Shown here piece by piece: positions 1 to 64,000 of a stretch of 64,000 nt of DNA. The position numbers and the translations under genes are program-made. Under the pieces are notes generated by a model. The model did not search any database, was not told where the DNA came from, and saw only the letters and a list, made by a program, of their open reading frames with translations. Origin of the DNA: Marinihelvus fidelis (GTDB lineage Bacteria > Pseudomonadota > Gammaproteobacteria > Xanthomonadales > SZUA-36); assembly GCF_008725655.1 (NCBI RefSeq), contig NZ_VYXP01000002.1, positions 62,001 to 126,000 of the forward strand, written 5' to 3'. The stretch's first letter is position 1, and each line of letters starts with the position of its first letter.

Positions 1-159
1 GTCACCAACGAGATCCTCGAACACCTGGCCAACGCCTGCCAGCCCCGCTTCATGCGCCTGACCGCCGAGTTCTACACTCGCGGCGGAATTGATACCACCG
101 TGGTGGCGGAGCATCGGGCCGCGGGATGGGAGGCCCCGGCGCGGGTTGACCTGCCCTAG
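1..159 (+). CDS. queF: NADPH-dependent 7-cyano-7-deazaguanine reductase QueF, C-terminal end (partial)
   Basis: The window opens inside a reading frame that ends at TAG 157-159, giving the last 52 residues of a protein. The fragment contains YTRGGIDTTVVAEHR, which resembles the conserved strand (F/Y-x-x-RGGI) near the end of the short QueF family, followed by the family's typical short tail. QueF reduces preQ0 to preQ1 in queuosine biosynthesis. The active-site Cys and Asp lie upstream of the window, so only the tail supports the call. QueG, a later enzyme of the same pathway, is encoded at 22.3 kb. Confidence 0.7.
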   Translation, partial: VTNEILEHLANACQPRFMRLTAEFYTRGGIDTTVVAEHRAAGWEAPARVDLP

Positions 160-229
160 CGGGCGGGTGACTCGTCGTTTGGGGAACAGAATTTCGCGGA
201 TGATGCGAAGGGCGCGATGGGCATAAGAT

Positions 230-257
230 TTGCCGTGTCGAGAATGGTGTCTATACT
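230..257 (+). promoter_or_regulatory. Candidate sigma-70 promoter for the 264-713 gene
   Basis: TTGCCG (230-235) and TATACT (252-257) are separated by 16 bp. The -10 hexamer ends only six bases before the ATG at 264, so transcription would begin at or next to the start codon and the mRNA could be leaderless. No Shine-Dalgarno sequence is visible before this ATG, which fits. Confidence 0.45.
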
Positions 258-263
258 GACCTT

Positions 264-713
264 ATGCGCATTCTTATCCTATTGACGACATTTTTGTTCA
301 CGGGGCTTGCCTCCGCGGAAACCTTGGTACTCAGGTTTGCCAAGTTCGATCACCGGAGCGATCTCGCGGCGCTTTCGCAGGAGATGATGGCAAACGAAAT
401 TTCCGATTCTGATGCCATGTTACGGATCAGTATCGCCTATCGATTCGAAACGATCACCGACGCCGAGGCGGCATGCAAGCTGGTTTGGGGCCCAACGGTA
501 AATGCGTTAGCGAGCGGCACGGCCTTATCGGGCAGTTGTACTGTTTCACTGACGGGCGTTCCAACTCCGCACAGCCTGTACACGCTTCTTAAGGCAGCGT
601 CACCTGTCGCAAAACTTTCTGAAAAACAGGCGCCGAGCTGGTCAGTTTCCCGCGAAGCGACTGCCAAAGAAACTGGCGACGCGAAGACCGGCATCAGGCT
701 TCACGAAATCTAG
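264..713 (+). CDS. Small secreted protein of unknown function
   Basis: The 149-residue product begins with a clear signal peptide: MRIL, a hydrophobic LLTTFLFTGLA core and a likely cleavage site after ASA near residue 18. The mature part is soluble with two cysteines (in AACKL and SGSCT) that could form a periplasmic disulfide. No family is recognised. The gene is AT-richer than the housekeeping genes further on and is followed by a 27-bp repeat found three times in this region, suggesting an accessory gene. The start rests on the signal peptide and the promoter just upstream. Confidence 0.6.
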   Translation: MRILILLTTFLFTGLASAETLVLRFAKFDHRSDLAALSQEMMANEISDSDAMLRISIAYRFETITDAEAACKLVWGPTVNALASGTALSGSCTVSLTGVPTPHSLYTLLKAASPVAKLSEKQAPSWSVSREATAKETGDAKTGIRLHEI

Positions 714-745
714 AGTTGACGGCTAGAGTTGTCGATTCATATTTC

Positions 746-772
746 TGCTTTCGGCCAGAAGCGGACGTCTGA
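746..772 (+). repeat. 27-bp dispersed repeat, copy A
   Basis: The core TTCGGCCAGAAGCGGAC sits just after the 264-713 gene. Near-identical copies lie at 1137-1163 (same direction) and 1559-1585 (inverted). The three copies bracket small genes of unknown function. Confidence 0.6.
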
Positions 773-839
773 AATTGGCTGGCCTAAGAAGAATGTTTTC
801 TCACCATAATCGTCAAATTCGGTTCTTGAGCGCTTGAGC

Positions 840-1097
840 ATGTTGGACTCTGCCACTGGAAGCAATGTTGTCGTGGAAACCGATGAAATGCATGGCCCTT
901 ACGTGCAGCTCGGAGACTTCGATGACTACGACTTCCTTGAAGATCAACTCACAGAACGGTTTGGTATCGATTTCTTTGTATCGCCGCCCAGGGACGTAGT
1001 GGACAGTCAAGAAGGCTATCGAATCTGGTTTGGTAAACATCAAAACCCAGATTCATTGCAGATGTTGATAGACCAGATTGTTAAGCCAAACTCCTAA
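840..1097 (+). CDS. Small acidic protein of unknown function
   Basis: The 85-residue product is acidic, with DFDDYDFLEDQ in its middle, and has no signal peptide or membrane segment. No family is recognised. ATG 840 is used as the start; an in-frame TTG two codons upstream at 834 is possible, and neither has a good ribosome binding site. The gene lies between repeat copies A and B, so it may be part of a repeat-bounded accessory segment. Confidence 0.45.
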   Translation: MLDSATGSNVVVETDEMHGPYVQLGDFDDYDFLEDQLTERFGIDFFVSPPRDVVDSQEGYRIWFGKHQNPDSLQMLIDQIVKPNS

Positions 1098-1136
1098 CGG
1101 TCAGTTAGGGCCGGAAACCGCCCGTTTTCAAATGGT

Positions 1137-1163
1137 CGCTATCGGCCAACAGCGGACGTTTGA
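1137..1163 (+). repeat. 27-bp dispersed repeat, copy B
   Basis: The core ATCGGCCAACAGCGGACGTT follows the 840-1097 gene. It differs from copy A at a few positions and keeps the ending TTTGA shared with copy C. Confidence 0.6.
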
Positions 1164-1203
1164 GCAGCCCCTGGGCTGCAATTAAGCTGGATTGTTGGGC
1201 TGT

Positions 1204-1497
1204 TCACCGCAGAAGTGTGGCAACGGCCTGTCTGAACTGCTCAATCTTGGCATGATTTTGCGGCACCCCCTCTAGGTCTCCCTCCGTCAGGAAATCAGTG
1301 GCATTAGTCCAGTTACCGGAGCGGTACTGCTGTACAAATCCCCAGCCATCTTTTCCGTCCCAAACGATGCGAATAGGGTGGCTGTGATTATTGTAAGTGG
1401 CGACGGCGCTACCGAACACGTCCGGACGCAAGTCTTCAGACGTCAGCTCAGCGCCCAATTCCACAAGCATAGTTTTGAGCATCGTGTATGGGTGCAT
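1204..1497 (-). CDS. Hypothetical protein
   Basis: The frame is open from 1590, but ATG 1497 is preferred because an AGAGAGG ribosome binding site lies at the right distance upstream; this gives 97 residues. The protein is soluble, with several Trp and Tyr residues (WDGKDGWGFVQQYRSGNW) in a central region that looks like a small beta sheet. No family is recognised. It runs opposite to its upstream neighbours, with repeat copies B and C on either side. Confidence 0.5.
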   Translation of the reverse strand: MHPYTMLKTMLVELGAELTSEDLRPDVFGSAVATYNNHSHPIRIVWDGKDGWGFVQQYRSGNWTNATDFLTEGDLEGVPQNHAKIEQFRQAVATLLR

Positions 1498-1558
1498 TAG
1501 CGGCCTCTCTACATTTAGTCGGCTGATGTGCGATAAATCGATAGATACGCAAAAAATA

Positions 1559-1585
1559 TCAAAGGTCCGCTTCTGGCCGAAAGAA
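1559..1585 (-). repeat. 27-bp dispersed repeat, copy C (inverted)
   Basis: On the minus strand this reads TTTCGGCCAGAAGCGGAC then TTTGA, matching copy A across the core and copy B at the end. It lies upstream of the minus-strand gene at 1204-1497. Confidence 0.6.
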
Positions 1586-1613
1586 GACAACCCTCACGCC
1601 AAAAAATCTTCAC

Positions 1614-2429
1614 CTACCGCACATCCACCGAAAACGACTCGACCCGCAGGCGGCCCTGGCCATTGGTGATTTCTGTGCCGAGTTCGACGTCGGCGACGTA
1701 GATACCGTTGGGAAGCAGCTCGTTTTCGATGGCGTAGTTGAGCAGGACGGCGGCATCGAAATGGGCCGCCAGTGTGGATTCGGTGCGGCGAAATGCCAGG
1801 TAGACCCAGCGGTTCTCGTGCATGCCGGACATGTCTTTCCAGTCCCTGTCGACCCAGACTTCCCAGCGCGCGCCAGCGTGTTCCAGGTTGCCGGCTATCC
1901 TGCCGGCGGGACGCATGTGACGGCCGTTCTGGCTTGTCCAGATCATGACTTCGACGACGATGGACTCGGGTTTCGGCTCGGTGTTGAAGGTGTCCGTGTT
2001 GGTGAGCCACATCGAGGTCGCTACGTTGAAATCGCCTTCGGCCTGGATGTCCAAGGTGTGCGCGATGTTCAGGGCCTGAAGCGTGTCGAGCGCGGCGGGA
2101 AATCGGTCATCAAACGTCTCCTTTGGGTCCCACGGGGAGACGCCAACGCGCACTTGCGGATAAGACACGACCACCGTGCTGTCCGCCGGCCAGGACCAGT
2201 TCCAGCCATAGTGGACTTCTACTCCTGTGCGCTCCTTCTCGACGCACTGTTGCCATGGCCGGTCGCCGACGGCGTGGGCGTTCCACAGGTTGTTGACGTA
2301 AATGCCGTGCGGACTGGCCAGGGTCTCGAAATGTCCGCAATGTTGCGTCTTGGCGTCCTGTGCGAACGCATTTCCGCCAGTCGCGGTGAACAGTGCGAAC
2401 AGCAAAATCATGTAAGAAGAGCTATTCAT
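1614..2429 (-). CDS. Secreted glycoside hydrolase, GH12-like (endoglucanase/xyloglucanase type)
   Basis: The 271-residue product has a signal peptide (about residues 1-23, ending AFAQ). The mature part shows GH12 hallmarks in order: YVNNLWN near residue 44, a YPQVRVG strand near 90, SMWLTN near 139, EVMIW with the likely nucleophile Glu160, and a C-terminal GTEITNGQG with the likely acid/base Glu253 just before the final strand. GH12 enzymes cleave beta-1,4-glucans or xyloglucan outside the cell. Length matches a single-domain GH12 with no binding module. Both catalytic Glu are present, so it is probably active; substrate preference cannot be read from sequence. It stands alone, not in a polysaccharide utilisation cluster. 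Confidence 0.7.
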   Translation of the reverse strand: MNSSSYMILLFALFTATGGNAFAQDAKTQHCGHFETLASPHGIYVNNLWNAHAVGDRPWQQCVEKERTGVEVHYGWNWSWPADSTVVVSYPQVRVGVSPWDPKETFDDRFPAALDTLQALNIAHTLDIQAEGDFNVATSMWLTNTDTFNTEPKPESIVVEVMIWTSQNGRHMRPAGRIAGNLEHAGARWEVWVDRDWKDMSGMHENRWVYLAFRRTESTLAAHFDAAVLLNYAIENELLPNGIYVADVELGTEITNGQGRLRVESFSVDVR

Positions 2430-2534
2430 GCGCCCAGTATAGGGGGATGCCTACAAACCTTGTCAGAACCCTCTCTCAAAACGGGCGCAACCAAAGGCGT
2501 ACTGTTCAATACATTGTACGAGCATTGAAAACAG

Positions 2535-2548
2535 TATCAATATTGATA
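2535..2548. promoter_or_regulatory. Perfect 14-bp palindrome, candidate hicAB operator
   Basis: TATCAATATTGATA is a perfect palindrome ending seven bases before the hicA ATG. A TTGAAA at 2525-2530 and TATCAT at 2547-2552 overlap it, as do weaker promoter-like hexamers. HicB antitoxins commonly repress their own operon through palindromes in this position, so this is a likely HicB site. Confidence 0.45.
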
Positions 2549-2554
2549 TCATAT

Positions 2555-2815
2555 ATGGCATCGATTGCTGAAACCCTGGCCCAGATGAGACGCAACCCTT
2601 CCGGAGTGCGTTTCAGTGATCTGTGTAAGGTCTGTGACCGGTTCTTTGGCCAGGCTCGACAGAAGGGAACCAGCCATCGCGTCTACAAAACGCCCTGGCC
2701 CGGGGACCCAAGGGTGAACATTCAGAATTCGCAGGGAAAGGCCAAACCCTACCAGGTTCGGCAGGTCCTGAAAGCGATTGAACGCTTGGAAAAAAGCCAT
2801 GACCAAAGTGACTGA
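2555..2815 (+). CDS. hicA: HicA-type mRNA interferase toxin
   Basis: The 86-residue product has the HicA double-stranded-RNA-binding fold signature: the GTSHRVY motif with the candidate catalytic His41, then KPYQVRQVLKAIERL at the C-terminus. HicA toxins cleave mRNA and are neutralised by HicB. The frame is open further upstream, but ATG 2555 gives the family length and follows the operator-like palindrome. The hicB start lies inside the hicA end (17-bp overlap), so the two are translated together, toxin first as in most hicAB loci. Confidence 0.8.
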   Translation: MASIAETLAQMRRNPSGVRFSDLCKVCDRFFGQARQKGTSHRVYKTPWPGDPRVNIQNSQGKAKPYQVRQVLKAIERLEKSHDQSD

Positions 2816-3125
2816 TCGTTACGCTTACCGGGTGACCTGGTCTGAAGAGGATCAGGAACACGTCGGTCTTTGCGCCGAGTTTCCAGGCTTGAGCTGGCTG
2901 GATAGTGACCCATGCAAGGCACTTACTGGCATTCGACAGCTGGTCGAGGCCACGGTTGTTGATCTGAACGAGAATAGCGAGCCGGTTCCCGAGCCACTGG
3001 CGCTCAGGAACTACAGTGGCAAGTTCATGGTTCGCGTTCCGCCGGAAACCCATCGCTCACTCGCGACTCAGGCTGCGGAATCAGGGGTCAGCCTTAACCG
3101 GCTTGTCGCCAGCAAGCTGTCTTAG
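2799..3125 (+). CDS. hicB: HicB-type antitoxin
   Basis: The 108-residue product has the HicB partially degraded RNase-H-like domain in the first 70 residues (YRVTWSEEDQEHVGLCAEFPG, ending in a serine/leucine-rich turn) and a C-terminal ribbon-helix-helix DNA-binding part (KFMVRVPPETHRSLATQA followed by SLNRLV). HicB binds and blocks HicA and represses the operon. ATG 2799 is chosen over an in-frame TTG at 2778. The gene overlaps hicA by 17 bp. Confidence 0.8.
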   Translation: MTKVTDRYAYRVTWSEEDQEHVGLCAEFPGLSWLDSDPCKALTGIRQLVEATVVDLNENSEPVPEPLALRNYSGKFMVRVPPETHRSLATQAAESGVSLNRLVASKLS

Positions 3126-3128
3126 GCT

Positions 3129-3404
3129 TCAGCCTTGGCCACCCACCCGCGCGTCAATCGAAAGCGCGTGGATATCCGTTTTCATCAAATCACCCATCGC
3201 GTCGTAGATGGCGCGGTGGCGGGCGATGGGCGACAGGCCGTCGAATGCGCTTGATGCGATGATGACGTGAAAGTGGCCGCGGCCGTCCTTGGCGCCGGCG
3301 TGGCCGACGTGCTTGTGGCTTTCGTCGATGACCTGCAGTTCGGTGGGCGCGAAGGCGGATTGCAGGCGGGTTTCGATCTCTTGGGTGCGTTGTTCGGGGG
3401 TCAT
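3129..3404 (-). CDS. BolA family protein
   Basis: The 91-residue product matches BolA-family length and signature: a loop with the conserved His (ESHKHVGHAG) and the C-terminal helix-strand GLSPIARHRAIYDAMGDLM. BolA proteins partner with monothiol glutaredoxins in iron-sulfur cluster handling or act as morphology and stress regulators. ATG 3404 is preferred because the 12 residues before it do not fit the family. The gene ends three bases after hicB, tail to tail, and diverges from yciO. Confidence 0.85.
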   Translation of the reverse strand: MTPEQRTQEIETRLQSAFAPTELQVIDESHKHVGHAGAKDGRGHFHVIIASSAFDGLSPIARHRAIYDAMGDLMKTDIHALSIDARVGGQG

Positions 3405-3473
3405 GGGGGCGACTTTATGCGCCGGCCATCGCGCTGGCAAGCGCGTGGGGTTAGAATTGCGGCGGAACCGATC

Positions 3474-4088
3474 ATGACTGAACGCCTCACACTACACGCC
3501 CATGGCATCAAGCCGCGCCAGGTTGACGAAGTCGTCGCCGTGCTGGTGCGTGGGGGGCTGATCGCCTACCCGACCGATTCGGGGTACGCGCTGGGCTGGC
3601 GGACTGACAACCGGCACGCGCGTGATCGCGTGATCCGGCTGCGTCAGCTGAGCCGTCAGCACCACTTTACCTACTGCTGCCGCAGCCTGTCCGATGTGGG
3701 CAAGCTCACGGTGGTGAACAACCAGTGGCACCGGCTGATCCGGCAACTGACGCCGGGGCCGTATACCTTCATCCTGCCGGCCACCAGCGAAGTGCCGCGC
3801 GATGTGCGCCATCGGCAGCAGACCATCGGCGTGCGCATTCCGGACCACGAGTTCGTGCAGGCGCTGCTGGAGTCGCTGGACGAGCCGCTGCTGTCGTCCT
3901 CGCTGATCCTGCCGGAGTCGGACGAGGACATCTTCGACTCCGAGGACCTGTTTGATGCCGTCTACAACGACGTCGACCTGTTCGTCGACGCCGGCTACTG
4001 CGCGCTGGAGCCAACCACCCTGCTTGACCTGACCGGCGACCACCCGGTGGTGCTGCGCGAGGGCGCGGGCGCGGTGGACTTCCTGTGA
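3474..4088 (+). CDS. yciO: YciO-type protein of the Sua5/YrdC/TsaC family
   Basis: The 204-residue product aligns from end to end in memory with Escherichia coli YciO (206 residues): GGLIAYPTDSGYALG, RIRQL-type loop, TPGPYTFILPAT, IGVRIP and a C-terminal VLREGAG. It lacks the Sua5 C-terminal domain. The family relates to threonylcarbamoyl-AMP synthase, which feeds tRNA t6A37 modification, but YciO itself is usually considered a paralogue rather than the main enzyme. It starts the yciO-scpA-scpB-rluB-HD operon; its TGA overlaps the scpA GTG. Confidence 0.85.
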   Translation: MTERLTLHAHGIKPRQVDEVVAVLVRGGLIAYPTDSGYALGWRTDNRHARDRVIRLRQLSRQHHFTYCCRSLSDVGKLTVVNNQWHRLIRQLTPGPYTFILPATSEVPRDVRHRQQTIGVRIPDHEFVQALLESLDEPLLSSSLILPESDEDIFDSEDLFDAVYNDVDLFVDAGYCALEPTTLLDLTGDHPVVLREGAGAVDFL

Positions 4089-4933
4089 GCGAGTTGGAAA
4101 CGGCACCGGAGAGCGCGGGCGAGGACGTCGAACAGGAGGCCACCCACCAGGGCGAGATGCCCTTCGCGGTGGTTCAGGGCAAGCCGTTCACGCAGCTGCC
4201 CGAAGACCTGTACATCCCGCCGGACGCGCTGGAGGTCATCCTCGAGGCCTTTGAGGGTCCGCTGGACCTGCTGCTGTACCTGATCCGGCGCCAGAACCTG
4301 GACATCCTGGACATTCCCATCGCCGAGATTTCGCGGCAGTACGTGGAGTACGTCGAGCTGCTGCAGGACCTGCGCTTTGACCTGGCCGCGGAGTACCTGG
4401 TCATGGCCGCCATCCTGGCCGAGATCAAGTCGCGCATGCTGTTGCCACGGCCGGTCAGCGAGGAAACCGAGGAAGACGACCCGCGCGCGGAACTGGTGCG
4501 CCGGCTGCAGGAATACGAGCGCTACAAGCAGGCCGCCGAGGACCTGGACGAACTGCCGCGCCAGGAGCGCGACTTCCACCTGGTCTACGCCCACGTCGAG
4601 GATCGCACCCAGGTGCGGCTGCCGCCCGATGTGGAACTGGGCGATATCCTCAGCGCGCTGCGCGACGTGATGAGCCGCGCCGAGATGTACGGTCATCACC
4701 AGATCACCGCCGAACCGCTGTCGGTTCGCGAGCGCATGAGCCTGATCGTCGACCGCCTGCGTGCCAAGCCCTACCTGGAATTCCACGAACTGTTCGAAGT
4801 GAAGGAAGGCCGGATGGGCGTGGTGGTCAGTTTCCTCGCACTGATGGAGCTCAGCCGTGAACGGCTGGTGGATATCGTGCAGAATGAGCCCATGGGCCCG
4901 ATCTACGTCAGGACGCCCGGACACGAAGAATGA
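4085..4933 (+). CDS. scpA: Segregation and condensation protein A (kleisin)
   Basis: The 282-residue product has the kleisin N-terminal signature EGPLDLLLYLIRRQNLDI near residue 58 and a C-terminal winged-helix region ending FLALMELSRERLV. ScpA bridges the SMC heads with ScpB in chromosome condensation. The start is GTG at 4085, overlapping the yciO stop, and the stop overlaps scpB by four bases (ATGA). The first 45 residues are acidic and variable. Confidence 0.95.
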   Translation: MSELETAPESAGEDVEQEATHQGEMPFAVVQGKPFTQLPEDLYIPPDALEVILEAFEGPLDLLLYLIRRQNLDILDIPIAEISRQYVEYVELLQDLRFDLAAEYLVMAAILAEIKSRMLLPRPVSEETEEDDPRAELVRRLQEYERYKQAAEDLDELPRQERDFHLVYAHVEDRTQVRLPPDVELGDILSALRDVMSRAEMYGHHQITAEPLSVRERMSLIVDRLRAKPYLEFHELFEVKEGRMGVVVSFLALMELSRERLVDIVQNEPMGPIYVRTPGHEE

Positions 4934-5664
4934 GCACTGCCCTGCCCCTTAAACAGATTATCGAAGCCGCCCTGCTGGCCGCCGAAGAACCGCTGAGCCG
5001 CGACCGGCTCGCTGGCCTGTTCGAAGAAGACGAACGCCCCGCGCTGGCCGAGATCGGCAAGGCGCTGGAGTCGATCGCCGAGGACTGCGCCGAGCGTGGC
5101 GTGGAACTGCGCGAGGTCGCCAGCGGCTGGCGCTTCCAGGTGAAGGAAGACCTGCAGGACTGGATCGGCCGCCTGTGGACCGAGCGGCCGCAGAAATACA
5201 CCCGCGCGACACTGGAAACGTTGGCGCTGATTGCCTACCGCCAGCCCATCACCCGTGGCGAAATCGAGAATGTACGCGGCGTCTCGTTGTCATCGACGAT
5301 TATCCGCACGCTGCAGGAGCGCGAGTGGATCCGCATCGTCGGCCACCGCGACATGCCCGGAAAACCGGCGCTGTTCGGCACCACCAAGGGCTTCCTGGAC
5401 TACTTCGGCCTGAAAAGCCTGGACGAACTGCCAACCCTGGCCGAGATTCGAGACATGGACTCCCTCGAGCCCGAATTCGAATTCGACGAGACCGCCGAGG
5501 CCCGTGTCGCCGCGGCCGCACAGGCTTTGCCCGCGGGTGACGATGATGAAGACGCCGAAGTCGATGACGAAGCTTTAGACGAGGTCGACGACTTCGACGA
5601 CGCCGACTCGGACGAGGACGAAGAAGAGGACGAGGACGCCGACGAGGAAGCGCCAAACTCATGA
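4930..5664 (+). CDS. scpB: Segregation and condensation protein B
   Basis: The 244-residue product has two winged-helix domains (about 1-85 and 90-160), including ETLALIAYRQPITRGEIE and the GHRDMPGKPALFGTT segment typical of ScpB. ScpB binds the ScpA kleisin. It carries a strongly acidic, low-complexity C-terminal tail (roughly residues 195-244, mainly Asp and Glu), longer than in many relatives and probably disordered. It overlaps scpA and rluB by four bases each. Confidence 0.95.
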   Translation: MSTALPLKQIIEAALLAAEEPLSRDRLAGLFEEDERPALAEIGKALESIAEDCAERGVELREVASGWRFQVKEDLQDWIGRLWTERPQKYTRATLETLALIAYRQPITRGEIENVRGVSLSSTIIRTLQEREWIRIVGHRDMPGKPALFGTTKGFLDYFGLKSLDELPTLAEIRDMDSLEPEFEFDETAEARVAAAAQALPAGDDDEDAEVDDEALDEVDDFDDADSDEDEEEDEDADEEAPNS

Positions 5665-6590
5665 GCCGCCGCTCCCCCAAGACCGCGCCAAAGCCCAATG
5701 TAAAGGCCGAACGCATCCAGAAGCTGCTGGCGGCCGCCGGCGCCGGCTCACGGCGCGGGCTCGAGAAACACATCGAGGCCGGCGAGGTGCTGCTGAACGG
5801 CGAACCGGCCAGCCTGGGCACGACCGCCGGCAAGGGCGATGTGCTGGAATTTGACGGCCGCGCGTGGACCGTTGTCAGCAACGCGCCGCAGCACCGCAGC
5901 CTGGTCTACAACAAGCCCGAGGGCGAAGTGACCACGCGTTCCGACCCGGAGGGCCGGCCAACCGTGTTCGACCGCCTGCCCACGCCGCGCGGTGCGCGCT
6001 GGGTGGCCGTCGGTCGCCTGGATATCAACACCACCGGCCTGCTGCTGCTGACCACCGACGGCGAGCTCGCCAATGCGCTGATGCACCCGTCCAACCGCGT
6101 CGACCGCGAGTATGCCTGCCGTGTGATCGGCAACGTCGATGCCGACACCCTGGCGCGCCTGAAGGCCGGCGTGGAGCTGGACGACGGCCCGGCCAATTTC
6201 AGCGACATCGTTGCCTCGGGTGGCACCGGCGAGAACCACTGGTACCACGTGACCCTGCTGGAAGGCCGCAATCGCGAGGTGCGCCGGCTGTGGGCCTCGC
6301 AGGGCGTGACCGTCAGCCGCCTTAAGCGCGTGCGCTACGGCGCGGTGTTCCTGCCCAAGCGGCTGCGCATGGGCCAGTGGTCGGAGCTGTCGGAAAAGGA
6401 CCAGCGCGTCCTGCGCGAGGACGTCGGCCTGGCCGCGGCCGAGGAGAGCCTGGGCCTGAAACCACGACGCCCCACCACCGGCAAGGCCGCGCGGCGGCCG
6501 GCCACCAAGAAACGTGGACGGGACACTCGAAAGACCCGGGGAAAATCGACCCGGCGCAGCGACCGCGAGCGCCAGCCGCCGCGTTCATGA
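5661..6590 (+). CDS. rluB: 23S rRNA pseudouridine(2605) synthase RluB
   Basis: The 309-residue product has an N-terminal S4 RNA-binding domain (about residues 16-70) and an RsuA-type catalytic domain with GRLDINTTGLLLLT, where Asp121 is the catalytic aspartate. LEGRNREVRRLWAS near 205 is also typical. RluB modifies U2605 of 23S rRNA; RluE/F-type relatives cannot be fully excluded, but the scpB and yciO neighbours favour RluB. The last 50 residues are Arg/Lys-rich and probably bind RNA. The stop overlaps the next start. Confidence 0.9.
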   Translation: MSRRSPKTAPKPNVKAERIQKLLAAAGAGSRRGLEKHIEAGEVLLNGEPASLGTTAGKGDVLEFDGRAWTVVSNAPQHRSLVYNKPEGEVTTRSDPEGRPTVFDRLPTPRGARWVAVGRLDINTTGLLLLTTDGELANALMHPSNRVDREYACRVIGNVDADTLARLKAGVELDDGPANFSDIVASGGTGENHWYHVTLLEGRNREVRRLWASQGVTVSRLKRVRYGAVFLPKRLRMGQWSELSEKDQRVLREDVGLAAAEESLGLKPRRPTTGKAARRPATKKRGRDTRKTRGKSTRRSDRERQPPRS

Positions 6591-7246
6591 CGTCATTGCT
6601 AGCGATCGAGCAGGCCTGCGAGGCACACGTCGCGGGCATCACCGCGGCGGACCCAGCGCACGACATCTCACATATCAAGCGAGTTGTTAACAATACGCGC
6701 CAACTCACTGATATTGAAAAAGCAGATGCCTGGGTCACACTGCCTGCCGCCTGGCTGCACGACTGTGTGCAGGTCGCCAAGGACAGCCCGGACCGGGCGC
6801 GGGCATCGACCCTCGCAGCCGAGGCCGCTGCGCAGTTTCTGGCCACGCTGGACTATCCGGAAGACAAGCTGGACGCGGTCCGGCACGCGGTGGAAGCACA
6901 CAGCTATTCGGCCGCCATCCCGGTCCGGACCACGGAGGCCGGTATCGTGCAGGACGCCGACCGGCTGGACGCGCTGGGCGCCATCGGCATTTCGAGATGC
7001 TTACTGACCGGGGGTTCAATGGGCAGTGGGCTGTACAACCCGGTTGACCCATTCTGCGCAGCGCGCGAACCGGCCGACCGTGACTGGGCCGTGGATCACT
7101 TCTACGCCAAGCTGTTCAAGCTGCCGTCCACCATGCAGACCCGGGCGGGCCGCCTCGAGGCCGAACGCCGCGTGGCCTATATGCGTGGATTCCTGGACGA
7201 ACTGGGTCGCGAGATCGGGGTTAAACCGCCAGCCGCTGGCGCCTGA
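6587..7246 (+). CDS. HD-domain phosphohydrolase (YedJ-like)
   Basis: The 219-residue product carries the HD metal motif: HDISH near residue 25, WLHDCV near 60, and DADRLDALGAIGI near 122, the arrangement of the YedJ subfamily. These metal-dependent enzymes hydrolyse phosphomonoesters or nucleotides; the substrate is unknown. ATG 6587 overlaps the rluB TGA, so this is the fifth gene of the operon. The last 26 bp overlap the end of rlmB on the other strand. Confidence 0.85.
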   Translation: MTSLLAIEQACEAHVAGITAADPAHDISHIKRVVNNTRQLTDIEKADAWVTLPAAWLHDCVQVAKDSPDRARASTLAAEAAAQFLATLDYPEDKLDAVRHAVEAHSYSAAIPVRTTEAGIVQDADRLDALGAIGISRCLLTGGSMGSGLYNPVDPFCAAREPADRDWAVDHFYAKLFKLPSTMQTRAGRLEAERRVAYMRGFLDELGREIGVKPPAAGA

Positions 7247-8030
7247 TTTCGTACAGGCACACGCCGGTCGCCACCGAGACATTCAGGCTCTCGGTCACAC
7301 CCGCCATCGGGATCGACACCAGGTAGTCGCAGCACTCCATGGTCAGGCGCCGCATGCCCTCGCCCTCGTTGCCCATCACCAGCGCCAGCGGACCGCGCAG
7401 GTCCTGCTGGTAGAGGCCGGTTTCGGCCGCGTCAGATGTGCCCACCAGCCAGATGCCACGCTCCTGCAGGCCGCGCAGGGTGCGCGCCAGGTTCGTGACC
7501 TGCACCAGCGGGATGATTTCCGACGCGCCGGCAGACGCCTTGCGCGCCACCGGCGTCAGGCCCACGGCGCGGTCACGCGGCACGATCACGGCGGCCACGC
7601 CGGCCGCTTCCGCCGTGCGCAGGCAGGCGCCGAGGTTGTGCGGGTCCTGCACGCCATCGAGCACCAGCAGCAGCGGATCGCCTTCGACGGCGTCCAGCAG
7701 TGCGGGCAATTCATTCTCGTTATGTGCTTTCGCCAGCGGCCGCTCGGCAAGGACGTCCTGGTGCTGCGGGAACCCCGCCAGTCGCTCCAGGTCGTCGCGC
7801 TCCAGCCGCTGCACCGGCACGCCGTGCTCACGCGCCAGCGCCTCGATCTCGCGGACACGCGGGTTGCGCGCGCCTTCGGCGATACTCACGCGCGTGACCA
7901 CCCCGGTCCTGAGCGCTGCCAGCACCGGGTTGATGCCGGCCACCAGCGCCGAGTCTTGCTGCTGGACGGACGCGTCATGCACGCCCCTGCCCGGCTCGCG
8001 CTTCGGCGGCTTGTTGCGCTTACGGCTCAT
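7221..8030 (-). CDS. rlmB: 23S rRNA (guanosine(2251)-2'-O)-methyltransferase
   Basis: The 269-residue product is a SpoU-type SPOUT methyltransferase. It shows a short N-terminal substrate-binding domain (about 28-100), then the trefoil-knot motifs DGVQDPHNLGACLRTAEAAG, VMGNEGEGMR and IPMAGVTESLNVSVA. RlmB methylates G2251 in the ribosomal P loop. Its start overlaps the rnr stop by four bases, as in the conserved rnr-rlmB pair. The first 25 residues are basic. Confidence 0.95.
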   Translation of the reverse strand: MSRKRNKPPKREPGRGVHDASVQQQDSALVAGINPVLAALRTGVVTRVSIAEGARNPRVREIEALAREHGVPVQRLERDDLERLAGFPQHQDVLAERPLAKAHNENELPALLDAVEGDPLLLVLDGVQDPHNLGACLRTAEAAGVAAVIVPRDRAVGLTPVARKASAGASEIIPLVQVTNLARTLRGLQERGIWLVGTSDAAETGLYQQDLRGPLALVMGNEGEGMRRLTMECCDYLVSIPMAGVTESLNVSVATGVCLYEIRRQRLAV

Positions 8031-10180
8031 GACTCGGCCAGTTCGAAGTCGATCTTCCGCTCTTCCACGTTCACCCCTTCAACACTCACGCGCACGGGGT
8101 CGGCGAGCTGAAAGACTCGGCCACGCCGTTCACCGGTCAGCGAATGGCTGACGGGGTCGAAGTGGTAGTAGTCGTTGGGCAGGTTGGTGACATGCACCAG
8201 GCCGTTGACGTTGCCGTGGTCCAGCTCGACAAACAGGCCGAACGAGGTGACGCCCGAGACGATGCCGTTGAACTCCATGCCGATGTGCTGCTCCATGTAC
8301 GCGCACTTCAGGCGGTCGTCGACATCACGCTCGGCCTCCTCGGCACGGCGCTCACGGTGCGAGCAGCCCTCGCAGAGCTTCTGCATGTCGTTCTTGCCGT
8401 ACGGGAACTCCGCCTTGGCCTGCCGCGCGATGGCGTGGTGAATGGCGCGGTGCGCCAGCAGGTCCGGGTAGCGGCGGATGGGCGAGGTGAAATGGCTGTA
8501 GGCATCCAGCGCCAGGCCGAAATGGCCGTTGTTCTCCGGCAGGTAGACCGCCAGTGACTGCGAGCGCAGCAGCACGGCCATGATCAGCTTTTCGTCCGGC
8601 CGTCCTTTGGCCTGCTGGGCGATACGGTCAAAATCACGCGGCTCGGGCTGGTCACGCCAGGTCGGCTTCAGGCCCTGCGCCTGAAGGAACTGGGTCAGCG
8701 ACTCCAGCTTCAGCATTGGCGGCGGCGCGTGCACGCGGTACGGTGCCGGCAGACCCGTCTGTTGCAGGAACCGGGCCGCCTCGACGTTAGCCATGATCAT
8801 GCACTCTTCGATCAGTTTATGCGCATCGTTACGCGTGGTCGGCAGCAGGTCGGCCACTTCGCCGTTCTCGTCGAAGGCGAACTTCACTTCCTGGCTCTCG
8901 AAATCGATCGCGCCGCGCTGGCGCCGGGCCTTCTTCAGTACCTTGTACAGCGCGTGCAGGTCGTCCAGGTTGGCGCGAATGGCGTCCGCATCGCGGTCCA
9001 GCTTGATGTCGCCCTCATCCAGGTAGCGCCACACCTGGCCGTAGGTCAGGCGCGCGTGCGAGTGCATGACGGCGGCGACGAAGCGGCTACGTGTGACCTG
9101 GCCACGCTCGTCCACGGTCATGTCGCAAGCCAGGCACAGGCGGTCCTCGCGCGGCTTGAGCGAGCACAGGCCGTTGGAGAGCGCCTCAGGCAGCATCGGC
9201 ACCACGCGGTTGGGAAAGTACACCGAGGTGCCGCGATTGACCGCCTCGACGTCCAGCAGGCCGCCGGGTTTGACGTAGCTGGCCACGTCGGCGATGGTGA
9301 CCACGAGCCGCCAGCCCTTGCGCTGGCGCTGGGCGTACACGGCGTCGTCAAAGTCGCGCGCATCGGCGCCGTCGATGGTCACCAGTGGCAGGTCGCGCAG
9401 GTCCTTGCGGCCTTCCTTCATGGCCTCTGGAACTACGTCGCCAAAGGCCTTGGCCTCGGCTTCAACGCCATCCGGCCACTGGTAGGGAATTCCGAAGTTG
9501 TGGATGGCGATGTCGGTGGCCATGCCCGGCGCACCCATCTCGCCCAGCACCTGGACGATCTTGCCCACCGGCGGCTGCTTTTCCGTCGGCTGGTTGATGA
9601 TGGCCGCAACCACGATCTGCCCGGGCTTGGCGCCGCCCGTGTCCTTGAGCGGAATCAGCACGTCCTGGGAAATGCGGGTTTCATCCGGCACCACCAGCGC
9701 CACCCCGCTCTCCTCCACGAAACGCCCGACCACGGTCTGGTTGGCGCGCTCGAGCACCTCCTTGACCTTGCCCTCGCGCCGGCCGCGATGGTCAACACCG
9801 ATCACGCTGGCCAGCACACGGTCGCCGTGCAGCACCGAGCGCATCTGCCGTGACGACAGGTACAGGTCCTCGCCGCCGTCCTCGGGCACCAGGAAGCCGT
9901 AGCCATCCGGGTGCGCCGTGACCCGGCCACTGACCAGGTCCATCTTCGCCGCCACGCCGTAGGCGCCACGGCGGTTCTTGATCAGCTGGCCGTCGCGCAC
10001 CATGGCCTTCAGGCGCCGGCGCAGGATTTCACGGCTGTCGGCGCTCTCCACGCCCAGCGCATGGACAATATCGCCGCGTTTCAGCGGCCGGCCTTCGCGC
10101 TCCAGGCAATCCAGAATGGCCTGGCGATCGGGTGCTTCGGCATCAATATGCCCGGGATTATTGTTTTCGTGTTTACTCAT
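8027..10180 (-). CDS. rnr: Ribonuclease R
   Basis: The 717-residue product has an N-terminal winged helix (about 10-75), cold-shock domains, the RNB catalytic domain with DGADARDFDDAVYAQ supplying metal-binding aspartates, and a C-terminal S1 domain (GIVSGVTSFGLFVELDHG). RNase R is a processive 3'-5' exonuclease that degrades structured RNA. The protein ends ten residues after the S1 core and lacks the long Lys-rich tail of the Escherichia coli enzyme (813 residues), so tail-dependent helicase or trans-translation functions may differ. It is transcribed with rlmB. Confidence 0.95.
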   Translation of the reverse strand: MSKHENNNPGHIDAEAPDRQAILDCLEREGRPLKRGDIVHALGVESADSREILRRRLKAMVRDGQLIKNRRGAYGVAAKMDLVSGRVTAHPDGYGFLVPEDGGEDLYLSSRQMRSVLHGDRVLASVIGVDHRGRREGKVKEVLERANQTVVGRFVEESGVALVVPDETRISQDVLIPLKDTGGAKPGQIVVAAIINQPTEKQPPVGKIVQVLGEMGAPGMATDIAIHNFGIPYQWPDGVEAEAKAFGDVVPEAMKEGRKDLRDLPLVTIDGADARDFDDAVYAQRQRKGWRLVVTIADVASYVKPGGLLDVEAVNRGTSVYFPNRVVPMLPEALSNGLCSLKPREDRLCLACDMTVDERGQVTRSRFVAAVMHSHARLTYGQVWRYLDEGDIKLDRDADAIRANLDDLHALYKVLKKARRQRGAIDFESQEVKFAFDENGEVADLLPTTRNDAHKLIEECMIMANVEAARFLQQTGLPAPYRVHAPPPMLKLESLTQFLQAQGLKPTWRDQPEPRDFDRIAQQAKGRPDEKLIMAVLLRSQSLAVYLPENNGHFGLALDAYSHFTSPIRRYPDLLAHRAIHHAIARQAKAEFPYGKNDMQKLCEGCSHRERRAEEAERDVDDRLKCAYMEQHIGMEFNGIVSGVTSFGLFVELDHGNVNGLVHVTNLPNDYYHFDPVSHSLTGERRGRVFQLADPVRVSVEGVNVEERKIDFELAES

Positions 10181-10418
10181 ACATTCATTCTAAAGCTGAA
10201 ACCCCAGCCAAAACACCGGGAAGAAAAGGACGCGTCGAACAGGCGCTGACGCAACAGGCGACCAGAAAGCCCGCCTTCACTAAAGACTTTCGCGTAATTC
10301 GCGTAATTCTAAAAATCTGCGGTAAAAAAAGTCCACCTACGAAGCAAGGCGCCACCTACTCGGTAGCGCCCCGTTCATCCAGGCGTCAATCGCAAAAAAG
10401 GATTCCCCTGGAAAGTGA

Positions 10419-10505
10419 TGGTGCCGAGGAGAGGACTTGAACCTCCACGAGCTTTCGCTCACTAGCACCTGAAGCTAGCGCGTCTACCAATTCCGCCACC
10501 TCGGC
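10419..10505 (-). tRNA. tRNA-Leu (anticodon CAG)
   Basis: On the minus strand the gene begins GCCGAGG and ends with the pairing CCTCGGC, discriminator A and encoded CCA. It has the class II long variable arm, a D arm with GGTAGACGCG, and a five-pair anticodon stem CTAGC/GCTAG around the loop TTCAGGT, anticodon CAG. It lies between rnr and purA, where many gammaproteobacteria have nsrR. A run of six T lies about 20 bases downstream with only a weak hairpin. Confidence 0.97.
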
Positions 10506-10619
10506 AAAAGGCTGAAGTCAAGGGGGAACCTCAGCCTAGGGGTCGATTCGGGGCAAGGGGAACCGCCGAACCGGAGGCGCACTTTACTGGCAACCTCCGG
10601 GCTTGTCAACCATCAATTT

Positions 10620-11936
<1,317 letters not shown>

Positions 11937-11950
11937 TCATCAGCGCGTGG

Positions 11951-12145
11951 TCAGATCAACCACTGCAACATCAGCGCGCCGGCCAGCATGCAGACCAGCC
12001 CCACCACGCGCACGGTTTTCGGCCCCATTCGGGCCATGTCGAGCATGGTGCTGATCCACGCTTTCGGGGCCAGCACCGGCAATACGCCTTCGAGGATCAG
12101 CAACAGCGCGAACGCCGTCAGCAGGTCCTGCCAGAGTTCACTCAC
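11951..12145 (-). CDS. DUF2065 (YjeT-like) small membrane protein
   Basis: The 64-residue product has two hydrophobic helices (LLTAFALLLILEGVLPVLAP and VVGLVCMLAGALMLQWL) around a short basic loop, the form of YjeT/DUF2065 proteins found between hflC and purA. The start is GTG 12145, which overlaps the end of hflC. Function is unknown. Confidence 0.85.
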   Translation of the reverse strand: MSELWQDLLTAFALLLILEGVLPVLAPKAWISTMLDMARMGPKTVRVVGLVCMLAGALMLQWLI

Positions 12146-13007
12146 CGCTGCCGGAATCGCCGCCGAAGTAGTCGAAGAACTCGGTGGACGGATCCAGCAC
12201 CAGCACGTCACCCGGGCCGTCGAAAGCATTCCTGTAGGCCTGCAGGCTGCGGTAGAAGCTGTAGAACTCCTGGTCCGCGTTGTAGGCCTCGGCAAAGGTC
12301 TTGGTCGCGATGGCGTCGCCCTCACCTCTCAGGCGCTGGCCGTCACGCTCGGCCTCGGCCAGGATGATCTGCGCCTGGCGGTCGGCATCGGAGCGGATAC
12401 GCTCGGCTTCCTCGCGACCTTCAAAGCGATACAGGTTCGCGGCTTTCTGGCGGTCGGCGGCCATGCGGCGGAACACCGATTCGCGCACGTCGTCGGGCAG
12501 CTCGATGCTCTTGATGCGCACATCCACCACCTCGATGCCGAATTCTGACGCCGCGGAATTGGCCGAGGTCGCGATGTCCTGCATGGTGCTGACGCGCTGC
12601 TCGGAGACCACCTCGGCCAGCGTGCGGCTGGCGATCTGGTTACGCAGGCGGTCATCGACGATGTCGGACAGGCGGTTCAGCGCCTGCGCCTCGTTACCCT
12701 GGGTGGCCGAGTAGAACGTGGCCACGTCGACGATACGCCACTTCACGAAGGAATCGACCTCGACGAACTTCTGCTCCGAGGTCAGCATCGGCTCCGGCGA
12801 GGTATCCAGGGTGAGGATACGGCGATCGTATTTACGGATATTGTTCACGAACGGCAGCTTGATGTGCAGCCCCGGCTCGTAATCAGACTTGACGATACGG
12901 CCCAGCTGGAAGCGGATCGCGTATTCGGTCTCGCTGACAGTGAACAGGCTGGCCAGGCCGAGGCCGCCCAGGACGATTAACAGGATGACAAGTACAGGGC
13001 GGTTCAT
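12138..13007 (-). CDS. hflC: FtsH protease modulator HflC
   Basis: The 289-residue product has an N-terminal membrane anchor (VILLIVLGGLGLASLFTV) and an SPFH/band-7 domain followed by a long helical region with ERIRSDADRQAQIILAEAE. HflC forms a large periplasmic complex with HflK that surrounds FtsH and modulates membrane proteolysis. Its start overlaps the hflK stop by four bases. Confidence 0.95.
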   Translation of the reverse strand: MNRPVLVILLIVLGGLGLASLFTVSETEYAIRFQLGRIVKSDYEPGLHIKLPFVNNIRKYDRRILTLDTSPEPMLTSEQKFVEVDSFVKWRIVDVATFYSATQGNEAQALNRLSDIVDDRLRNQIASRTLAEVVSEQRVSTMQDIATSANSAASEFGIEVVDVRIKSIELPDDVRESVFRRMAADRQKAANLYRFEGREEAERIRSDADRQAQIILAEAERDGQRLRGEGDAIATKTFAEAYNADQEFYSFYRSLQAYRNAFDGPGDVLVLDPSTEFFDYFGGDSGSGE

Positions 13008-14149
13008 TGGCGACCCTCCCGGTTGGCGTTGCGAGTATTCCGGTCTTGCCGGTCCGCGGTCGGCGCGGGTGAATTCTGCGGCGTGAGTACCGGCGGAATG
13101 CGGTTAACCGCCTCGCCGGACGTGCCTCCAGTGACCTGGTCCAGCGGCAGGTAAAGAATGTTGCCGCTGGAATCGACATCCAGCAGTACCTTGCTGGAGC
13201 GCGACAGCACCCCTTCCATGGCCTGCAGGTACATGCGCTTGCGGGTCACGGCCGGCGCCTGGCGGTACTCTTCGAGCAACAGGCTGAAGCGGTCGGCTTC
13301 ACCCTCGGCCAGGGCGACGGTGGAGTCGCGATAGCCGGTGGCTTCCTCGATGATACGCGCCGCGGCACCGCGGGCCTCGGGAATGACGCTGTTGGCATGC
13401 ACCCGGGCTTCCTCGATAAAGCGCTCGCGATCCTCGCGTGCGCGGACCACGTCCGAATAGGCTTCCCTGACCTGCGGCGGCACGTTCACGTCCACCAGGT
13501 TGAACTCGGTGATTGACATGCCGGCCTGGTAGTTGTCCAGCGTGTCCTGCAATACCCGCTTGGCTTCAAGGCGAACCAGGTCACGCGAGCCACCCTCGAG
13601 AATCGCGTCCAGGCCATTGGCGCCGACGGATTCACGCAGCGCGCTTTCTGCCGCTTGCTGCAGGGTAATTTCCGGATCGCGAACGCGGAACAGGAACGAC
13701 TGCGCATCGTTCACGCGGTACTGGATCTTGTAATTGAACTCGACCAGGTTCTCGTCCTCGGTGAGCATGTGCCCCTGGTCCTCGACCGAGCGCACCGCGC
13801 GGCTGACCTTGGTCAGCGACTCGATAGGCCGCGGCAGCGTAAAGTTGATGCCGGGGTCGAGTTCGCGGGTGTACTTGCCGAAGCGCTGGACTACGCCGCG
13901 TTCGGTTTCGTCGATGATATGCACGGCGTCCCAGCCCACCCAGGCCACCAGCGCCAGCAGTACCAGCGGCAGGACACCGGAACCGCCACCGGAACCCGAG
14001 CCAGAGCGGCGATCGCCGCCACCGCCACCACCGCCAAACAGCGATCGCAGCTTGCCGGAGAGGTTCTGAAACACTTCGTCCAGATCAGGGGGCTGGTCGC
14101 CCTGCTTCCAGGGATCCTTGCCACCCTTGCCGGGTTCTTTCCAGGGCAT
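13004..14149 (-). CDS. hflK: FtsH protease modulator HflK
   Basis: The 381-residue product has a Gly-rich cytoplasmic N-terminus (residues 37-60 contain runs of Gly), a single transmembrane helix (VLPLVLLALVAWVGWDAV) and an SPFH domain with ERGVVQRFGKYT and a long helical stretch. The C-terminus is low complexity. It partners with HflC at the FtsH complex. The gene follows hflX at a distance of about 106 bp. Confidence 0.95.
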   Translation of the reverse strand: MPWKEPGKGGKDPWKQGDQPPDLDEVFQNLSGKLRSLFGGGGGGGDRRSGSGSGGGSGVLPLVLLALVAWVGWDAVHIIDETERGVVQRFGKYTRELDPGINFTLPRPIESLTKVSRAVRSVEDQGHMLTEDENLVEFNYKIQYRVNDAQSFLFRVRDPEITLQQAAESALRESVGANGLDAILEGGSRDLVRLEAKRVLQDTLDNYQAGMSITEFNLVDVNVPPQVREAYSDVVRAREDRERFIEEARVHANSVIPEARGAAARIIEEATGYRDSTVALAEGEADRFSLLLEEYRQAPAVTRKRMYLQAMEGVLSRSSKVLLDVDSSGNILYLPLDQVTGGTSGEAVNRIPPVLTPQNSPAPTADRQDRNTRNANREGRQ

Positions 14150-14255
14150 ATCAATACTCCAGTAGTTCGTGACGGGCCGCGCTGGGCGCGGCGCAGTCGG
14201 GCATTATCCTACGCCGGGCTGGCGCCTGCCAGCCGTAACGGTACGTTGTGCGGGT

Positions 14256-15542
14256 TCAGGTCAACAGCTGCTCGCGCGCCAGCTGGCCTTCGCGCCCACC
14301 CTGCCGGGCCAGGCGCTCGGCCGCGGACAGCGGCAGGTCGACCCGCAGGTCCCAGGCGCCGTCCTCGGTGATCACTTCTTCACTGACGGCATTGAGCTCA
14401 AAGAGTTGCGCGCGCAGCCGCGCGTCGCGGCCATCAAGATGAATCCAGCGCTGCACGCGCTGGCCCACCAGGTGGCGGTCCATGGCCGCGCGCAGCAGGT
14501 CGAGACCGTCGCCGGTGAGCGCGGACACAAACACCCGCTCGGGCGTCATGTCGCCGGGCGGCACCACGCGGGACGACTCGTCGGCCAGGTCGATCTTGTT
14601 AAAGACTTCGATCACCGGCAGCCGGTCGGCGTCGATGGAGGCGAGCACGTCGATGACCTCCTCACGGCGCTCGGCATGGAACGGGTCGGACGCGTCGATC
14701 ACGTGCAGCAGCAGGTCGGCTTCACTGGCTTCCTGCAGCGTGGCGCGGAACGCGGCAATCAGTTCGTGCGGCAATTCGGCGACGAAGCCCACGGTGTCGG
14801 CCAGCAGCACCTCGCCCTGGGCGTCGGCCAGGCGGCGCACGGTGGGGTCCAGCGTGGCGAACTGCATGTCGCGGGCATCGACACCGGAATCCGTCAGCGT
14901 GTTGAACAGCGTTGACTTGCCGGCATTGGTGTAACCCACCAGCGCCACGGTCAGCGCCTCGCCGCGTTGACGACGGCGACGGCCCTGGGCGCGCTGGCGG
15001 GCGACCTTGTCGAGGCGGTCACGCAGGTGACGAATCCGCTGGCCGATGAGGCGGCGGTCCGTTTCCAGCTGTGTTTCACCCGGGCCACGCAGGCCGATAC
15101 CGCCCTTCTGGCGCTCAAGGTGAGTCCAGCCGCGGATCAGCCGCGTCGACAGGTGCCGCAACTGCGCGAGCTCGACCTGCAGCTTGCCCTCGTGGGAACG
15201 GGCGCGCTGCGCGAAGATGTCCAGGATCAGCGTGGTGCGGTCCAGCACCCGGCACTTGCAGTGTTTTTCGATGTTACGTTCCTGCACCGGCGACAGCGGC
15301 CGGCTGCAGAGCACCAGGTCGGCGTCCTGCAGGGTCACGGCCTCGGCCAGTTCATCGACCTTGCCCTGGCCCACGAAGAACTTCGCGTCAGGGCGGTCAC
15401 GGGGTGCGGTGATGACGGACAGCACGGAAACGCCCGCAGAGCGGGCGAGTTCCTGGAATTCATCAAGGGCTTCCGGACCAGTGCCGGAAAAAACGGGATG
15501 CAGGATGACAGCGCGGTTGCCGCGCTCAAGGCGATCGATCAA
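14256..15542 (-). CDS. hflX: Ribosome-associated GTPase HflX
   Basis: The 428-residue product has the HflX N-terminal domain (about 1-190, with LERQKGGIGLRGPGETQLE) and a TRAFAC G domain with VGYTNAGKSTLFN as G1 and DTVGF as G3. HflX splits stalled 70S ribosomes under stress. The start is TTG at 15542; the next residues IDRLERG match the family N-terminus. It lies about 30 bases downstream of hfq. Confidence 0.95.
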   Translation of the reverse strand: MIDRLERGNRAVILHPVFSGTGPEALDEFQELARSAGVSVLSVITAPRDRPDAKFFVGQGKVDELAEAVTLQDADLVLCSRPLSPVQERNIEKHCKCRVLDRTTLILDIFAQRARSHEGKLQVELAQLRHLSTRLIRGWTHLERQKGGIGLRGPGETQLETDRRLIGQRIRHLRDRLDKVARQRAQGRRRRQRGEALTVALVGYTNAGKSTLFNTLTDSGVDARDMQFATLDPTVRRLADAQGEVLLADTVGFVAELPHELIAAFRATLQEASEADLLLHVIDASDPFHAERREEVIDVLASIDADRLPVIEVFNKIDLADESSRVVPPGDMTPERVFVSALTGDGLDLLRAAMDRHLVGQRVQRWIHLDGRDARLRAQLFELNAVSEEVITEDGAWDLRVDLPLSAAERLARQGGREGQLAREQLLT

Positions 15543-15573
15543 AGACGGTACCTGGCTGTGATCCGGGCGGGCA

Positions 15574-15807
15574 TTACTCGGATTGCTGTTCGTCGAATAC
15601 CCGGACGTTGCGTGCCGGCACGACCGTCGAGATGGCGTGCTTGTAGATCATCTGGCTGACCGAATTCTTCAGCAAAACGACGAACTGGTCGAACGATTCG
15701 ATCTGGCCCTGCAGCTTGATGCCATTGACCAGGTATACGGATACGGGGACGCGTTCACGGCGCAACGCGTTCAAAAAAGGTTCTTGTAGACTTTGACCCT
15801 TTGTCAT
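15574..15807 (-). CDS. hfq: RNA chaperone Hfq
   Basis: The 77-residue product has the Sm1 and Sm2 motifs ([20 protein letters not shown] and [10 protein letters not shown]). Hfq forms a hexamer that pairs small RNAs with mRNAs. ATG 15807 is preferred over ATG 15813 because the strong AGGAGG sits seven bases before the former and only one before the latter; the resulting MTKGQSLQ also matches the family. The C-terminal tail is very short. Confidence 0.97.
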
Positions 15808-15827
15808 GGCCATTCCTCCTGTTGGAA

Positions 15828-16832
15828 TTATTGTCCGGCGCCATGGATAAGTTGGGAACGGTCCTGCCCGTTTTCAAGGAACTTTCGGACGTCGCCATGG
15901 ATCCCCCCAAGCGCATTACGCAAGCTGGAATCATACCACAGCGCGTCGGTTTCCTTGCGCAACCAGGTGAGCTGTCGCTTGGCCAGCTGGCGGGTGGCCG
16001 CGAGCACCTTTTCGCGGAAGATCCGGCGCCCCTCGTCGCCGTCGCCATAGGCGCCGTCCAGCCATGCCCAGCCCTGCCGGTAACCCACCGCGCGCATGGA
16101 TGACAGCGACGGGTCGAGCTCCGGCCGTGCGTGCAGCCCGCGCATCTCGGTTTCGAAGCCCTGCGCCATCATCTCGTCGAAGCGCAGGGCGATGCGGCGG
16201 TGCAGCTCGGTGCGCTCGCCCGGGCACACGACTAGCCGCAGAATGCTGAATTCCGGCGGCTCGCGACGCCCTGCCCGGCGCGCCTCGGTCACGGTCTTGC
16301 CGGTCAGCGCCATGACCTCCAGCGCCCGCTGGATGCGCTGCGGGTCGTTCGGGTCGATGCCCGACGCGGCCTCCGGGTCTGCCGCCTTCAGCTCGTCGTG
16401 CAGCCGCGGCCAGCCGACATCGTGCGCCCGTTTCTCGATCTGCGCCCTGACCCCGGCGTCGGCCGAGGGTAACGACGACAACCCCGAAAACAGCGCCCGG
16501 TAGTAGAGCATCGTGCCGCCGGCCAGCAATGGCACCCGCCCTGCCGCGTGAATGGCCCGGATCTCGCGCAATGCGTCGGCGCGGAAGTCGGCCGCCGAAT
16601 AGTTCTCCTCCGGCGCGCGGATATCGATCAGCCGGTGCGGCGCGCGCGCCAGGGTCTCTTCGTCGGGCTTGGCCGTGCCGATATCCATGCCGCGGTAGAC
16701 CAGCGCCGAGTCGACACTGATGATGTCCACGGGAAAGCGCTCGACCAGCTCGACCGCGGAGCCCGTCTTGCCCGCGGCGGTCGGCCCCATCAGCAGGATG
16801 ACCGGGGGCGCGCTTGCTCGTTCGTGGCTCAT
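15828..16832 (-). CDS. miaA: tRNA dimethylallyltransferase
   Basis: The 334-residue product has a P-loop near the start ([16 protein letters not shown]), the [16 protein letters not shown] substrate motif and the C-terminal helical insertion of MiaA. The enzyme adds the isopentenyl group to A37 of tRNAs reading codons that start with U. ATG 16832 overlaps the mutL stop by four bases. It lies just upstream of hfq, as is conserved. Confidence 0.95.
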
Positions 16833-18652
16833 CGGCCGCGCAGGAACAGCCGGTCCAGGGACCCCATGTCCAGCTGCACCCAGGTCGGCCGGCCGTGGTT
16901 GCACTGCGCTGAGCGCTCGGTGATCTCCATGTCCCGCAGCAGTGCGTTCATTTCGGCGACATCCAGCCGCCGGTTGGCCCGCACGGAGCCGTGGCAGGCC
17001 ATGCCTGAAAGCACCTCGTCCAGCTCCGAGTCCAGTCGCCGGCTGTCCCCCTGGGTGGCGATATCCGACAGTACATCGACCAGCAGGGCCGCCGGGTCGG
17101 CCTTCGACAGCAGCGTCGGCACCTTGCGGACCAGCAGGGTCTCCGGCCCGGTGCGGTCGCAGTCAAAACCCAGGTCAGCCAGGCGCTCGCCGTGCTGCTC
17201 GGCCAGGTCGGCCTCGCGCTCGGACACCGTGACACCCACGGGCACCAGCAGCGTCTGCGAGCGAATGCCCTCGGCGGCCTGGGCCGCCTTCAGGCGCTCA
17301 TAGGTAATGCGCTCATGGGCGGCATGCATGTCGACCAGCACCAGCCCCTTCGCGTTCTGCGCCAGGATATAGACGCCGTGTAGCTGCGCCAGTGCATAAC
17401 CCAGGGGCGGAGCCTCTGTGGGGTCCGCTTCGGCGGCCGCGCCGGTCATCGCAACCGGTGCCGGATCGGGCGCCGGGCCTTGAACGGGCCCGGGCATGGG
17501 GGCGTAGGCTGGCGCGGTGGAATAGGCTGCGCGACTGCCAGGCAGACCCGGGCCCGGCTGGTACGGCGCATGTGACTGGGCGACGGCCAGGCCCGCCTGG
17601 ACAGGCGGCTGTTCAGCCGCAGGGTCCGCGCCTGGGCGCGGAGCGCCGGCGCCCACGCCGGTGTCGGCCAGCGCCCGGTGCAGTGAAGAGTAGATAAAGT
17701 TGTGTGCCTCGCGCTGGTTGCGGAAGCGCACTTCGTGTTTCTGCGGATGGACATTCACATCCACGAGGTCGGGCGGCAACGCGAAAAACAGCACGAAACC
17801 CGGGTGTCGGCCGTGATAGAGCACGTCCCTGAATGCCTGCCGGACGGCATGCGCCACCACCCGGTCGCGGATCATGCGCCCGTTGACGAAGAAGAACTGT
17901 CGGTCCGCCTGGGCGCGGTTATAGCGTGGCTCGGCCACCCACCCGGACAAGGTCATTCCGCCGGCTGCCGCTTCGATCGGCATGGCGTGGGCGAGGAAAT
18001 CGTCACCGCAGACGGCGGCCAGGCGGCGGTTCATGCCATGTTCGTCATTGGCCGGCGGCAGGGCTCGCACCACGCGGCCATCGTGCTGTAGCTCGAAACC
18101 GACGTGGCCATTACCCAGGGCCAGGCGCCTCAGCAGGTCATCAATATGGTTGAACTCGGTGCGGTCGGCGCGAAGGAATTTTCGCCGCGCCGGCACGTTG
18201 TAGAACAGGTCACGCACATCGAGCCGGGTCCCCACCGCACCGGCGGCGGGCGCGGGTTCGGAGATCACGCCATGCCGGGCCTCGACGGACCAGGCGTGCG
18301 GCACCGATTCGGTCCGCGACGACAGGTCCAGCCGCGCGACCGAGGCAATACTGGCCAGCGCCTCGCCGCGGAAACCCAGCGTGGCCACCGCCTCGAGGTC
18401 ATCGAGGTCGACAATCTTGCTGGTGGCGTGGGAAGCCAGCGCCAGCGCCAGCTCATCCCGCTCGATGCCCTTGCCGTCATCTTCGATGCGGATCAGGCGC
18501 TTGCCGCCCTGCTCCAGCGTCACGCGAATCGACCGGGCGCCGGCATCCAGGCTGTTTTCCACGGCCTCCTTGACGACCGACGCGGGGCGCTCAACCACTT
18601 CGCCCGCCGCGATCTGGTTGACAAGATTTTCTGGCAGTCGGCGAATGGACAT
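16829..18652 (-). CDS. mutL: DNA mismatch repair protein MutL (endonuclease type)
   Basis: The 607-residue product has the GHKL ATPase N-terminal half (IAAGEVVERPASVVKEAVEN, DDGKGI, GFRGEAL), a Pro/Ala-rich linker (about 335-415) and a C-terminal dimerisation domain. Residues 441-452 read DMHAAHERITYE, which fits the metal-binding endonuclease motif D-M/Q-H-A-x2-E-x4-E that Escherichia coli MutL lacks. This suggests MutL itself nicks DNA and that the organism has no MutH. ATG 18652 gives the family start SIRRLPENLVNQI. Confidence 0.95.
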   Translation of the reverse strand: MSIRRLPENLVNQIAAGEVVERPASVVKEAVENSLDAGARSIRVTLEQGGKRLIRIEDDGKGIERDELALALASHATSKIVDLDDLEAVATLGFRGEALASIASVARLDLSSRTESVPHAWSVEARHGVISEPAPAAGAVGTRLDVRDLFYNVPARRKFLRADRTEFNHIDDLLRRLALGNGHVGFELQHDGRVVRALPPANDEHGMNRRLAAVCGDDFLAHAMPIEAAAGGMTLSGWVAEPRYNRAQADRQFFFVNGRMIRDRVVAHAVRQAFRDVLYHGRHPGFVLFFALPPDLVDVNVHPQKHEVRFRNQREAHNFIYSSLHRALADTGVGAGAPRPGADPAAEQPPVQAGLAVAQSHAPYQPGPGLPGSRAAYSTAPAYAPMPGPVQGPAPDPAPVAMTGAAAEADPTEAPPLGYALAQLHGVYILAQNAKGLVLVDMHAAHERITYERLKAAQAAEGIRSQTLLVPVGVTVSEREADLAEQHGERLADLGFDCDRTGPETLLVRKVPTLLSKADPAALLVDVLSDIATQGDSRRLDSELDEVLSGMACHGSVRANRRLDVAEMNALLRDMEITERSAQCNHGRPTWVQLDMGSLDRLFLRGR

Positions 18653-18849
18653 GACCGGTCGAGGGTCCCCGTGGGTGTCAGCTGGATGGGACTGGGGATG
18701 ATAGCCCACGATGGCGGCCACTGTTAACGCGTGACGCGACCTCTTCGCAGGGTCAGGTCAGAAACCTGCAGCAGAAATGGTGGCGCGCCGGGATTCACGG
18801 GCTATCAGGCCTGCTTCACCCGGTGCGCCACCGCTGCGGAGGGTACGGT

Positions 18850-20151
18850 TTAGCCGGCCGGGATGACCAGTTCCTTGCCGACCGTGATCATGTCGCCGCT
18901 CAGGTTGTTGGCGGCGCGCAGGCTCGAAAGCGGAACGCTGTACTGGCTGGCGATGGCCCCCAGGGTTTCACCCCGGGACACGATATGCCGGCCGCCATCG
19001 CGGTTCGCCGCGATCCAGGTCCCCGGCGGCGGCGATGCATAAAAGTAGTTACGCACGCCGCGCACGATCGAGTCCGCCATGTTGGTCTGGAACTCGCGCT
19101 GCGTCAGTCGCGTCTCTTCGGTCGGGTTGCTGATGAACGCGGTCTCCACCAGCACCGACGGCACGTCGGGTGACTTCAGCACCATGAAATTGGCGCGGCC
19201 GATATGTGGCTTGTGCACCTTGTGCGCCTGGCCGATGGAATCCAGGATACTGGCCGCGACCTTGTCGCTGGCCTGGATGGTCGCGCTCTGGGACAGGTCC
19301 AGCAGCACCGAGGCCAGCAGGTCGTCCTTGTCATTCAAAGACACGCCGCCCACCAGGTCGGAGGAATTCTCGCTCTGCGCCACCAGGCGCGCGAACTCAC
19401 TGCTGGCGCCGCGCTGTGACAACACGAACACGGAACTGCCGCGCACGCTGCGGTTATGGAACGCGTCGGCGTGAATCGATACGAACAGGTCGGCACGCTC
19501 GCGGCGGGCCTTCTCGTATCGCTCACGGTGAGGGATGTAGTAATCACCGTCACGGACCAGCACGCCACGCATGCCAGGCTGGGCGTCCAGCGCCGTCTTC
19601 AGCCGCCGCGCAATCTGCAGCACAACGTCCTTTTCCTGGGTGCGGCCCTTGCCAATGGCGCCAGGGTCTTCACCACCATGCCCGGCGTCAATGGCGATGA
19701 CCACATCACGGTTGTCCGCCGCCAGGGTCTTGACGCTACGGGCCGGCGCCTTGGCCGGTCGCTGCCCCGCGTCATACATATCAATGACCAGGCGATGGCC
19801 ATACTGGCCGGTGGGCTCTATCAGGAAGCTCTTGATGTCGACCTGGCTTTGCAGGTCCATGACCACGCGCAACGTGCCCTCGTCGGGCTGGCCGTGGCGC
19901 ACATTGGAAATCATCCCGGCATGCTCGGCGATGAAGTCGAGCTGGGTTGAGAGGGTCGCCCCCTTGAGGTCGACGACTACCCGGTGAGGCTTTTCGAGCG
20001 TGAACAGCTTGTACTCGCTGGTGTCATCAAGATCCAGCACCGCGCGGGTCTTTTCCGGGTCCGTCCAGACACGAAAACCTTCCACCTCTGCCCCAAAGGC
20101 AGAAAATGAAATCGCCATTAGAAAAACGGCTATGGGTCGGAAGGCCCCCAT
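18850..20151 (-). CDS. N-acetylmuramoyl-L-alanine amidase (AmiB/AmiC type)
   Basis: The 433-residue product has a signal peptide (MGAFRPIAVFLMAISFSAFG), an N-terminal AMIN domain (about 25-130) for septal targeting, an Amidase_3 zinc domain (IAIDAGHGGEDPGAIG, then SIHADAF and a Glu in VETAFISNP) and a C-terminal LysM (YSVPLSSLRAANNLSGDM region). It cleaves the stem peptide from peptidoglycan during daughter-cell separation. ATG 20151 is chosen for its GGAGAGGAGAT ribosome binding site. AmiB of this superoperon is the closest match. Confidence 0.9.
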   Translation of the reverse strand: MGAFRPIAVFLMAISFSAFGAEVEGFRVWTDPEKTRAVLDLDDTSEYKLFTLEKPHRVVVDLKGATLSTQLDFIAEHAGMISNVRHGQPDEGTLRVVMDLQSQVDIKSFLIEPTGQYGHRLVIDMYDAGQRPAKAPARSVKTLAADNRDVVIAIDAGHGGEDPGAIGKGRTQEKDVVLQIARRLKTALDAQPGMRGVLVRDGDYYIPHRERYEKARRERADLFVSIHADAFHNRSVRGSSVFVLSQRGASSEFARLVAQSENSSDLVGGVSLNDKDDLLASVLLDLSQSATIQASDKVAASILDSIGQAHKVHKPHIGRANFMVLKSPDVPSVLVETAFISNPTEETRLTQREFQTNMADSIVRGVRNYFYASPPPGTWIAANRDGGRHIVSRGETLGAIASQYSVPLSSLRAANNLSGDMITVGKELVIPAG

Positions 20152-20265
20152 TGATCTCCTCTCCACTTCCATGTCGGTCATGGTAATGATGAATCGAATT
20201 TCCGGAAATTGCAACAGTTTTTCTATGAAAAACCGCTGGATAGAGGGGTTAACTAGAATGGAAGT

Positions 20266-20736
20266 TTAAAGAAGCCTCTGAAAAGAATGACATAAGGCAT
20301 TACCGGAACTTGAATACGGCAATATCGTAACGCGACGCTCTGTTCCGGAATGATTGAACTCAAGCACGGCGTCCGCCGCGGGCAACAGCGCGCCTCCGCG
20401 CTCTGGCCACTCCGCGAGCAGCACCGTCTTCTCGTCGAACAGGTCGGTAATGCCCAGGAATTCAAGCTCTTCCGGATCGCCGATACGGTACAGGTCCAGG
20501 TGCAACACCTGCACATCCGCCAACGGGTAGTGCTCCAGCAGTCCGTATGTCGGGCTCTTCACGCGGCCCGCATAGCCCATGCCCTGGATCAGGGCGCGGA
20601 CAAACGTGGTCTTGCCGGCGCCCAGGTCGCCATGCAGGTGCAGGCAAAACGGGGGCTTGAGCGCCGGTGCCAGCCGCGCCGCCAGCGCGGTCATCTGCAC
20701 CTCACCCATCACCACGCTGCAAGCCGCTTCAGACAT
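20266..20736 (-). CDS. tsaE: tRNA threonylcarbamoyladenosine biosynthesis ATPase TsaE
   Basis: The 156-residue product has the Walker A loop HGDLGAGKTTFVRALI, SPTYGLLEHY, and LDLYRIGDPEELEFLG, all TsaE signatures. TsaE drives the TsaB-TsaD cycle that makes t6A37 in tRNAs reading ANN codons. ATG 20736 overlaps the nnr stop by eight bases. A distant YciO homologue of TsaC is encoded at 3.5 kb. Confidence 0.93.
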   Translation of the reverse strand: MSEAACSVVMGEVQMTALAARLAPALKPPFCLHLHGDLGAGKTTFVRALIQGMGYAGRVKSPTYGLLEHYPLADVQVLHLDLYRIGDPEELEFLGITDLFDEKTVLLAEWPERGGALLPAADAVLEFNHSGTERRVTILPYSSSGNALCHSFQRLL

Positions 20737-22228
20737 CCAGTACTCCCGGTAGTGCGTCACAGAAATCCAGTGCCAGGCGACCGACCTGGCCGTTACGGGC
20801 CGCCACATCACCTGCCGCGGCATGGGCCACTACGGCCGCGCAGGCTGCATCATACGCGGGCAGGCCCTGTGCCAACATGGCCGCGACAACGCCGGTGAGC
20901 ACATCCCCTGCCCCGGCCGTGGCCATGCCCGGATTGCCCAGCGCGCACAGCGACCAGCGACCATCGGGCGCAGCGACCACGGTGCCACAGCCCTTGAGTA
21001 CCACCACGGCGCCGTACTGCTCCGCCAGTGTGGCGGCGGCCGCGAAACGGTCTGCCTGCACCACGGCCGTGGACTGCCCCAGCAGGCGGGCGGCCTCGGC
21101 GGGATGGGGGGTGATGACCCACTCGCCCTTCCGGGGCCAGGCCATCGAGTCGCGTAACGCCGCGAGCAGGTTCAGCCCATCCGCGTCCACCACAAGGGCA
21201 GTCGTACGCCCAAGGCATTCCGGCACCAGCGACCGGGCCCATCCATCTTTGCCCAGGCCGGGACCCAGCGCGATAACATCACTATCCGAGGGCTGCGGGG
21301 GGACATCATCACCGCCCTCCACGGCCAGGGTCATCAGTTCCGGCCGCGCCAGGTTGAGCCAGTGCGCGTGCACGGGGTGCGTGGCCACCGTGACCCGTCC
21401 GGCGCCGGCCCGCAACGCGGCCTCACCAGCCAGGCGCGCGGCTCCACTCATGCCGCGGTTGCCGCCGACAACGACCACGTGCCCGAACAATCCCTTGTGA
21501 CTGTTGAGCCGTCGCCGCGGTAAAAGCCGGCCAATGTCGGCCCTGTCCATTCGCCGGCCCACTGCCCGATCACCATCCAGCGCGTCATATATGGTATCGG
21601 GCACCTTCAGGGTGTCGAACACCACCTTTCCGGCGCAGTCGGGGCCATCCGCGGTGAGCAGGCCGCGCTTCATGCCGACCAGGGTCACGGTGACATCGGC
21701 GCTGACGGATACGCCATGGATGTGGCCGGTGTCCGCGCCCAGCCCCGAGGGGACATCAACGGACACGGTTGCCGCCCGATGGTTGTTTATGGCCTTGATG
21801 GCCGTGGCCCACTGGCCTTCGACCACGCGCGCCAGCCCGGTTCCCAGCAATGCATCGATCACCAGGTCGGCCGCGGGCAGTTCGCCCGACCACGGCACGG
21901 TTTCGCCACCGCAGGCTCGCCAGTCCGCCGCGGCACGCCCAGCATCGCCCGAAAGCTGCTCCGGTTGCCGCAGCGCCACGACAGCTACGTCGATACCCAG
22001 TGCGCTGGCGAGACGGGCGATGACATAGCCGTCGCCGCCGTTATTGCCGGCGCCGCAGACCACCAGCCACCGCCGGGCGTCCGGGAAGTGCTGTCTCGCG
22101 ACGTTGACGACCGCCTGCCCTGCCCGGCACATCAGCGCGTAGCCATCGCCGCCGCCGGCCTCGATGGCCAGTTCGTCGAGGCGGCGCACGGCCGCCGCGG
22201 TATACAATCTTTCCGGGATCGCGGACAT
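20729..22228 (-). CDS. nnr: Bifunctional NAD(P)HX epimerase / dehydratase (NnrE-NnrD)
   Basis: The 499-residue product fuses an N-terminal YjeF epimerase domain (GAGNNGGDGYVIARLA near residue 55) with a C-terminal ribokinase-like ADP-dependent dehydratase (VVVGGNRGMSGAARLAGE, TPHPAEAARLL, GNPGMATAGAGDVLTG). It repairs hydrated NADH and NADPH. ATG 22228 gives the family-like start SAIPERLYTAAAV; ATG 22237 three codons earlier is possible. The gene diverges from queG; the two start codons are only about 60 bases apart. Confidence 0.93.
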   Translation of the reverse strand: MSAIPERLYTAAAVRRLDELAIEAGGGDGYALMCRAGQAVVNVARQHFPDARRWLVVCGAGNNGGDGYVIARLASALGIDVAVVALRQPEQLSGDAGRAAADWRACGGETVPWSGELPAADLVIDALLGTGLARVVEGQWATAIKAINNHRAATVSVDVPSGLGADTGHIHGVSVSADVTVTLVGMKRGLLTADGPDCAGKVVFDTLKVPDTIYDALDGDRAVGRRMDRADIGRLLPRRRLNSHKGLFGHVVVVGGNRGMSGAARLAGEAALRAGAGRVTVATHPVHAHWLNLARPELMTLAVEGGDDVPPQPSDSDVIALGPGLGKDGWARSLVPECLGRTTALVVDADGLNLLAALRDSMAWPRKGEWVITPHPAEAARLLGQSTAVVQADRFAAAATLAEQYGAVVVLKGCGTVVAAPDGRWSLCALGNPGMATAGAGDVLTGVVAAMLAQGLPAYDAACAAVVAHAAAGDVAARNGQVGRLALDFCDALPGVLDV

Positions 22229-22287
22229 GCAGCGCATTATATGGAGCGCCCCTGCCGCGAGCCACGATTTCCGCAATCCGGAGCCGC

Positions 22288-23346
22288 ATTATCGACACCG
22301 CGCAACTGGCGACCGAGATCAAGCAATGGGGCCGTGAACTGGGCTTCCAGCAACTCGGCATCACCGACACCCAGCTCGACCAGCACGAGGCCTGGCTGCA
22401 GACCTGGCTGGCCGACGGCATGCATGGCGAAATGGACTACATGTCACGCCACGGCACCCGCCGCAGCCGGCCATCGGAACTGATCCCGGGCACCGTCCGG
22501 GTGATCTCCGCACGCATGGATTACATGCCGGATGGCGAGGACGATGTCTTTGGCCTGCTCGAGCAGGATGAAACCGGCTTCGTGTCCCGCTACGCGCTTG
22601 GCCGCGACTATCACAAGGTCATGCGCAACCGCCTGCAGAAGCTGGCCAGCCGGATCGAGTCTGCCATCGGCCCGTTTGGCTACCGCGTGTTCGTTGATTC
22701 CGCACCGGTGCTGGAGAAAGCGCTGGCGGAAAAAGCCGGCCTGGGCTGGATCGGCAAGCACAGCAACCTGCTCAACCGGGAAGCCGGCAGCTGGTTCTTC
22801 CTCGGTGAGATCTATACCGACCTGCCGCTGCCGATGGACGAGCCCGGTGACGAGCACTGCGGCAACTGTCGCCGTTGCCTGGACGTCTGCCCGACCGGCG
22901 CCATTGTCGCCCCTTACCGTGTTGATGCGCGGCGCTGTATTTCCTACCTCACTATCGAACTGCGCGGCCCCATTCCGGAGCCACTGCGGCCGCTGATGGG
23001 CAATCGGATTTACGGCTGTGACGACTGCCAGGCGGTGTGCCCGTGGAACCGCTTCGCCACGCCGACAGCGGAGGAAGATTTCACCCCCCGCAATGGCCTG
23101 GAAGCACCGCAGCTGCGCGAGCTGTTTGCCTGGGACGAGGCCGAATTCCTGGCGCGGACCGCGGGCAGCGCGATCCGCCGCATCGGCCATGAATGCTGGC
23201 TGCGTAATATTGCCGTTGCACTGGGAAACGCGGCCCCATCGCTAGAAAACGTGGACGCACTTGAGCGCCGCGCCGATCACCCCTCGGCCCTGGTGCGTGA
23301 GCATGTCGCCTGGGCGCTGGCGCGCCAGCGTGGACAGGCGGCGTAA
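22288..23346 (+). CDS. queG: Epoxyqueuosine reductase QueG (non-ATG start)
   Basis: The 352-residue product matches QueG: KQWGRELGFQQLGITDT near the start, HGEMDYM, and two 4Fe-4S motifs, CGNCRRCLDVCPTGA and CDDCQAVCPWNRF. It reduces epoxyqueuosine to queuosine in tRNA using cobalamin. The first in-frame ATG, 22420, would remove about 44 conserved residues. No ATG, GTG or TTG lies in frame upstream; a GGAG at 22280-22283 precedes ATT 22288 and ATC 22291, either of which would start the protein where relatives start. Confidence 0.9.
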   Translation: MIDTAQLATEIKQWGRELGFQQLGITDTQLDQHEAWLQTWLADGMHGEMDYMSRHGTRRSRPSELIPGTVRVISARMDYMPDGEDDVFGLLEQDETGFVSRYALGRDYHKVMRNRLQKLASRIESAIGPFGYRVFVDSAPVLEKALAEKAGLGWIGKHSNLLNREAGSWFFLGEIYTDLPLPMDEPGDEHCGNCRRCLDVCPTGAIVAPYRVDARRCISYLTIELRGPIPEPLRPLMGNRIYGCDDCQAVCPWNRFATPTAEEDFTPRNGLEAPQLRELFAWDEAEFLARTAGSAIRRIGHECWLRNIAVALGNAAPSLENVDALERRADHPSALVREHVAWALARQRGQAA

Positions 23347-23400
23347 CGGCGGCTGCGATATACTGGCCGCCACTCCAGATTGACCCGTGGAAAGCACATA

Positions 23401-24903
23401 ATGAACTCTCTCAACACGCTCAAGATGCTTCGCGAGCACGGCGGCGCCGCGCTCACCCAAGGACTGTCCGATGACACCATCGCTGATTTCATACGCCGTG
23501 ACCCGCAACTGGTGGCCGCGATTGAAGATGCCGGACGACAATTCGATGCGCTGAGAGACGAGTTTCCTGAACTGCTGGCCATGGACGAATGCGACCAGCT
23601 GGCCGAGATCCAGGCCGAGTACGTCAATTTCTATGCCGATGACGCGGTCAATCCCTATGTCTCGCTGGCCGCCCGCGGGCCGTGGATCATCACGCTGAAA
23701 GGCGCCGTGCTCTATGACTGCGGCGGTTACGGCATGCTCGGCTTTGGCCACACCCCGGATGCGGTGATCTCGGCGATGAGCCAGCCGCACGTCATGGCCA
23801 ACATCATGACGCCGAACCTGAGCCAGAAGCGCTTCGCCGATGCCCTGGACCGCGAGGTCGGCCACCGGCGCAAGGACGGCAACCCGTACCGTCACTACCT
23901 GTGCCTGAACAGCGGCTCCGAAGCCGTGACGCTGGCCGCTCGCATCGCCGACATCAACGCCAAGGACCGCACCGACCCGGGGGGCGAAAACGCCAACCAG
24001 CCGATCAAGCACCTGGGCCTGGCCGGCGCATTTCACGGCCGGACCGACCGCCCGGCGCGCTACTCGGACTCCACCCGCAAGGTGTACTGCAAGAACCTGG
24101 CGTCCTTCCGCGACCAGGACAGCCTGATCACGGTTGAACCCAACAACGTCGAGCAGCTTGAGCAGGTCTTCAAGTACGCCAATGACAACGGCATTTTCAT
24201 CGAGGCCATGTTCCTGGAGCCCGTCATGGGCGAAGGCAACCCCGGCATGCCGGTCACGCCAGAGTTCTATGCCCGCGCCCGCGAACTGACCCGCGAACAT
24301 GGCGCGCTGCTGCTGGTCGACTCCATCCAGGCCGGCCTGCGCGCGCACGGCGTGCTGTCGATCATCGATTACCCGGGCTTCGAAACACTGGACGCGCCGG
24401 ACATGGAAACCTGGTCGAAGGCGCTGAACGCCGGCCAGTACCCGCTGTCCGTGGTCGCGCTGACCGAGGATACGGCGGCGATTTACCGCAAGGGCGTGTA
24501 TGGCAACACCATGACCACGAACCCGCGGGCGCTGGATGTCGCCGTCTCCGTACTGAACTCGCTGACACCGGAACTTCGCCGCAATGTTGAGGAGCGTGGC
24601 GCCGAAATGGTCGCAAAACTCAAGCAGCTCCAGGCCGAGACCGGCCAGCGCATCACCCAGGTGCAGGGCACGGGCCTGCTTGTCAGCGCCGAGCTCAACC
24701 CGACCCTGTACAAGTGCTACGGCGCGGGCTCGACGGAAGAATACATTCGCAAACAGGGCGTCAACGTGATCCATGGCGGCATGAACGCGCTACGCTACAC
24801 ACCCTACCTGCTGATGACATCCGAAGAGGTCGACCTGGTCATCGACGCGACCCGCGACGCGCTGCTGAATGGCCCGGCCAGGGCCGCGTCCGAAGCCGCC
24901 TGA
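23401..24903 (+). CDS. Class III PLP-dependent aminotransferase
   Basis: The 500-residue product has the class III fold: a substrate region with GAVLYDCGGYGMLGFGH, LNSGSEAVTLAARI binding the cofactor phosphate, LLLVDSIQAGLRAHG containing the PLP-contacting Asp, and WSKALNAGQYPLSVVA with the probable Schiff-base lysine. Substrate is not predictable; the N-terminal 90 residues differ from ornithine or GABA aminotransferases. ATG 23401 has a GGAAAG site; an ORF extension to 23380 is unlikely. The AhpD-like gene follows within 50 bases, so the two may be co-transcribed. Confidence 0.85.
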   Translation: MNSLNTLKMLREHGGAALTQGLSDDTIADFIRRDPQLVAAIEDAGRQFDALRDEFPELLAMDECDQLAEIQAEYVNFYADDAVNPYVSLAARGPWIITLKGAVLYDCGGYGMLGFGHTPDAVISAMSQPHVMANIMTPNLSQKRFADALDREVGHRRKDGNPYRHYLCLNSGSEAVTLAARIADINAKDRTDPGGENANQPIKHLGLAGAFHGRTDRPARYSDSTRKVYCKNLASFRDQDSLITVEPNNVEQLEQVFKYANDNGIFIEAMFLEPVMGEGNPGMPVTPEFYARARELTREHGALLLVDSIQAGLRAHGVLSIIDYPGFETLDAPDMETWSKALNAGQYPLSVVALTEDTAAIYRKGVYGNTMTTNPRALDVAVSVLNSLTPELRRNVEERGAEMVAKLKQLQAETGQRITQVQGTGLLVSAELNPTLYKCYGAGSTEEYIRKQGVNVIHGGMNALRYTPYLLMTSEEVDLVIDATRDALLNGPARAASEAA

Positions 24904-24949
24904 ACACGGTGATCGACTAACACGAACTGGAATTCGCGAATTGGCTCAT

Positions 24950-25558
24950 ATGAAACCACTTCCGGCGACGACGACGCCGGAACTCAATGATGATTTCGCC
25001 CTGTTTGAACGCATCCTGGGCTTCGTCCCCAACAGCCTGCTGACCATGCAGCGGCGGCCGGCCATGGTGAAGGGCTTCGGTGCGCTGACTCGCGCGGTCA
25101 TGGACCCTGATGGCGACGTCGACCTGGGCTTCATGCGCCTTGTGGCGCACTTTTCCAGTCGTGCCGCGGGCTGCCAGTACTGCGAGGCGCATTCGCTGAT
25201 CGCCGCAGAGATTCATGGCATTGCGCCGGAAAAGGTCGAGGCCGTCTGGGAATACCGCACCAGCCCGCTCTACACACCAGCTGAGCGTGTCGCGCTGGAC
25301 TTCGCCCTGGCCGCCGGTGCGGTGCCCAATGCCGTGGACGCCGAACTGATGGCCGCCATGAATGAACACTGGTCCGAGGCCCAGATCGTGCAGATCCTGG
25401 GGGCCGTGTGCCTTTACGGGTTCCTGAACCGCTGGAATGACTCCATGGCCACCGACCTGGAAGACGCGCCGAAAGCGCTGGGGGACGCCGTCCTCGCACG
25501 GGGCGGCTGGACCGGCGGCAAGCATGTCACAAACGACGACACGTCACCCGCCGAATAA
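24950..25558 (+). CDS. Carboxymuconolactone decarboxylase / AhpD-like protein
   Basis: The 202-residue product has the AhpD-type redox motif CQYCEAHS near residue 76, flanked by helices typical of the CMD fold. Relatives act as alkylhydroperoxidases or decarboxylases; here the Cys pair and His favour a redox role. It probably shares a transcript with the preceding aminotransferase. The reaction is unknown. Confidence 0.8.
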   Translation: MKPLPATTTPELNDDFALFERILGFVPNSLLTMQRRPAMVKGFGALTRAVMDPDGDVDLGFMRLVAHFSSRAAGCQYCEAHSLIAAEIHGIAPEKVEAVWEYRTSPLYTPAERVALDFALAAGAVPNAVDAELMAAMNEHWSEAQIVQILGAVCLYGFLNRWNDSMATDLEDAPKALGDAVLARGGWTGGKHVTNDDTSPAE

Positions 25559-25570
25559 AAGCTGAACGGT

Positions 25571-25609
25571 TAAAAAACCGGGGGCGGCTCGGAGAGGGGC
25601 CGCCCCCGG
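25571..25609 (-). terminator. Intrinsic terminator of the small membrane protein gene
   Basis: A perfect 11-bp stem (CCGGGGGCGGC at 25578-25588 and its complement at 25599-25609) is followed on the minus strand by six T. The T tract is on the minus side only, so it serves the gene at 25626-25853; it may also help stop the convergent AhpD-like gene. Confidence 0.85.
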
Positions 25610-25625
25610 ATGCGCCGAGAGGCGA

Positions 25626-25853
25626 TCACAACACCGACAGCAAGCGCTCCATCCACATGGGCGCCATCAACAGCGCGCCCAACCAGGCGGCACCGGCAAC
25701 GACATTACCGGCCACGGAGAGAGCCAGGACGAATGGGGTTCGGGACGTGGACACGCCCTGCTCCGCCTCGACCACCCGCACGGGAACATCCGGTTCCCCT
25801 GCCGGCAGGCGGGTTTCGTGGTACTTCGCTTCGATCAATGGTTGATACAGCAT
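25626..25853 (-). CDS. Small single-span membrane protein of unknown function
   Basis: The 75-residue product has a soluble N-terminal half (about 45 residues) and one C-terminal hydrophobic segment (FVLALSVAGNVVAGAAWLGA). No family is recognised. ATG 25853 follows a good GGGGAGA site; the longer frame from 25940 is unlikely. It is a single gene with its own terminator. The roughly 190 bp upstream are AT-rich (TATTAATATACAG on the minus strand) and probably hold its promoter. Confidence 0.6.
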   Translation of the reverse strand: MLYQPLIEAKYHETRLPAGEPDVPVRVVEAEQGVSTSRTPFVLALSVAGNVVAGAAWLGALLMAPMWMERLLSVL

Positions 25854-26042
25854 CGGTGTTTCTCCCCTGACGTTGGTGGCTATTGGACCACCACCTGTTC
25901 TCAAACCCTGAGAACCGTCATACAGTGTTGATTTACACACTACTGTATATTAATACACCTTTAATGGCAAACGCCGTTAAATCATTGTTTTAAAAGCATT
26001 AGCGGTTCAGAGAAAGCCGGGCGGCCGGCTGGCCACAGCGGA

Positions 26043-27011
26043 TCAGTCGTACTTCAGCGCCGTCGCCCGGACCGATTCGGCCACGGCTTCACGCAGGAAA
26101 CCGGGCGCCAGCACCTCTGCCTCTGGCCCGTAACGCAGGATATCCATGACCAGTTCCCGGGCGTCACTGAAGGGCACTTCCAGGACCCAGGAACCGCTGT
26201 CGTCATACTCACCCACCTGGTCCGGGTGCCACTGCTCGTCTGCCACCCAGCGCGCCATTTCGGCAGAAAAGCGGATGCGCGCCTTGTGCCGCGCCGGGCC
26301 GGAGAAAATGCCGTAGGACTGGTCGTAGTGTTCCGCCAGTTCTTCCGCGGGGAGTTCCCTGGCCGCCTCGTCCAGCAGGCGTTGCTCACTGATACGCTCC
26401 AGCGCAAAACTCCGCAACCCGTTAGCGCCGTGGCACCAGGCATCCAGGTACCAGGAATTGCGGTACTGGGTGAGACGCTGTGGTGAAACCTGGCGTTCAC
26501 TGACCTCGTCGCGGCCACGGCCATGGTAGACAATATGCAGGCGCTGGCGCCCGACCAGCGCGCCCAGAATATCCTGGAACAGCCGCCCCGGAACCGCGCG
26601 CCCGGCCACCGCCTGGATATGAATGCGCGACTCCCCTTCCCCGGTTTCCACGCCCTTTTGTTGCAGCAGTGAAGAAATCCGTGACTGCAACGACGACAGC
26701 TCGCCTTCGAGCAGGCCGGGCTGCACATCGCCCAGCACCTGCCGCGCGGTCAGCAGCGCCTGCAATTCGTCGGGACTGATCCAGATACCCGGCAACTCGA
26801 AAGGCTGGTCATAACTGCGGTCGTAATAAAAGCCGCGATTGTCCGGATCCTGCTCGATGGGCGCGCCAAGGAAATCCCGCAACTCGCCGACCAGCCGGTA
26901 CAGCGTGGCCTGCGAGCACTCCAGGCGTTCCATCAACTCCTGCCGCGAGATCGGCGTACGCCGCTGGCTCAGGATGTTGTGCAGGTGGTAGAGGCGCTCG
27001 ACTTTGGACAT
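26043..27011 (-). CDS. WYL-domain transcriptional regulator (YafY family)
   Basis: The 322-residue product starts with a winged-helix DeoR-like domain (SRQELMERLECSQATLYRLVGEL) and continues with a WYL domain (LTQYRNSWYLDAWCHGANGLRSF, near 185) and a WCX C-terminal part. WYL domains bind nucleic acid or nucleotide ligands; many such regulators respond to DNA damage or phage. The target is unknown. ATG 27011 begins MSKVERLYHLH, as in the family. It lies 20 bases downstream of gltX and may share its transcript. Confidence 0.9.
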   Translation of the reverse strand: MSKVERLYHLHNILSQRRTPISRQELMERLECSQATLYRLVGELRDFLGAPIEQDPDNRGFYYDRSYDQPFELPGIWISPDELQALLTARQVLGDVQPGLLEGELSSLQSRISSLLQQKGVETGEGESRIHIQAVAGRAVPGRLFQDILGALVGRQRLHIVYHGRGRDEVSERQVSPQRLTQYRNSWYLDAWCHGANGLRSFALERISEQRLLDEAARELPAEELAEHYDQSYGIFSGPARHKARIRFSAEMARWVADEQWHPDQVGEYDDSGSWVLEVPFSDARELVMDILRYGPEAEVLAPGFLREAVAESVRATALKYD

Positions 27012-27030
27012 GGAAACCGGCGCCTCCCGT

Positions 27031-28449
27031 TCAGGCCTGCTCAGCGGCGCGAACCGCGATGTATTCGAGCGCGTGGCTGATTCTTGCCAGCGCGCGATCC
27101 TGTCCCACCAGCCAGAGCGTCTTGTCGATCGACGGCGATACACCAGAACCGGCCAGTGCCACGCGCAATGGCTGCGCCACCTTGCCCATGCCGACCTCCA
27201 GTTCGGCCGCCACCGCGCGGACCGTGTCGTCCAGCGCCGCCGGGGACCAGTCACCCAGGTCACGCAGCGCCTCGCGGATGGCGCGCAGCGGCGTCTCCGC
27301 CACCGGCCGCAGGTGCTTCTTTGCCGCGCCGGCATCGAAGGCGTCGAAATCCTCGAAGAAGACCCGGCTCTGCTCGGCCATCTCGCGCAGCGTCTTCACG
27401 CGTTCGGCCTGCACGCTGACCACGTCTTCCAGGCTCGGACCATTGTCGGTGTCGATGCCCAGGTCGTTGAACTGCCAGGCCAGGTGCGGCGCGACGTCCG
27501 CAGGCGGCAGGGTCTTCATCCAGTGCTGGTTGAGCCAGTTGAGCTTCTCGTGGTCAAACGCGGCCGCCTTGCGGTTCACCGCGTCGATGGAAAACAGTTC
27601 GACCATCTCGTCCCGGGTGAACACTTCCTGGTCGCCATGCGACCAGCCCAGCCGGACCAGGTAGTTGTTCAGCGCGTGCGGCAGGTAACCCTGGTCACGG
27701 TACTGCATCACGCTGACCGCACCGTGGCGTTTGGACAGCCGCGCGCCATCATCGCCCAGGATCATCGGCACGTGGGCGAACTGCGGCGGCGTGGCGCCCA
27801 GGGCCTCGTAGATATTGATCTGCCGCGGCGTGTTGTTGATATGGTCATCGCCACGGATGACCAGGCTGATCTTCATGTCCCAGTCATCGACCACCACGGT
27901 GAAGTTATAGGTCGGCGACCCGTCAGGGCGCGCGATCACCAGGTCATCCAGTTCGTCGTTGCTGATGACGATGGTGCCGCGCACGCGGTCGTCAAAGCGC
28001 ACGTGGCCTTCGCGCGGGTTGCGGAAGCGCACGACCGGTTTAACACCGGCAACCGGCTCGCCACCATCGCGGCAATGGCCATCGTAACGCGGCTTTACAC
28101 CCTGCTTCATCTGCTCTTCGCGCAATGCATCGATGCGCTCTTTCGAGCACCAGCAGTGATAGGCCTTGCCCTCCGCCAGCAGCTGCTCGACCACCTCGGC
28201 ATAACGGTCGAACCGGCGGGTCTGGTAAAACGGCCCCTCGTCGTGGTCCAGTTCCAGCCATTCCATGCCGTCCAGGATGGCCTGCACGGACTCCGGTGTC
28301 GAACGCTCAAGGTCGGTGTCTTCGATGCGCAGCACGAAATCGCCCTGCTCGTGACGGGCCTGCAGCCAGCAGAACAGCGCGGTACGCGCGCCGCCAACGT
28401 GTAGAAAGCCCGTGGGGCTGGGCGCGAATCGGGTACGGGTGGTGGTCAT
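27031..28449 (-). CDS. gltX: Glutamyl-tRNA synthetase
   Basis: The 472-residue product begins [19 protein letters not shown], with HVGG as the class I HIGH signature, and has [17 protein letters not shown] as KMSKS. Zn-type Cys (CWCS) are seen near 102. Length fits the non-discriminating or discriminating bacterial GltX; specificity cannot be read. ATG 28449 gives the normal N-terminus. Confidence 0.95.
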
Positions 28450-28657
28450 GGTCTTGAATTCTGCTGCAGCGGCATCGGGCCGGAAAAAGGCGCATTTTAC
28501 GTCATCGTGGTGTGCCGTGTATGCCATGAACCACGCGCCGGCCGAAGGCCACAGGCGCTCAATTGAATACCTGTCTCCAAGCGAATCAGTGACCTATGGC
28601 ATTCGGGTCGTTTTTGCGGTATTATTTGCGCCCCTTTTGTACACACGGTCTCTCCGC

Positions 28658-30085
28658 GTGCTTCCAAACCCCTTTAAAACCCGCTGGGCCGTCCTGTGCC
28701 TGCCAGTCGCACTCGTGTGCGTGGCGGGCGCGTTCGCGTGGCTGAAGGGTGAAGACGCACCGGCCGTGTCGCGCGTGGACGAGATACGTGACCGCGGCGC
28801 GCTGGTCATGCTGACCCGAAGCGGCGCCAGCAGTTATTTCACCGGCGCCCAGGGCGATACCGGCCCCGAGTACGAACTGGCGCAGCAGTTTGCCGAACAC
28901 CTGGGTGTTGATATCGAAGTCCGGGTTGCCGACGCGTTCACCGACCTGGAGCATCTGCTCGAAGCCGGCGAAGGCGACCTGATCGCGGCCAACCTGACGC
29001 GCACACCTTCGCGCGAACTGAAATTCCGCTTCGGCCCGGCCTATGCCGATACCCACACCCAGGTGGTGGTGCGCTGCGGCATCCGCAAACCGCGCAAACT
29101 GGCCGACCTGGCGGGCCTGCAGGGTGCCGTGGTCGCCGGCACCAGCTACGAAGAGCAACTGCTGGCGGCATCCGCCGAACAGCCCGAGCTGAACTGGTCA
29201 TCGCGTAACGACGCCGGCATGGAAGACCTGCTGCTGGCCGTCGACGAGGGCCGCATTGACTACACGCTGGTCGATGAACGCATCTTCCTGGTCAACAGCC
29301 AGTTCTACCCGAATGTCCGCGAGGCCTTCGACCTGGGCCCCGCCGAGCCATTGGCCTGGGCCTTCGCCCGCGATGACGACGACAGCCTGGTCCAGCAGGC
29401 CGAACTGTTCATGCGCCACGCCCGCGCCGACGGCGTGCTGGCGGCGATTGACGAACGTTTCTTCCGGCCACGCCAGAAACTCAACCAGGTGGGCATGCTG
29501 CGCTTTGTCGAGCGTGTCCGTGAGCGCCTGCCGCCATGGCTGCCGCTGTTCCAGGAGGTCGCCGAAGAACACGACCTGGACTGGCGCCTGCTGGCCGCGA
29601 TGGCGTACCAGGAGTCCCACTGGGATCCGGCCGCGGTGTCGCCGACCGGCGTACGTGGCCTGATGATGCTGACGCTGAACACGGCCAACCAGATGGGACT
29701 GTCGAACCGCGAAGACCCGCTGCAGAGCATCCGTGGCGGCGCCGGTTACCTGGTCTACCTGCGTGACAAGCTGCCCGAGCGCATCGCCGAGCCGGACCGG
29801 ACCTATTTCGCGCTGGCCGCCTACAACCTGGGCTTCGGCAGCCTGGAAGACGCCCGCGTCCTGACCGAGCGCCTGGGTGGCAACCCGGACCGCTGGGCGG
29901 ACGTCGAGAAACACCTGCCGCTGCTGGCCAAGGAGCCGTACCACTCCACGCTCCGCTACGGCTACGCCCGTGGCCACGAAGCGCAGCAGTACGTTCGCAA
30001 TATCGGCCGTTTCTATGACACGCTGGTGTGGATGGATACCCGCGCGCACCCCCTGCTTGCCTCGCGGATGATGGCCGCACCCTGA
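28658..30085 (+). CDS. mltF: Membrane-bound lytic murein transglycosylase F
   Basis: The 475-residue product has an N-terminal hydrophobic signal or anchor (WAVLCLPVALVCVAGAFAW), a periplasmic SBP_bac_3-like domain (about 45-265) and a C-terminal SLT catalytic domain with AYQESHWDPAAVSPTGVRGL, whose Glu is catalytic, and GYARGHEAQQYV. MltF cuts peptidoglycan to 1,6-anhydro products. GTG 28658 places the signal peptide at the N-terminus; ATG 28526 would add about 44 unlikely residues, so the start is uncertain. Confidence 0.9.
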   Translation: MLPNPFKTRWAVLCLPVALVCVAGAFAWLKGEDAPAVSRVDEIRDRGALVMLTRSGASSYFTGAQGDTGPEYELAQQFAEHLGVDIEVRVADAFTDLEHLLEAGEGDLIAANLTRTPSRELKFRFGPAYADTHTQVVVRCGIRKPRKLADLAGLQGAVVAGTSYEEQLLAASAEQPELNWSSRNDAGMEDLLLAVDEGRIDYTLVDERIFLVNSQFYPNVREAFDLGPAEPLAWAFARDDDDSLVQQAELFMRHARADGVLAAIDERFFRPRQKLNQVGMLRFVERVRERLPPWLPLFQEVAEEHDLDWRLLAAMAYQESHWDPAAVSPTGVRGLMMLTLNTANQMGLSNREDPLQSIRGGAGYLVYLRDKLPERIAEPDRTYFALAAYNLGFGSLEDARVLTERLGGNPDRWADVEKHLPLLAKEPYHSTLRYGYARGHEAQQYVRNIGRFYDTLVWMDTRAHPLLASRMMAAP

Positions 30086-30133
30086 ACGGCGGCCCCGGCA
30101 ACCCTAGTCCCCACGGCGCTCACGGCGCCGCTT

Positions 30134-30850
30134 TCATTCCTGCGCCAGCTGATCCAGCCAGAGACAATCGCCACTGGACGACTTGATGTCGGCCAACCGG
30201 GCTTCGTGCAGGGCAATCTCTTCCTCGCTCGCGCGCAGCACCCGCACCGGGGGGCGCTCAACCTGCCCTGCCGCGGCCTCGAGTTCCCGGGTATCCGGCC
30301 CGTCTGAATCCATACTCAGCCCCAGCGCGACCTGGCCGCCGGTCATCGCCAGGTAGACGTCAGCCAGAATCTCGGCGTCGAGCAAGGCGCCATGCAGGGT
30401 CCGGCTGGTGTTGTCGACCTCGTACGCCTTGCACAGGGCATCCAGGTTGTTGCGCTGGCCGGGCCGCTCCGAACGCGCCAGTTCCAGCGTATCGATCACC
30501 GGCTGGCGCTCGCTGAACGGCGGCCGGGTCATGCCCAGCATGCCGTACTCGTAATCGAGGAAGCCCAGGTCGAACGCGGCGTTATGAATCACCAGCTCCG
30601 CGCCATCGACATACTCGAGGAAGCGCTCCGCGATCTCGCCGAAACGGGGCTTGTCGGCCAGGAACTCGTTACTGATGCCGTGCACTTCCAGCGCGCCGGC
30701 ATCGACCGCGCGCTCGGGATTGATGTACTCGTGGAAATTGTTGCCGGTCAGCTGGCGCTCCACCAGTTCGACGCAGCCGATTTCGATGATGCGGTGGCCG
30801 TCGCGGGTTTCCAGGCCGGTGGTTTCGGTATCGAGGACGATCTGGCGCAT
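30134..30850 (-). CDS. dnaQ: DNA polymerase III epsilon subunit (proofreading exonuclease)
   Basis: The 238-residue product has the DEDDh exonuclease motifs: LDTETTG with Asp7 and Glu9, HNAAFDLGFLD, and HGALLDAEILADV with the closing His and Asp. DnaQ proofreads during replication. The C-terminal 50 residues form the alpha-binding tail. ATG 30850 overlaps the rnhA stop, so here rnhA and dnaQ are transcribed together, unlike the divergent pair in Escherichia coli. Confidence 0.95.
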   Translation of the reverse strand: MRQIVLDTETTGLETRDGHRIIEIGCVELVERQLTGNNFHEYINPERAVDAGALEVHGISNEFLADKPRFGEIAERFLEYVDGAELVIHNAAFDLGFLDYEYGMLGMTRPPFSERQPVIDTLELARSERPGQRNNLDALCKAYEVDNTSRTLHGALLDAEILADVYLAMTGGQVALGLSMDSDGPDTRELEAAAGQVERPPVRVLRASEEEIALHEARLADIKSSSGDCLWLDQLAQE

Positions 30851-31278
30851 CAGCGTCGGATCCCCGCACGGGCCAGTTCATCGGCGCGTTCGTTGCCCGG
30901 GTCCCCGGCATGACCCTTGACCCAGGTCCAGCTGACATCGTGGCCCTGGAGCGCCGCGTCCAGCGCCTCCCACAGGTCACGGTTCTTGACCGGCTGCCTG
31001 GAGGCGGTTTTCCAGCCACGCGCCTTCCAGCCCCGCATCCACTCGGTGACGCCCTTCATGACATAGGTCGAGTCGGTATAAATGGTCACCGGCTCGCGCC
31101 GCGTGATGGCCTTCAGGCCCTCGATCACCGCGCGCAGTTCCATGCGGTTGTTGGTGGTGGCGGCCTCGCCACCGTTGAGCTCCTTGCGGTGCTCGCCCCA
31201 GATCAGCAGCGCGCCCCAGCCTCCCGGGCCCGGGTTGCCACTGCAGGCGCCGTCGGTATACAGCGAAATTCGATTCAA
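30850..31278 (-). CDS. rnhA: Ribonuclease HI
   Basis: The 142-residue product starts at TTG 31278, placing [17 protein letters not shown] at the N-terminus. Catalytic residues Asp9, Glu47 ([11 protein letters not shown]) and Asp69 (YTDSTYV) are present, with a C-terminal [15 protein letters not shown]. It degrades RNA in RNA-DNA hybrids. An AAGGA site precedes the TTG, which overlaps the TGA of the methyltransferase gene. The stop overlaps dnaQ. Confidence 0.95.
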
Positions 31279-31970
31279 GCCGATTGTTCCTTGCGATTCA
31301 TGGTTTGTTCCAGCGCGGACTCCATCGCCTGCACGCCGGCGCCACTGGACGCCGGCCGGGCGAAACGGACCCGGCTGACAATGGGCCGGACCGGGCTCAG
31401 TCGCGCCAGCACGGCTACCTGGTCGGCGAATCCGAACAGCAGGCGCCGCCAGCCATCGCGGGCATTCATGCTCGTACCGGCGATACCCAGCCCCGCCCTC
31501 GACTCGAGCACGAAAGAGCGCTGGCGCAATCGCTGGCATAGCCGCCACGGCCGGATTGACTGCAGGCCGCGCTGGTCGCGTCGCCAGCGCCCAAAACCGT
31601 ACCGTCCAGGCCCCAGCACCAGCAGGTGAGCGCCGGGCTTGAGCACCCGGCGCAGCTCGCCCAGCAGCCGTTCATCGCCGTCCTTTACCAGGCCATGGGC
31701 GACGACCAGGTCGAAGACCTCGGACTGGAACGCCAGCGCGCGTAGGCTGACCGCGACACACCCGCCCGCCGAATGCGCGCCAGAGACCGCCGGGGCGACC
31801 CGGAAGACGCGAGTTCGCTGACCATGCGCCAGCCCCTCGAACACGCCAGGCCGGGTACTGACCACCAGGACCCGGTAAGGCCCAAGTGCGTCGATTACCC
31901 GGCACAACTCATCCTTGGCGGCGGTAAAGCCGCGGGAATCGTGGTCTGCAGGGAGCTTGCGCGGGCCCAT
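31275..31970 (-). CDS. SAM-dependent methyltransferase (YafS-like)
   Basis: The 231-residue product looks like a class I methyltransferase: residues after [10 protein letters not shown] fit motif II and [20 protein letters not shown] fits motif III. The SAM-binding motif I is degenerate ([10 protein letters not shown] rather than GxGxG). The gloB-methyltransferase-rnhA-dnaQ order matches yafS of enterobacteria. ATG 31970 is used; a TTG at 32012 is possible. Substrate is unknown. Confidence 0.8.
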
Positions 31971-32064
31971 CCGAAGCGCCTTATCAGTTGACTTGGGCGA
32001 TGACAGGCACAAGCATAAGCGCTGACCCGACCGCGCTCAACCGCCACCACGGAGAATCGCATTC

Positions 32065-32841
32065 GTGCACCCCGAAGACCTCGTCATCGAACCCATTCCC
32101 GCCTTCAACGACAACTACATCTGGCTGCTGCACCGCGGTGGTGATCATTGCGTCATCGTCGACCCCGGTGACCACGAACCCGTGCTGGACGTGCTGGCCG
32201 CACGCGGCCTGGCGCCCGACGCCATCCTGCTGACCCATCACCACTGGGACCATGCGGACGGCGTACCCGGCGTGCTGGAACAGTTCGACGTGCCCGTGTA
32301 CGGCCCCGCGGACGATCGCCTGGGTGACTGGTGCACACGCTGCCACGAAGGCGACACCGTGAGCGTGGAGTCGCTGGGCCTGTCGTTCAACGTGTTCGAC
32401 GTTCCGGCGCACACGCGCAGCCATATTGCCTTCGTCGGCCACGGCGCGGCATTCACCGGTGACACGCTGTTCAGTGTGGGCTGTGGGCGGCTGTTCGAAG
32501 GCACCGCGGACGATATGCAGCGTGCGATGGACAAGCTAGCTACCCTGCCCGGCGAAACGAAAATCTACTGTGGACACGAATATACCGTCGCCAACTGCGC
32601 GTTCGCGCTGCAGGTCGAGCCGGACAATGCCGCCCTGGCCGAACGTGCAGAGCAGGCCAGCGAGTTCCGCGCGCAGGGCCACCCGACCCTGCCATCCACG
32701 ATCAAAGACGAACTTCGCACCAACCCATTCATGCGGACGCGCGAACCGGCGGTGGTCACCGCCGCACGCCGGCACGACGCCGGGGCCGGCCCGGGCGCCT
32801 CCACCATGGCCGCAATCCGCGCCTGGAAGGACCGTTCATGA
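32065..32841 (+). CDS. gloB: Hydroxyacylglutathione hydrolase (glyoxalase II)
   Basis: The 258-residue product has the metallo-beta-lactamase motif THHHWDHADG, the later His and Asp (HTRSH, GDTLFSVGCGR) and CGHEYTVAN, all as in GloB. It hydrolyses S-lactoylglutathione. The start is GTG 32065 with GGAGAA eight bases upstream. It diverges from the methyltransferase gene and has the usual dnaQ/rnhA neighbourhood. Confidence 0.95.
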   Translation: MHPEDLVIEPIPAFNDNYIWLLHRGGDHCVIVDPGDHEPVLDVLAARGLAPDAILLTHHHWDHADGVPGVLEQFDVPVYGPADDRLGDWCTRCHEGDTVSVESLGLSFNVFDVPAHTRSHIAFVGHGAAFTGDTLFSVGCGRLFEGTADDMQRAMDKLATLPGETKIYCGHEYTVANCAFALQVEPDNAALAERAEQASEFRAQGHPTLPSTIKDELRTNPFMRTREPAVVTAARRHDAGAGPGASTMAAIRAWKDRS

Positions 32842-32865
32842 ACTTGTTAAGAAAATGCTAAAACC

Positions 32866-32893
32866 TTGATTTTCGATTGGAATTGGCCATAAT
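32866..32893 (+). promoter_or_regulatory. Candidate sigma-70 promoter for mltD
   Basis: TTGATT (32866-32871) and CATAAT (32888-32893) are 16 bp apart, placing the transcription start about 30 bases before the mltD GTG. The stretch is AT-rich compared with its surroundings. Confidence 0.55.
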
Positions 32894-32930
32894 GCAGCGT
32901 CACAATAATGACATGTTGTCTGGAGTTGCC

Positions 32931-34508
32931 GTGTCTTTACGCTGGATGCTGCCCCTGGCGGGCCTGGTGCTGGCGAGCTGCGCGACCACCGCGCCGCAAT
33001 CCCCGCCCACCGACCTGACCACCGAACCGCGCATGAAGACCGCCGCCACTCCCGAGCGCGCCGAGTCGGTCGACGATCATTTACCTAAACTTGCCCGTGA
33101 ACCCGCCGCCACGCCGGTGGCCGACGCGCATGTTCACGAATCCCCTTGGGAGCGCATGATGCACTCCTTCGCCCTGCCCGACTGCGCCTCCCACGAGGCC
33201 AGCCGTGACTGGGCGCAGTGGTATGCCGACCGCCCCGAGTACATGGCCCGCGTGTTCAAGCGAGCCGAGCCGTGGATCTATTTCATCGTCGAGGAACTCG
33301 AGTTCCGCGGCCTGCCGGGCGAACTGGCCCTGCTGCCGATCGTCGAGTCGGCCTATGACCCCTTCGCCTATTCCAGCGGCCGTGCCCTGGGCGCCTGGCA
33401 GTTCGTCGCCGCCACCGGTCGCGACTTCGGCCTGAACCAGAACTGGTGGTACGACGGCCGCCGCGATGTCTGGGCCTCCACCTACGCCGCGCTCGATTAC
33501 CTGATGTACCTGAACGACATGTTCGAAGGCGACTGGTTGCTGGCGCTGGCCGCATACAACTCGGGCCAGGGCCGCGTCTCCCGCGCCGTCAAGCGCAATG
33601 TCCGCAACGGCAAGCCGGGCGACTTCTGGAACCTGAAACTGCCGCGAGAAACCCGCGGCTACGTGCCAAAAATGCTGGGCCTGACCTGCCTGTTCCTGAA
33701 CGCGCAGGAATACGGCTTCAAGATGCCCGACACGCCGGACCAGCCGGTGATCGCCGCGGTGGATTTCGGTACCCAGACCGACCTGGTCCTGGTCTCCCAG
33801 CTGGCCGAAGTGCCGATCGACCAGGTCTTCGCGCTGAACCCTGGCTACAACCGCTGGGCCACGTCACCAGACGGCCCCTACCGCGTGGTACTGCCGGTGG
33901 ACGCCGCCGAACGACTGGAACAAAAAATGGAGAACCGGAACCCGTCCGAGCTGATGCGCTGGGACCAGGTGACGGTGCAGAGCGGCGATACGCTGTCCAA
34001 GCTGGCGCAGGTGCACCACGTACCGGTCTCGGTGATTCGTAGCGCCAATGACCTGGCGTCGGACCGCATCAATGTCGGCCAGAAGATCCGCCTGCCGCGC
34101 GACAGCCAGATGGCACTCGACCCGCGTTACGCGGCCGCCGCCGCCGAGCTGGCCGAACTGCAGTCCGGCCTGCTGGCCGCCGACCGCACCACCTACACCG
34201 TGCGCCGCGGTGACAGCCTGTCGGTCATTGCCCGACGTTATAACGTGTCGGTCAAGGAACTGCAGGCCTGGAACAACATCTCCAACCCGCGCATGATTCG
34301 CGCCGGCCAGCGCCTGACCGTGTTCCAGAGCCCGGCGCCGCGCGGCAGCAGCCAGCCGGCGTCACGTGACTACACGGTCCGCAGCGGCGATTCGCTGTGG
34401 AGCATCGCCCGCAAGCACAAGGTCAAGCTCAACGACCTGATGCGTTGGAACGGCCTGAGCCGCGGTTCCGTGCTGCAGCCGGGCCAGTCGCTGAAGATCA
34501 TGTTCTGA
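32931..34508 (+). CDS. mltD: Membrane-bound lytic murein transglycosylase D (lipoprotein, three LysM)
   Basis: The 525-residue product is a lipoprotein: the lipobox LVLASC gives Cys17. An SLT domain follows (ALLPIVESAYDPFAYSSGRA, whose Glu is catalytic, then GAWQFVAATGRDFGL), then three LysM repeats beginning near residues 347 (VQSGDTLSKLAQ), 424 (YTVRRGDSLSVIA) and 481 (YTVRSGDSLWSIA). GTG 32931 is preferred over upstream ATGs because of TGGAG at 32921 and the short lipoprotein signal. It remodels septal or side-wall murein. An M23 peptidase gene follows four bases on. Confidence 0.95.
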   Translation: MSLRWMLPLAGLVLASCATTAPQSPPTDLTTEPRMKTAATPERAESVDDHLPKLAREPAATPVADAHVHESPWERMMHSFALPDCASHEASRDWAQWYADRPEYMARVFKRAEPWIYFIVEELEFRGLPGELALLPIVESAYDPFAYSSGRALGAWQFVAATGRDFGLNQNWWYDGRRDVWASTYAALDYLMYLNDMFEGDWLLALAAYNSGQGRVSRAVKRNVRNGKPGDFWNLKLPRETRGYVPKMLGLTCLFLNAQEYGFKMPDTPDQPVIAAVDFGTQTDLVLVSQLAEVPIDQVFALNPGYNRWATSPDGPYRVVLPVDAAERLEQKMENRNPSELMRWDQVTVQSGDTLSKLAQVHHVPVSVIRSANDLASDRINVGQKIRLPRDSQMALDPRYAAAAAELAELQSGLLAADRTTYTVRRGDSLSVIARRYNVSVKELQAWNNISNPRMIRAGQRLTVFQSPAPRGSSQPASRDYTVRSGDSLWSIARKHKVKLNDLMRWNGLSRGSVLQPGQSLKIMF

Positions 34509-34512
34509 GCCG

Positions 34513-35346
34513 GTGCCAGGCATCACCCAGCCCTTTTTCAGACTGACACTGACGCTGGCACTCACCCTGGGTGCCGGCGCGGCGGCGGGCTATGAACTGA
34601 AAGGTGAACCCGTCCAGGGTGGACTGATGTTTGGCCAGGCCCTGCCCGGCTCAGAGGTCACGCTGGATGGGGAGGCCGTGATGGTCTCCGCAGACGGCCA
34701 GTTCGTGTTCGGCTTCGGCCGCGACGATGCCGGCACCGTTACCCTGCAGGTCCTCGAACCCGGCACCGAAACCGAATCTGTCGAACTCACCATCGCGGCC
34801 CGCGAATACAACATCGAACGTGTCGACGGCCTGCCGCCCAAGACCGTGACTCCTGACCCGGAGTCCCTGGCGCGTATCCGCCGTGAAGGCGCCATGGTCA
34901 GCTCCGCGCGTGCGCGGCGCGATGACCGTACTGATTTCGCTGACGGCTTCACCTGGCCTGCCACGGGCCGCCTGAGCGGCTTCTACGGCAGCCAGCGGGT
35001 CCTGAACGGCGAACCCCGCCGCCCGCACTTTGGTGTCGACGTGGCCGCGCCCACGGGCACGCCGGTCACGGCACCCGCCCCGGGTGTGGTCACCCTGGCC
35101 GAGCCGGACCTCTACTATTCGGGGGGCACCGTGGTCCTGGACCACGGCATGGGGCTGTCATCGAGCTTCCTGCACCTGTCCGCCGTCGACGTGACCGTCG
35201 GCCAGGATGTCGCCCAGGGCGACCTGATCGGCAAGATCGGCGCCACAGGCCGGGCGACAGGCCCGCACCTGGACTGGCGCATGAACTGGCTGGATAAACG
35301 CGTCGACCCACAGCCCCTGGTTGGCGAAATGCCCGCCCGGGACTGA
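34513..35346 (+). CDS. M23-family peptidoglycan endopeptidase
   Basis: The 277-residue product has a signal peptide (about 1-26, ending AAAG), a beta-rich N-terminal domain and an M23 LytM catalytic domain: HFGVDVAAPTGTPV with zinc ligands His172 and Asp176, FLHLS with His221 and GPHLDWRM with His252. All ligands are present, so it should be active on peptide cross-links. The start is GTG 34513. It sits directly after mltD, suggesting coupled murein remodelling. Confidence 0.9.
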   Translation: MPGITQPFFRLTLTLALTLGAGAAAGYELKGEPVQGGLMFGQALPGSEVTLDGEAVMVSADGQFVFGFGRDDAGTVTLQVLEPGTETESVELTIAAREYNIERVDGLPPKTVTPDPESLARIRREGAMVSSARARRDDRTDFADGFTWPATGRLSGFYGSQRVLNGEPRRPHFGVDVAAPTGTPVTAPAPGVVTLAEPDLYYSGGTVVLDHGMGLSSSFLHLSAVDVTVGQDVAQGDLIGKIGATGRATGPHLDWRMNWLDKRVDPQPLVGEMPARD

Positions 35347-35363
35347 AGGCTTAAGCGTCAGAA

Positions 35364-36347
35364 CTATTCGCTGGAGTGCTTGACCCGCACCGGTGAGCCG
35401 GAACCCGAGACAAAACCGCCCTCCACGCCCTTGGTGACGACAGAGACCGCGTTATGCGGGTGCAGGCTCTCGTAATGGGTGCAGCGCGCCCAGAAGTCGA
35501 TGATGCGCTCGTCCCTGTCCAGCGCGGCCTTCACCCGCCGTCCTGAATCCTCGCAGAACATCAGGTTCTGGCCATTCAGCAGCGCAAAGGCCTGCTCGTC
35601 TTCACGCTTGACTGTTGACTGGACCGGCGTCTGAAGCGCGCCCTCGACACGGTCAATCAGTTCAACGATCGGGAACATCTGGAAAGAAGGCATCAGGCGC
35701 ACGCGTAATTCTGCCGCGCTACGCTGGCTGTGTGGCGTGGCCACGATGCCCTGCTCGGAACCCAGCCAGGCCTTCATCTGCTCGAAATCGATGGCCTCTC
35801 CGGCCGCGAAATCGCGCTCAAACTGCTCCTGGATCAACTGGCGCGCCAGCGCCGCAGAGCATGGGCAGGTGCTGGAATACAGCACTTCCAGGCCCATCTC
35901 CAGGTTGAAATCCTGCCCTTCCATGATGCCGATCATCGACACCGGGTAACGCCGCCAGCCCTCATTATCACTGGCCAGCGCACGGCGCCGGACCACGTAA
36001 TCAAAATCGACCCGGACCAGTGCGCGATCGCTCAGGCCCTCGTGCGACTCCAGGAAGGAACGCAGGATCTGCCGCAGGCCCGACGGGCTCAGCGGCCGGT
36101 CGCGGAAGGCCTGGTCCAGGTGCAGGTACAGGCGCGACATGTGAATACCACGCACATCAGGATCGGCCAGGTTAACGAATGCCGTCACCAGCGCTGTGGA
36201 CTGGATCAGGTTCCCGGCGTCATCCTCGATGCGCACCGGCACCTCGATCTCGTTCATCCCCACCCAGTCCAGCGTACCGGACACATCCGGCAGCAACTCG
36301 TTGGCGATGTCAGGCATCTGCCGCAGCAGATCGTCCTTGGCTTTCAT
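35364..36347 (-). CDS. folE2: GTP cyclohydrolase I FolE2 (type IB)
   Basis: The 327-residue product matches FolE2: STCPCSAA holds the catalytic Cys, and TPHSQRS and HESLHPHNAV the conserved His. It turns GTP into 7,8-dihydroneopterin triphosphate for folate and, through preQ0, queuosine. FolE2 can use metals other than zinc and often serves under zinc limitation; whether a zinc-dependent FolE exists elsewhere is not visible. ATG 36347 gives the usual N-terminus. Confidence 0.95.
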   Translation of the reverse strand: MKAKDDLLRQMPDIANELLPDVSGTLDWVGMNEIEVPVRIEDDAGNLIQSTALVTAFVNLADPDVRGIHMSRLYLHLDQAFRDRPLSPSGLRQILRSFLESHEGLSDRALVRVDFDYVVRRRALASDNEGWRRYPVSMIGIMEGQDFNLEMGLEVLYSSTCPCSAALARQLIQEQFERDFAAGEAIDFEQMKAWLGSEQGIVATPHSQRSAAELRVRLMPSFQMFPIVELIDRVEGALQTPVQSTVKREDEQAFALLNGQNLMFCEDSGRRVKAALDRDERIIDFWARCTHYESLHPHNAVSVVTKGVEGGFVSGSGSPVRVKHSSE

Positions 36348-36456
36348 GGCAAAAAATTCCCGTTTCAATCCTGCATATATCGGGCTGAACCCGCCCTGTT
36401 TCAACCAGGTGACAGCCGCTGGACCGCCTATTATCCGCCGCCTGCTGCCTTTCACG

Positions 36457-36487
36457 CAAAAAGAAAGGGGAGCCGGTGGCTCCCCTT
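36457..36487 (-). terminator. Intrinsic terminator of the secreted protein gene
   Basis: A perfect 10-bp stem (AAGGGGAGCC at 36465-36474 and its complement at 36478-36487) with a three-base loop is followed on the minus strand by TTTCTTTTT. It lies about 50 bases after the stop of the gene at 36534-37613. Confidence 0.85.
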
Positions 36488-36533
36488 CCTGTCCCCTGGC
36501 TCGCCGTTGCGTCGGCGAGCTGCTATGTGCGAC

Positions 36534-37613
36534 TTAGCGCCACCAGCTCCAGCGGCGCGGGCACTTGTGCACGACGTTGACGCTGTCAACACCCTCAAAC
36601 ACCTGCTCGTCCCAGCTGACCGCGACCACGGACGCCTCGGTATCGGTCGTTTCCAGGCTGTCAATGTCGCTCTGCTTGAACAGGCACACCAGGTCCTTCA
36701 TGCCGTCACCGTTGGCATCCAGACCGGCGCACAGCGGGTACTGGGTAAACCAGCCGATGGTCGCAACCGGGGCGTCTTCAAGCATGACCGTATCCCAGTC
36801 CAGGCCAGTTTCCGGATCCAGCACGTCGTACTCCTCGGTGCTCAACAGCGCCACCGGCACTTGCAGGCTGGAACAGGTGTTGATCAGGTTATGGCTGGAC
36901 AGCGGCCGGATGTCGACACCCACTTCGGCGACTTCTGGCTCTTCCGGTTCGGTCTCGCAAGCGGCAAAAGCCGGAGAGTTAACGGCGAACAGGCCCATGG
37001 TTCCCACGATCGGCTGGGAACCCACGGCCACAACGCTCACACGAACCGCGTGCATGGCTTCCGGGCTCTCCAGGCCGACGAAACGGGTGACACCCACAGC
37101 GTCGCTTTCCGCGGTAAACACGCCCAGGCTGACTCCGTCACTGTCAAACGCTTCGATCTGCGCGGTAAACGTGGCAGAGCCGGCCATTGAAGACTGGGAA
37201 TCGATCTCCAGCCCAAAGGTGCAAACCCCTTCGCCGCCGAAGTCGCTGAATTCCAGTGAAAGCGCATCGTCGGAGAAGTCATACGTCGCCAGCACCGCGT
37301 CGGGGCTGTCGAAGTTGCCGGGCCAGGTTGAGCCCTGGACGGCAGCGAAAAGATCCGCGTTTGATTCCGTTGTGACGCCCGACTGGGAGTCCGTGACGAA
37401 TTTGCTAATGTTGACATTCAGGCCGCCATCGGAGGCAAGCGACAGGGGTGGTGCGACGAACGAGCCGGAGGCGTAAGCTCCCAGGCCGAGGAAATCGTCA
37501 CTGACCAACGACCCCGAGTCATCAACAAATGTCGCCTGGGCGAAAGCGGTAGCAGAAAACGCCGCGCACGCGAGCACGATTCCGATACGTGAAGAAATGG
37601 ATACAGCTGTCAT
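36534..37613 (-). CDS. Secreted protein with C-terminal VDIRP-type domain
   Basis: The 359-residue product has a signal peptide (ending ATAFAQ) and an acidic, Ser/Asp-rich N-terminal region resembling a beta-sandwich. The C-terminal part (about 232-350) contains VDIRPLSSHNLINTCSSLQV and later LDANGDGMKDLVCLF, a pattern seen in repeat domains of many secreted or surface proteins (V-D-I-K/R-P, then D-x-N-G-D-G). Function is unknown. It follows the second pilX gene by 135 bp on the same strand, so it could be read through from that operon, but the gap and terminator also allow independent expression. The last residues are rich in Trp and Arg. Confidence 0.65.
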   Translation of the reverse strand: MTAVSISSRIGIVLACAAFSATAFAQATFVDDSGSLVSDDFLGLGAYASGSFVAPPLSLASDGGLNVNISKFVTDSQSGVTTESNADLFAAVQGSTWPGNFDSPDAVLATYDFSDDALSLEFSDFGGEGVCTFGLEIDSQSSMAGSATFTAQIEAFDSDGVSLGVFTAESDAVGVTRFVGLESPEAMHAVRVSVVAVGSQPIVGTMGLFAVNSPAFAACETEPEEPEVAEVGVDIRPLSSHNLINTCSSLQVPVALLSTEEYDVLDPETGLDWDTVMLEDAPVATIGWFTQYPLCAGLDANGDGMKDLVCLFKQSDIDSLETTDTEASVVAVSWDEQVFEGVDSVNVVHKCPRRWSWWR

Positions 37614-37748
37614 TAACTTGTCCCTCCCATTGGACTCAAACGGCCCTGCAAAAACGCAGGATTCTTCCTTGAATGAAACGTTCTACTTAAGCAAACGTCG
37701 TCCACGGCGCATTCATATAACGCCACCCTAAATGACTGCCCGGTCCGA

Positions 37749-39104
37749 TCAGTCGGAGCCGTAAAACTCCTCGCGCCAACCCACGTTTTCACGCCAGCTG
37801 GCAATACCGACGTCTTCCGGTTCGACTTCCCAGGGTGTACCACTGCCGCTTTCGTCGCAATCGGGCGCCCACATCGGGTTGCCCTGCGCATCGTTCAGGT
37901 AGCCTGCCGCGTCAACCATGTCGCGCGCGGCCAGCAGTGCCTCGCAGTTGTAAATGTAATCGCCAGTACCGCCGCCATTGTTATTGAACTGGGAATCAAC
38001 GAATGCGCCGGCCGCACCGTCGGTACCCAGGATGACCACGCTGCCACCAAAGTCACCACCGTTGCCGCCACCGTCAATCATGAATGTGCCCCCCAATGTG
38101 ACAATCAGGCCATTGAAATTGGGCGTACCGTTCCAGTTTAGGTCGCCGACAACAAACAGGATTCCGGCGCCGGTAATATTGCCGCCAAAGCTCGCGTTGC
38201 CATCAATGTAGGTGATCTGAGGGTCAGCATTGGTACCGTAAGTGTTGTTCCCCATATCGGAATAATCACCATCGTGGTAGCACAGCGTCTGGCAGTTTCC
38301 GGAGATGCCCTGCTCGTACTGTGCATAAGCCGACAGGTTATTGGAAAAGGCGTCAACGTTCTCCGGCGTATCCCAGGGTGCGCCCGGTGCCGATGTGGCA
38401 ATACCGCCAATATAGTTACCGATACGGTTATCACGAATCGCATCGTCAATCGCCGTGGTCATTTCGTCACAGCCACCGGTAATGGCTGGACCACCACCGC
38501 CGTCAACCCTGAACGCGTTCGAGTTCGGAAAGACCATGTCTTCACCTGGTTCGCAGCTGGGCAGGCAAATCGCGCCACAACCGTCGCCAGTAGGAAGGCC
38601 GGCCTGGCCGTTCACCTTCAGCCTGACCTCAATGTCACGCTGGGCGACGATCTGGCCACCTGATGCGACCTCTCCACGGCTGAGCACAAACAACTGGGAC
38701 CGGCCCGGGCGTGTCTCGGCGCAGGTTTCGCCGGCTCCGCAGGGGTAGGCGTCAGCAAGGCAGTACATGCGCTGCTTGAGCGTCGCGTTACCGACCGTGC
38801 CCATCGACACCCAGTCGGTGGGGTTATCCCAGCCTTCGTGGTCAAACGCACCACACTGGTCATCCGGCGTACCGGCTTTCTGGGCCTGGAAGAACCCTCG
38901 CGAGTTGGCTGCACCCGCTGATGCGGCTTCGAACGCCATTGACTGCATTCGCGCGTTGCTGGCGCTCCGCTCCTGCAGATGGGCGTTCTGGAAACCGGAA
39001 ATACCAAGAACGGTGAGTGTGAGAAGTAAAAGCAAGCCGAGAAGCAGGACGATACCCCGTTGCTTGGTCGGCAGCTGGACGGACCCGTGACGTACGGTTT
39101 GCAT
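37749..39104 (-). CDS. PilX-like minor pilin assembly protein, second copy
   Basis: The 451-residue product has the PilX N-terminal helix (GIVLLLGLLLLLTLTVLGIS, then QNAHLQERSASNAR) and a long C-terminal region with CGAICLPSCEPGED and Gly/Asn-rich repeats (NGTPNFNGLIVTLGGTF). Its sequence runs parallel to that of the neighbour at 39256-40614 almost throughout, so it is a tandem duplicate. PilX proteins prime type IV pilus assembly. Both are far longer than typical PilX (about 170-200 residues). ATG 39104 has GGGAG at the right distance. Confidence 0.85.
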   Translation of the reverse strand: MQTVRHGSVQLPTKQRGIVLLLGLLLLLTLTVLGISGFQNAHLQERSASNARMQSMAFEAASAGAANSRGFFQAQKAGTPDDQCGAFDHEGWDNPTDWVSMGTVGNATLKQRMYCLADAYPCGAGETCAETRPGRSQLFVLSRGEVASGGQIVAQRDIEVRLKVNGQAGLPTGDGCGAICLPSCEPGEDMVFPNSNAFRVDGGGGPAITGGCDEMTTAIDDAIRDNRIGNYIGGIATSAPGAPWDTPENVDAFSNNLSAYAQYEQGISGNCQTLCYHDGDYSDMGNNTYGTNADPQITYIDGNASFGGNITGAGILFVVGDLNWNGTPNFNGLIVTLGGTFMIDGGGNGGDFGGSVVILGTDGAAGAFVDSQFNNNGGGTGDYIYNCEALLAARDMVDAAGYLNDAQGNPMWAPDCDESGSGTPWEVEPEDVGIASWRENVGWREEFYGSD

Positions 39105-39159
39105 GATCATATCTCCCGGAATCATCCCGATTCCTGTTGGTTGCATCCTTGCCGGAGGT

Positions 39160-39185
39160 CGACCCGGTCACCGCTGACCGGGTCG
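39160..39185 (-). other. Perfect 11-bp hairpin between the two pilX genes
   Basis: CGACCCGGTCA at 39160-39170 and its complement at 39175-39185 form a stem with a four-base loop. No T run follows, so it is not a normal terminator. It could shield the mRNA between the two genes or slow transcription into the second. Confidence 0.6.
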
Positions 39186-39255
39186 CCGCCTGGGAAATAA
39201 TTAGCGTGTTGCCCTCTTGGCTACACGTACTGTAACAGCTTTTTTTAGATTGTGT

Positions 39256-40614
39256 TCATCCTTCTTCGTCGTCGGCACCGAAGAACTCTTCACGCCAACC
39301 GACATTCTCACGCCAGCTGGCCACGCCGATCGACTCCAGGGGCACTTCCCATGGCGTCCCCGTGCCACTCTCATCACACTCGGGTGACCACATCGGGTCA
39401 CCATTACCATCGTTCAGGAAACCGGCAGAATCGAGCATATCGCGCGCAGCCAGTAGTGCCGGACAATCATAAACGTAGTCACCGGTACCACCGCCCGTGT
39501 TCTGGAAATCAGACTCGGTGAACGCAGAACCATCCGTACCCAGAATCACCACGCTGCCGCCGAAATTACCACCCTGGCCACCACCATCAATGTGGAACGT
39601 GCCGCCCAGGGTGACCATCAGGCCATTGAAATTGGGCGTACCATTCCAACTCAGCGTCCCGGTAACGAACAGGATTCCTGCGCCGGAAACATTGCCACCA
39701 AAACTGGCATCCCCATCGATATAAGTGATCTGAGGATCCTCATTGGTACCGTAGTCGTTGTTCCCACTATCGGAATAGTTGCCCTCGTGATAGCACAACG
39801 TTTGGCAGTTTCCATTGATGGCCTGTTCCGCCTGTGCGTAAGCCGCGAGATTGTCGGAAAATGCAGAGACATTCTCCGGCGTGTCCCAGGGAGCACCCGG
39901 CGCGGCAGTCGCGATTCCGCCAATATAGTTGCCAATACGGTTATCCCTGACCGCGTCATCAATTGCTTCGGTCATTTCATCGCAACCGCCCGTGATCGCA
40001 GGACCACCGTTACCGTCCACCCGGAAAGCGTTGGAATTTGGAAACTCCATGTCCTCGCCAGGCTCACAGCTGGGCAGGCAGATCGCGCCGCAACCATCAC
40101 CGCCGATGGGCGGCCCGTCACCAAGCACGGCCAGGCGGACTTCGATGTCGCGCTGTGCGACGACTTCTCCGCCCGAGGTAATTTCACCACGGCTCAGCAC
40201 GAAAAGCTGCGAACGCGCCGGACGGGCTTCGACACAAGACTCGCCCACACAGGGGTAGGTATCCGCCAGGCAGTACATACGCTGCTTGAGCGTGGCGTCA
40301 CCCACTGACCCGACATCGACCCAGTCGGTCGCATCGGCCCAGCCGACGTGATCAAGCGCACCACACTGGTCGTCCGGCGTGGTATCGCGCTGGGCATCGA
40401 AAAAGTTGATCGAGCTGGCCGCACCGGCTGCGGCAGCTTCGAAGGCGACCGATTGCAGACGGGCGTTGCTCGCGCTACGCTCCTGCAGGTTCGCATTCTG
40501 GAAACTGGAAACCCCCAGGATGGTCAGCGTCAGCAGCAGCAGCAGGCCCAGTAACAGGACCATGCCCTGCTGCCTGGCCGGCAACTGGATGGATTTAAGG
40601 TTGCGTGATTGCAT
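39256..40614 (-). CDS. PilX-like minor pilin assembly protein, first copy
   Basis: The 452-residue product has the same architecture as the copy downstream: N-terminal helix GMVLLLGLLLLLTLTILGVS with LQERSASNAR, the CGAICLPSCEPGED cysteine pair, and a Gly-rich C-terminal region (NGTPNFNGLMVTLGGTF). It follows pilW by about 22 bases, the usual pilX position. ATG 40614 is preceded by GGGGAG. Confidence 0.88.
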   Translation of the reverse strand: MQSRNLKSIQLPARQQGMVLLLGLLLLLTLTILGVSSFQNANLQERSASNARLQSVAFEAAAAGAASSINFFDAQRDTTPDDQCGALDHVGWADATDWVDVGSVGDATLKQRMYCLADTYPCVGESCVEARPARSQLFVLSRGEITSGGEVVAQRDIEVRLAVLGDGPPIGGDGCGAICLPSCEPGEDMEFPNSNAFRVDGNGGPAITGGCDEMTEAIDDAVRDNRIGNYIGGIATAAPGAPWDTPENVSAFSDNLAAYAQAEQAINGNCQTLCYHEGNYSDSGNNDYGTNEDPQITYIDGDASFGGNVSGAGILFVTGTLSWNGTPNFNGLMVTLGGTFHIDGGGQGGNFGGSVVILGTDGSAFTESDFQNTGGGTGDYVYDCPALLAARDMLDSAGFLNDGNGDPMWSPECDESGTGTPWEVPLESIGVASWRENVGWREEFFGADDEEG

Positions 40615-40636
40615 AGTCGTGTCTCCCCTGAAACCC

Positions 40637-41356
40637 TCAGGTTTCTTCCTCGATCGCGTCAGCATTGACCCGATCGAGAATCACGTTGCGGAATGCCGCG
40701 GTCAGTTCCACGGCCCGATTGCCAACAGCAGCGCTGTTGAGTTCTCGCATCCCTTCGAATTGCAGCGCGACCCTGACACCAATACACGCAGTGTCCAGGT
40801 TCGTGTCCATGTCGCACGTACATGCCGTGCCACCGTCCGGGCAAACCAGCTGGAATGCCACTCCGGTGAGGCCGTCCACCAGTCCGACGGCCGTAGAAAA
40901 GGCCTCGTCTTCAATCAGATCATCACCATCGGCATCCTGGGCCAGCGTTCGTCCCCTGCAGGCCAGTTCTCCGTTGTTGCTCAGTGTGTACTCATTTTCC
41001 ACCAGGCGAAATTCGTCGAAGGCCTGGGTGCAGTGACCACGACCGGCATAGCGGACGCGAAGCGTCGCGCCGCTGTCCAGCACCTGTGCGTAGGCGGTGC
41101 GGATCTGTTGCTCATGACCGACTTTCAGGAAGGTTTCGTCCCGGAAACCCGCATTTCGGATGTCTCGAATCAGGTAATCACTGGCGAAGCGGATGTTCTC
41201 CTGCATACGGGACAGGCGCTCGCTGTCCACGTAGGCCGCCCTGCCTGACAGGTGCATCGTGACGGCGGAACCCACCAGGATAATGCCGACTGCCATGGCG
41301 ACCAGCAGTTCAACCAGGGTCAGGCCGTTCTGGCGATTGAGTTTTGCAGTTTGCAT
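40637..41356 (-). CDS. pilW: Type IV pilus minor pilin PilW
   Basis: The 239-residue product has a prepilin N-terminus, NGLTLVELLVAMAVGIILVGS, with the processing Gly and the Glu+5. The soluble part is typical of PilW. It is a minor pilin that initiates pilus assembly with FimT, PilV and PilX. The start is ATG 41356. Confidence 0.9.
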   Translation of the reverse strand: MQTAKLNRQNGLTLVELLVAMAVGIILVGSAVTMHLSGRAAYVDSERLSRMQENIRFASDYLIRDIRNAGFRDETFLKVGHEQQIRTAYAQVLDSGATLRVRYAGRGHCTQAFDEFRLVENEYTLSNNGELACRGRTLAQDADGDDLIEDEAFSTAVGLVDGLTGVAFQLVCPDGGTACTCDMDTNLDTACIGVRVALQFEGMRELNSAAVGNRAVELTAAFRNVILDRVNADAIEEET

Positions 41357-41370
41357 TGTCGTTTCCCGCT

Positions 41371-41871
41371 TCACGTTGGCCGGCACATGACCCGAAGGTT
41401 GTAAGTAAATGACTCGGTCGTTGATTCCTCGCCTTCACCACCCGCGCTGAAGCGGTTTTCACTCCAGGTAAAGGTGACCGGCACGTTCACGACTGAAGCC
41501 GACGGCAGGATAAAGCCCGTCGTTACCGTCAGGTTGGGAATCTTCACCATGTCGGCCGTAGACCAGTTCCAGTCTTCGCCGCCCACAGAACTGCGGTTCC
41601 AGTGCGTCCTTAACTGACCTACTGGCGCGTCAGTGCCGCCACTCGTATCCGGGCAACCACTATCGCGCGTCGCCAGGTTCAGCCACAGGCGCTCTTCCAG
41701 GTCCAGCGCAACCGTCGAGGCAACCGAGCGGTAGTGCGCTGAGTGCACGTACTTCAACGTCTGCATGTGCATCGCGGCCATGCCGACCATGCCGATGGAA
41801 AGGACCGCCAGGGCGATCAATACCTCGATCAGGGTCATGCCGTCCTGTTTTCGATTCATGTTCACGTTCAT
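41371..41871 (-). CDS. pilV: Type IV pilus minor pilin PilV
   Basis: The 166-residue product has the prepilin signature DGMTLIEVLIALAVLSIGMV. It lies between fimT and pilW as in other gammaproteobacteria. ATG 41871 (GGAA upstream) is used; an in-frame ATG at 41859 is also possible. Confidence 0.88.
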   Translation of the reverse strand: MNVNMNRKQDGMTLIEVLIALAVLSIGMVGMAAMHMQTLKYVHSAHYRSVASTVALDLEERLWLNLATRDSGCPDTSGGTDAPVGQLRTHWNRSSVGGEDWNWSTADMVKIPNLTVTTGFILPSASVVNVPVTFTWSENRFSAGGEGEESTTESFTYNLRVMCRPT

Positions 41872-41889
41872 CGTCAATTCCAGTTCTCG

Positions 41890-42411
41890 TCAGGGACAAG
41901 CGGCCGTGCTGTTACAGGCCAGCTGGCAACTGCTGATCTGGCCAGTCGGGGTAATGTCAACACGACGCCGCTGGCGGTCACCGCTGCATTGCTCGTGCTG
42001 CAGGTAAAACGTCTCACCGGCCCAGGTGTCATCGGCGTTGCGGATGTAGCCACGATTGTTGAAGCTCACTTCCGATACACCGGTCAGGGCTACATTCTCG
42101 TTAAAAGTACAGCGCAGCTGCCCGGTGACACAGCCCTCGATCTCCGCCGTGTTGTTGGGGTCTTCGATAAAGCCATCCCAGCCTTCGCTGTCGGTCACCA
42201 GCGTGAGCGTGACCTCGGTGTTACGCCGCACAGCCTCGCTTTTTGCCAGGTTCAACATGCCCAGCAATTCCATGCCCTGCGACGATACTTCGTTGTTACG
42301 AATCGTCTGCACCAGTGACGGTGCCGCCAGGGAAACGGTAATCGCGACCACGGCGATCACAATGACCAGTTCAAGCAGGGTGAAGCCTGCGCTACGCCTG
42401 ATTGAATTCAT
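41890..42411 (-). CDS. fimT: Type IV pilus minor pilin FimT/GspH family
   Basis: The 173-residue product has the prepilin N-terminus AGFTLLELVIVIAVVAITVS and a GspH-like globular domain. Paired Cys occur near the C-terminus. In minor pilin operons this position is fimT or fimU. Its ATG overlaps the pilE stop by four bases. Confidence 0.88.
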   Translation of the reverse strand: MNSIRRSAGFTLLELVIVIAVVAITVSLAAPSLVQTIRNNEVSSQGMELLGMLNLAKSEAVRRNTEVTLTLVTDSEGWDGFIEDPNNTAEIEGCVTGQLRCTFNENVALTGVSEVSFNNRGYIRNADDTWAGETFYLQHEQCSGDRQRRRVDITPTGQISSCQLACNSTAACP

Positions 42412-42824
42412 GATGCGCCCCAGCAGCGTTTGGAGTCAGCAACCGGGGTCTTATTACCCAGGTGGTCCAAAGTGTAATTTCCGCAGGCGTCACTGGCCTG
42501 GTCGCCCTGCGCCGTCGCCGTCAGGGTATACGTCGTTGCCGTGCGAGATACCGTCACGTTGTAATAGCCGTTTTCCGACAGGCCGCTTGGGTCAGGGCAG
42601 CCAGTACTGTATGTGTTCAGGCGCGTAAAGCAGCGCTCCAGGACCTGTGCCGCTGACAACAGGGCCGACTCCGCGTCCGCACGGCGCGACTTGCGCACCT
42701 GGTCGCGGTAGCTGGGAAGTGCCAGGGCCACGAGAATCGCGACCACCGCCAGTACGATCATGAGTTCGATGAGCGTAAACCCCTTACGCCCACGAATGCT
42801 GAGTTTTTCAAATACGCTGTTCAT
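42408..42824 (-). CDS. pilE: Type IV pilus minor pilin PilE
   Basis: The 138-residue product has the prepilin motif KGFTLIELMIVLAVVAILVALALPSY split by the cleavage Gly, and a C-terminal disulfide loop (Cys in ACGNYTL and KRCWGAS). PilE links the initiating minor pilin complex to the major pilin. It is the first gene of this operon, an unusual position because pilE commonly comes last, after pilY1. ATG 42824 is used. Confidence 0.88.
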   Translation of the reverse strand: MNSVFEKLSIRGRKGFTLIELMIVLAVVAILVALALPSYRDQVRKSRRADAESALLSAAQVLERCFTRLNTYSTGCPDPSGLSENGYYNVTVSRTATTYTLTATAQGDQASDACGNYTLDHLGNKTPVADSKRCWGAS

Positions 42825-42858
42825 GTCCACCCCATTAACTCGGGCCCGCAACATTACA

Positions 42859-42874
42859 TGCAGTTCCGATACCA
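42859..42874 (-). promoter_or_regulatory. Candidate sigma-54 promoter for the minor pilin operon
   Basis: On the minus strand TGGTATCGGAACTGCA has GG and GC at the -24/-12 spacing, with TGCA at -12. A sigma-70-like TATAAT also occurs a few bases further upstream (42880-42885). The major pilin of Pseudomonas is sigma-54 dependent, so either is plausible. Confidence 0.3.
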
Positions 42875-43091
42875 GAAATTATAGACGTTTCGGGCCATTT
42901 AACCGCCCCGGCCAGGTGCCGCCTGTCCGGGGAGTCGTACCATCCATCCGCGAAACGACGCACGGACGCGATGGCTGACGCAATAACGCACCAACGACCA
43001 TTATATAAGGTGAAAACGGAATTTCGGCGTGAATCGACTCACGCTGCACGGCCGCAGGGGCGGGCCGCGAATCTTGCAGGAAGTTTGGAAA

Positions 43092-43168
<77 letters not shown>

Positions 43169-43229
43169 ACATTCCAAAACTTGAAGGCGCGGAATGATAC
43201 CTGACCCGGCGCCTGTGAACCAGTAGTTA

Positions 43230-43325
43230 TGGGGTCAGAGTAAAGGGTCAGGGTAAACCGGGCGAATGGCTACCAGGTGGCCAGCGCTTCCAGCCGGTTT
43301 ACCCTGACCCTTTACTCTGACCCCA
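43230..43325. repeat. 96-bp element with perfect 32-bp terminal inverted repeats
   Basis: Arms at 43230-43261 and 43294-43325 are perfect reverse complements around a 32-base centre. Each arm holds two nearly identical 13-base units: GGGTCAGAGTAAA then GGGTCAGGGTAAA. The sequence GGGGTCAGAGTAAA resembles dispersed REP/MITE-type elements associated with REP transposases in gammaproteobacteria. It lies downstream of the MerR-type gene and could also end transcription or stabilise the mRNA. No transposase is in the window. Confidence 0.75.
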
Positions 43326-43329
43326 ACGT

Positions 43330-43686
43330 TCAGCGCTTGAGGATGTGCAGGATATCCTCGAGCTCGGTGCGCACCTGGCGCACGATTTTCTTGCTCATGT
43401 CCAGGTCGTCCTGGGCATGCTCGCCACCCATCTGCTGACGCGCGCCGCTGATCGTAAAGCCCTGCTCGTACAGCAGGCTCCTGATCTGGCGGATCATGAT
43501 GACGTCGCCGCGCTGGTAATAGCGACGATTACCGCGTCGCTTGACCGGCTTGAGCTGGTCAAACTCCTGTTCCCAGTAACGCAGTACGTGCGGCTTTACC
43601 CCGCACAGTTCGCTGACCTCACCAATCGTGAAGTAGCGTTTCGCCGGAATCGGCGGGAGGTCCTTCTCAGTCCCCGGATCCAACAT
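43330..43686 (-). CDS. MerR-family transcriptional regulator
   Basis: The 118-residue product has the MerR winged helix: [25 protein letters not shown] and [19 protein letters not shown], and a short coiled C-terminus without effector-binding Cys. The pheS-pheT-ihfA-merR order is conserved in gammaproteobacteria; the target of this regulator is not established. It overlaps ihfA by 20 bases. Confidence 0.9.
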
Positions 43687-43966
43687 AAGCTTCTACCCTT
43701 GAACGCAGTTTCTGTCCCGGGCGGAAAGTGACCACTCGGCGGGCCGAAATCGGAATTTCTTCTCCGGTTTTCGGGTTCCGGCCAGGACGTTCGTTTTTGT
43801 CTCGCAGCTGGAAGTTGCCGAAACCGGACAGTTTGACGTTTTCGCCGTCTTCGAGCGCATTCTTGATCGTCTCGAAATAGGCGTCGACGAATTCCTTGGC
43901 CTCACGCTTGTTGAGCCCGACTTCGTCGAATAAACGGTTGGCGATTTCTGCTTTGGTCAATGACAT
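43667..43966 (-). CDS. ihfA: Integration host factor subunit alpha
   Basis: The 99-residue product matches IhfA over its full length: [18 protein letters not shown], the DNA-intercalating arm [14 protein letters not shown], and [15 protein letters not shown]. With IhfB it bends DNA at defined sites. It follows pheT within three bases. Confidence 0.97.
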
Positions 43967-43968
43967 GG

Positions 43969-46344
43969 CTAACCTCTGAGCTGTGCATCCAGTCGGGCGG
44001 CGAATTCATCAACCAGGCGGTTGATCACACCATCCACGACTTCATCTGTAAGAGTGCAGGAAACGTCTTGTAATATCAAGCCAATAGCCATGCTTTTGTA
44101 CCCTTTTTCAACGCTTTCGCCTGAAAACTGGTCAAATAGCGTGAAGCCGGCCAGCAGGTCGTCGGCGATTTCCACGGCCAATGCCCTGATATCACGATAG
44201 TTCACGTGGTCCGGTACGAGAAACGCCAGGTCCCTGCGCACCGATGGATAAGGCGAAATTTCTTTCGCGTTTACAACTTCTCGTTTTTGCAGCGGCAGCG
44301 CGTCGATCTCGAACGCGAACACGGCGCCCTTGATCTCCAGCGCGGCCAGTACCGCCGGGTGCACCGCGCCGACCCAGCCAACGGGCTCGCCGTCGATGGT
44401 CACCTGCGCGGACTGGCCGGGGTGCAGCCAGTCGTGCCCGGCCGGCCCGAAACCAACCTCACCGCTGGCGCCGCGCAGCGCCAGCAACTGCTCCAGGTCG
44501 CCCTTGATGTCGAAGAAATCGACACGGCGACCCTTGCCGGTCCACTGTTCCGGCCAGGCGTCACCGGTGGCGACGGCGGCAATGCGCTCGATTTCGACCA
44601 GTGACTCACCCTGGTGGAACACCTTGCCGGCCTCGAACAGGCGCACCCTGCCCTGCTGGCGTCGCTGGTTACGCGCCAGCGCGCTCAGCAGCCCGGGCAA
44701 CAGGCCGGTACGCATCACGTCCATGTCGGACGAGATCGGGTTGGCCAGCGGCAGCGCCTGTTCGGCCATGCCCAGGGTCTCGAGCAGGGCGCGGTCGACG
44801 AAGGCGTAGGTGATGGCTTCCTGGTAGCCCGCGGCGCACAGGGCGTCGCGAAGGCGCGGCAGCGCCACGCGGTGCTCGCTGACATCCGGCGGCTGCAGCT
44901 CACCGGACGGCAGTGCCGCCGGCAGCTGGTCGTAGCCGTGCACGCGCGCGACTTCCTCGATCAGGTCTTCCTCGATCTCGATATCGAAGCGCGAGCTGGG
45001 CGCGGTAGCTTCCCAGCCGCCTTCAACGTCAGTGACCTGCATGCCCAGGCTGCACAGGATGGCCCGTACACGCTCGGCGGGCAGGTCGCTGCCCAGCACG
45101 CGGTTCAGCCGTGCCAGGCGCAGGCGAACCGGCGAGGCTTTCGGCAGTTCCTCCTCGACCACGGCCTCGATGACCGGGCCGGCCTGGCCGCCGACGATGT
45201 CGAGCAGCAACGCGGTGATGCGCTCCACCGCCAGGCGCTGGCCCATCGGGTCGACGCCGCGCTCGTAACGGTGCGAGGCATCGGTGTGCAGGCCCAGGTC
45301 ACGGGCCTTGCCCATGATCGTGGACGGCCGGAACCACGCGGACTCCAGCAGGATATCGGTGGTTTCGCGGGTGACGCTGCTATCCAGCCCGCCCATGATG
45401 CCCGCCAGGGCCACGGGGCCGGCGTCGTCGCAGATCGCCAGCAGGCGCTCATCCAGTTCGACGACCTTGTCGTCCAGCAGGGTCAGCGTCTCGCCCTTGC
45501 GGCCACGGCGCACGGTGATGCCGCCGTCCAGCTGCCCCAGGTCGAAGGCATGCATGGGCTGGCCCAGTTCCATCAACACGTAGTTGGTGGCATCGACCAC
45601 CGGGCCCAGGCTGCGGATGCCACTGCGGCGCAGGGCCTCCTTCATCCACAGCGGTGTGACCGCCGTGGGATCGATGCCGCGAATGGTGCGGCCCACGTAG
45701 CGCGGGCAGTCGGCAGCGGCGTCCAGGCGGATGTCCAGGCGATCGTCGATCGCGGCCGGCACCTCGGCGATGTCCAGCGGCGTGTAATCGGCGCCGCGAA
45801 TAGCGGCGACATCGCGGGCCAGGCCCTTGATGCCCAGGCAGTCGGCGCGGTTGGGCGTCAGGTCAACGTCGATACTGGCGTCGTCCAGGCCCAGGTAGTC
45901 GCGGAAGTCCGTGCCCACCGGCGCGTCGGCCGGCAGTGCCATCAGGCCGTCGTGGTCCTCGGACAGGCCCAGTTCGCGCGCGGAACAGCACATGCCGAAG
46001 GACTCCACGCCGCGCAGCCTGGCCTTACGAATCTTGAAATCCGCACCCAGCCTGGCGCCGACACGGGCGAACGGCATCTTCAGCCCCGGCGCCGCGTTGG
46101 GCGCGCCGCAGACCACCTGCAGCGGCTCGTCGCCGCCATCATTAATGGTGCAGACCTTCAGCTTGTCCGCATCCGGGTGCGGCGCGCAGGCCGTGATCTC
46201 ACCGACGACGACGCCACTGAACGGCGCGGCGACCGGCGTGACCGCGTCGACTTCCAGGCCGGCCGCGGTCAGTTCATCGGCCAGCGTGTCGGCATCGACA
46301 TCGACGGCCACCCATTGCTTCAACCAGTTCACACTGAATTTCAT
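43969..46344 (-). CDS. pheT: Phenylalanyl-tRNA synthetase beta chain
   Basis: The 791-residue product has an N-terminal EMAP/tRNA-binding domain ([19 protein letters not shown]), the B3/B4 editing domain, a B5 domain and a C-terminal anticodon-binding FDX-ACB domain ([17 protein letters not shown]). It forms the alpha2-beta2 enzyme with PheS. Length is normal. It starts 13 bases after pheS. Confidence 0.97.
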
Positions 46345-46356
46345 CGCATCAACCCC

Positions 46357-47364
<1,008 letters not shown>

Positions 47365-47380
47365 TCACTTCAACGGGCAA

Positions 47381-47409
47381 TAAAAAAAGGGAGGGGCCAG
47401 GCCCATCCC
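47381..47409 (-). terminator. Intrinsic terminator between rplT and pheS
   Basis: A stem of about nine pairs with one mismatch (GGGATGGGCC with GGCCCCTCCC) is followed by seven T on the minus strand. Two further hairpins precede it, at 47454-47476 (perfect 11-base arms) and 47422-47443. In enterobacteria this gap has a phe-codon leader (pheM) controlling an attenuator; no such peptide is seen here. Confidence 0.75.
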
Positions 47410-47484
47410 TTCGGTAACCGGGCCGGTGACAAACGCCACCGGCTTGGCCGTAAGGCCCGGCGCCAGGCGCCGGGCCAGACGGGG

Positions 47485-47841
47485 TTATGCGAGGCTGGCC
47501 TTGGCCTTTTCAGCCAGGACGCCAAACGCCGCCAGGTCGTGCACGGCGAGGTCCGCCAGCACCTTGCGGTCGATCTCGATCTCGGCCTTGTTCAGGCCGT
47601 TCATGAAGCGGCTGTAGGACAGGCCGTACTGGCGGGCCGCGGCGTTGATACGCACGATCCACAGGCGACGGAATTCGCGCTTCTTGGCGCGACGGTCGCG
47701 GTAGGCGTACTGGCCGGCCTTGATGACCGCCTGCTTGGCTGAACGGTAGGTTTTACGACGGGCGCCGTAATAACCCTTGGCTTCGTCCAGGACTTTCTTG
47801 TGCCGCGCGCGGGCGGTCACACCACGTTTTACTCGTGCCAT
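47485..47841 (-). CDS. rplT: 50S ribosomal protein L20
   Basis: The 118-residue product matches L20 over its length: [41 protein letters not shown], and [17 protein letters not shown]. It is an assembly-initiating 23S rRNA-binding protein and, in other bacteria, a repressor of its own operon. It follows rpmI within 13 bases. Confidence 0.97.
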
Positions 47842-47853
47842 GGTCTGATCTCC

Positions 47854-48051
47854 TTACGCGTAGGGCAGCATGCGCTTGATGGACTTCTTGTCGGAATCAC
47901 TGACCATGTCAGTGCCGCGCAGTCCACGCTTACGCTTCTGGTCTTTCTTGGTCAGGATATGTGAATGGAACGCATGGCCGCGCTTGAAGCCGCCGGAAGC
48001 GGTCTTCTTGAAACGCTTGGCCGCGCCCCGATTGGTTTTCATCTTGGGCAT
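47854..48051 (-). CDS. rpmI: 50S ribosomal protein L35
   Basis: The 65-residue product has [20 protein letters not shown] and [16 protein letters not shown], both L35 signatures. ATG 48051 is used; a TTG two codons upstream is unlikely. It follows infC by about 150 bases. Confidence 0.97.
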
Positions 48052-48066
48052 GGTCAATACTCCATT

Positions 48067-48081
48067 GGTCCCTTTGGGACC
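48067..48081 (-). promoter_or_regulatory. Hairpin before rpmI, possible L20 operator element
   Basis: GGTCCC and GGGACC form a six-pair stem with loop AAA, directly before the rpmI TGGAG ribosome binding site. In Escherichia coli L20 represses rpmI-rplT at a structured site in this gap. This hairpin occupies the right place, but no L20-binding signature can be verified by eye. Confidence 0.35.
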
Positions 48082-48198
48082 GTCTTTTAATGCGTCACTC
48101 GAGCGGCGAGTTCATGCCTATGACCCGCACTTGCCTTCCCTGCTCGGTACCGCTTCTTCAAAACCGCGACGCGTCATGCGCCACGCTAACAAAACTGT

Positions 48199-48717
48199 TT
48201 ACTGCCGTTTCGGGCTGATCAGCATCACCATCTGCCGACCTTCCATGCGTGGGAACTGCTCCACGTTCACTTCTTCTTCCATCTCGTCGCGGACGCGCTT
48301 GAGCACGGCCATGCCGAGATCCTGGTGGGCCATTTCCCGGCCACGGAATCGCAGCGTCACTTTCACCTTGTCGCCATCCTCGATGAAGCGCCGCACGTTG
48401 CGCATCTTCACCTGGTAGTCGGCTTCCTCGGTACCGGGCCGGAACTTCACTTCCTTGACCTGGGTGACCTTCTGTTTTTTCTTGGCCGCCTGCTGCTTCT
48501 TCGCCTGTTCAAACTTGAACTTGCCGTAATCCATCACCTTGCAGACGGGTGGTTCGGCGTTCGGCGAGATCTCCACGAGATCCATGCCGGCTTCTTCGGC
48601 GAGCGCGATGGCGTCCCTGACCTTCATGATCCCGGCCTGTTCTCCATCGGCGCCGATGACCCTGACTTCCGGCGCGATGATGTCCCCGTTGCGCCGCGAT
48701 TCTTTTCCAGTTGCGAT
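48199..48717 (-). CDS. infC: Translation initiation factor IF-3 (ATC start)
   Basis: The 172-residue product matches IF-3: N-terminal [34 protein letters not shown], linker lysines, and the C-terminal domain ending [17 protein letters not shown]. The start is ATC at 48717, giving M-A-T-G-K-E-S-R-R after an AGGAGA ribosome binding site. IF-3 genes commonly start with ATT or ATC because IF-3 itself rejects such codons, which autoregulates translation. An ATG 30 codons in, at 48627, would remove conserved sequence. It follows thrS by 24 bases. Confidence 0.95.
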
Positions 48718-48741
48718 GTTGTCGTCTCCTGCTCGTTAATA

Positions 48742-50649
48742 TCAGCGTCGCGATTCGACGTCCGCCTCGAGGCGGTCGGCGAAGGCGGAGACCGGCATTG
48801 TGCCCAGGTCTTCACCGTCTCGCGTACGCACGGCAACGGCCCCGTTTTCGACCTCCCGGTCACCAATGACCAGAAGGTACGGGACACGCGCTAAAGTGTG
48901 CTGGCGGATTTTATAGCCGATCTTCTCGTTTCTCAAGTCCAAATCGACGCGGAAGCCCCTGTTTTCAAGGGTTTCGGCCACTTTCTCGCAAAAATCGTCC
49001 TGGCGGTCGGTAATATTCAGCACCGCGACCTGTTTTGGTGCCAGCCAGGCCGGGAATTTACCGGCATGATTTTCGATCAGGATGCCGATAAACCGCTCCA
49101 GCGAACCGAGGATCGCGCGGTGCAGCACCACCGGGGTCTGCTTGGAGGAATCCTCGGCGATGTAATGGGCACCCAGGCGCTCCGGCATCATGAAATCCAG
49201 CTGCAGGGTACCGCACTGCCAGACACGGCCGATGGTGTCTTTCAGCGAGAAGTCGATCTTGGGGCCGTAGAAGGCGCCGTCACCCGGGTTCAGCTTCCAC
49301 TCCATGCCGGATTTTTCCAGCGTGGACTGCAACGCGGCCTCGGCCTTGTCCCACAGCGCGTCGTCGCCGATGCGGTTTTCCGGGCGGGTGGACAGTTCCA
49401 CCTGCACCTCTTCGAAGCCGAAGTCCTTGTAGACGCTGAACAACAGGTCGATAAACGCCTGTGCCTCGGACTGCACCTGGTCCGGCGTGCAGAAGATATG
49501 CGCGTCGTCCTGGGTGAAGCCGCGCACGCGCATCAGGCCGTGCAATGCGCCCGAAGCCTCGTTTCGATGGCAGGAGCCGAACTCGGCCATGCGGATGGGC
49601 AGGTCGCGGTAGCTGTGCAGGCCGTGGTTGTAGATCTGCACGTGGCACGGGCAGTTCATCGGCTTGACCGCGTAATGACGGCTCTCGCTCTCGGTGGTGA
49701 ACATGTTCTCCGAGTACTTGGCCGCGTGCCCGGATTTCTCCCACAGGCTGATGTCGACCACCTGCGGGGTGTTGACCTCGCCGTAACCGGCGTCACGCAG
49801 GCGTTCACGCATGTAATCCTGGATGGCCGTATAAATGGTCCAGCCGTTGGCGTGCCAGAACACCATGCCCGGCGCCTCTTCCTGGAAGTGGAACAGGTCC
49901 TGCTGTTTGCCCAGGCGGCGGTGGTCGCGCTTCTCGGCCTCTTCCAGGCGGTGCAGGTAGTCGGCCAGGTCCTTCTTGCTGGCCCAGGCGGTGCCGTAGA
50001 TGCGCTGCAGCATCTCGTTCTTGCTGTCGCCGCGCCAGTAGGCGCCGGCCAGCTTGGTCAGCTTGAAATGGCCCAGGTGGCCGGTGTTGGGCACGTGCGG
50101 GCCACGGCACAGGTCCATGAACTCGCCCTGGCGATACAGCGAGAGTTCTTCGTCACCGGGAATGCCCTCGATGATCTTCGCCTTGTACTCCTCGCCGTCC
50201 TGGCGGAAGTGCTGGATGGCCGGGCCGCGTTCCATGACCGAACGCTCCACCGGGATCGCGTCCTTGGCCAGGCGGCGCATTTCCGTGGCAATGTGGTCCA
50301 GGTCCTCGGGCGTGAAGCCGGGCTCGTAGGCAAAGTCATAGTAGAAACCGTCATCGATCACCGGGCCGATGGTGACCTGGGCTTCCGGGAACAGCCGCTT
50401 GACCGCCTGCGCCAGCAGGTGGGCCGTGGAGTGACGGATGATGTCCAGCCCCTCGGCGTCGCGCGCGGTGATAATGCGCAGGCTGGCGTCGCCGTCGACC
50501 GTGAAAGCGGCGTCGACCAGCTTGCCATCCACCTCGCCGGCCAGGGTCGCCTTGGCCAGGCCCGGGCCGATATCGGCTGCCACGTCCATGACGCTGACGG
50601 GGTGGTCGAATTTGCGCTCGCTGCCATCCGGCAGGGTAATCACTGGCAT
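48742..50649 (-). CDS. thrS: Threonyl-tRNA synthetase
   Basis: The 635-residue product has an N-terminal TGS domain, an alanyl-like editing domain ([18 protein letters not shown], near residue 73), the class II core with zinc-binding [12 protein letters not shown], and a C-terminal anticodon domain. It charges and edits tRNA-Thr. It is the first large gene of thrS-infC-rpmI-rplT and is preceded by the leader peptide and attenuator described separately. Confidence 0.97.
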
Positions 50650-50694
50650 GGTCGGTTCCGTTCCGCTTTGCTCGGTTTCAGGTTGGCCACAACG

Positions 50695-50744
50695 AAAAAA
50701 GGACGCACAAGGCGCCCCGGGGAAGTCGCGAAGGAGCGCTTCCC
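50695..50744 (-). terminator. Attenuator upstream of thrS: hairpin, terminator and alternative pairing
   Basis: Reading the minus strand, hairpin A pairs GGGAAG (50744-50739) with CTTCCC (50725-50720). Next comes a terminator: GGGCGC (50717-50712) with GCGTCC (50706-50701, one G-U) and six T (50700-50695). GCGCTCC (50739-50733, inside hairpin A) can instead pair over seven positions with GGGGCGC (50718-50712, one G-U), destroying the terminator. The leader peptide stop lies two bases before hairpin A. This is the classical arrangement for amino-acid-responsive transcription attenuation. Confidence 0.8.
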
Positions 50745-50745
50745 T

Positions 50746-50778
50746 TTACCCGGTAAAAGTTCGCGTGGCGATGATCAT
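50746..50778 (-). CDS. thrS leader peptide (three Thr codons in ten)
   Basis: The ORF encodes M-I-I-A-T-R-T-F-T-G and ends with TAA at 50748-50746. Thr codons are ACG, ACT and ACC at positions 5, 7 and 9. A ribosome stalled at the last Thr codon would uncover the antiterminator strand; one resting at the stop would cover it, letting the terminator form. No Shine-Dalgarno is obvious; a TAAAAT hexamer (50790-50785) ends six bases before the ATG, so the transcript could begin near the start codon. Confidence 0.75.
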   Translation of the reverse strand: MIIATRTFTG

Positions 50779-50835
50779 GCCGCTATTTTAACCGCATTCG
50801 GGCATGATTAGTAGGTCACCGGAATCGCGTACCCC

Positions 50836-51906
50836 ATGCCCCGACATCCCGCACCACAGCCGCCTGCCCAGTCCATGGCCATGCACGAGTTCATGCTGCG
50901 CCAGGCCTGCCCACCCCCACCGTTGCCGGCGGAACTCGCCGGCCATTCGCCCTGGACGGCGGGCGCGGCGTTTTTCTGCCTGGACACGGCGACCGGTGAA
51001 CTGGCCCAGGACAGCCGGGTATCGTCGCTGTCGTCGCGTGATGCGCACCCGTTTGAGGGCGGCAAACCGCACCGCAGCCGCAAGTTTCTTCAGCGCCTGC
51101 CGGACGGGGTGGAGGGCGTGATCGCGGCCGACTTTTCAGACGCTCGCCGGTACGACGCAGACGACCACTTCGGCCGACGCTTCAACGTGTTCCAGTACAA
51201 CCGTTGGGCGGGCTCTGAATCGGCCGTGCTGTGGCGGCTGCCGGGTTATTTCTGTCCCAACGCCAGGATGGGCTGCGCCGGCCCGGACGGCGTATCCGAC
51301 ACGATCGCATTCACTGACAAGCGGCCCACGGTGTACTGGCGAGGAAATGACAGCGGCTACCACTGGACCGCACCGGGCCGGGGCACCACCTTGCGCAACC
51401 CGGGGCCGGGCGCCGATGAAGCCCAGCTGGACGAGCGATTTTCCCGCTTCCGCGCGGTCAGGATGTCACGGCAAGATCCAGGACGATTCGATTTCCGTTT
51501 CGCCTCGCCCTGGGGCCGGCCGCCGTCCAATCCGCTGACGGCCCCCTGGTTCACCAGGGCCGAGCCGCGCGAGGCCGCGCTCGCCCATCGCTACATCCTC
51601 TGTCCCAATGGCAACGACGTCTGCTCGCAGCTGTACTGGATACTTAACACGAATTCGGTGGCTTTCAGGGAAGACTGCGATTACGAAGTGGTGCCCGACT
51701 ATTTCCTCGCGCCATGGGTGCACTACGTGCCTATTTCCCGTGGGCTGGACGACCTGGCCGACAAGCTGGACTACTGCGAGTCCAACCCGGGGCTGTGCCT
51801 GCGCATCATCGAGAACGCCCGCCAGGCTTACGCGCAGATGACCCGCCCCAGGCCCTGGCGCGAGGCCGAACTGACCGTGTTGTCGCGCATGGGACTGCTG
51901 CGCTGA
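50836..51906 (+). CDS. Glycosyltransferase family 90 (CAP10-like) candidate
   Basis: The 356-residue product shows the CAP10/GT90 pattern: ESAVLWRLPGYF, FTDKRPTVYWRGND in the centre, then HRYILCPNGNDVCSQLYWIL, NSVAF and LAPWVHYVPISRGLDDLADK near the C-terminus. These enzymes add sugars to capsule, lipopolysaccharide or protein. It has no signal peptide or membrane segment, so it is cytoplasmic. ATG 50836 is used; in-frame ATGs occur 13, 15 and 19 codons later. It diverges from thrS and its upstream region overlaps the thrS promoter region. Confidence 0.7.
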   Translation: MPRHPAPQPPAQSMAMHEFMLRQACPPPPLPAELAGHSPWTAGAAFFCLDTATGELAQDSRVSSLSSRDAHPFEGGKPHRSRKFLQRLPDGVEGVIAADFSDARRYDADDHFGRRFNVFQYNRWAGSESAVLWRLPGYFCPNARMGCAGPDGVSDTIAFTDKRPTVYWRGNDSGYHWTAPGRGTTLRNPGPGADEAQLDERFSRFRAVRMSRQDPGRFDFRFASPWGRPPSNPLTAPWFTRAEPREAALAHRYILCPNGNDVCSQLYWILNTNSVAFREDCDYEVVPDYFLAPWVHYVPISRGLDDLADKLDYCESNPGLCLRIIENARQAYAQMTRPRPWREAELTVLSRMGLLR

Positions 51907-51933
51907 CCTGGTGAGACCAGCCAGTTAGCGCCG

Positions 51934-53382
51934 TTAGCCCTGCTTGAGCATGAAGCGCCGGATCAGCCGGTGCATGCGGCGTCCATACGGCGGCATGATA
52001 AATGACGCGGCGTTGAAGCGACCCTTGCGATAGACCCCCTTGGCCTTGGAGAAGGTCCGGAAACCTTCGGGGCCGTGGTAGGCGCCCATGCCGGAGTCCC
52101 CTACCCCGCCGAACGGCAGGTCGTCGACGCCGACATGCGAGATGGTGTCATTCAGGCACACGCCGCCGGCATGGGTTTCACGCAACACCTTCTCGCCGTT
52201 GGCGCGGTTCCAGTCGAAGTAATACAGCGCCAGCGGCCGCGGCCGCGCGTTGACGTGGGCGATGGCCTGTTCCAGGTCGTCATACGGCAATACCAGCAGC
52301 CAGGGCCCAAAGATTTCCTCGCGCGCGATGATCATGTCGTCGCTGGCATCGAGCACCAGCGCGTGCGGCAGTTTCTGGCTGGCGCTGAAGTCCTCGCCGG
52401 CCGGGTTCACCTCGATGACCCGCGCACCCTTCTCGCGCGCATCGTCGAGCCAGGCCAGCAGGCGCTCACGCTGGCGCGGGTTAATGATGGCGGTGTAGTC
52501 CGGGTTGTCGACCATGGTGGGATAGGCCTTGGCCACCTGGTCCTGCCAGGCGCTGACGAACGCATCCACCTGCGCCGAGGGGCATAGCACGTAATCCGGC
52601 GCCACGCAGGTCTGTCCGGCGTTCATGCACTTGCCGAAGGCGATGCGCTCCACCGCGGTGTCGATCGGGAAATCGGGCGCGATGATGCACGGGCTCTTGC
52701 CGCCCAGTTCCAGCGTGACCGGCACCAGGTGCTCGGCTGCCGCGCGCATGATATGGCGGCCCACATCGGTTGAGCCGGTGAACAGCAGGTGGTCGAACGG
52801 CAGCGCCGAGAATGCCTGCGCCACATCAACCTCGCCGTTAAACACGGCGACCTGGTCTTCGGGGAATACCTCCGCCACCAGCCGCTGCAACAGCGCGCCG
52901 GTTGCCGGGGCCGCTTCGCTCATCTTGATCATCACGCGGTTGCCGGCGGCCAGCGCGGCCACCAGCGGCGCCACCGCCAGTTGCACCGGGTAGTTCCAGG
53001 GCACGATGATGCCCACCACACCCAGCGGCTGGTATTCCACCCAGGCCCGGCCGGGCCAGCTGAGTGCGCTGACGCCGCGGCGGCTGGGCTTCATCCAGCG
53101 CCGCAGCCGGCGCCGGTAGTACTTGATGCCCTCCAGCGTGACAAGGATCTCCGCCAGCCGGGTCTCGTCGGCGGCACGGTTGCTGAAGTCGCTGTTAACT
53201 GCCTCAACCCACTCGTCCTGGTGCTCCAGCAACAACGTGTGAACGCGGTCCAAAGCCTGCCTGCGAGCGGCGATATCCGGGTAAGGCTGCCGCTGGAACG
53301 CGGCTTTCTGTGCCTGGAAAACCCGTTCGAGCCGGTCAATCTCACCGCTCGCCGCCACTGATTCGCTCATCTCTGCCGCCAT
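51934..53382 (-). CDS. Aldehyde dehydrogenase (coniferyl-aldehyde dehydrogenase-like)
   Basis: The 482-residue product has the NAD-dependent aldehyde dehydrogenase motifs: IVPWNYPVQL, FTGSTDVGRHI, ELGGKSPC with Glu225 and GQTCVAPDYVL with the catalytic Cys259. The N-terminal half and the short C-terminal extension with MPPYGRR resemble coniferyl-aldehyde dehydrogenases, a group that also takes other aromatic or long-chain aldehydes. It diverges from the AraC gene, so it is a likely regulon member. ATG 53382 is used; ATG 53370 is possible. Confidence 0.88.
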   Translation of the reverse strand: MAAEMSESVAASGEIDRLERVFQAQKAAFQRQPYPDIAARRQALDRVHTLLLEHQDEWVEAVNSDFSNRAADETRLAEILVTLEGIKYYRRRLRRWMKPSRRGVSALSWPGRAWVEYQPLGVVGIIVPWNYPVQLAVAPLVAALAAGNRVMIKMSEAAPATGALLQRLVAEVFPEDQVAVFNGEVDVAQAFSALPFDHLLFTGSTDVGRHIMRAAAEHLVPVTLELGGKSPCIIAPDFPIDTAVERIAFGKCMNAGQTCVAPDYVLCPSAQVDAFVSAWQDQVAKAYPTMVDNPDYTAIINPRQRERLLAWLDDAREKGARVIEVNPAGEDFSASQKLPHALVLDASDDMIIAREEIFGPWLLVLPYDDLEQAIAHVNARPRPLALYYFDWNRANGEKVLRETHAGGVCLNDTISHVGVDDLPFGGVGDSGMGAYHGPEGFRTFSKAKGVYRKGRFNAASFIMPPYGRRMHRLIRRFMLKQG

Positions 53383-53457
53383 ACCTGGTCGCCACCGCTG
53401 GTTGTTGTTGTCGCCGCCATGATAATCGCAAGCCGAGGCCACCGGAACTGCAATACA

Positions 53458-54549
53458 ATGGCGCCCCATGACCCGAGCCCGGCACAACCCGTCTTGACCC
53501 CGTTAACCCTGCTGGCTATCGGCGCCGGGTTCTCCCAGGTCCTGCTGTCGGGCGCCTTGTTGCTCTCGCTGGGCCTGGAGTCACGCTCGGGACGGCTGTT
53601 TGCCCTGCTGCTGCTGGGCGCGATTGGCTACCTGCTGACGCCGTTGGTCAATGACGGCCAGGGGCACCCGGTGATGCAGGCGCTGGCCACGTCGCTGCCG
53701 GGCGTGTTCTGGCTGTTCTGCGCGTCGCTGTTCGACGACCACTACACGCTGCCGGCCTGGCAACCGGCCCTGGTGATCTATTCGGTGGTCGCCCCCCTGG
53801 CCTGGCACCTCCTTGGACAACCGGCAGGCGGTCCGCTGGAATGGCTGTTGCAGGACCTGCCGCAGTTGCTGGAGTTCGTGTTCATGCTGCTGGCCCTGCG
53901 CGCCACCTTCCGCTACTGGCGCGGCGACCTGGTGGAGGTGCGGCGCAAACTCAGGGTCTGGTTCTGCGCCGGCACGGGCGTATTCATGTTCTCTTTGATC
54001 CTGTCACGCGAAGTGCTGTTTGCCGGCGCGGACTGGTTGCAGGGGGCCCAGTACATCGCCACCGCCGTGGTCCTGCTGGGTATCAACATCATGCTGCTGC
54101 GTTACCCGACGCGCATCTTTGATCCGGCACGACGCGAGCCCGAAGCCACACCACCCCCGGCCAACGCCAGCAAACCGGTCGAAGACGACCCGGTCGAGGC
54201 GCTCGCACCCATTCGCCGGCTGATCATGGACCAAGGCATTTACCGCGAACACGGCATGACTATCGGCCGGCTGGCGAGCGCGGCGGAGATGCCAGAGTAC
54301 CGCCTGCGCCAACTGATCAACAGCGGCCTGGGCTACCGCAACTTCAATGATTTCCTCAACCGCTTCCGTATCGAAGAAGCCTCGGCGCGCCTGGCCGACC
54401 CCCACCAGTCACACCTGCCGGTGCTGACCATCGCGCTGGACGTGGGCTTTCGCTCCATTTCGTCGTTCAACAAGTGTTTCAAGGACCAGCACGGCGTCAC
54501 GCCCACGACCTACCGGAAAAACCACCTGAAACCACTCGAAGACGACTAA
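53458..54549 (+). CDS. Membrane-anchored AraC-family transcriptional regulator
   Basis: The 363-residue product has about seven hydrophobic segments in residues 10-225 (among them LTLLAIGAGFSQVLLSGALL and LFALLLLGAIGYLL) and a C-terminal AraC DNA-binding domain (about 255-355) with two helix-turn-helix motifs (TIGRLASAAEMPEYRLRQLI and FRSISSFNKCFKDQHG). The membrane part probably senses a hydrophobic or membrane-borne signal. It lies between the divergent aldehyde dehydrogenase and the cytochrome genes, with an inverted motif 3 bases after its stop that recurs before the TonB receptor. ATG 53458 is used; an upstream ATG at 53419 is possible. Confidence 0.85.
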   Translation: MAPHDPSPAQPVLTPLTLLAIGAGFSQVLLSGALLLSLGLESRSGRLFALLLLGAIGYLLTPLVNDGQGHPVMQALATSLPGVFWLFCASLFDDHYTLPAWQPALVIYSVVAPLAWHLLGQPAGGPLEWLLQDLPQLLEFVFMLLALRATFRYWRGDLVEVRRKLRVWFCAGTGVFMFSLILSREVLFAGADWLQGAQYIATAVVLLGINIMLLRYPTRIFDPARREPEATPPPANASKPVEDDPVEALAPIRRLIMDQGIYREHGMTIGRLASAAEMPEYRLRQLINSGLGYRNFNDFLNRFRIEEASARLADPHQSHLPVLTIALDVGFRSISSFNKCFKDQHGVTPTTYRKNHLKPLEDD

Positions 54550-54551
54550 TT

Positions 54552-54576
54552 CTTGCGGATTTTCAATTTCCGTAAG
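54552..54576. promoter_or_regulatory. Inverted motif CTTGCGGA / TCCGTAAG, candidate regulator site
   Basis: CTTGCGGA (54552-54559) and TCCGTAAG (54569-54576) match as inverted arms at seven of eight positions with nine bases between. It lies about 75 bases before the cytochrome lipoprotein start. A longer perfect version of the same motif stands before the TonB receptor at 57891-57935. Confidence 0.5.
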
Positions 54577-54649
54577 CCAGCCGGCATCGCCCGCGCCACA
54601 ATCCGTGGCCATGATCATCAACAGAACTGCGCGACCCGGGGGTCGACCC

Positions 54650-55312
54650 ATGAAGCCATTCCCACCTGTCCGCCAGGCCGCCATGCTGGCTGGCCTGGCG
54701 ATACTCGCCCTGGCGGGCTGCAAGCCGGCCGCGGAGCCGGATGCCGCCGCCGTGGCCGCCGCCAGCGGTGCCTACAAGACCTGCGCCGGCTGCCACGGCG
54801 CCGAGGGCGAAGGCAACGCGGCGCTGAAAGCGCCCGCGCTGGTCAACCTGGACGGCGACTACATGGCCCGACAATTGCGCCACTTCCGTGACGGCAAGCG
54901 CGGCGCCAACCCCGCCGACACCCAGGGTGCGATCATGGCCGCCAGTGCCGCTGCGCTGAATGACGCCGCCATCGGGGCCATCGTCTCCCAGGTGGCGGGT
55001 TTTCCCGACATATTGCCGGCGCCCACCTTCGAGGCCGATATCGCCAACGGCCGCGACTACTACAACATGGTCTGCGGTGCCTGCCATGGCCCTGACGCGG
55101 TGGGTAACGAGGCGCTGGGCGCGCCGTCGCTGCGCGGCATAGACGATGCCTACCTGGCACGCCAGTACGAACTGTTTCGCGACGGCCTGCGCGGCGACCA
55201 CCCGGATGACGAGCCCGGCCAGCAAATGCGCCGCATGGGCCAGGTGCTGAAGGACGAGGACGCCATCCGCAACGTGTCCGCCTACCTGCTGTCGCTGGGC
55301 CTGCCGGACTGA
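54650..55312 (+). CDS. Dihaem cytochrome c lipoprotein
   Basis: The 220-residue product has a lipobox (LALAGC, Cys24) and two class I cytochrome c domains with haem sites Cys45-AGCH and Cys142-GACH. Distal Met candidates occur in each half (Met96 and the QQMRRM segment). As an outer-membrane lipoprotein facing the periplasm it could pass electrons to or from the following dihaem peroxidase-like protein. It is followed by that gene after three bases, so the two are co-transcribed. Confidence 0.9.
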   Translation: MKPFPPVRQAAMLAGLAILALAGCKPAAEPDAAAVAAASGAYKTCAGCHGAEGEGNAALKAPALVNLDGDYMARQLRHFRDGKRGANPADTQGAIMAASAAALNDAAIGAIVSQVAGFPDILPAPTFEADIANGRDYYNMVCGACHGPDAVGNEALGAPSLRGIDDAYLARQYELFRDGLRGDHPDDEPGQQMRRMGQVLKDEDAIRNVSAYLLSLGLPD

Positions 55313-55315
55313 ACC

Positions 55316-56497
55316 ATGCGCGCCCTGCTCATGCTCACCGCCTGCGTGCTGTCCTGCGCAGCGGCAGCCAGTGACACGGCACCGATCCGGCTGAGCGACA
55401 CCTGCCCGGCAGGGTTCGCGCCCGATGACGATAACCGTTGTCGCCTGGTCAGCCTTTACCGGCAGTACCCATCGCTACAGGACCGCGGCATGGGCGGCCT
55501 GAAGATCGGCCTGCCGCGGGTGCTGGACGGCTTCAGCCCGGAAGAAATCGACCTGGGCCGACTGCTGTTCTTCGATCCGCTGCTGTCGGCCAACCGCGAC
55601 ATGTCCTGCGCCAGCTGCCACCAGCCCGACAAGGGCTTCGCCGACGGCCGCGACCGCAGCCTGGGCGCCAGCGGCGAGCCCCTGCCCCGCTCCGCGCCCA
55701 GCCTGTGGAATGTCGGCTTCCAGAAGCAGTTCTTCTGGGACGGCCGCGCCGACAGCCTGGAAACGCAGATGCTCGAGCCGCTTTACGCGGCAAACGAAAT
55801 GGGCAATACCCCGGAACAGTTGCTCGCCGACCTGCGCGGCAATGCCGAATACACCCGGCTGTTCCGCCAGGCCTTTCCAGGCGATGACGCTGAACCGGTG
55901 ACGCTGGCGCGCGTCTACCGCGCCATCACCGCCTTCGAAAGCACGCTGGTGTCGCTGAACTCACGCTACGACCTGTACGCGCACGGCGTGCACGAGGCCC
56001 TGACCCCGCGGGAAATCGAGGGCCTGAACATCTTCCGCTCGTTCGTGGCCCGCTGCGCCGAGTGCCACACGCCGCCGCTGTTTACCAATGAGCAGATTGC
56101 CGTGATCGGCACGCCAGAGCCGGACGGACGGCCACTGGACCCGGGCCGCGAGGCGGTGACCGGCGAGGCCAGCCAGCGCGGCGGCTTCAAGGTGCCTGGC
56201 CTGCGCAACATCAGTAAGACCGCACCCTATATGCATTCGGGGCGCTTCGACGAGTTGTCGGACGCCATCGCCTTCTACACCGGTGGCCGCGGCCACGCCG
56301 TGCCCGAAGGCGAAAACCTGTACCTGCACTGGCACATCTGGGAACCCGGCCTGCGCGACGAGGAAATCGCGCGGCTGGTGGACTTCCTGGGTGCGCTGGA
56401 CGATGAATCCTACCTGCCTCGCGAACCCCAACGGCTGCCTTCGGGTCTGCCGCTGGTGCATCGCGACGTGGCCCCCTTCGAGGAGATCGCACCATGA
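55316..56497 (+). CDS. Dihaem cytochrome c peroxidase / MauG family protein
   Basis: The 393-residue product has a signal peptide (about 1-19) and the bacterial CCP/MauG fold with two haem sites, Cys98-ASCH and Cys247-AECH. Sequences around them (MSCASCHQPDKGFADGR, GGFKVPGLRNISKTAPYMH) fit the family. Members either remove hydrogen peroxide or oxidise specific proteins or substrates through high-valent haem. The context favours an oxidation linked to the preceding cytochrome, not general peroxide defence. It overlaps the next gene by four bases. Confidence 0.9.
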   Translation: MRALLMLTACVLSCAAAASDTAPIRLSDTCPAGFAPDDDNRCRLVSLYRQYPSLQDRGMGGLKIGLPRVLDGFSPEEIDLGRLLFFDPLLSANRDMSCASCHQPDKGFADGRDRSLGASGEPLPRSAPSLWNVGFQKQFFWDGRADSLETQMLEPLYAANEMGNTPEQLLADLRGNAEYTRLFRQAFPGDDAEPVTLARVYRAITAFESTLVSLNSRYDLYAHGVHEALTPREIEGLNIFRSFVARCAECHTPPLFTNEQIAVIGTPEPDGRPLDPGREAVTGEASQRGGFKVPGLRNISKTAPYMHSGRFDELSDAIAFYTGGRGHAVPEGENLYLHWHIWEPGLRDEEIARLVDFLGALDDESYLPREPQRLPSGLPLVHRDVAPFEEIAP

Positions 56498-57891
56498 CAC
56501 GCACCCCCATCCACGCCCTCGTGGCCCTCTGCGCCACCGTGCTCAGCTGCGCGCCGCTGTACGCCGCCACGCTGGAAGTTCGCGACGGCGAATCGATCCA
56601 GGCCGCCGTGACCCGCGCCTCGCCCGGCGACACCGTGCTGGTCTACCCGGGCAAATACGAGGAGACCGTCTACATCGACAAGGACGACATCACCCTGCGC
56701 GGCGTGGTCGAGGAAAACGAGTGGCCGGTGCTGGAAGGCGGGCGCACGCTGAATGACGCGGTGCTGTATTCCGGCAACAACATTACCGTGGAGTGGCTGA
56801 AGATCATGCACTTCAAGGGCAACGCGATCATGGGCCAGGCCGGCAACAACTTCACCATCCGCTACAACTGGGTGGTCGACACCGGCGTCTACGGCATCTT
56901 CCCGCAGTACGGCCAGAACGGGCTGGTGGCCTACAACGTCATCAGCGGCATCGAGGACGCGGCCATTTACGTGGGCATGAGTGACAACATCGACGTGATC
57001 GGCAACGAGGTGTTCGACTCCGTGGCCGGCATCGAGATCGAGAACTCGCGCCATGCCCTGGTGGAAGCCAACTACGTGCACGACAACACCGGCGGCATCC
57101 TGGTGTTCATCACCCCGGGCTTGCCGATCAAGACCACTTACGACGTGATCGTGCGTGGCAACTTCGTGGTCAACAACAACACGCCGAACTTCGGCGCGCC
57201 CGGCTCCATCGTCGCCGGCATCCCGGCCGGCTCCGGCATGGTGATCATGGCCGCCGACGATGTGCGCATCGAGGACAACATCATCACCGGCAACAAGAAC
57301 GCCGGCATCATCGTCGTCGACCTGTCCTTCGCCGCCAATGTCACCGCCGACCCGGAGTCGGAGCCCAACCCGGATCGCGTGGCCATCCTGGAGAACTTCT
57401 TCAACGACAACGGCGAGGAGCCTGTCACCGAGATCAAGGCGCTGATGATGGCCTCGAAGTTCACCACCCACGGCCCCGACGTGATCGCTGCGGGCGGCGC
57501 CGAGGACGACGACAACTGCATCGTCCACCGCGACCGTATCCTGCATCGCGGCGTCGATGACTGGACCGACTGCGAAGTCCGCAGCACCCGCGACATCACC
57601 ACCATGATGCTGCCCGACGGCGCACCGCCACGCGATACCGACGAAGCGGGCAAGGCGCAGGTGGTCTACAACGGCATCTGCGCCGGCTGCCACGGCTACG
57701 ACGTGCGCATGGTGGGCCCGGCCACCGTCACCATCCAGGCGCTTTACCATGACGACGCCCAGCGCCTGGCTGATTACATCGCCAGCCCGGAGAAACGCCG
57801 CCCCGATTACCCGGCCATGCCGCCGCAGGCACACCTGCCCGAGGACCTGCGCCTGGCCGTGGCCGAGTACATGCTGGGCATCAAAAAGTAG
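56494..57891 (+). CDS. Parallel beta-helix protein fused to a cytochrome c domain
   Basis: The 465-residue product has a signal peptide (about 1-24), a right-handed parallel beta-helix (about 30-310, with NosD/CASH-like rungs such as NNFTIRYNWVVDTGVYGI and AIYVGMSDNIDVIGNEV) and a C-terminal single-haem cytochrome c domain with Cys396-AGCH. Beta-helices often bind polysaccharide or act as lyases; NosD helps copper-centre maturation. A fusion to cytochrome c suggests an electron-transfer step tied to bound substrate. Its role is unknown. It shares a transcript with the two cytochromes before it. Confidence 0.8.
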   Translation: MTRTPIHALVALCATVLSCAPLYAATLEVRDGESIQAAVTRASPGDTVLVYPGKYEETVYIDKDDITLRGVVEENEWPVLEGGRTLNDAVLYSGNNITVEWLKIMHFKGNAIMGQAGNNFTIRYNWVVDTGVYGIFPQYGQNGLVAYNVISGIEDAAIYVGMSDNIDVIGNEVFDSVAGIEIENSRHALVEANYVHDNTGGILVFITPGLPIKTTYDVIVRGNFVVNNNTPNFGAPGSIVAGIPAGSGMVIMAADDVRIEDNIITGNKNAGIIVVDLSFAANVTADPESEPNPDRVAILENFFNDNGEEPVTEIKALMMASKFTTHGPDVIAAGGAEDDDNCIVHRDRILHRGVDDWTDCEVRSTRDITTMMLPDGAPPRDTDEAGKAQVVYNGICAGCHGYDVRMVGPATVTIQALYHDDAQRLADYIASPEKRRPDYPAMPPQAHLPEDLRLAVAEYMLGIKK

Positions 57892-57935
57892 CTTGCGGAT
57901 TCGGCAAATATGACGGATTTCAGGAATCCGCAAGC
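57891..57935. promoter_or_regulatory. Perfect 12-bp inverted repeat before the TonB receptor, candidate regulator site
   Basis: GCTTGCGGATTC (57891-57902) and GAATCCGCAAGC (57924-57935) are perfect arms with 21 bases between. CTTGCGGATT is shared with the site at 54552. There is no T run, so a terminator role is unlikely. The left arm starts at the last base of the beta-helix gene's stop codon, about 90 bases before the receptor start. Confidence 0.55.
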
Positions 57936-58024
57936 CGAAATCCCACATTCCGTTAGTCTTCAGCCGTGGAGAAAGGTACGCCCGCACGTGTGGACGGGCG
58001 ACCGAACCTGACAAGGAAAACAAC

Positions 58025-60478
58025 ATGACCCGGAATGCTCGCAAGAACGACTCGCGCCCTGGTTTTACGCCTGCACTGCTCAGCCTGGCCGTCAGCCTGG
58101 CGCTGGCCACCCCGGCCCTGGCCCAGGACAACAACGATAACGACAACCCCAACATCGACGACGAGACCATCGGCCTTGAAGAAGTGGTGGTCACGGCGCA
58201 GCGCCGCGAAGAGAACCTGCTGACCATCCCGGTCACCGTTGACGTGTTCTCCGCCGCCGAGATCGAGAAGACCGGCGCGCTGAACCTGTTCGAAATGCAG
58301 GACTTCATCCCCGGCTTCGAGGTCGGCGAAAGCGCGACCCAGTCCAGCATCAGCATTCGCGGCGTCAGCAGCTCCAACATCAGCACCGGCGGCGACCCGT
58401 CGGTCGCGACGTTCTACGACGAGGTCTACCTGCCCCGCGGCGCAACTTCGATGGCATTCTCCGACATGGCCCGCGTGGAAGTGCTGAAAGGCCCGCAGGG
58501 CACGCTGTACGGCCGCAACGCCGCTGCCGGCGTGGTGAACATGGTGCCAAACGCGCCGTCGGCCGACACCGAGGCCTTCGTGCGCACGCGCATGGGCAAC
58601 TTCGACCTGTTCCGCGTCGAGGCCATGGGCAACGTGGCGCTGGCCGACAACTTCTTCCTGCGCGCCAATATCCTCAGCAACAACCGCGACGGCTTCGCCG
58701 AAAACGTCATTGATTACGGCCGCGACCCCGGCGCCCAGGACAACCTGGTGGCCCGCATCGCCGGCCTGTGGACCATTTCCGACACCGTGCGCCTGCAGGT
58801 CAGTTACGACTACGACGAAGTGGACAACGCCCCCCGCGGCGCCTTCGGCGTCAGCGAATGGGCCGAATGCCCCGACGACCCGTTCTGCGGCCGCGTGCGC
58901 AACGACGTGCTGGAGCCATCCGAGACCCGCGACATGTCGGCCACCACCGGCAAGCTGTACTGGGACATCAGCGACAGCTTCACCTCCAAGTTGATCGTCA
59001 GCTACCGCGACTACACGCTGACCAACCGCCAGGACGAGGACGGCACGGCCGAGTACGACCGCTACCTGGACACCGACAACCTGGAAGACTCGGACATTCT
59101 CTACAACGAGTTGCAGTTCAACTGGACCGGCGACAACGTCAACCTGGTCTTCGGCGGTGTCTACAGCAAGGAAACCACCCACCAGGTGATCCCGGTGAAC
59201 ACCAACGCCGATTCGGCGATGCGCGCGGTGACCTCCGGCCTGGCCGCCGAGACCGGCTTCCCGCTGACCCACATCTGGGACCCGAACCAGATGGCCGGCC
59301 TGATGTCGGCGCTGCTGCAGCAACCCATCAGCCCGGAGATGATCGTCGGCACCGGCGATTTCTTCTACGACCAGCTGGACATGTTCCTGCCCGGCACGCC
59401 GATCGTCGGCCCCAGCTACGCCGGCCAGTCGTGGTCCGAGATCTACTACAACGACGGTGATTTCAAGAACTACGGCGTCTACGCCGACGTCGACTGGCAG
59501 TTCACCGAGCACTGGAGCGTGCTGGCCGGCCTGCGCTACAGCAAGGACGAGAAGACCTTCTCGTGGCGCAACCCGCCGAACACGCTGAACGCCATCCGCC
59601 CCGGCACCGCCGACATCGTCTTCCTGCCCGTGCCGGGCTACGAGCAGGCCCGTACCGGCACTCTGGTGGCCAACGACAGCTGGGACGACGTGACCGGCCG
59701 CCTGGTGTTGAACTACAGCATCAGCGACGACGCCACCACGTTTCTGTCCTATTCCACCGGCTACAAGTCCGGCGGCTACGACTCGCTCAACGTGATGACC
59801 TCCGACAACCCGCTCGACCCCGAGCAGTCGGAGAACATCGAGTGGGGCATCAAGGGTGACTTCTTCGGCAACCGCCTGCGTACGCAGCTGGCGCTGTTCA
59901 ACCTGGAGATCGACGGCCGCCAGCGCTCGGTGGAATCCAAGCCGCCGGGACAACCACAGGCGGTCCCCATGGTGATCAATGGCGACCAGGAATTCACCGG
60001 CGTCGAGCTGACCCTGGACTGGGTGATCACCGACGAGGTGCAGGCCGGTTTCGTCACCACATGGCGTGACCAGGAGGCCACCTGGGAACCGTTCTACAAC
60101 GCCGAGGGTGATCTCGTTACCGAGACCTTCTCAGACACCGCCGCCACCAATTACGGCGTCTGGGCGGACAGCTACTTCCCGCTGGGCGTGGGCGCCCTGG
60201 CCATCCGCGGCGAGTACTTCTTTTACGAGAACAACGACGAACTGGACCCGACCATCATCGTACGCGACATTCCCGGCTTCGGCGAAGACCGCAAGCTGCT
60301 GAACGGCCGTATCGCCTGGGTCAACGACCACTGGACCGTGGCGGTTTGGGGCAAGAACCTGCTGGACAACGAAGTGACCTCGAACATCTCCGACATCAGC
60401 ACGGCCTCGTTTGGCACGCCCTTCGTCAACATCGACCCTCCGCGCACCTACGGCATTGAGGTGGGCTACCAGTTCTGA
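58025..60478 (+). CDS. TonB-dependent outer-membrane receptor
   Basis: The 817-residue product has a signal peptide (ending PALAQ near residue 36), a TonB-box-like EEVVVTAQRREEN, a plug domain (about 55-165, with VLKGPQGTLYGRNAAAGVVN) and a 22-strand barrel ending in the aromatic GIEVGYQF. It imports a ligand using TonB energy. Its plug resembles those of receptors for hydrophobic compounds or for plant- and algal-derived molecules, but the ligand cannot be read. It follows the cytochrome operon and the candidate regulator site, and ends with a strong terminator. Confidence 0.95.
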   Translation: MTRNARKNDSRPGFTPALLSLAVSLALATPALAQDNNDNDNPNIDDETIGLEEVVVTAQRREENLLTIPVTVDVFSAAEIEKTGALNLFEMQDFIPGFEVGESATQSSISIRGVSSSNISTGGDPSVATFYDEVYLPRGATSMAFSDMARVEVLKGPQGTLYGRNAAAGVVNMVPNAPSADTEAFVRTRMGNFDLFRVEAMGNVALADNFFLRANILSNNRDGFAENVIDYGRDPGAQDNLVARIAGLWTISDTVRLQVSYDYDEVDNAPRGAFGVSEWAECPDDPFCGRVRNDVLEPSETRDMSATTGKLYWDISDSFTSKLIVSYRDYTLTNRQDEDGTAEYDRYLDTDNLEDSDILYNELQFNWTGDNVNLVFGGVYSKETTHQVIPVNTNADSAMRAVTSGLAAETGFPLTHIWDPNQMAGLMSALLQQPISPEMIVGTGDFFYDQLDMFLPGTPIVGPSYAGQSWSEIYYNDGDFKNYGVYADVDWQFTEHWSVLAGLRYSKDEKTFSWRNPPNTLNAIRPGTADIVFLPVPGYEQARTGTLVANDSWDDVTGRLVLNYSISDDATTFLSYSTGYKSGGYDSLNVMTSDNPLDPEQSENIEWGIKGDFFGNRLRTQLALFNLEIDGRQRSVESKPPGQPQAVPMVINGDQEFTGVELTLDWVITDEVQAGFVTTWRDQEATWEPFYNAEGDLVTETFSDTAATNYGVWADSYFPLGVGALAIRGEYFFYENNDELDPTIIVRDIPGFGEDRKLLNGRIAWVNDHWTVAVWGKNLLDNEVTSNISDISTASFGTPFVNIDPPRTYGIEVGYQF

Positions 60479-60525
60479 TGTAAACGACAACGGTGCGCCG
60501 CCTGCGGCGCCCAACGCTCCCCCCC

Positions 60526-60582
60526 GAAGGCCGGGCCGCCCGCGTATCGACGAAAGTCGGTCGCTGGTCCGGCCTTCTTTTT
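60526..60582 (+). terminator. Intrinsic terminator of the TonB receptor gene
   Basis: GAAGGCCGG (60526-60534) and its complement CCGGCCTTC (60569-60577) form a stem with a long loop, followed by five T. The T run overlaps the end of the convergent doc gene. Confidence 0.8.
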
Positions 60583-60967
60583 AGTCAAGTGGACGGGTAT
60601 TCAGGCGTAACCACCTGGCCAGTTCGTCTTCATTGAGGTCGTCCGTGCACAGGGCCAGAATGATCGCAACCGCCTCCGGCTCAGATGCACACAGATCCAG
60701 GTCATGCAGCCCCAGGAAGACATCCATGGTCACCAGCGCGACGCGCTTGTTGCCATCAACAAAGCAGTGGTTTTTGGCAAACCCATAGCCGTAGCACGCG
60801 GCCAGGCGGCAGGGATCATCAACGCCCTCATAGGCATTCAGGTTAACCGGGCGCGCCAGGGTCGAGTCCAGCGCACCTTCATTCAGCACGCCATGGGCAC
60901 CACCATAAATATCAATCAACAGGCGTTGTTGCGCGAGTATTTCCGGCTTGTCGAGCCAATAAAACAC
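60581..60967 (-). CDS. doc: Doc/Fic-family toxin
   Basis: The 128-residue product has the Doc signature NHCFVDGNKRVAL, with His67 and the DGNKR motif, on a Fic-like helical fold. Doc phosphorylates and inactivates EF-Tu. GTG 60967 gives the family start FYWLDKPEI; a TTG at 60982 is an alternative. The antitoxin gene precedes it on the same strand with a three-base gap, antitoxin first. Confidence 0.85.
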   Translation of the reverse strand: MFYWLDKPEILAQQRLLIDIYGGAHGVLNEGALDSTLARPVNLNAYEGVDDPCRLAACYGYGFAKNHCFVDGNKRVALVTMDVFLGLHDLDLCASEPEAVAIILALCTDDLNEDELARWLRLNTRPLD

Positions 60968-60971
60968 TGCC

Positions 60972-61199
60972 CTATTTCGCAAGCTCTTTCAGTGCATTGC
61001 GAAACTTCGAGTTGGTTCGCTCGAAAAGCTTCATCTTCTTCTCAAACAGCGGGTCGTATGGCCGAAGATACATGCCACCACTGTCGACGGTCAGGTACAG
61101 CTCATCACCCTCGCCCACGCGCAAGCGTGCGAGTTCCTCCCGTGGAAGCGTGAGCCCAACGGAGTTGCCTACCTTTCTGAGTTTGACGGTTGTTGCCAT
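60972..61199 (-). CDS. AbrB/MazE-type antitoxin
   Basis: The 75-residue product has the swapped-hairpin AbrB fold: VKLRKVGNSVGLTLPREELA, then GDELYLTVDSGG, and an acidic/basic C-terminal tail that would wrap the toxin. The usual Doc antitoxin is Phd; AbrB-type partners are known too. It presumably represses the operon. ATG 61199 follows an AGGAGC site. Confidence 0.85.
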   Translation of the reverse strand: MATTVKLRKVGNSVGLTLPREELARLRVGEGDELYLTVDSGGMYLRPYDPLFEKKMKLFERTNSKFRNALKELAK

Positions 61200-61216
61200 T
61201 TGATCGCTCCTGTGTG

Positions 61217-61230
61217 AACGTCGTGACGTT
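61217..61230. promoter_or_regulatory. AACGTC/GACGTT inverted repeat, candidate antitoxin operator
   Basis: AACGTC and GACGTT are perfect six-base arms with two bases between, 18 bases upstream of the antitoxin start. On the minus strand TTGTAA and TACGCT with 17-bp spacing lie just upstream and could be its promoter. Autorepression at such sites is usual for toxin-antitoxin operons. Confidence 0.35.
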
Positions 61231-61342
61231 TCTGATCCGAAAAGCGTATGCCTTTTTTCAAGTAATTACAAATGTTATTACCTTTTCGAACCGACTTTCC
61301 TACAAAGCCCTGTCAACTCAAGCCGCGTGGAGACGCATACAA

Positions 61343-61699
61343 ATGACCATTGAGTACCTGGTCGATGAACATGGGAAACGATCGCGGGCGGTTATTCCGC
61401 TTGATGAGTATGAGCGGTTGGTTCGCATGAACGCAGACGCCGAAGATATCGCCGACGCACAAGCGGCATTGGATGAAGAAGACATTCCCATTGCAGTTGT
61501 CGACCGAATTCTGGCTGGAGAAAACCGTGTGCTCGTGTGGCGGGAGTTTCGCGGTCTGACGCAAAAGGCGCTCGCTGAACGCGCCGGCATCCGCCAGGCT
61601 TCGGTGTCAGAAATCGAAGCCGGAAAATCTTCGCCAAGGATGTCAACGGCTCGCCGCCTGGCCGATGTGCTGAACGTGGATATCGACGATTTGTTTTGA
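61343..61699 (+). CDS. Orphan antitoxin-like protein with Xre helix-turn-helix
   Basis: The 118-residue product joins a short N-terminal part resembling a Phd/RelB-like or YefM-like segment (VIPLDEYERLVRM, then an acidic helix) to a C-terminal Xre helix-turn-helix (LTQKALAERAGIRQASVSEIEAGKSSPRMST). Such proteins are antitoxins or small regulators. No toxin gene is adjacent on the same strand; it diverges from the AbrB/Doc pair. ATG 61343 has GGAG ten bases upstream. Confidence 0.75.
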   Translation: MTIEYLVDEHGKRSRAVIPLDEYERLVRMNADAEDIADAQAALDEEDIPIAVVDRILAGENRVLVWREFRGLTQKALAERAGIRQASVSEIEAGKSSPRMSTARRLADVLNVDIDDLF

Positions 61700-61867
61700 A
61701 AGAATGAGTGGTGGGCACGACTACCACAACATCGCTTGATACCGAAAATAACCAGCCATAATTCAGACAAGCATAACTATTTGTTATTGCTCATATCGAC
61801 CGTCATTAAATATACTTCCAAGTACGCTCCAGCACCTTTGAGTCATTGAGGGTATAAACCTTCGAAT

Positions 61868-61886
61868 GTGGGTACTTTAGCGGGTA
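61868..61886 (+). repeat. Tandem GTGGGTA/GCGGGTA repeats upstream of the integrase
   Basis: GTGGGTA (61868) and GCGGGTA (61880) are spaced 12 bases apart about 70 bases before the integrase. Similar repeats commonly precede P4-type integrases, where they are thought to be arm-type binding or att sequences. An inverted pair GAACCCGA/TCGGGTTC follows at 61894-61925. No tRNA or other attB gene lies nearby. Confidence 0.35.
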
Positions 61887-61955
61887 TAGAAATGAACCCG
61901 ACACCGCAGCCACGGCATCGGGTTCCAACCACCTGGAACTGTTACGGAGTTCAAG

Positions 61956-63191
61956 ATGGCGCGCGAATTGAACAAGCTCACGGCCGCAATGGTCAAGGGC
62001 GCCAAACCTCGAAAGAAACTTTATCGCCTGGCGGATGGCGGCGGCTTGATGCTGACCATCATGCCGAACGGCACCAAGTATTGGCACTTTCGTTTTCGGA
62101 CACGTGGAAAGGAGCAACTGGTCAGTTTCGGGCCAGCAAGGGAACTGTCTCTCGCCGAAGCCAGGGAAAAGCGAAAAGAAGCCCGCGCCGGGCTTCGGAA
62201 TGGCCTGACACCCCAGGCTACCCGGCAGATTAATGCGGCCGCCCAACGCGATACGTTCAAGTCGTTGGCCATGGAATGGTATGAGCGGAAATCGGCCACG
62301 TGGTCGAACAAAAAGCACCGGCAAAACATCCTGGCCAGCCTAGAAAACGACGTATTTCCACAAATAGGGGATAAACCAGTCCGCGAAATCACAGCCCGTG
62401 ACATTCTCGACACGGTCCAGCTCATCGTAGATCGCGGCTCCACAGATACTGCATCCAGGACACTCCAACGAATAGGCTCAGTAATGAAACTGGGGGTTGT
62501 GCTTCGAATGATCGAAAACAGTCCAGCTGATGGGCTTTCTGAATGGGTCAGCGTGCCGCGTGGCGGGCACCTGCCCGCATTACAACCAGCTGAACTCGGC
62601 ACCCTACTCCATACACTCGATTCCCCAGAATCTCTTAAGTCCGCGCTCCGGCCGGTTACGATTCTGGCCATTGAACTTCAGATGTTGACGGTTTTAAGAC
62701 CCGGAGAGCTCTGCCACGGCGAGTGGAAAGAAATCGACCTTGACGCGGCAACCTGGACCATCGCTGCGGCCAAAATGAAAATGTCACGTCCACATAACGT
62801 ACCACTCTCGCAACAGGCGCTTGTTGCGATACGCGAACTCTACCAACGTACCGGAAACAATCGCTGGATGTTTCCTGGCACTCGCGGTGCCGCGACAATG
62901 AGCGGCCAAACTGTCAACCAGGCAATTAAGCGTCTTGGTTTCGGCGGACGGCATTGCGCCCATGGTTTCCGAACTACGTTCAGTACTTGGGCAAACGAAT
63001 CCACCAGTTTTTCCGAAGACGTGATCGAGTACCAACTCGCCCACATCCCTGCGAATAAGGTACGGGCCGCTTACAACAGGGCCAAGTACTTCGACGATCG
63101 TAAACGGCTTATGCAAGCCTGGGCGGACTTCACCGACACCATGCGCGGCATCAGCGGCAAGATCACTCCAAAAAGCCATACAGCAACATGA
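61956..63191 (+). CDS. P4-type tyrosine integrase
   Basis: The 411-residue product has an N-terminal arm-binding DUF4102 domain (KLTAAMVKGAKPRKKLYRLADG), a SAM-like core-binding domain and a catalytic domain with Arg248 (VLRPGELC), His336 and Arg339 (AHGFRTTFSTW), His363 (QLAHI) and Tyr373 (AAYNRAKYF). All five are present, so it should be active. It catalyses site-specific recombination of an integrative element. It is coupled to the next gene by a four-base overlap. Confidence 0.95.
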   Translation: MARELNKLTAAMVKGAKPRKKLYRLADGGGLMLTIMPNGTKYWHFRFRTRGKEQLVSFGPARELSLAEAREKRKEARAGLRNGLTPQATRQINAAAQRDTFKSLAMEWYERKSATWSNKKHRQNILASLENDVFPQIGDKPVREITARDILDTVQLIVDRGSTDTASRTLQRIGSVMKLGVVLRMIENSPADGLSEWVSVPRGGHLPALQPAELGTLLHTLDSPESLKSALRPVTILAIELQMLTVLRPGELCHGEWKEIDLDAATWTIAAAKMKMSRPHNVPLSQQALVAIRELYQRTGNNRWMFPGTRGAATMSGQTVNQAIKRLGFGGRHCAHGFRTTFSTWANESTSFSEDVIEYQLAHIPANKVRAAYNRAKYFDDRKRLMQAWADFTDTMRGISGKITPKSHTAT

Positions 63192-63901
63192 AACGCAGTA
63201 ATTCTATTCCCTGGCACGAACACCCTGATGGCGCTTTGATATTCAAGGCCATCCTTGAGCATGAACGACGGACCGGCAGCAATTCTGACCCGCAACAAAA
63301 TACCGAGATATTGCTGCGTCATCTACATGGAAAAATACAAGAGTGGAAAAACGAACATGACAATATTGGTGCGATTAACGACCGGCTGCGTTCGGCCATG
63401 CTGGAGGAAGCCCAGGTACTTTCTGCCAAACTTTCTGATGTCATTTACGCCCTGAATCTGCCAACTGGATCCTTGTCTTACTTCAGCACACATGAAATTA
63501 AAGCAAGGATGCGCGCGCAGCAAAACGCGTTCAACTCACCATTTGACGAAGACTATTTTGACCAACAAGACATTAGTGCCCACCTATCACTCGCCTTCAC
63601 CGAATACCCCGAAGCTGAAATTCACCTGGATGAGTGGCTTGAGAAACTTACAAACCCTTCGACTCTCGACAGGCTTGCACCGAAACCAGTTGTAAAGAAG
63701 GTCAATACCGAGGAGGTAATCATCACATTTGTCGCGCGAAGAATCGCTACATTTTTGTACAGACGCTACGACAGGACACTGCCTGCAACGATCGAACGAA
63801 TCTGTGCAATTGAATTTCCTAACGCCCAAATTACTCGAGATTCGATCCGGTCCAAGCTTCGTGGCTTCGACCCGTTACAAGTTGGGCTCAAGGATTTTTA
63901 A
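63188..63901 (+). CDS. Hypothetical protein co-transcribed with the integrase
   Basis: The 237-residue product is soluble and largely helical, with no recognised domain. A central stretch (NEHDNIGAINDRLRSAML) may form a coiled coil. Its ATG overlaps the integrase stop by four bases, so it is part of the integrated element and may act with the integrase or be cargo. AT-rich codon use matches the integrase. Confidence 0.7.
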   Translation: MKRSNSIPWHEHPDGALIFKAILEHERRTGSNSDPQQNTEILLRHLHGKIQEWKNEHDNIGAINDRLRSAMLEEAQVLSAKLSDVIYALNLPTGSLSYFSTHEIKARMRAQQNAFNSPFDEDYFDQQDISAHLSLAFTEYPEAEIHLDEWLEKLTNPSTLDRLAPKPVVKKVNTEEVIITFVARRIATFLYRRYDRTLPATIERICAIEFPNAQITRDSIRSKLRGFDPLQVGLKDF

Positions 63902-63961
63902 CCGCCCTGTACACTAAGCTGGATTTATATCGGTTCGGGCACGAATGCGATTGACTGGACC

Positions 63962-64000
63962 ATGCGTACCAAACACAAAAGCATCCGTTTCAGTGACCAA
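63962..64000 (+). CDS. Possible start of a further gene (partial)
   Basis: From ATG 63962 the frame M-R-T-K-H-K-S-I-R-F-S-D-Q is open to the window end. A short basic N-terminus would suit a small DNA-binding protein, but 13 residues are not enough to judge. Confidence 0.25.
   Translation, partial: MRTKHKSIRFSDQ

Follow-up and report, generated by a model that had tools for sequence, protein, structure and literature searches.

What controls thrS, the gene for threonyl-tRNA synthetase (ThrRS), in Marinihelvus fidelis? The window, i.e. the whole stretch of 64,000 nucleotides analyzed here, carries this gene on the minus strand (48742..50649, start ATG at 50649), with the Pfam domains TGS, tRNA_SAD, tRNA-synt_2b and HGTP_anticodon. 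In Escherichia coli, thrS is the textbook example of translational autorepression by tRNA mimicry, in which ThrRS binds the operator. T-boxes of Firmicutes thrS respond to the charging of tRNA and work through a terminator. A preliminary description of the window had proposed that a threonine attenuator controls the gene, and this proposal is supported by a Thr leader in the relatives, by compensatory change in the antiterminator and by the geometry of a folding model. Very likely, thrS is under the control of a ribosome-mediated transcription attenuator whose signal is charged tRNA-Thr. The leader ORF, the terminator, the Thr specificity, the antiterminator covariation, the dependence on ribosome position (in the folding model) and the promoter spacing were computed.

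The proposed mechanism is as follows. RNA polymerase would start at the leader ATG or right beside it, and a ribosome would translate the short Thr peptide. With Thr-tRNA plentiful, the ribosome would reach the stop codon and cover the antiterminator strand, which begins some 10-17 nt beyond it; the terminator would then form before thrS. With Thr-tRNA scarce, the ribosome would wait on a Thr codon and leave the antiterminator strand free; this strand would then pair with the terminator 5' arm and loop, and the polymerase would read into thrS. In the window, the weak antiterminator would have to act kinetically. From the computed features we infer the transcription start, the translation of the ORF, the stalling and the response to threonine.

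Structure of the leader

The leader ORF is located at 50746..50778 on the minus strand, its stop codon 97 bases from the thrS start. It encodes MIIATRTFTG and is probably leaderless. The ten codons that had been described, with three Thr codons (ACG, ACT, ACC), are present at 50778-50746: ATG ATC ATC GCC ACG CGA ACT TTT ACC GGG, followed by TAA. The six-pair hairpin that had been placed two bases after the stop codon is also present (GGGAAG/CTTCCC, 50720..50744, minus strand, arms 50744-50739 and 50725-50720), but begins one base past the stop codon. It encloses the antiterminator strand GCGCTCC (segment 2; 50733..50739, minus strand). The terminator 5' arm GGGGCGC (segment 3; 50712..50718, minus strand) can take as its partner either segment 2 or the terminator 3' arm, GCGTCCT (50706-50700), which together with the T run (50700-50695) occupies 50695..50706 of the minus strand. 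The hairpin GGGGCGC-CTTGT-GCGTCCT extends over 50718-50700 of the minus strand, and the first of the six T can also pair. Thus both further elements of the preliminary description were recovered: the intrinsic terminator with six T (50718-50695) and the mutually exclusive seven-pair alternative GCGCTCC/GGGGCGC (50739-50733 with 50718-50712).

As a whole, the leader of the window folds no better than its own shuffles (z 0.26); a single sequence therefore proves little, and the evidence above chance comes from the relatives.

Distribution of the Thr leader

The order was sampled with 146 thrS upstream regions from 144 of the 204 genomes handled. Two regions were left out, L069 (G055; no N-terminal match) and L179 (G143), and three that lacked the N-terminal match (L037, L047, L057) were replaced by the refetched L219, L239 and L238. 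A fixed filter was applied: an ATG or GTG ORF of 5-14 codons, with 14-48 nt between its stop codon and a terminator-like hairpin downstream. A leader ORF containing two or more Thr codons and followed by a terminator was found upstream of thrS in 95 of the 146 regions and in 11 of the 12 families, and the expectation that relatives keep a Thr-rich leader ORF was thus borne out. Counts by family were 25/31 in f1, the family of the window, 11/13 in f2, 3/3 in f3, 7/8 in f4, 4/4 in f5, 0/1 in f6, 1/1 in f7, 7/24 in f8, 3/26 in f9, 1/1 in f10, 6/6 in f11 and 27/28 in f12; most regions of f8 and f9 were without a leader. The stop codons of the 95 leaders are TGA (62), TAA (22) and TAG (11), and the distance from stop codon to terminator is 24-35 nt for 5-95% of them. 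The terminator lies 18 to over 100 nt upstream of thrS, and a T run was required by the filter.

The residue is specific. When the filter was run for each amino acid on the same 146 regions, at least two codons were found for Thr in 95, Arg in 37, Ser in 12, Ala in 9 and every other residue in at most 6; with at least three codons, the counts were 50 for Thr, 4 for Arg and 3 for Ala. The second place of Arg is largely due to the Arg-Thr pattern (TRT). Thr is kept across the 11 families, and the remainder of the peptide varies.

One region of the order (L009) has lost the leader upstream of thrS; its -10 box is directly followed by a long and almost perfect palindrome, as if the repeat had replaced the attenuator. 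Genome G016 has three thrS copies (L031, L018, L063) on three contigs with differing upstream regions, and is probably a mixed MAG.

Outside the order, the Thr leader was found in none of 108 regions (0/79 named; 0/29 class-level, nearest by ThrRS sequence), a set in which MAGs without a label could also be order members, and from which L104 was moved out, being order genome G158. The sequence-only model R1, run on 274 genomes of the class, gave a single match in the genome of the window, at the thrS leader, and long matches also at thrS of the order members G039 and G050. At E<=0.01, 48 of the 274 genomes had a match, in many cases confined to the terminator part. In five genomes outside the order (G388, G235, G360, G248, G349) the matches span much of the model with E values of 5e-4 to 5e-3; those in G388, G360 and G349 lie on a contig different from that of thrS.

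Several families have a tRNA gene upstream of the leader (9 of 20 loci scanned), which would allow the terminator to belong to the upstream gene and the ORF to be incidental. This explanation is extremely improbable in view of the Thr bias, of the promoter that f1 has at the leader itself, and of the divergent neighbor in the window. The latter gene (50836-51906, plus strand, weak glycosyltransferase-90 match) starts 57 bp from the leader ATG, and because of this orientation the terminator of the window is not that of the upstream neighbor.

Comparison with the operator, T-box and Rfam

In the 70 nt directly upstream of thrS we searched for hairpins whose loop of seven bases is centered on a Thr anticodon. 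Such an operator was detected in 44 of the 108 regions outside the order (28/79 named, CGT or GGT; 16/29 class-level). Within the order the filter accepted 7 of 146 regions (5/95 with leader, 2/51 without), and in four of these seven the hit is the terminator hairpin itself. The E. coli control was positive; looser settings were used for it, but its seven pairs and its position also meet the strict ones. No E. coli-type thrS operator was found in the leader of the window. That thrS is controlled by such an operator, with ThrRS binding a mimic of the tRNA-Thr anticodon beside the ribosome binding site, is hardly credible here, although the same script recovers E. coli and the 44 outside regions: only seven order regions were accepted, most of these by way of the terminator, and the window was not among them. 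To judge from the sequences, the operator appears to be essentially missing where the Thr leader occurs, and the two exclude each other in the sample. This exclusion is most simply read as a replacement that took place at the base of the order or close to it, together with losses in f8 and f9.

A search of 49500-56000 of the window gave no T-box or other Rfam match at E<=1. At the gathering threshold, Rfam listed only two tRNAs in the whole window and no family that fits the thrS leader.

Covariation of the antiterminator

Pairing of the spacer with its own terminator arm plus loop was compared with pairing after swaps within families. The mean over 94 distinct leaders was -15.23 kcal/mol, versus -14.03 (sd 0.20) for swapped partners, and 0 of 5000 swaps were as good, in a permutation scheme that models relatedness incompletely. 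By family, the swaps as good (of 5000) numbered 1 in f1, 14 in f2, 5 in f8 and 1891 in f12, so that f12 alone gives the antiterminator covariation no support. Covariation was also seen for the terminator arms, with 0 of 5000 swaps equaling the own pairing. A control pairing of leader ORF with terminator was at chance (1984 of 5000). The first duplex test, which used only the 5' arm plus loop against dinucleotide shuffles, was weak (mean z -0.56); the antiterminator signal emerged after a four-base extension and swapping between genomes.

Among 19 f1 leaders, picked by the analyst from the 25 by omitting L001 (the window), L002, L006, L022, L025 and L026, the consensus fold is the antiterminator helix, with compensatory changes at 3 of 7 pairs, 97.0% of cells paired and a covariation of 0.412, versus at most 0.122 when slid. 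When all 25 rows are taken without selection, the terminator comes out as the consensus fold. Of the 25 rows, 18 form the complete set of seven antiterminator pairs in that register, and the window keeps only 3. In most of the family of the window, the covarying strand starts +10 to +17 from the stop codon. For the terminator register, 94.7% of cells are paired. A mutually exclusive antiterminator is thus found for the set; it is weak in the window and L002, and unseen in f12 alone. The compensatory changes that had been expected in the stems were recovered for the antiterminator and terminator arms; a general post-stop hairpin found no support.

Very close leader ORFs can raise the translation of the next gene through reinitiation, according to excerpts of PMC4833913, and a switch acting on translation or reinitiation into thrS rather than on transcription might be considered. 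It is very unlikely, as each of the 95 leaders has, as the filter demands, a T-run terminator between ORF and thrS, and its arms covary.

Ribosome position and folding

The folding model masked the RNA up to 15 nt beyond the first base of the A-site codon and was evaluated at equilibrium for 94 leaders. The mean terminator probability was 0.49 for a ribosome on Thr codons, 0.84 for one on the stop codon and 0.54 with no ribosome. The gap between stop and Thr positions (0.348, versus 0.064 in 40 shuffled-spacer sets, sd 0.021, maximum 0.120) was above 0.1 in 51 of the 94 leaders and below -0.1 in three. An earlier set of 50 leaders gave a like outcome with masks of 11 to 17 nt. In the model, then, the position of the ribosome decides the fold. 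The value of 0.54 without a ribosome, against 0.84 at the stop codon, suggests that termination depends on a ribosome translating the leader to its end.

A pause or protector hairpin occurs in textbook attenuators but does not define the class. A general hairpin of this kind (1:2), making termination the default, is not supported: pairing of leader ORF with spacer was no better than swapped (4773 of 5000 as good). The sister sequence L002 carries a look-alike of the post-stop hairpin of the window.

For the window itself, two states were compared in RNA without the terminator 3' arm. When the third Thr codon occupies the A site, the seven-pair helix comes out as the best fold (-11.4 kcal/mol) and the terminator 5' arm is paired upstream with a probability of 1.00; when the stop codon occupies it, the RNA forms a weak fold at best (-5.2 kcal/mol). 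The antiterminator helix is freed by the third Thr codon only, as the second frees none of it and the first only a part. Once complete, the terminator wins at equilibrium in every ribosome state (0.96-0.97 in the window; 0.96-0.99 in the window and L002), and the antiterminator of the window is poorer than those of the relatives. The switch, if working, would therefore be kinetic, or else the antiterminator has been degraded or altered in the window and L002. The geometry first proposed, in which a ribosome waiting at a Thr codon leaves the antiterminator strand free and one at the stop codon covers it, holds in the model for the set of leaders, but in the window only before the terminator 3' arm is made and only for the third Thr codon.

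This behavior of the window and L002 would also fit a terminator and short ORF that act as a constitutive filter or yield a short RNA, with Thr codons that are no sensor. Such a filter is nevertheless very unlikely, given that Thr is retained in 11 families whose peptides otherwise change and that the antiterminator covaries.

Predicted promoter and start of the leader

The predicted thrS promoter of the window has a -10 box TAAAAT (50785..50790, minus strand), which ends 6 nt upstream of the leader ATG. Boxes were accepted with at least 5/6 matches to TATAAT, as the best match within 60 nt of the leader start. The best match ends 6-8 nt upstream of the leader start in 25/25 leaders of f1, 7/7 of f8 and 1/4 of f5; by chance, a box at 5-8 nt would be expected at a rate of 1.2% per position. 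Four of the f1 leaders (L002, L007, L020, L026) count as leaderless only if translation begins at an in-frame codon further upstream than the start of the shortest ORF. No such -10 box was found in f2, f3, f4, f9, f10, f11 and f12; f7 has one at 28 nt. The -35 region is poor, with 2/6 matches in the window. Transcription starts about 6-7 nt past the -10 box, with a mean of 6.3 in Streptomyces lividans, according to excerpts of PMC8079986. At a spacing of 6-8 nt the RNA would begin at the leader start codon. In the family of the window the leader is probably leaderless, with transcription predicted to start at the ATG or no more than about a base away.

The f1 leaders have an unusual codon usage. 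The rare codon ACT accounts for 26/70 Thr codons, versus 49/331 in the thrS genes of the family (Fisher p 6e-5), and CGA for 26/34 Arg codons, versus 35/586 (p 2e-22), the p values being inflated by the relatedness of the sequences. CGA-ACT makes up 23 of 29 Arg-Thr pairs, and in leaders L001-L026 this dicodon is strongly conserved, beyond the need of the peptide; it may serve slow decoding or RNA structure. By eye, the conserved CGAAC was seen to have a possible partner, GTTCG, past the T run in some leaders.

Downstream genes

Downstream of thrS follow infC, rpmI, rplT, pheS and pheT (Pfam). The infC gene (IF3; 48199..48717, minus strand) has a probable AUC start at 48717, 24 nt past the thrS stop. 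An AUC start shortly after thrS was found in the 21 readable of the 30 loci L001-L030 (the window and 20 others). On the minus strand of the window, the scan listed no terminator-like site in the gap from thrS to infC. A promoter-like site, TTGAGA-17-TAAAAT, is located in the 3' end of thrS (48936-48908, minus strand) and may add infC transcripts; the scan gave two such sites versus 1.4 expected by chance. The suggested coupling of Thr supply to infC is thus plausible from the 24-nt gap and the lack of a listed terminator, but the internal promoter-like site could uncouple the two.

E. coli pheM is the attenuator leader of pheS. In the rplT-pheS gap of the window (47485-47355, minus strand), a strong terminator-like hairpin with seven T lies upstream of pheS. 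By analogy it may be a pheS attenuator like pheM; no Phe-rich ORF was seen there.

A further reading is that the leader is a two-input switch of Thr-tRNA and initiation state (IF3, 70S), which would link the synthetase to the supply of IF3, and that the order swapped the tRNA-mimic operator for it. At the locus this reading builds on infC being the second gene of the thrS operon, with an AUC start. Translation of a leaderless leader would depend on 70S initiation, and raised IF3 has been reported to inhibit 70S initiation, according to excerpts of PMC9031893. Since an untranslated leader does not favor termination in the model, the leader would read the initiation state as well. The two-input reading is speculative and on balance rather improbable.

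Comparison with known systems

In the classical attenuators of enteric bacteria (trpL, thrL, hisL, pheM) the position of the ribosome is the sensor. The leader described here shares with them this proposed sensor, a short ORF rich in one residue, a terminator and a mutually exclusive antiterminator. It differs in its target, thrS, in being probably leaderless in f1 and f8, in having no supported conserved ORF pause hairpin, and in a model that does not favor termination when the ribosome is absent.

Ribosome-mediated attenuation as such is already known, and in the literature searched a leader peptide of thrS had been proposed only in S. lividans. No report of a proteobacterial thrS leader peptide was found in open PMC papers; Lopatovskaya et al. 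2010 may contain one. New are the spacing between -10 box and leader start in the family of the window and the operator that is essentially missing in the order. The whole order seems to have traded tRNA-mimic autorepression for a peptide attenuator, a swap of sensing on one gene that can be tested. The probable leaderless start would make this a natural case of attenuation without a Shine-Dalgarno site, and the position upstream of infC raises a testable link to IF3. Annotators could recognize a very short gene that is missed in genomes of the order.

The proposed thrL of S. lividans TK24, leaderless by RNA-seq in excerpts of PMC8079986, is likewise a Thr-containing leader ORF before thrS, with the leaderless start predicted in our case. 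As described in the same excerpts it differs in its 18 codons with two Thr, in that no U-rich terminator was found, and in being known from a single species of an unrelated phylum. Leaderless leader peptides also appear in excerpts on Sinorhizobium meliloti trpL (PMC7298713), Corynebacterium diphtheriae ilvB (PMC5784534) and the mycobacterial Cys leaders (PMC9031893). Their RNAs begin with the start codon, as predicted here, and they differ in serving other amino acids in other phyla or another class. Like the T-box leaders of Firmicutes thrS (excerpts of PMC2965389), the attenuator would sense tRNA charging and have a terminator as its target, whereas a T-box binds the tRNA directly. With the E. 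coli thrS operator it shares the controlled gene, whereas that operator binds ThrRS and acts on translation.
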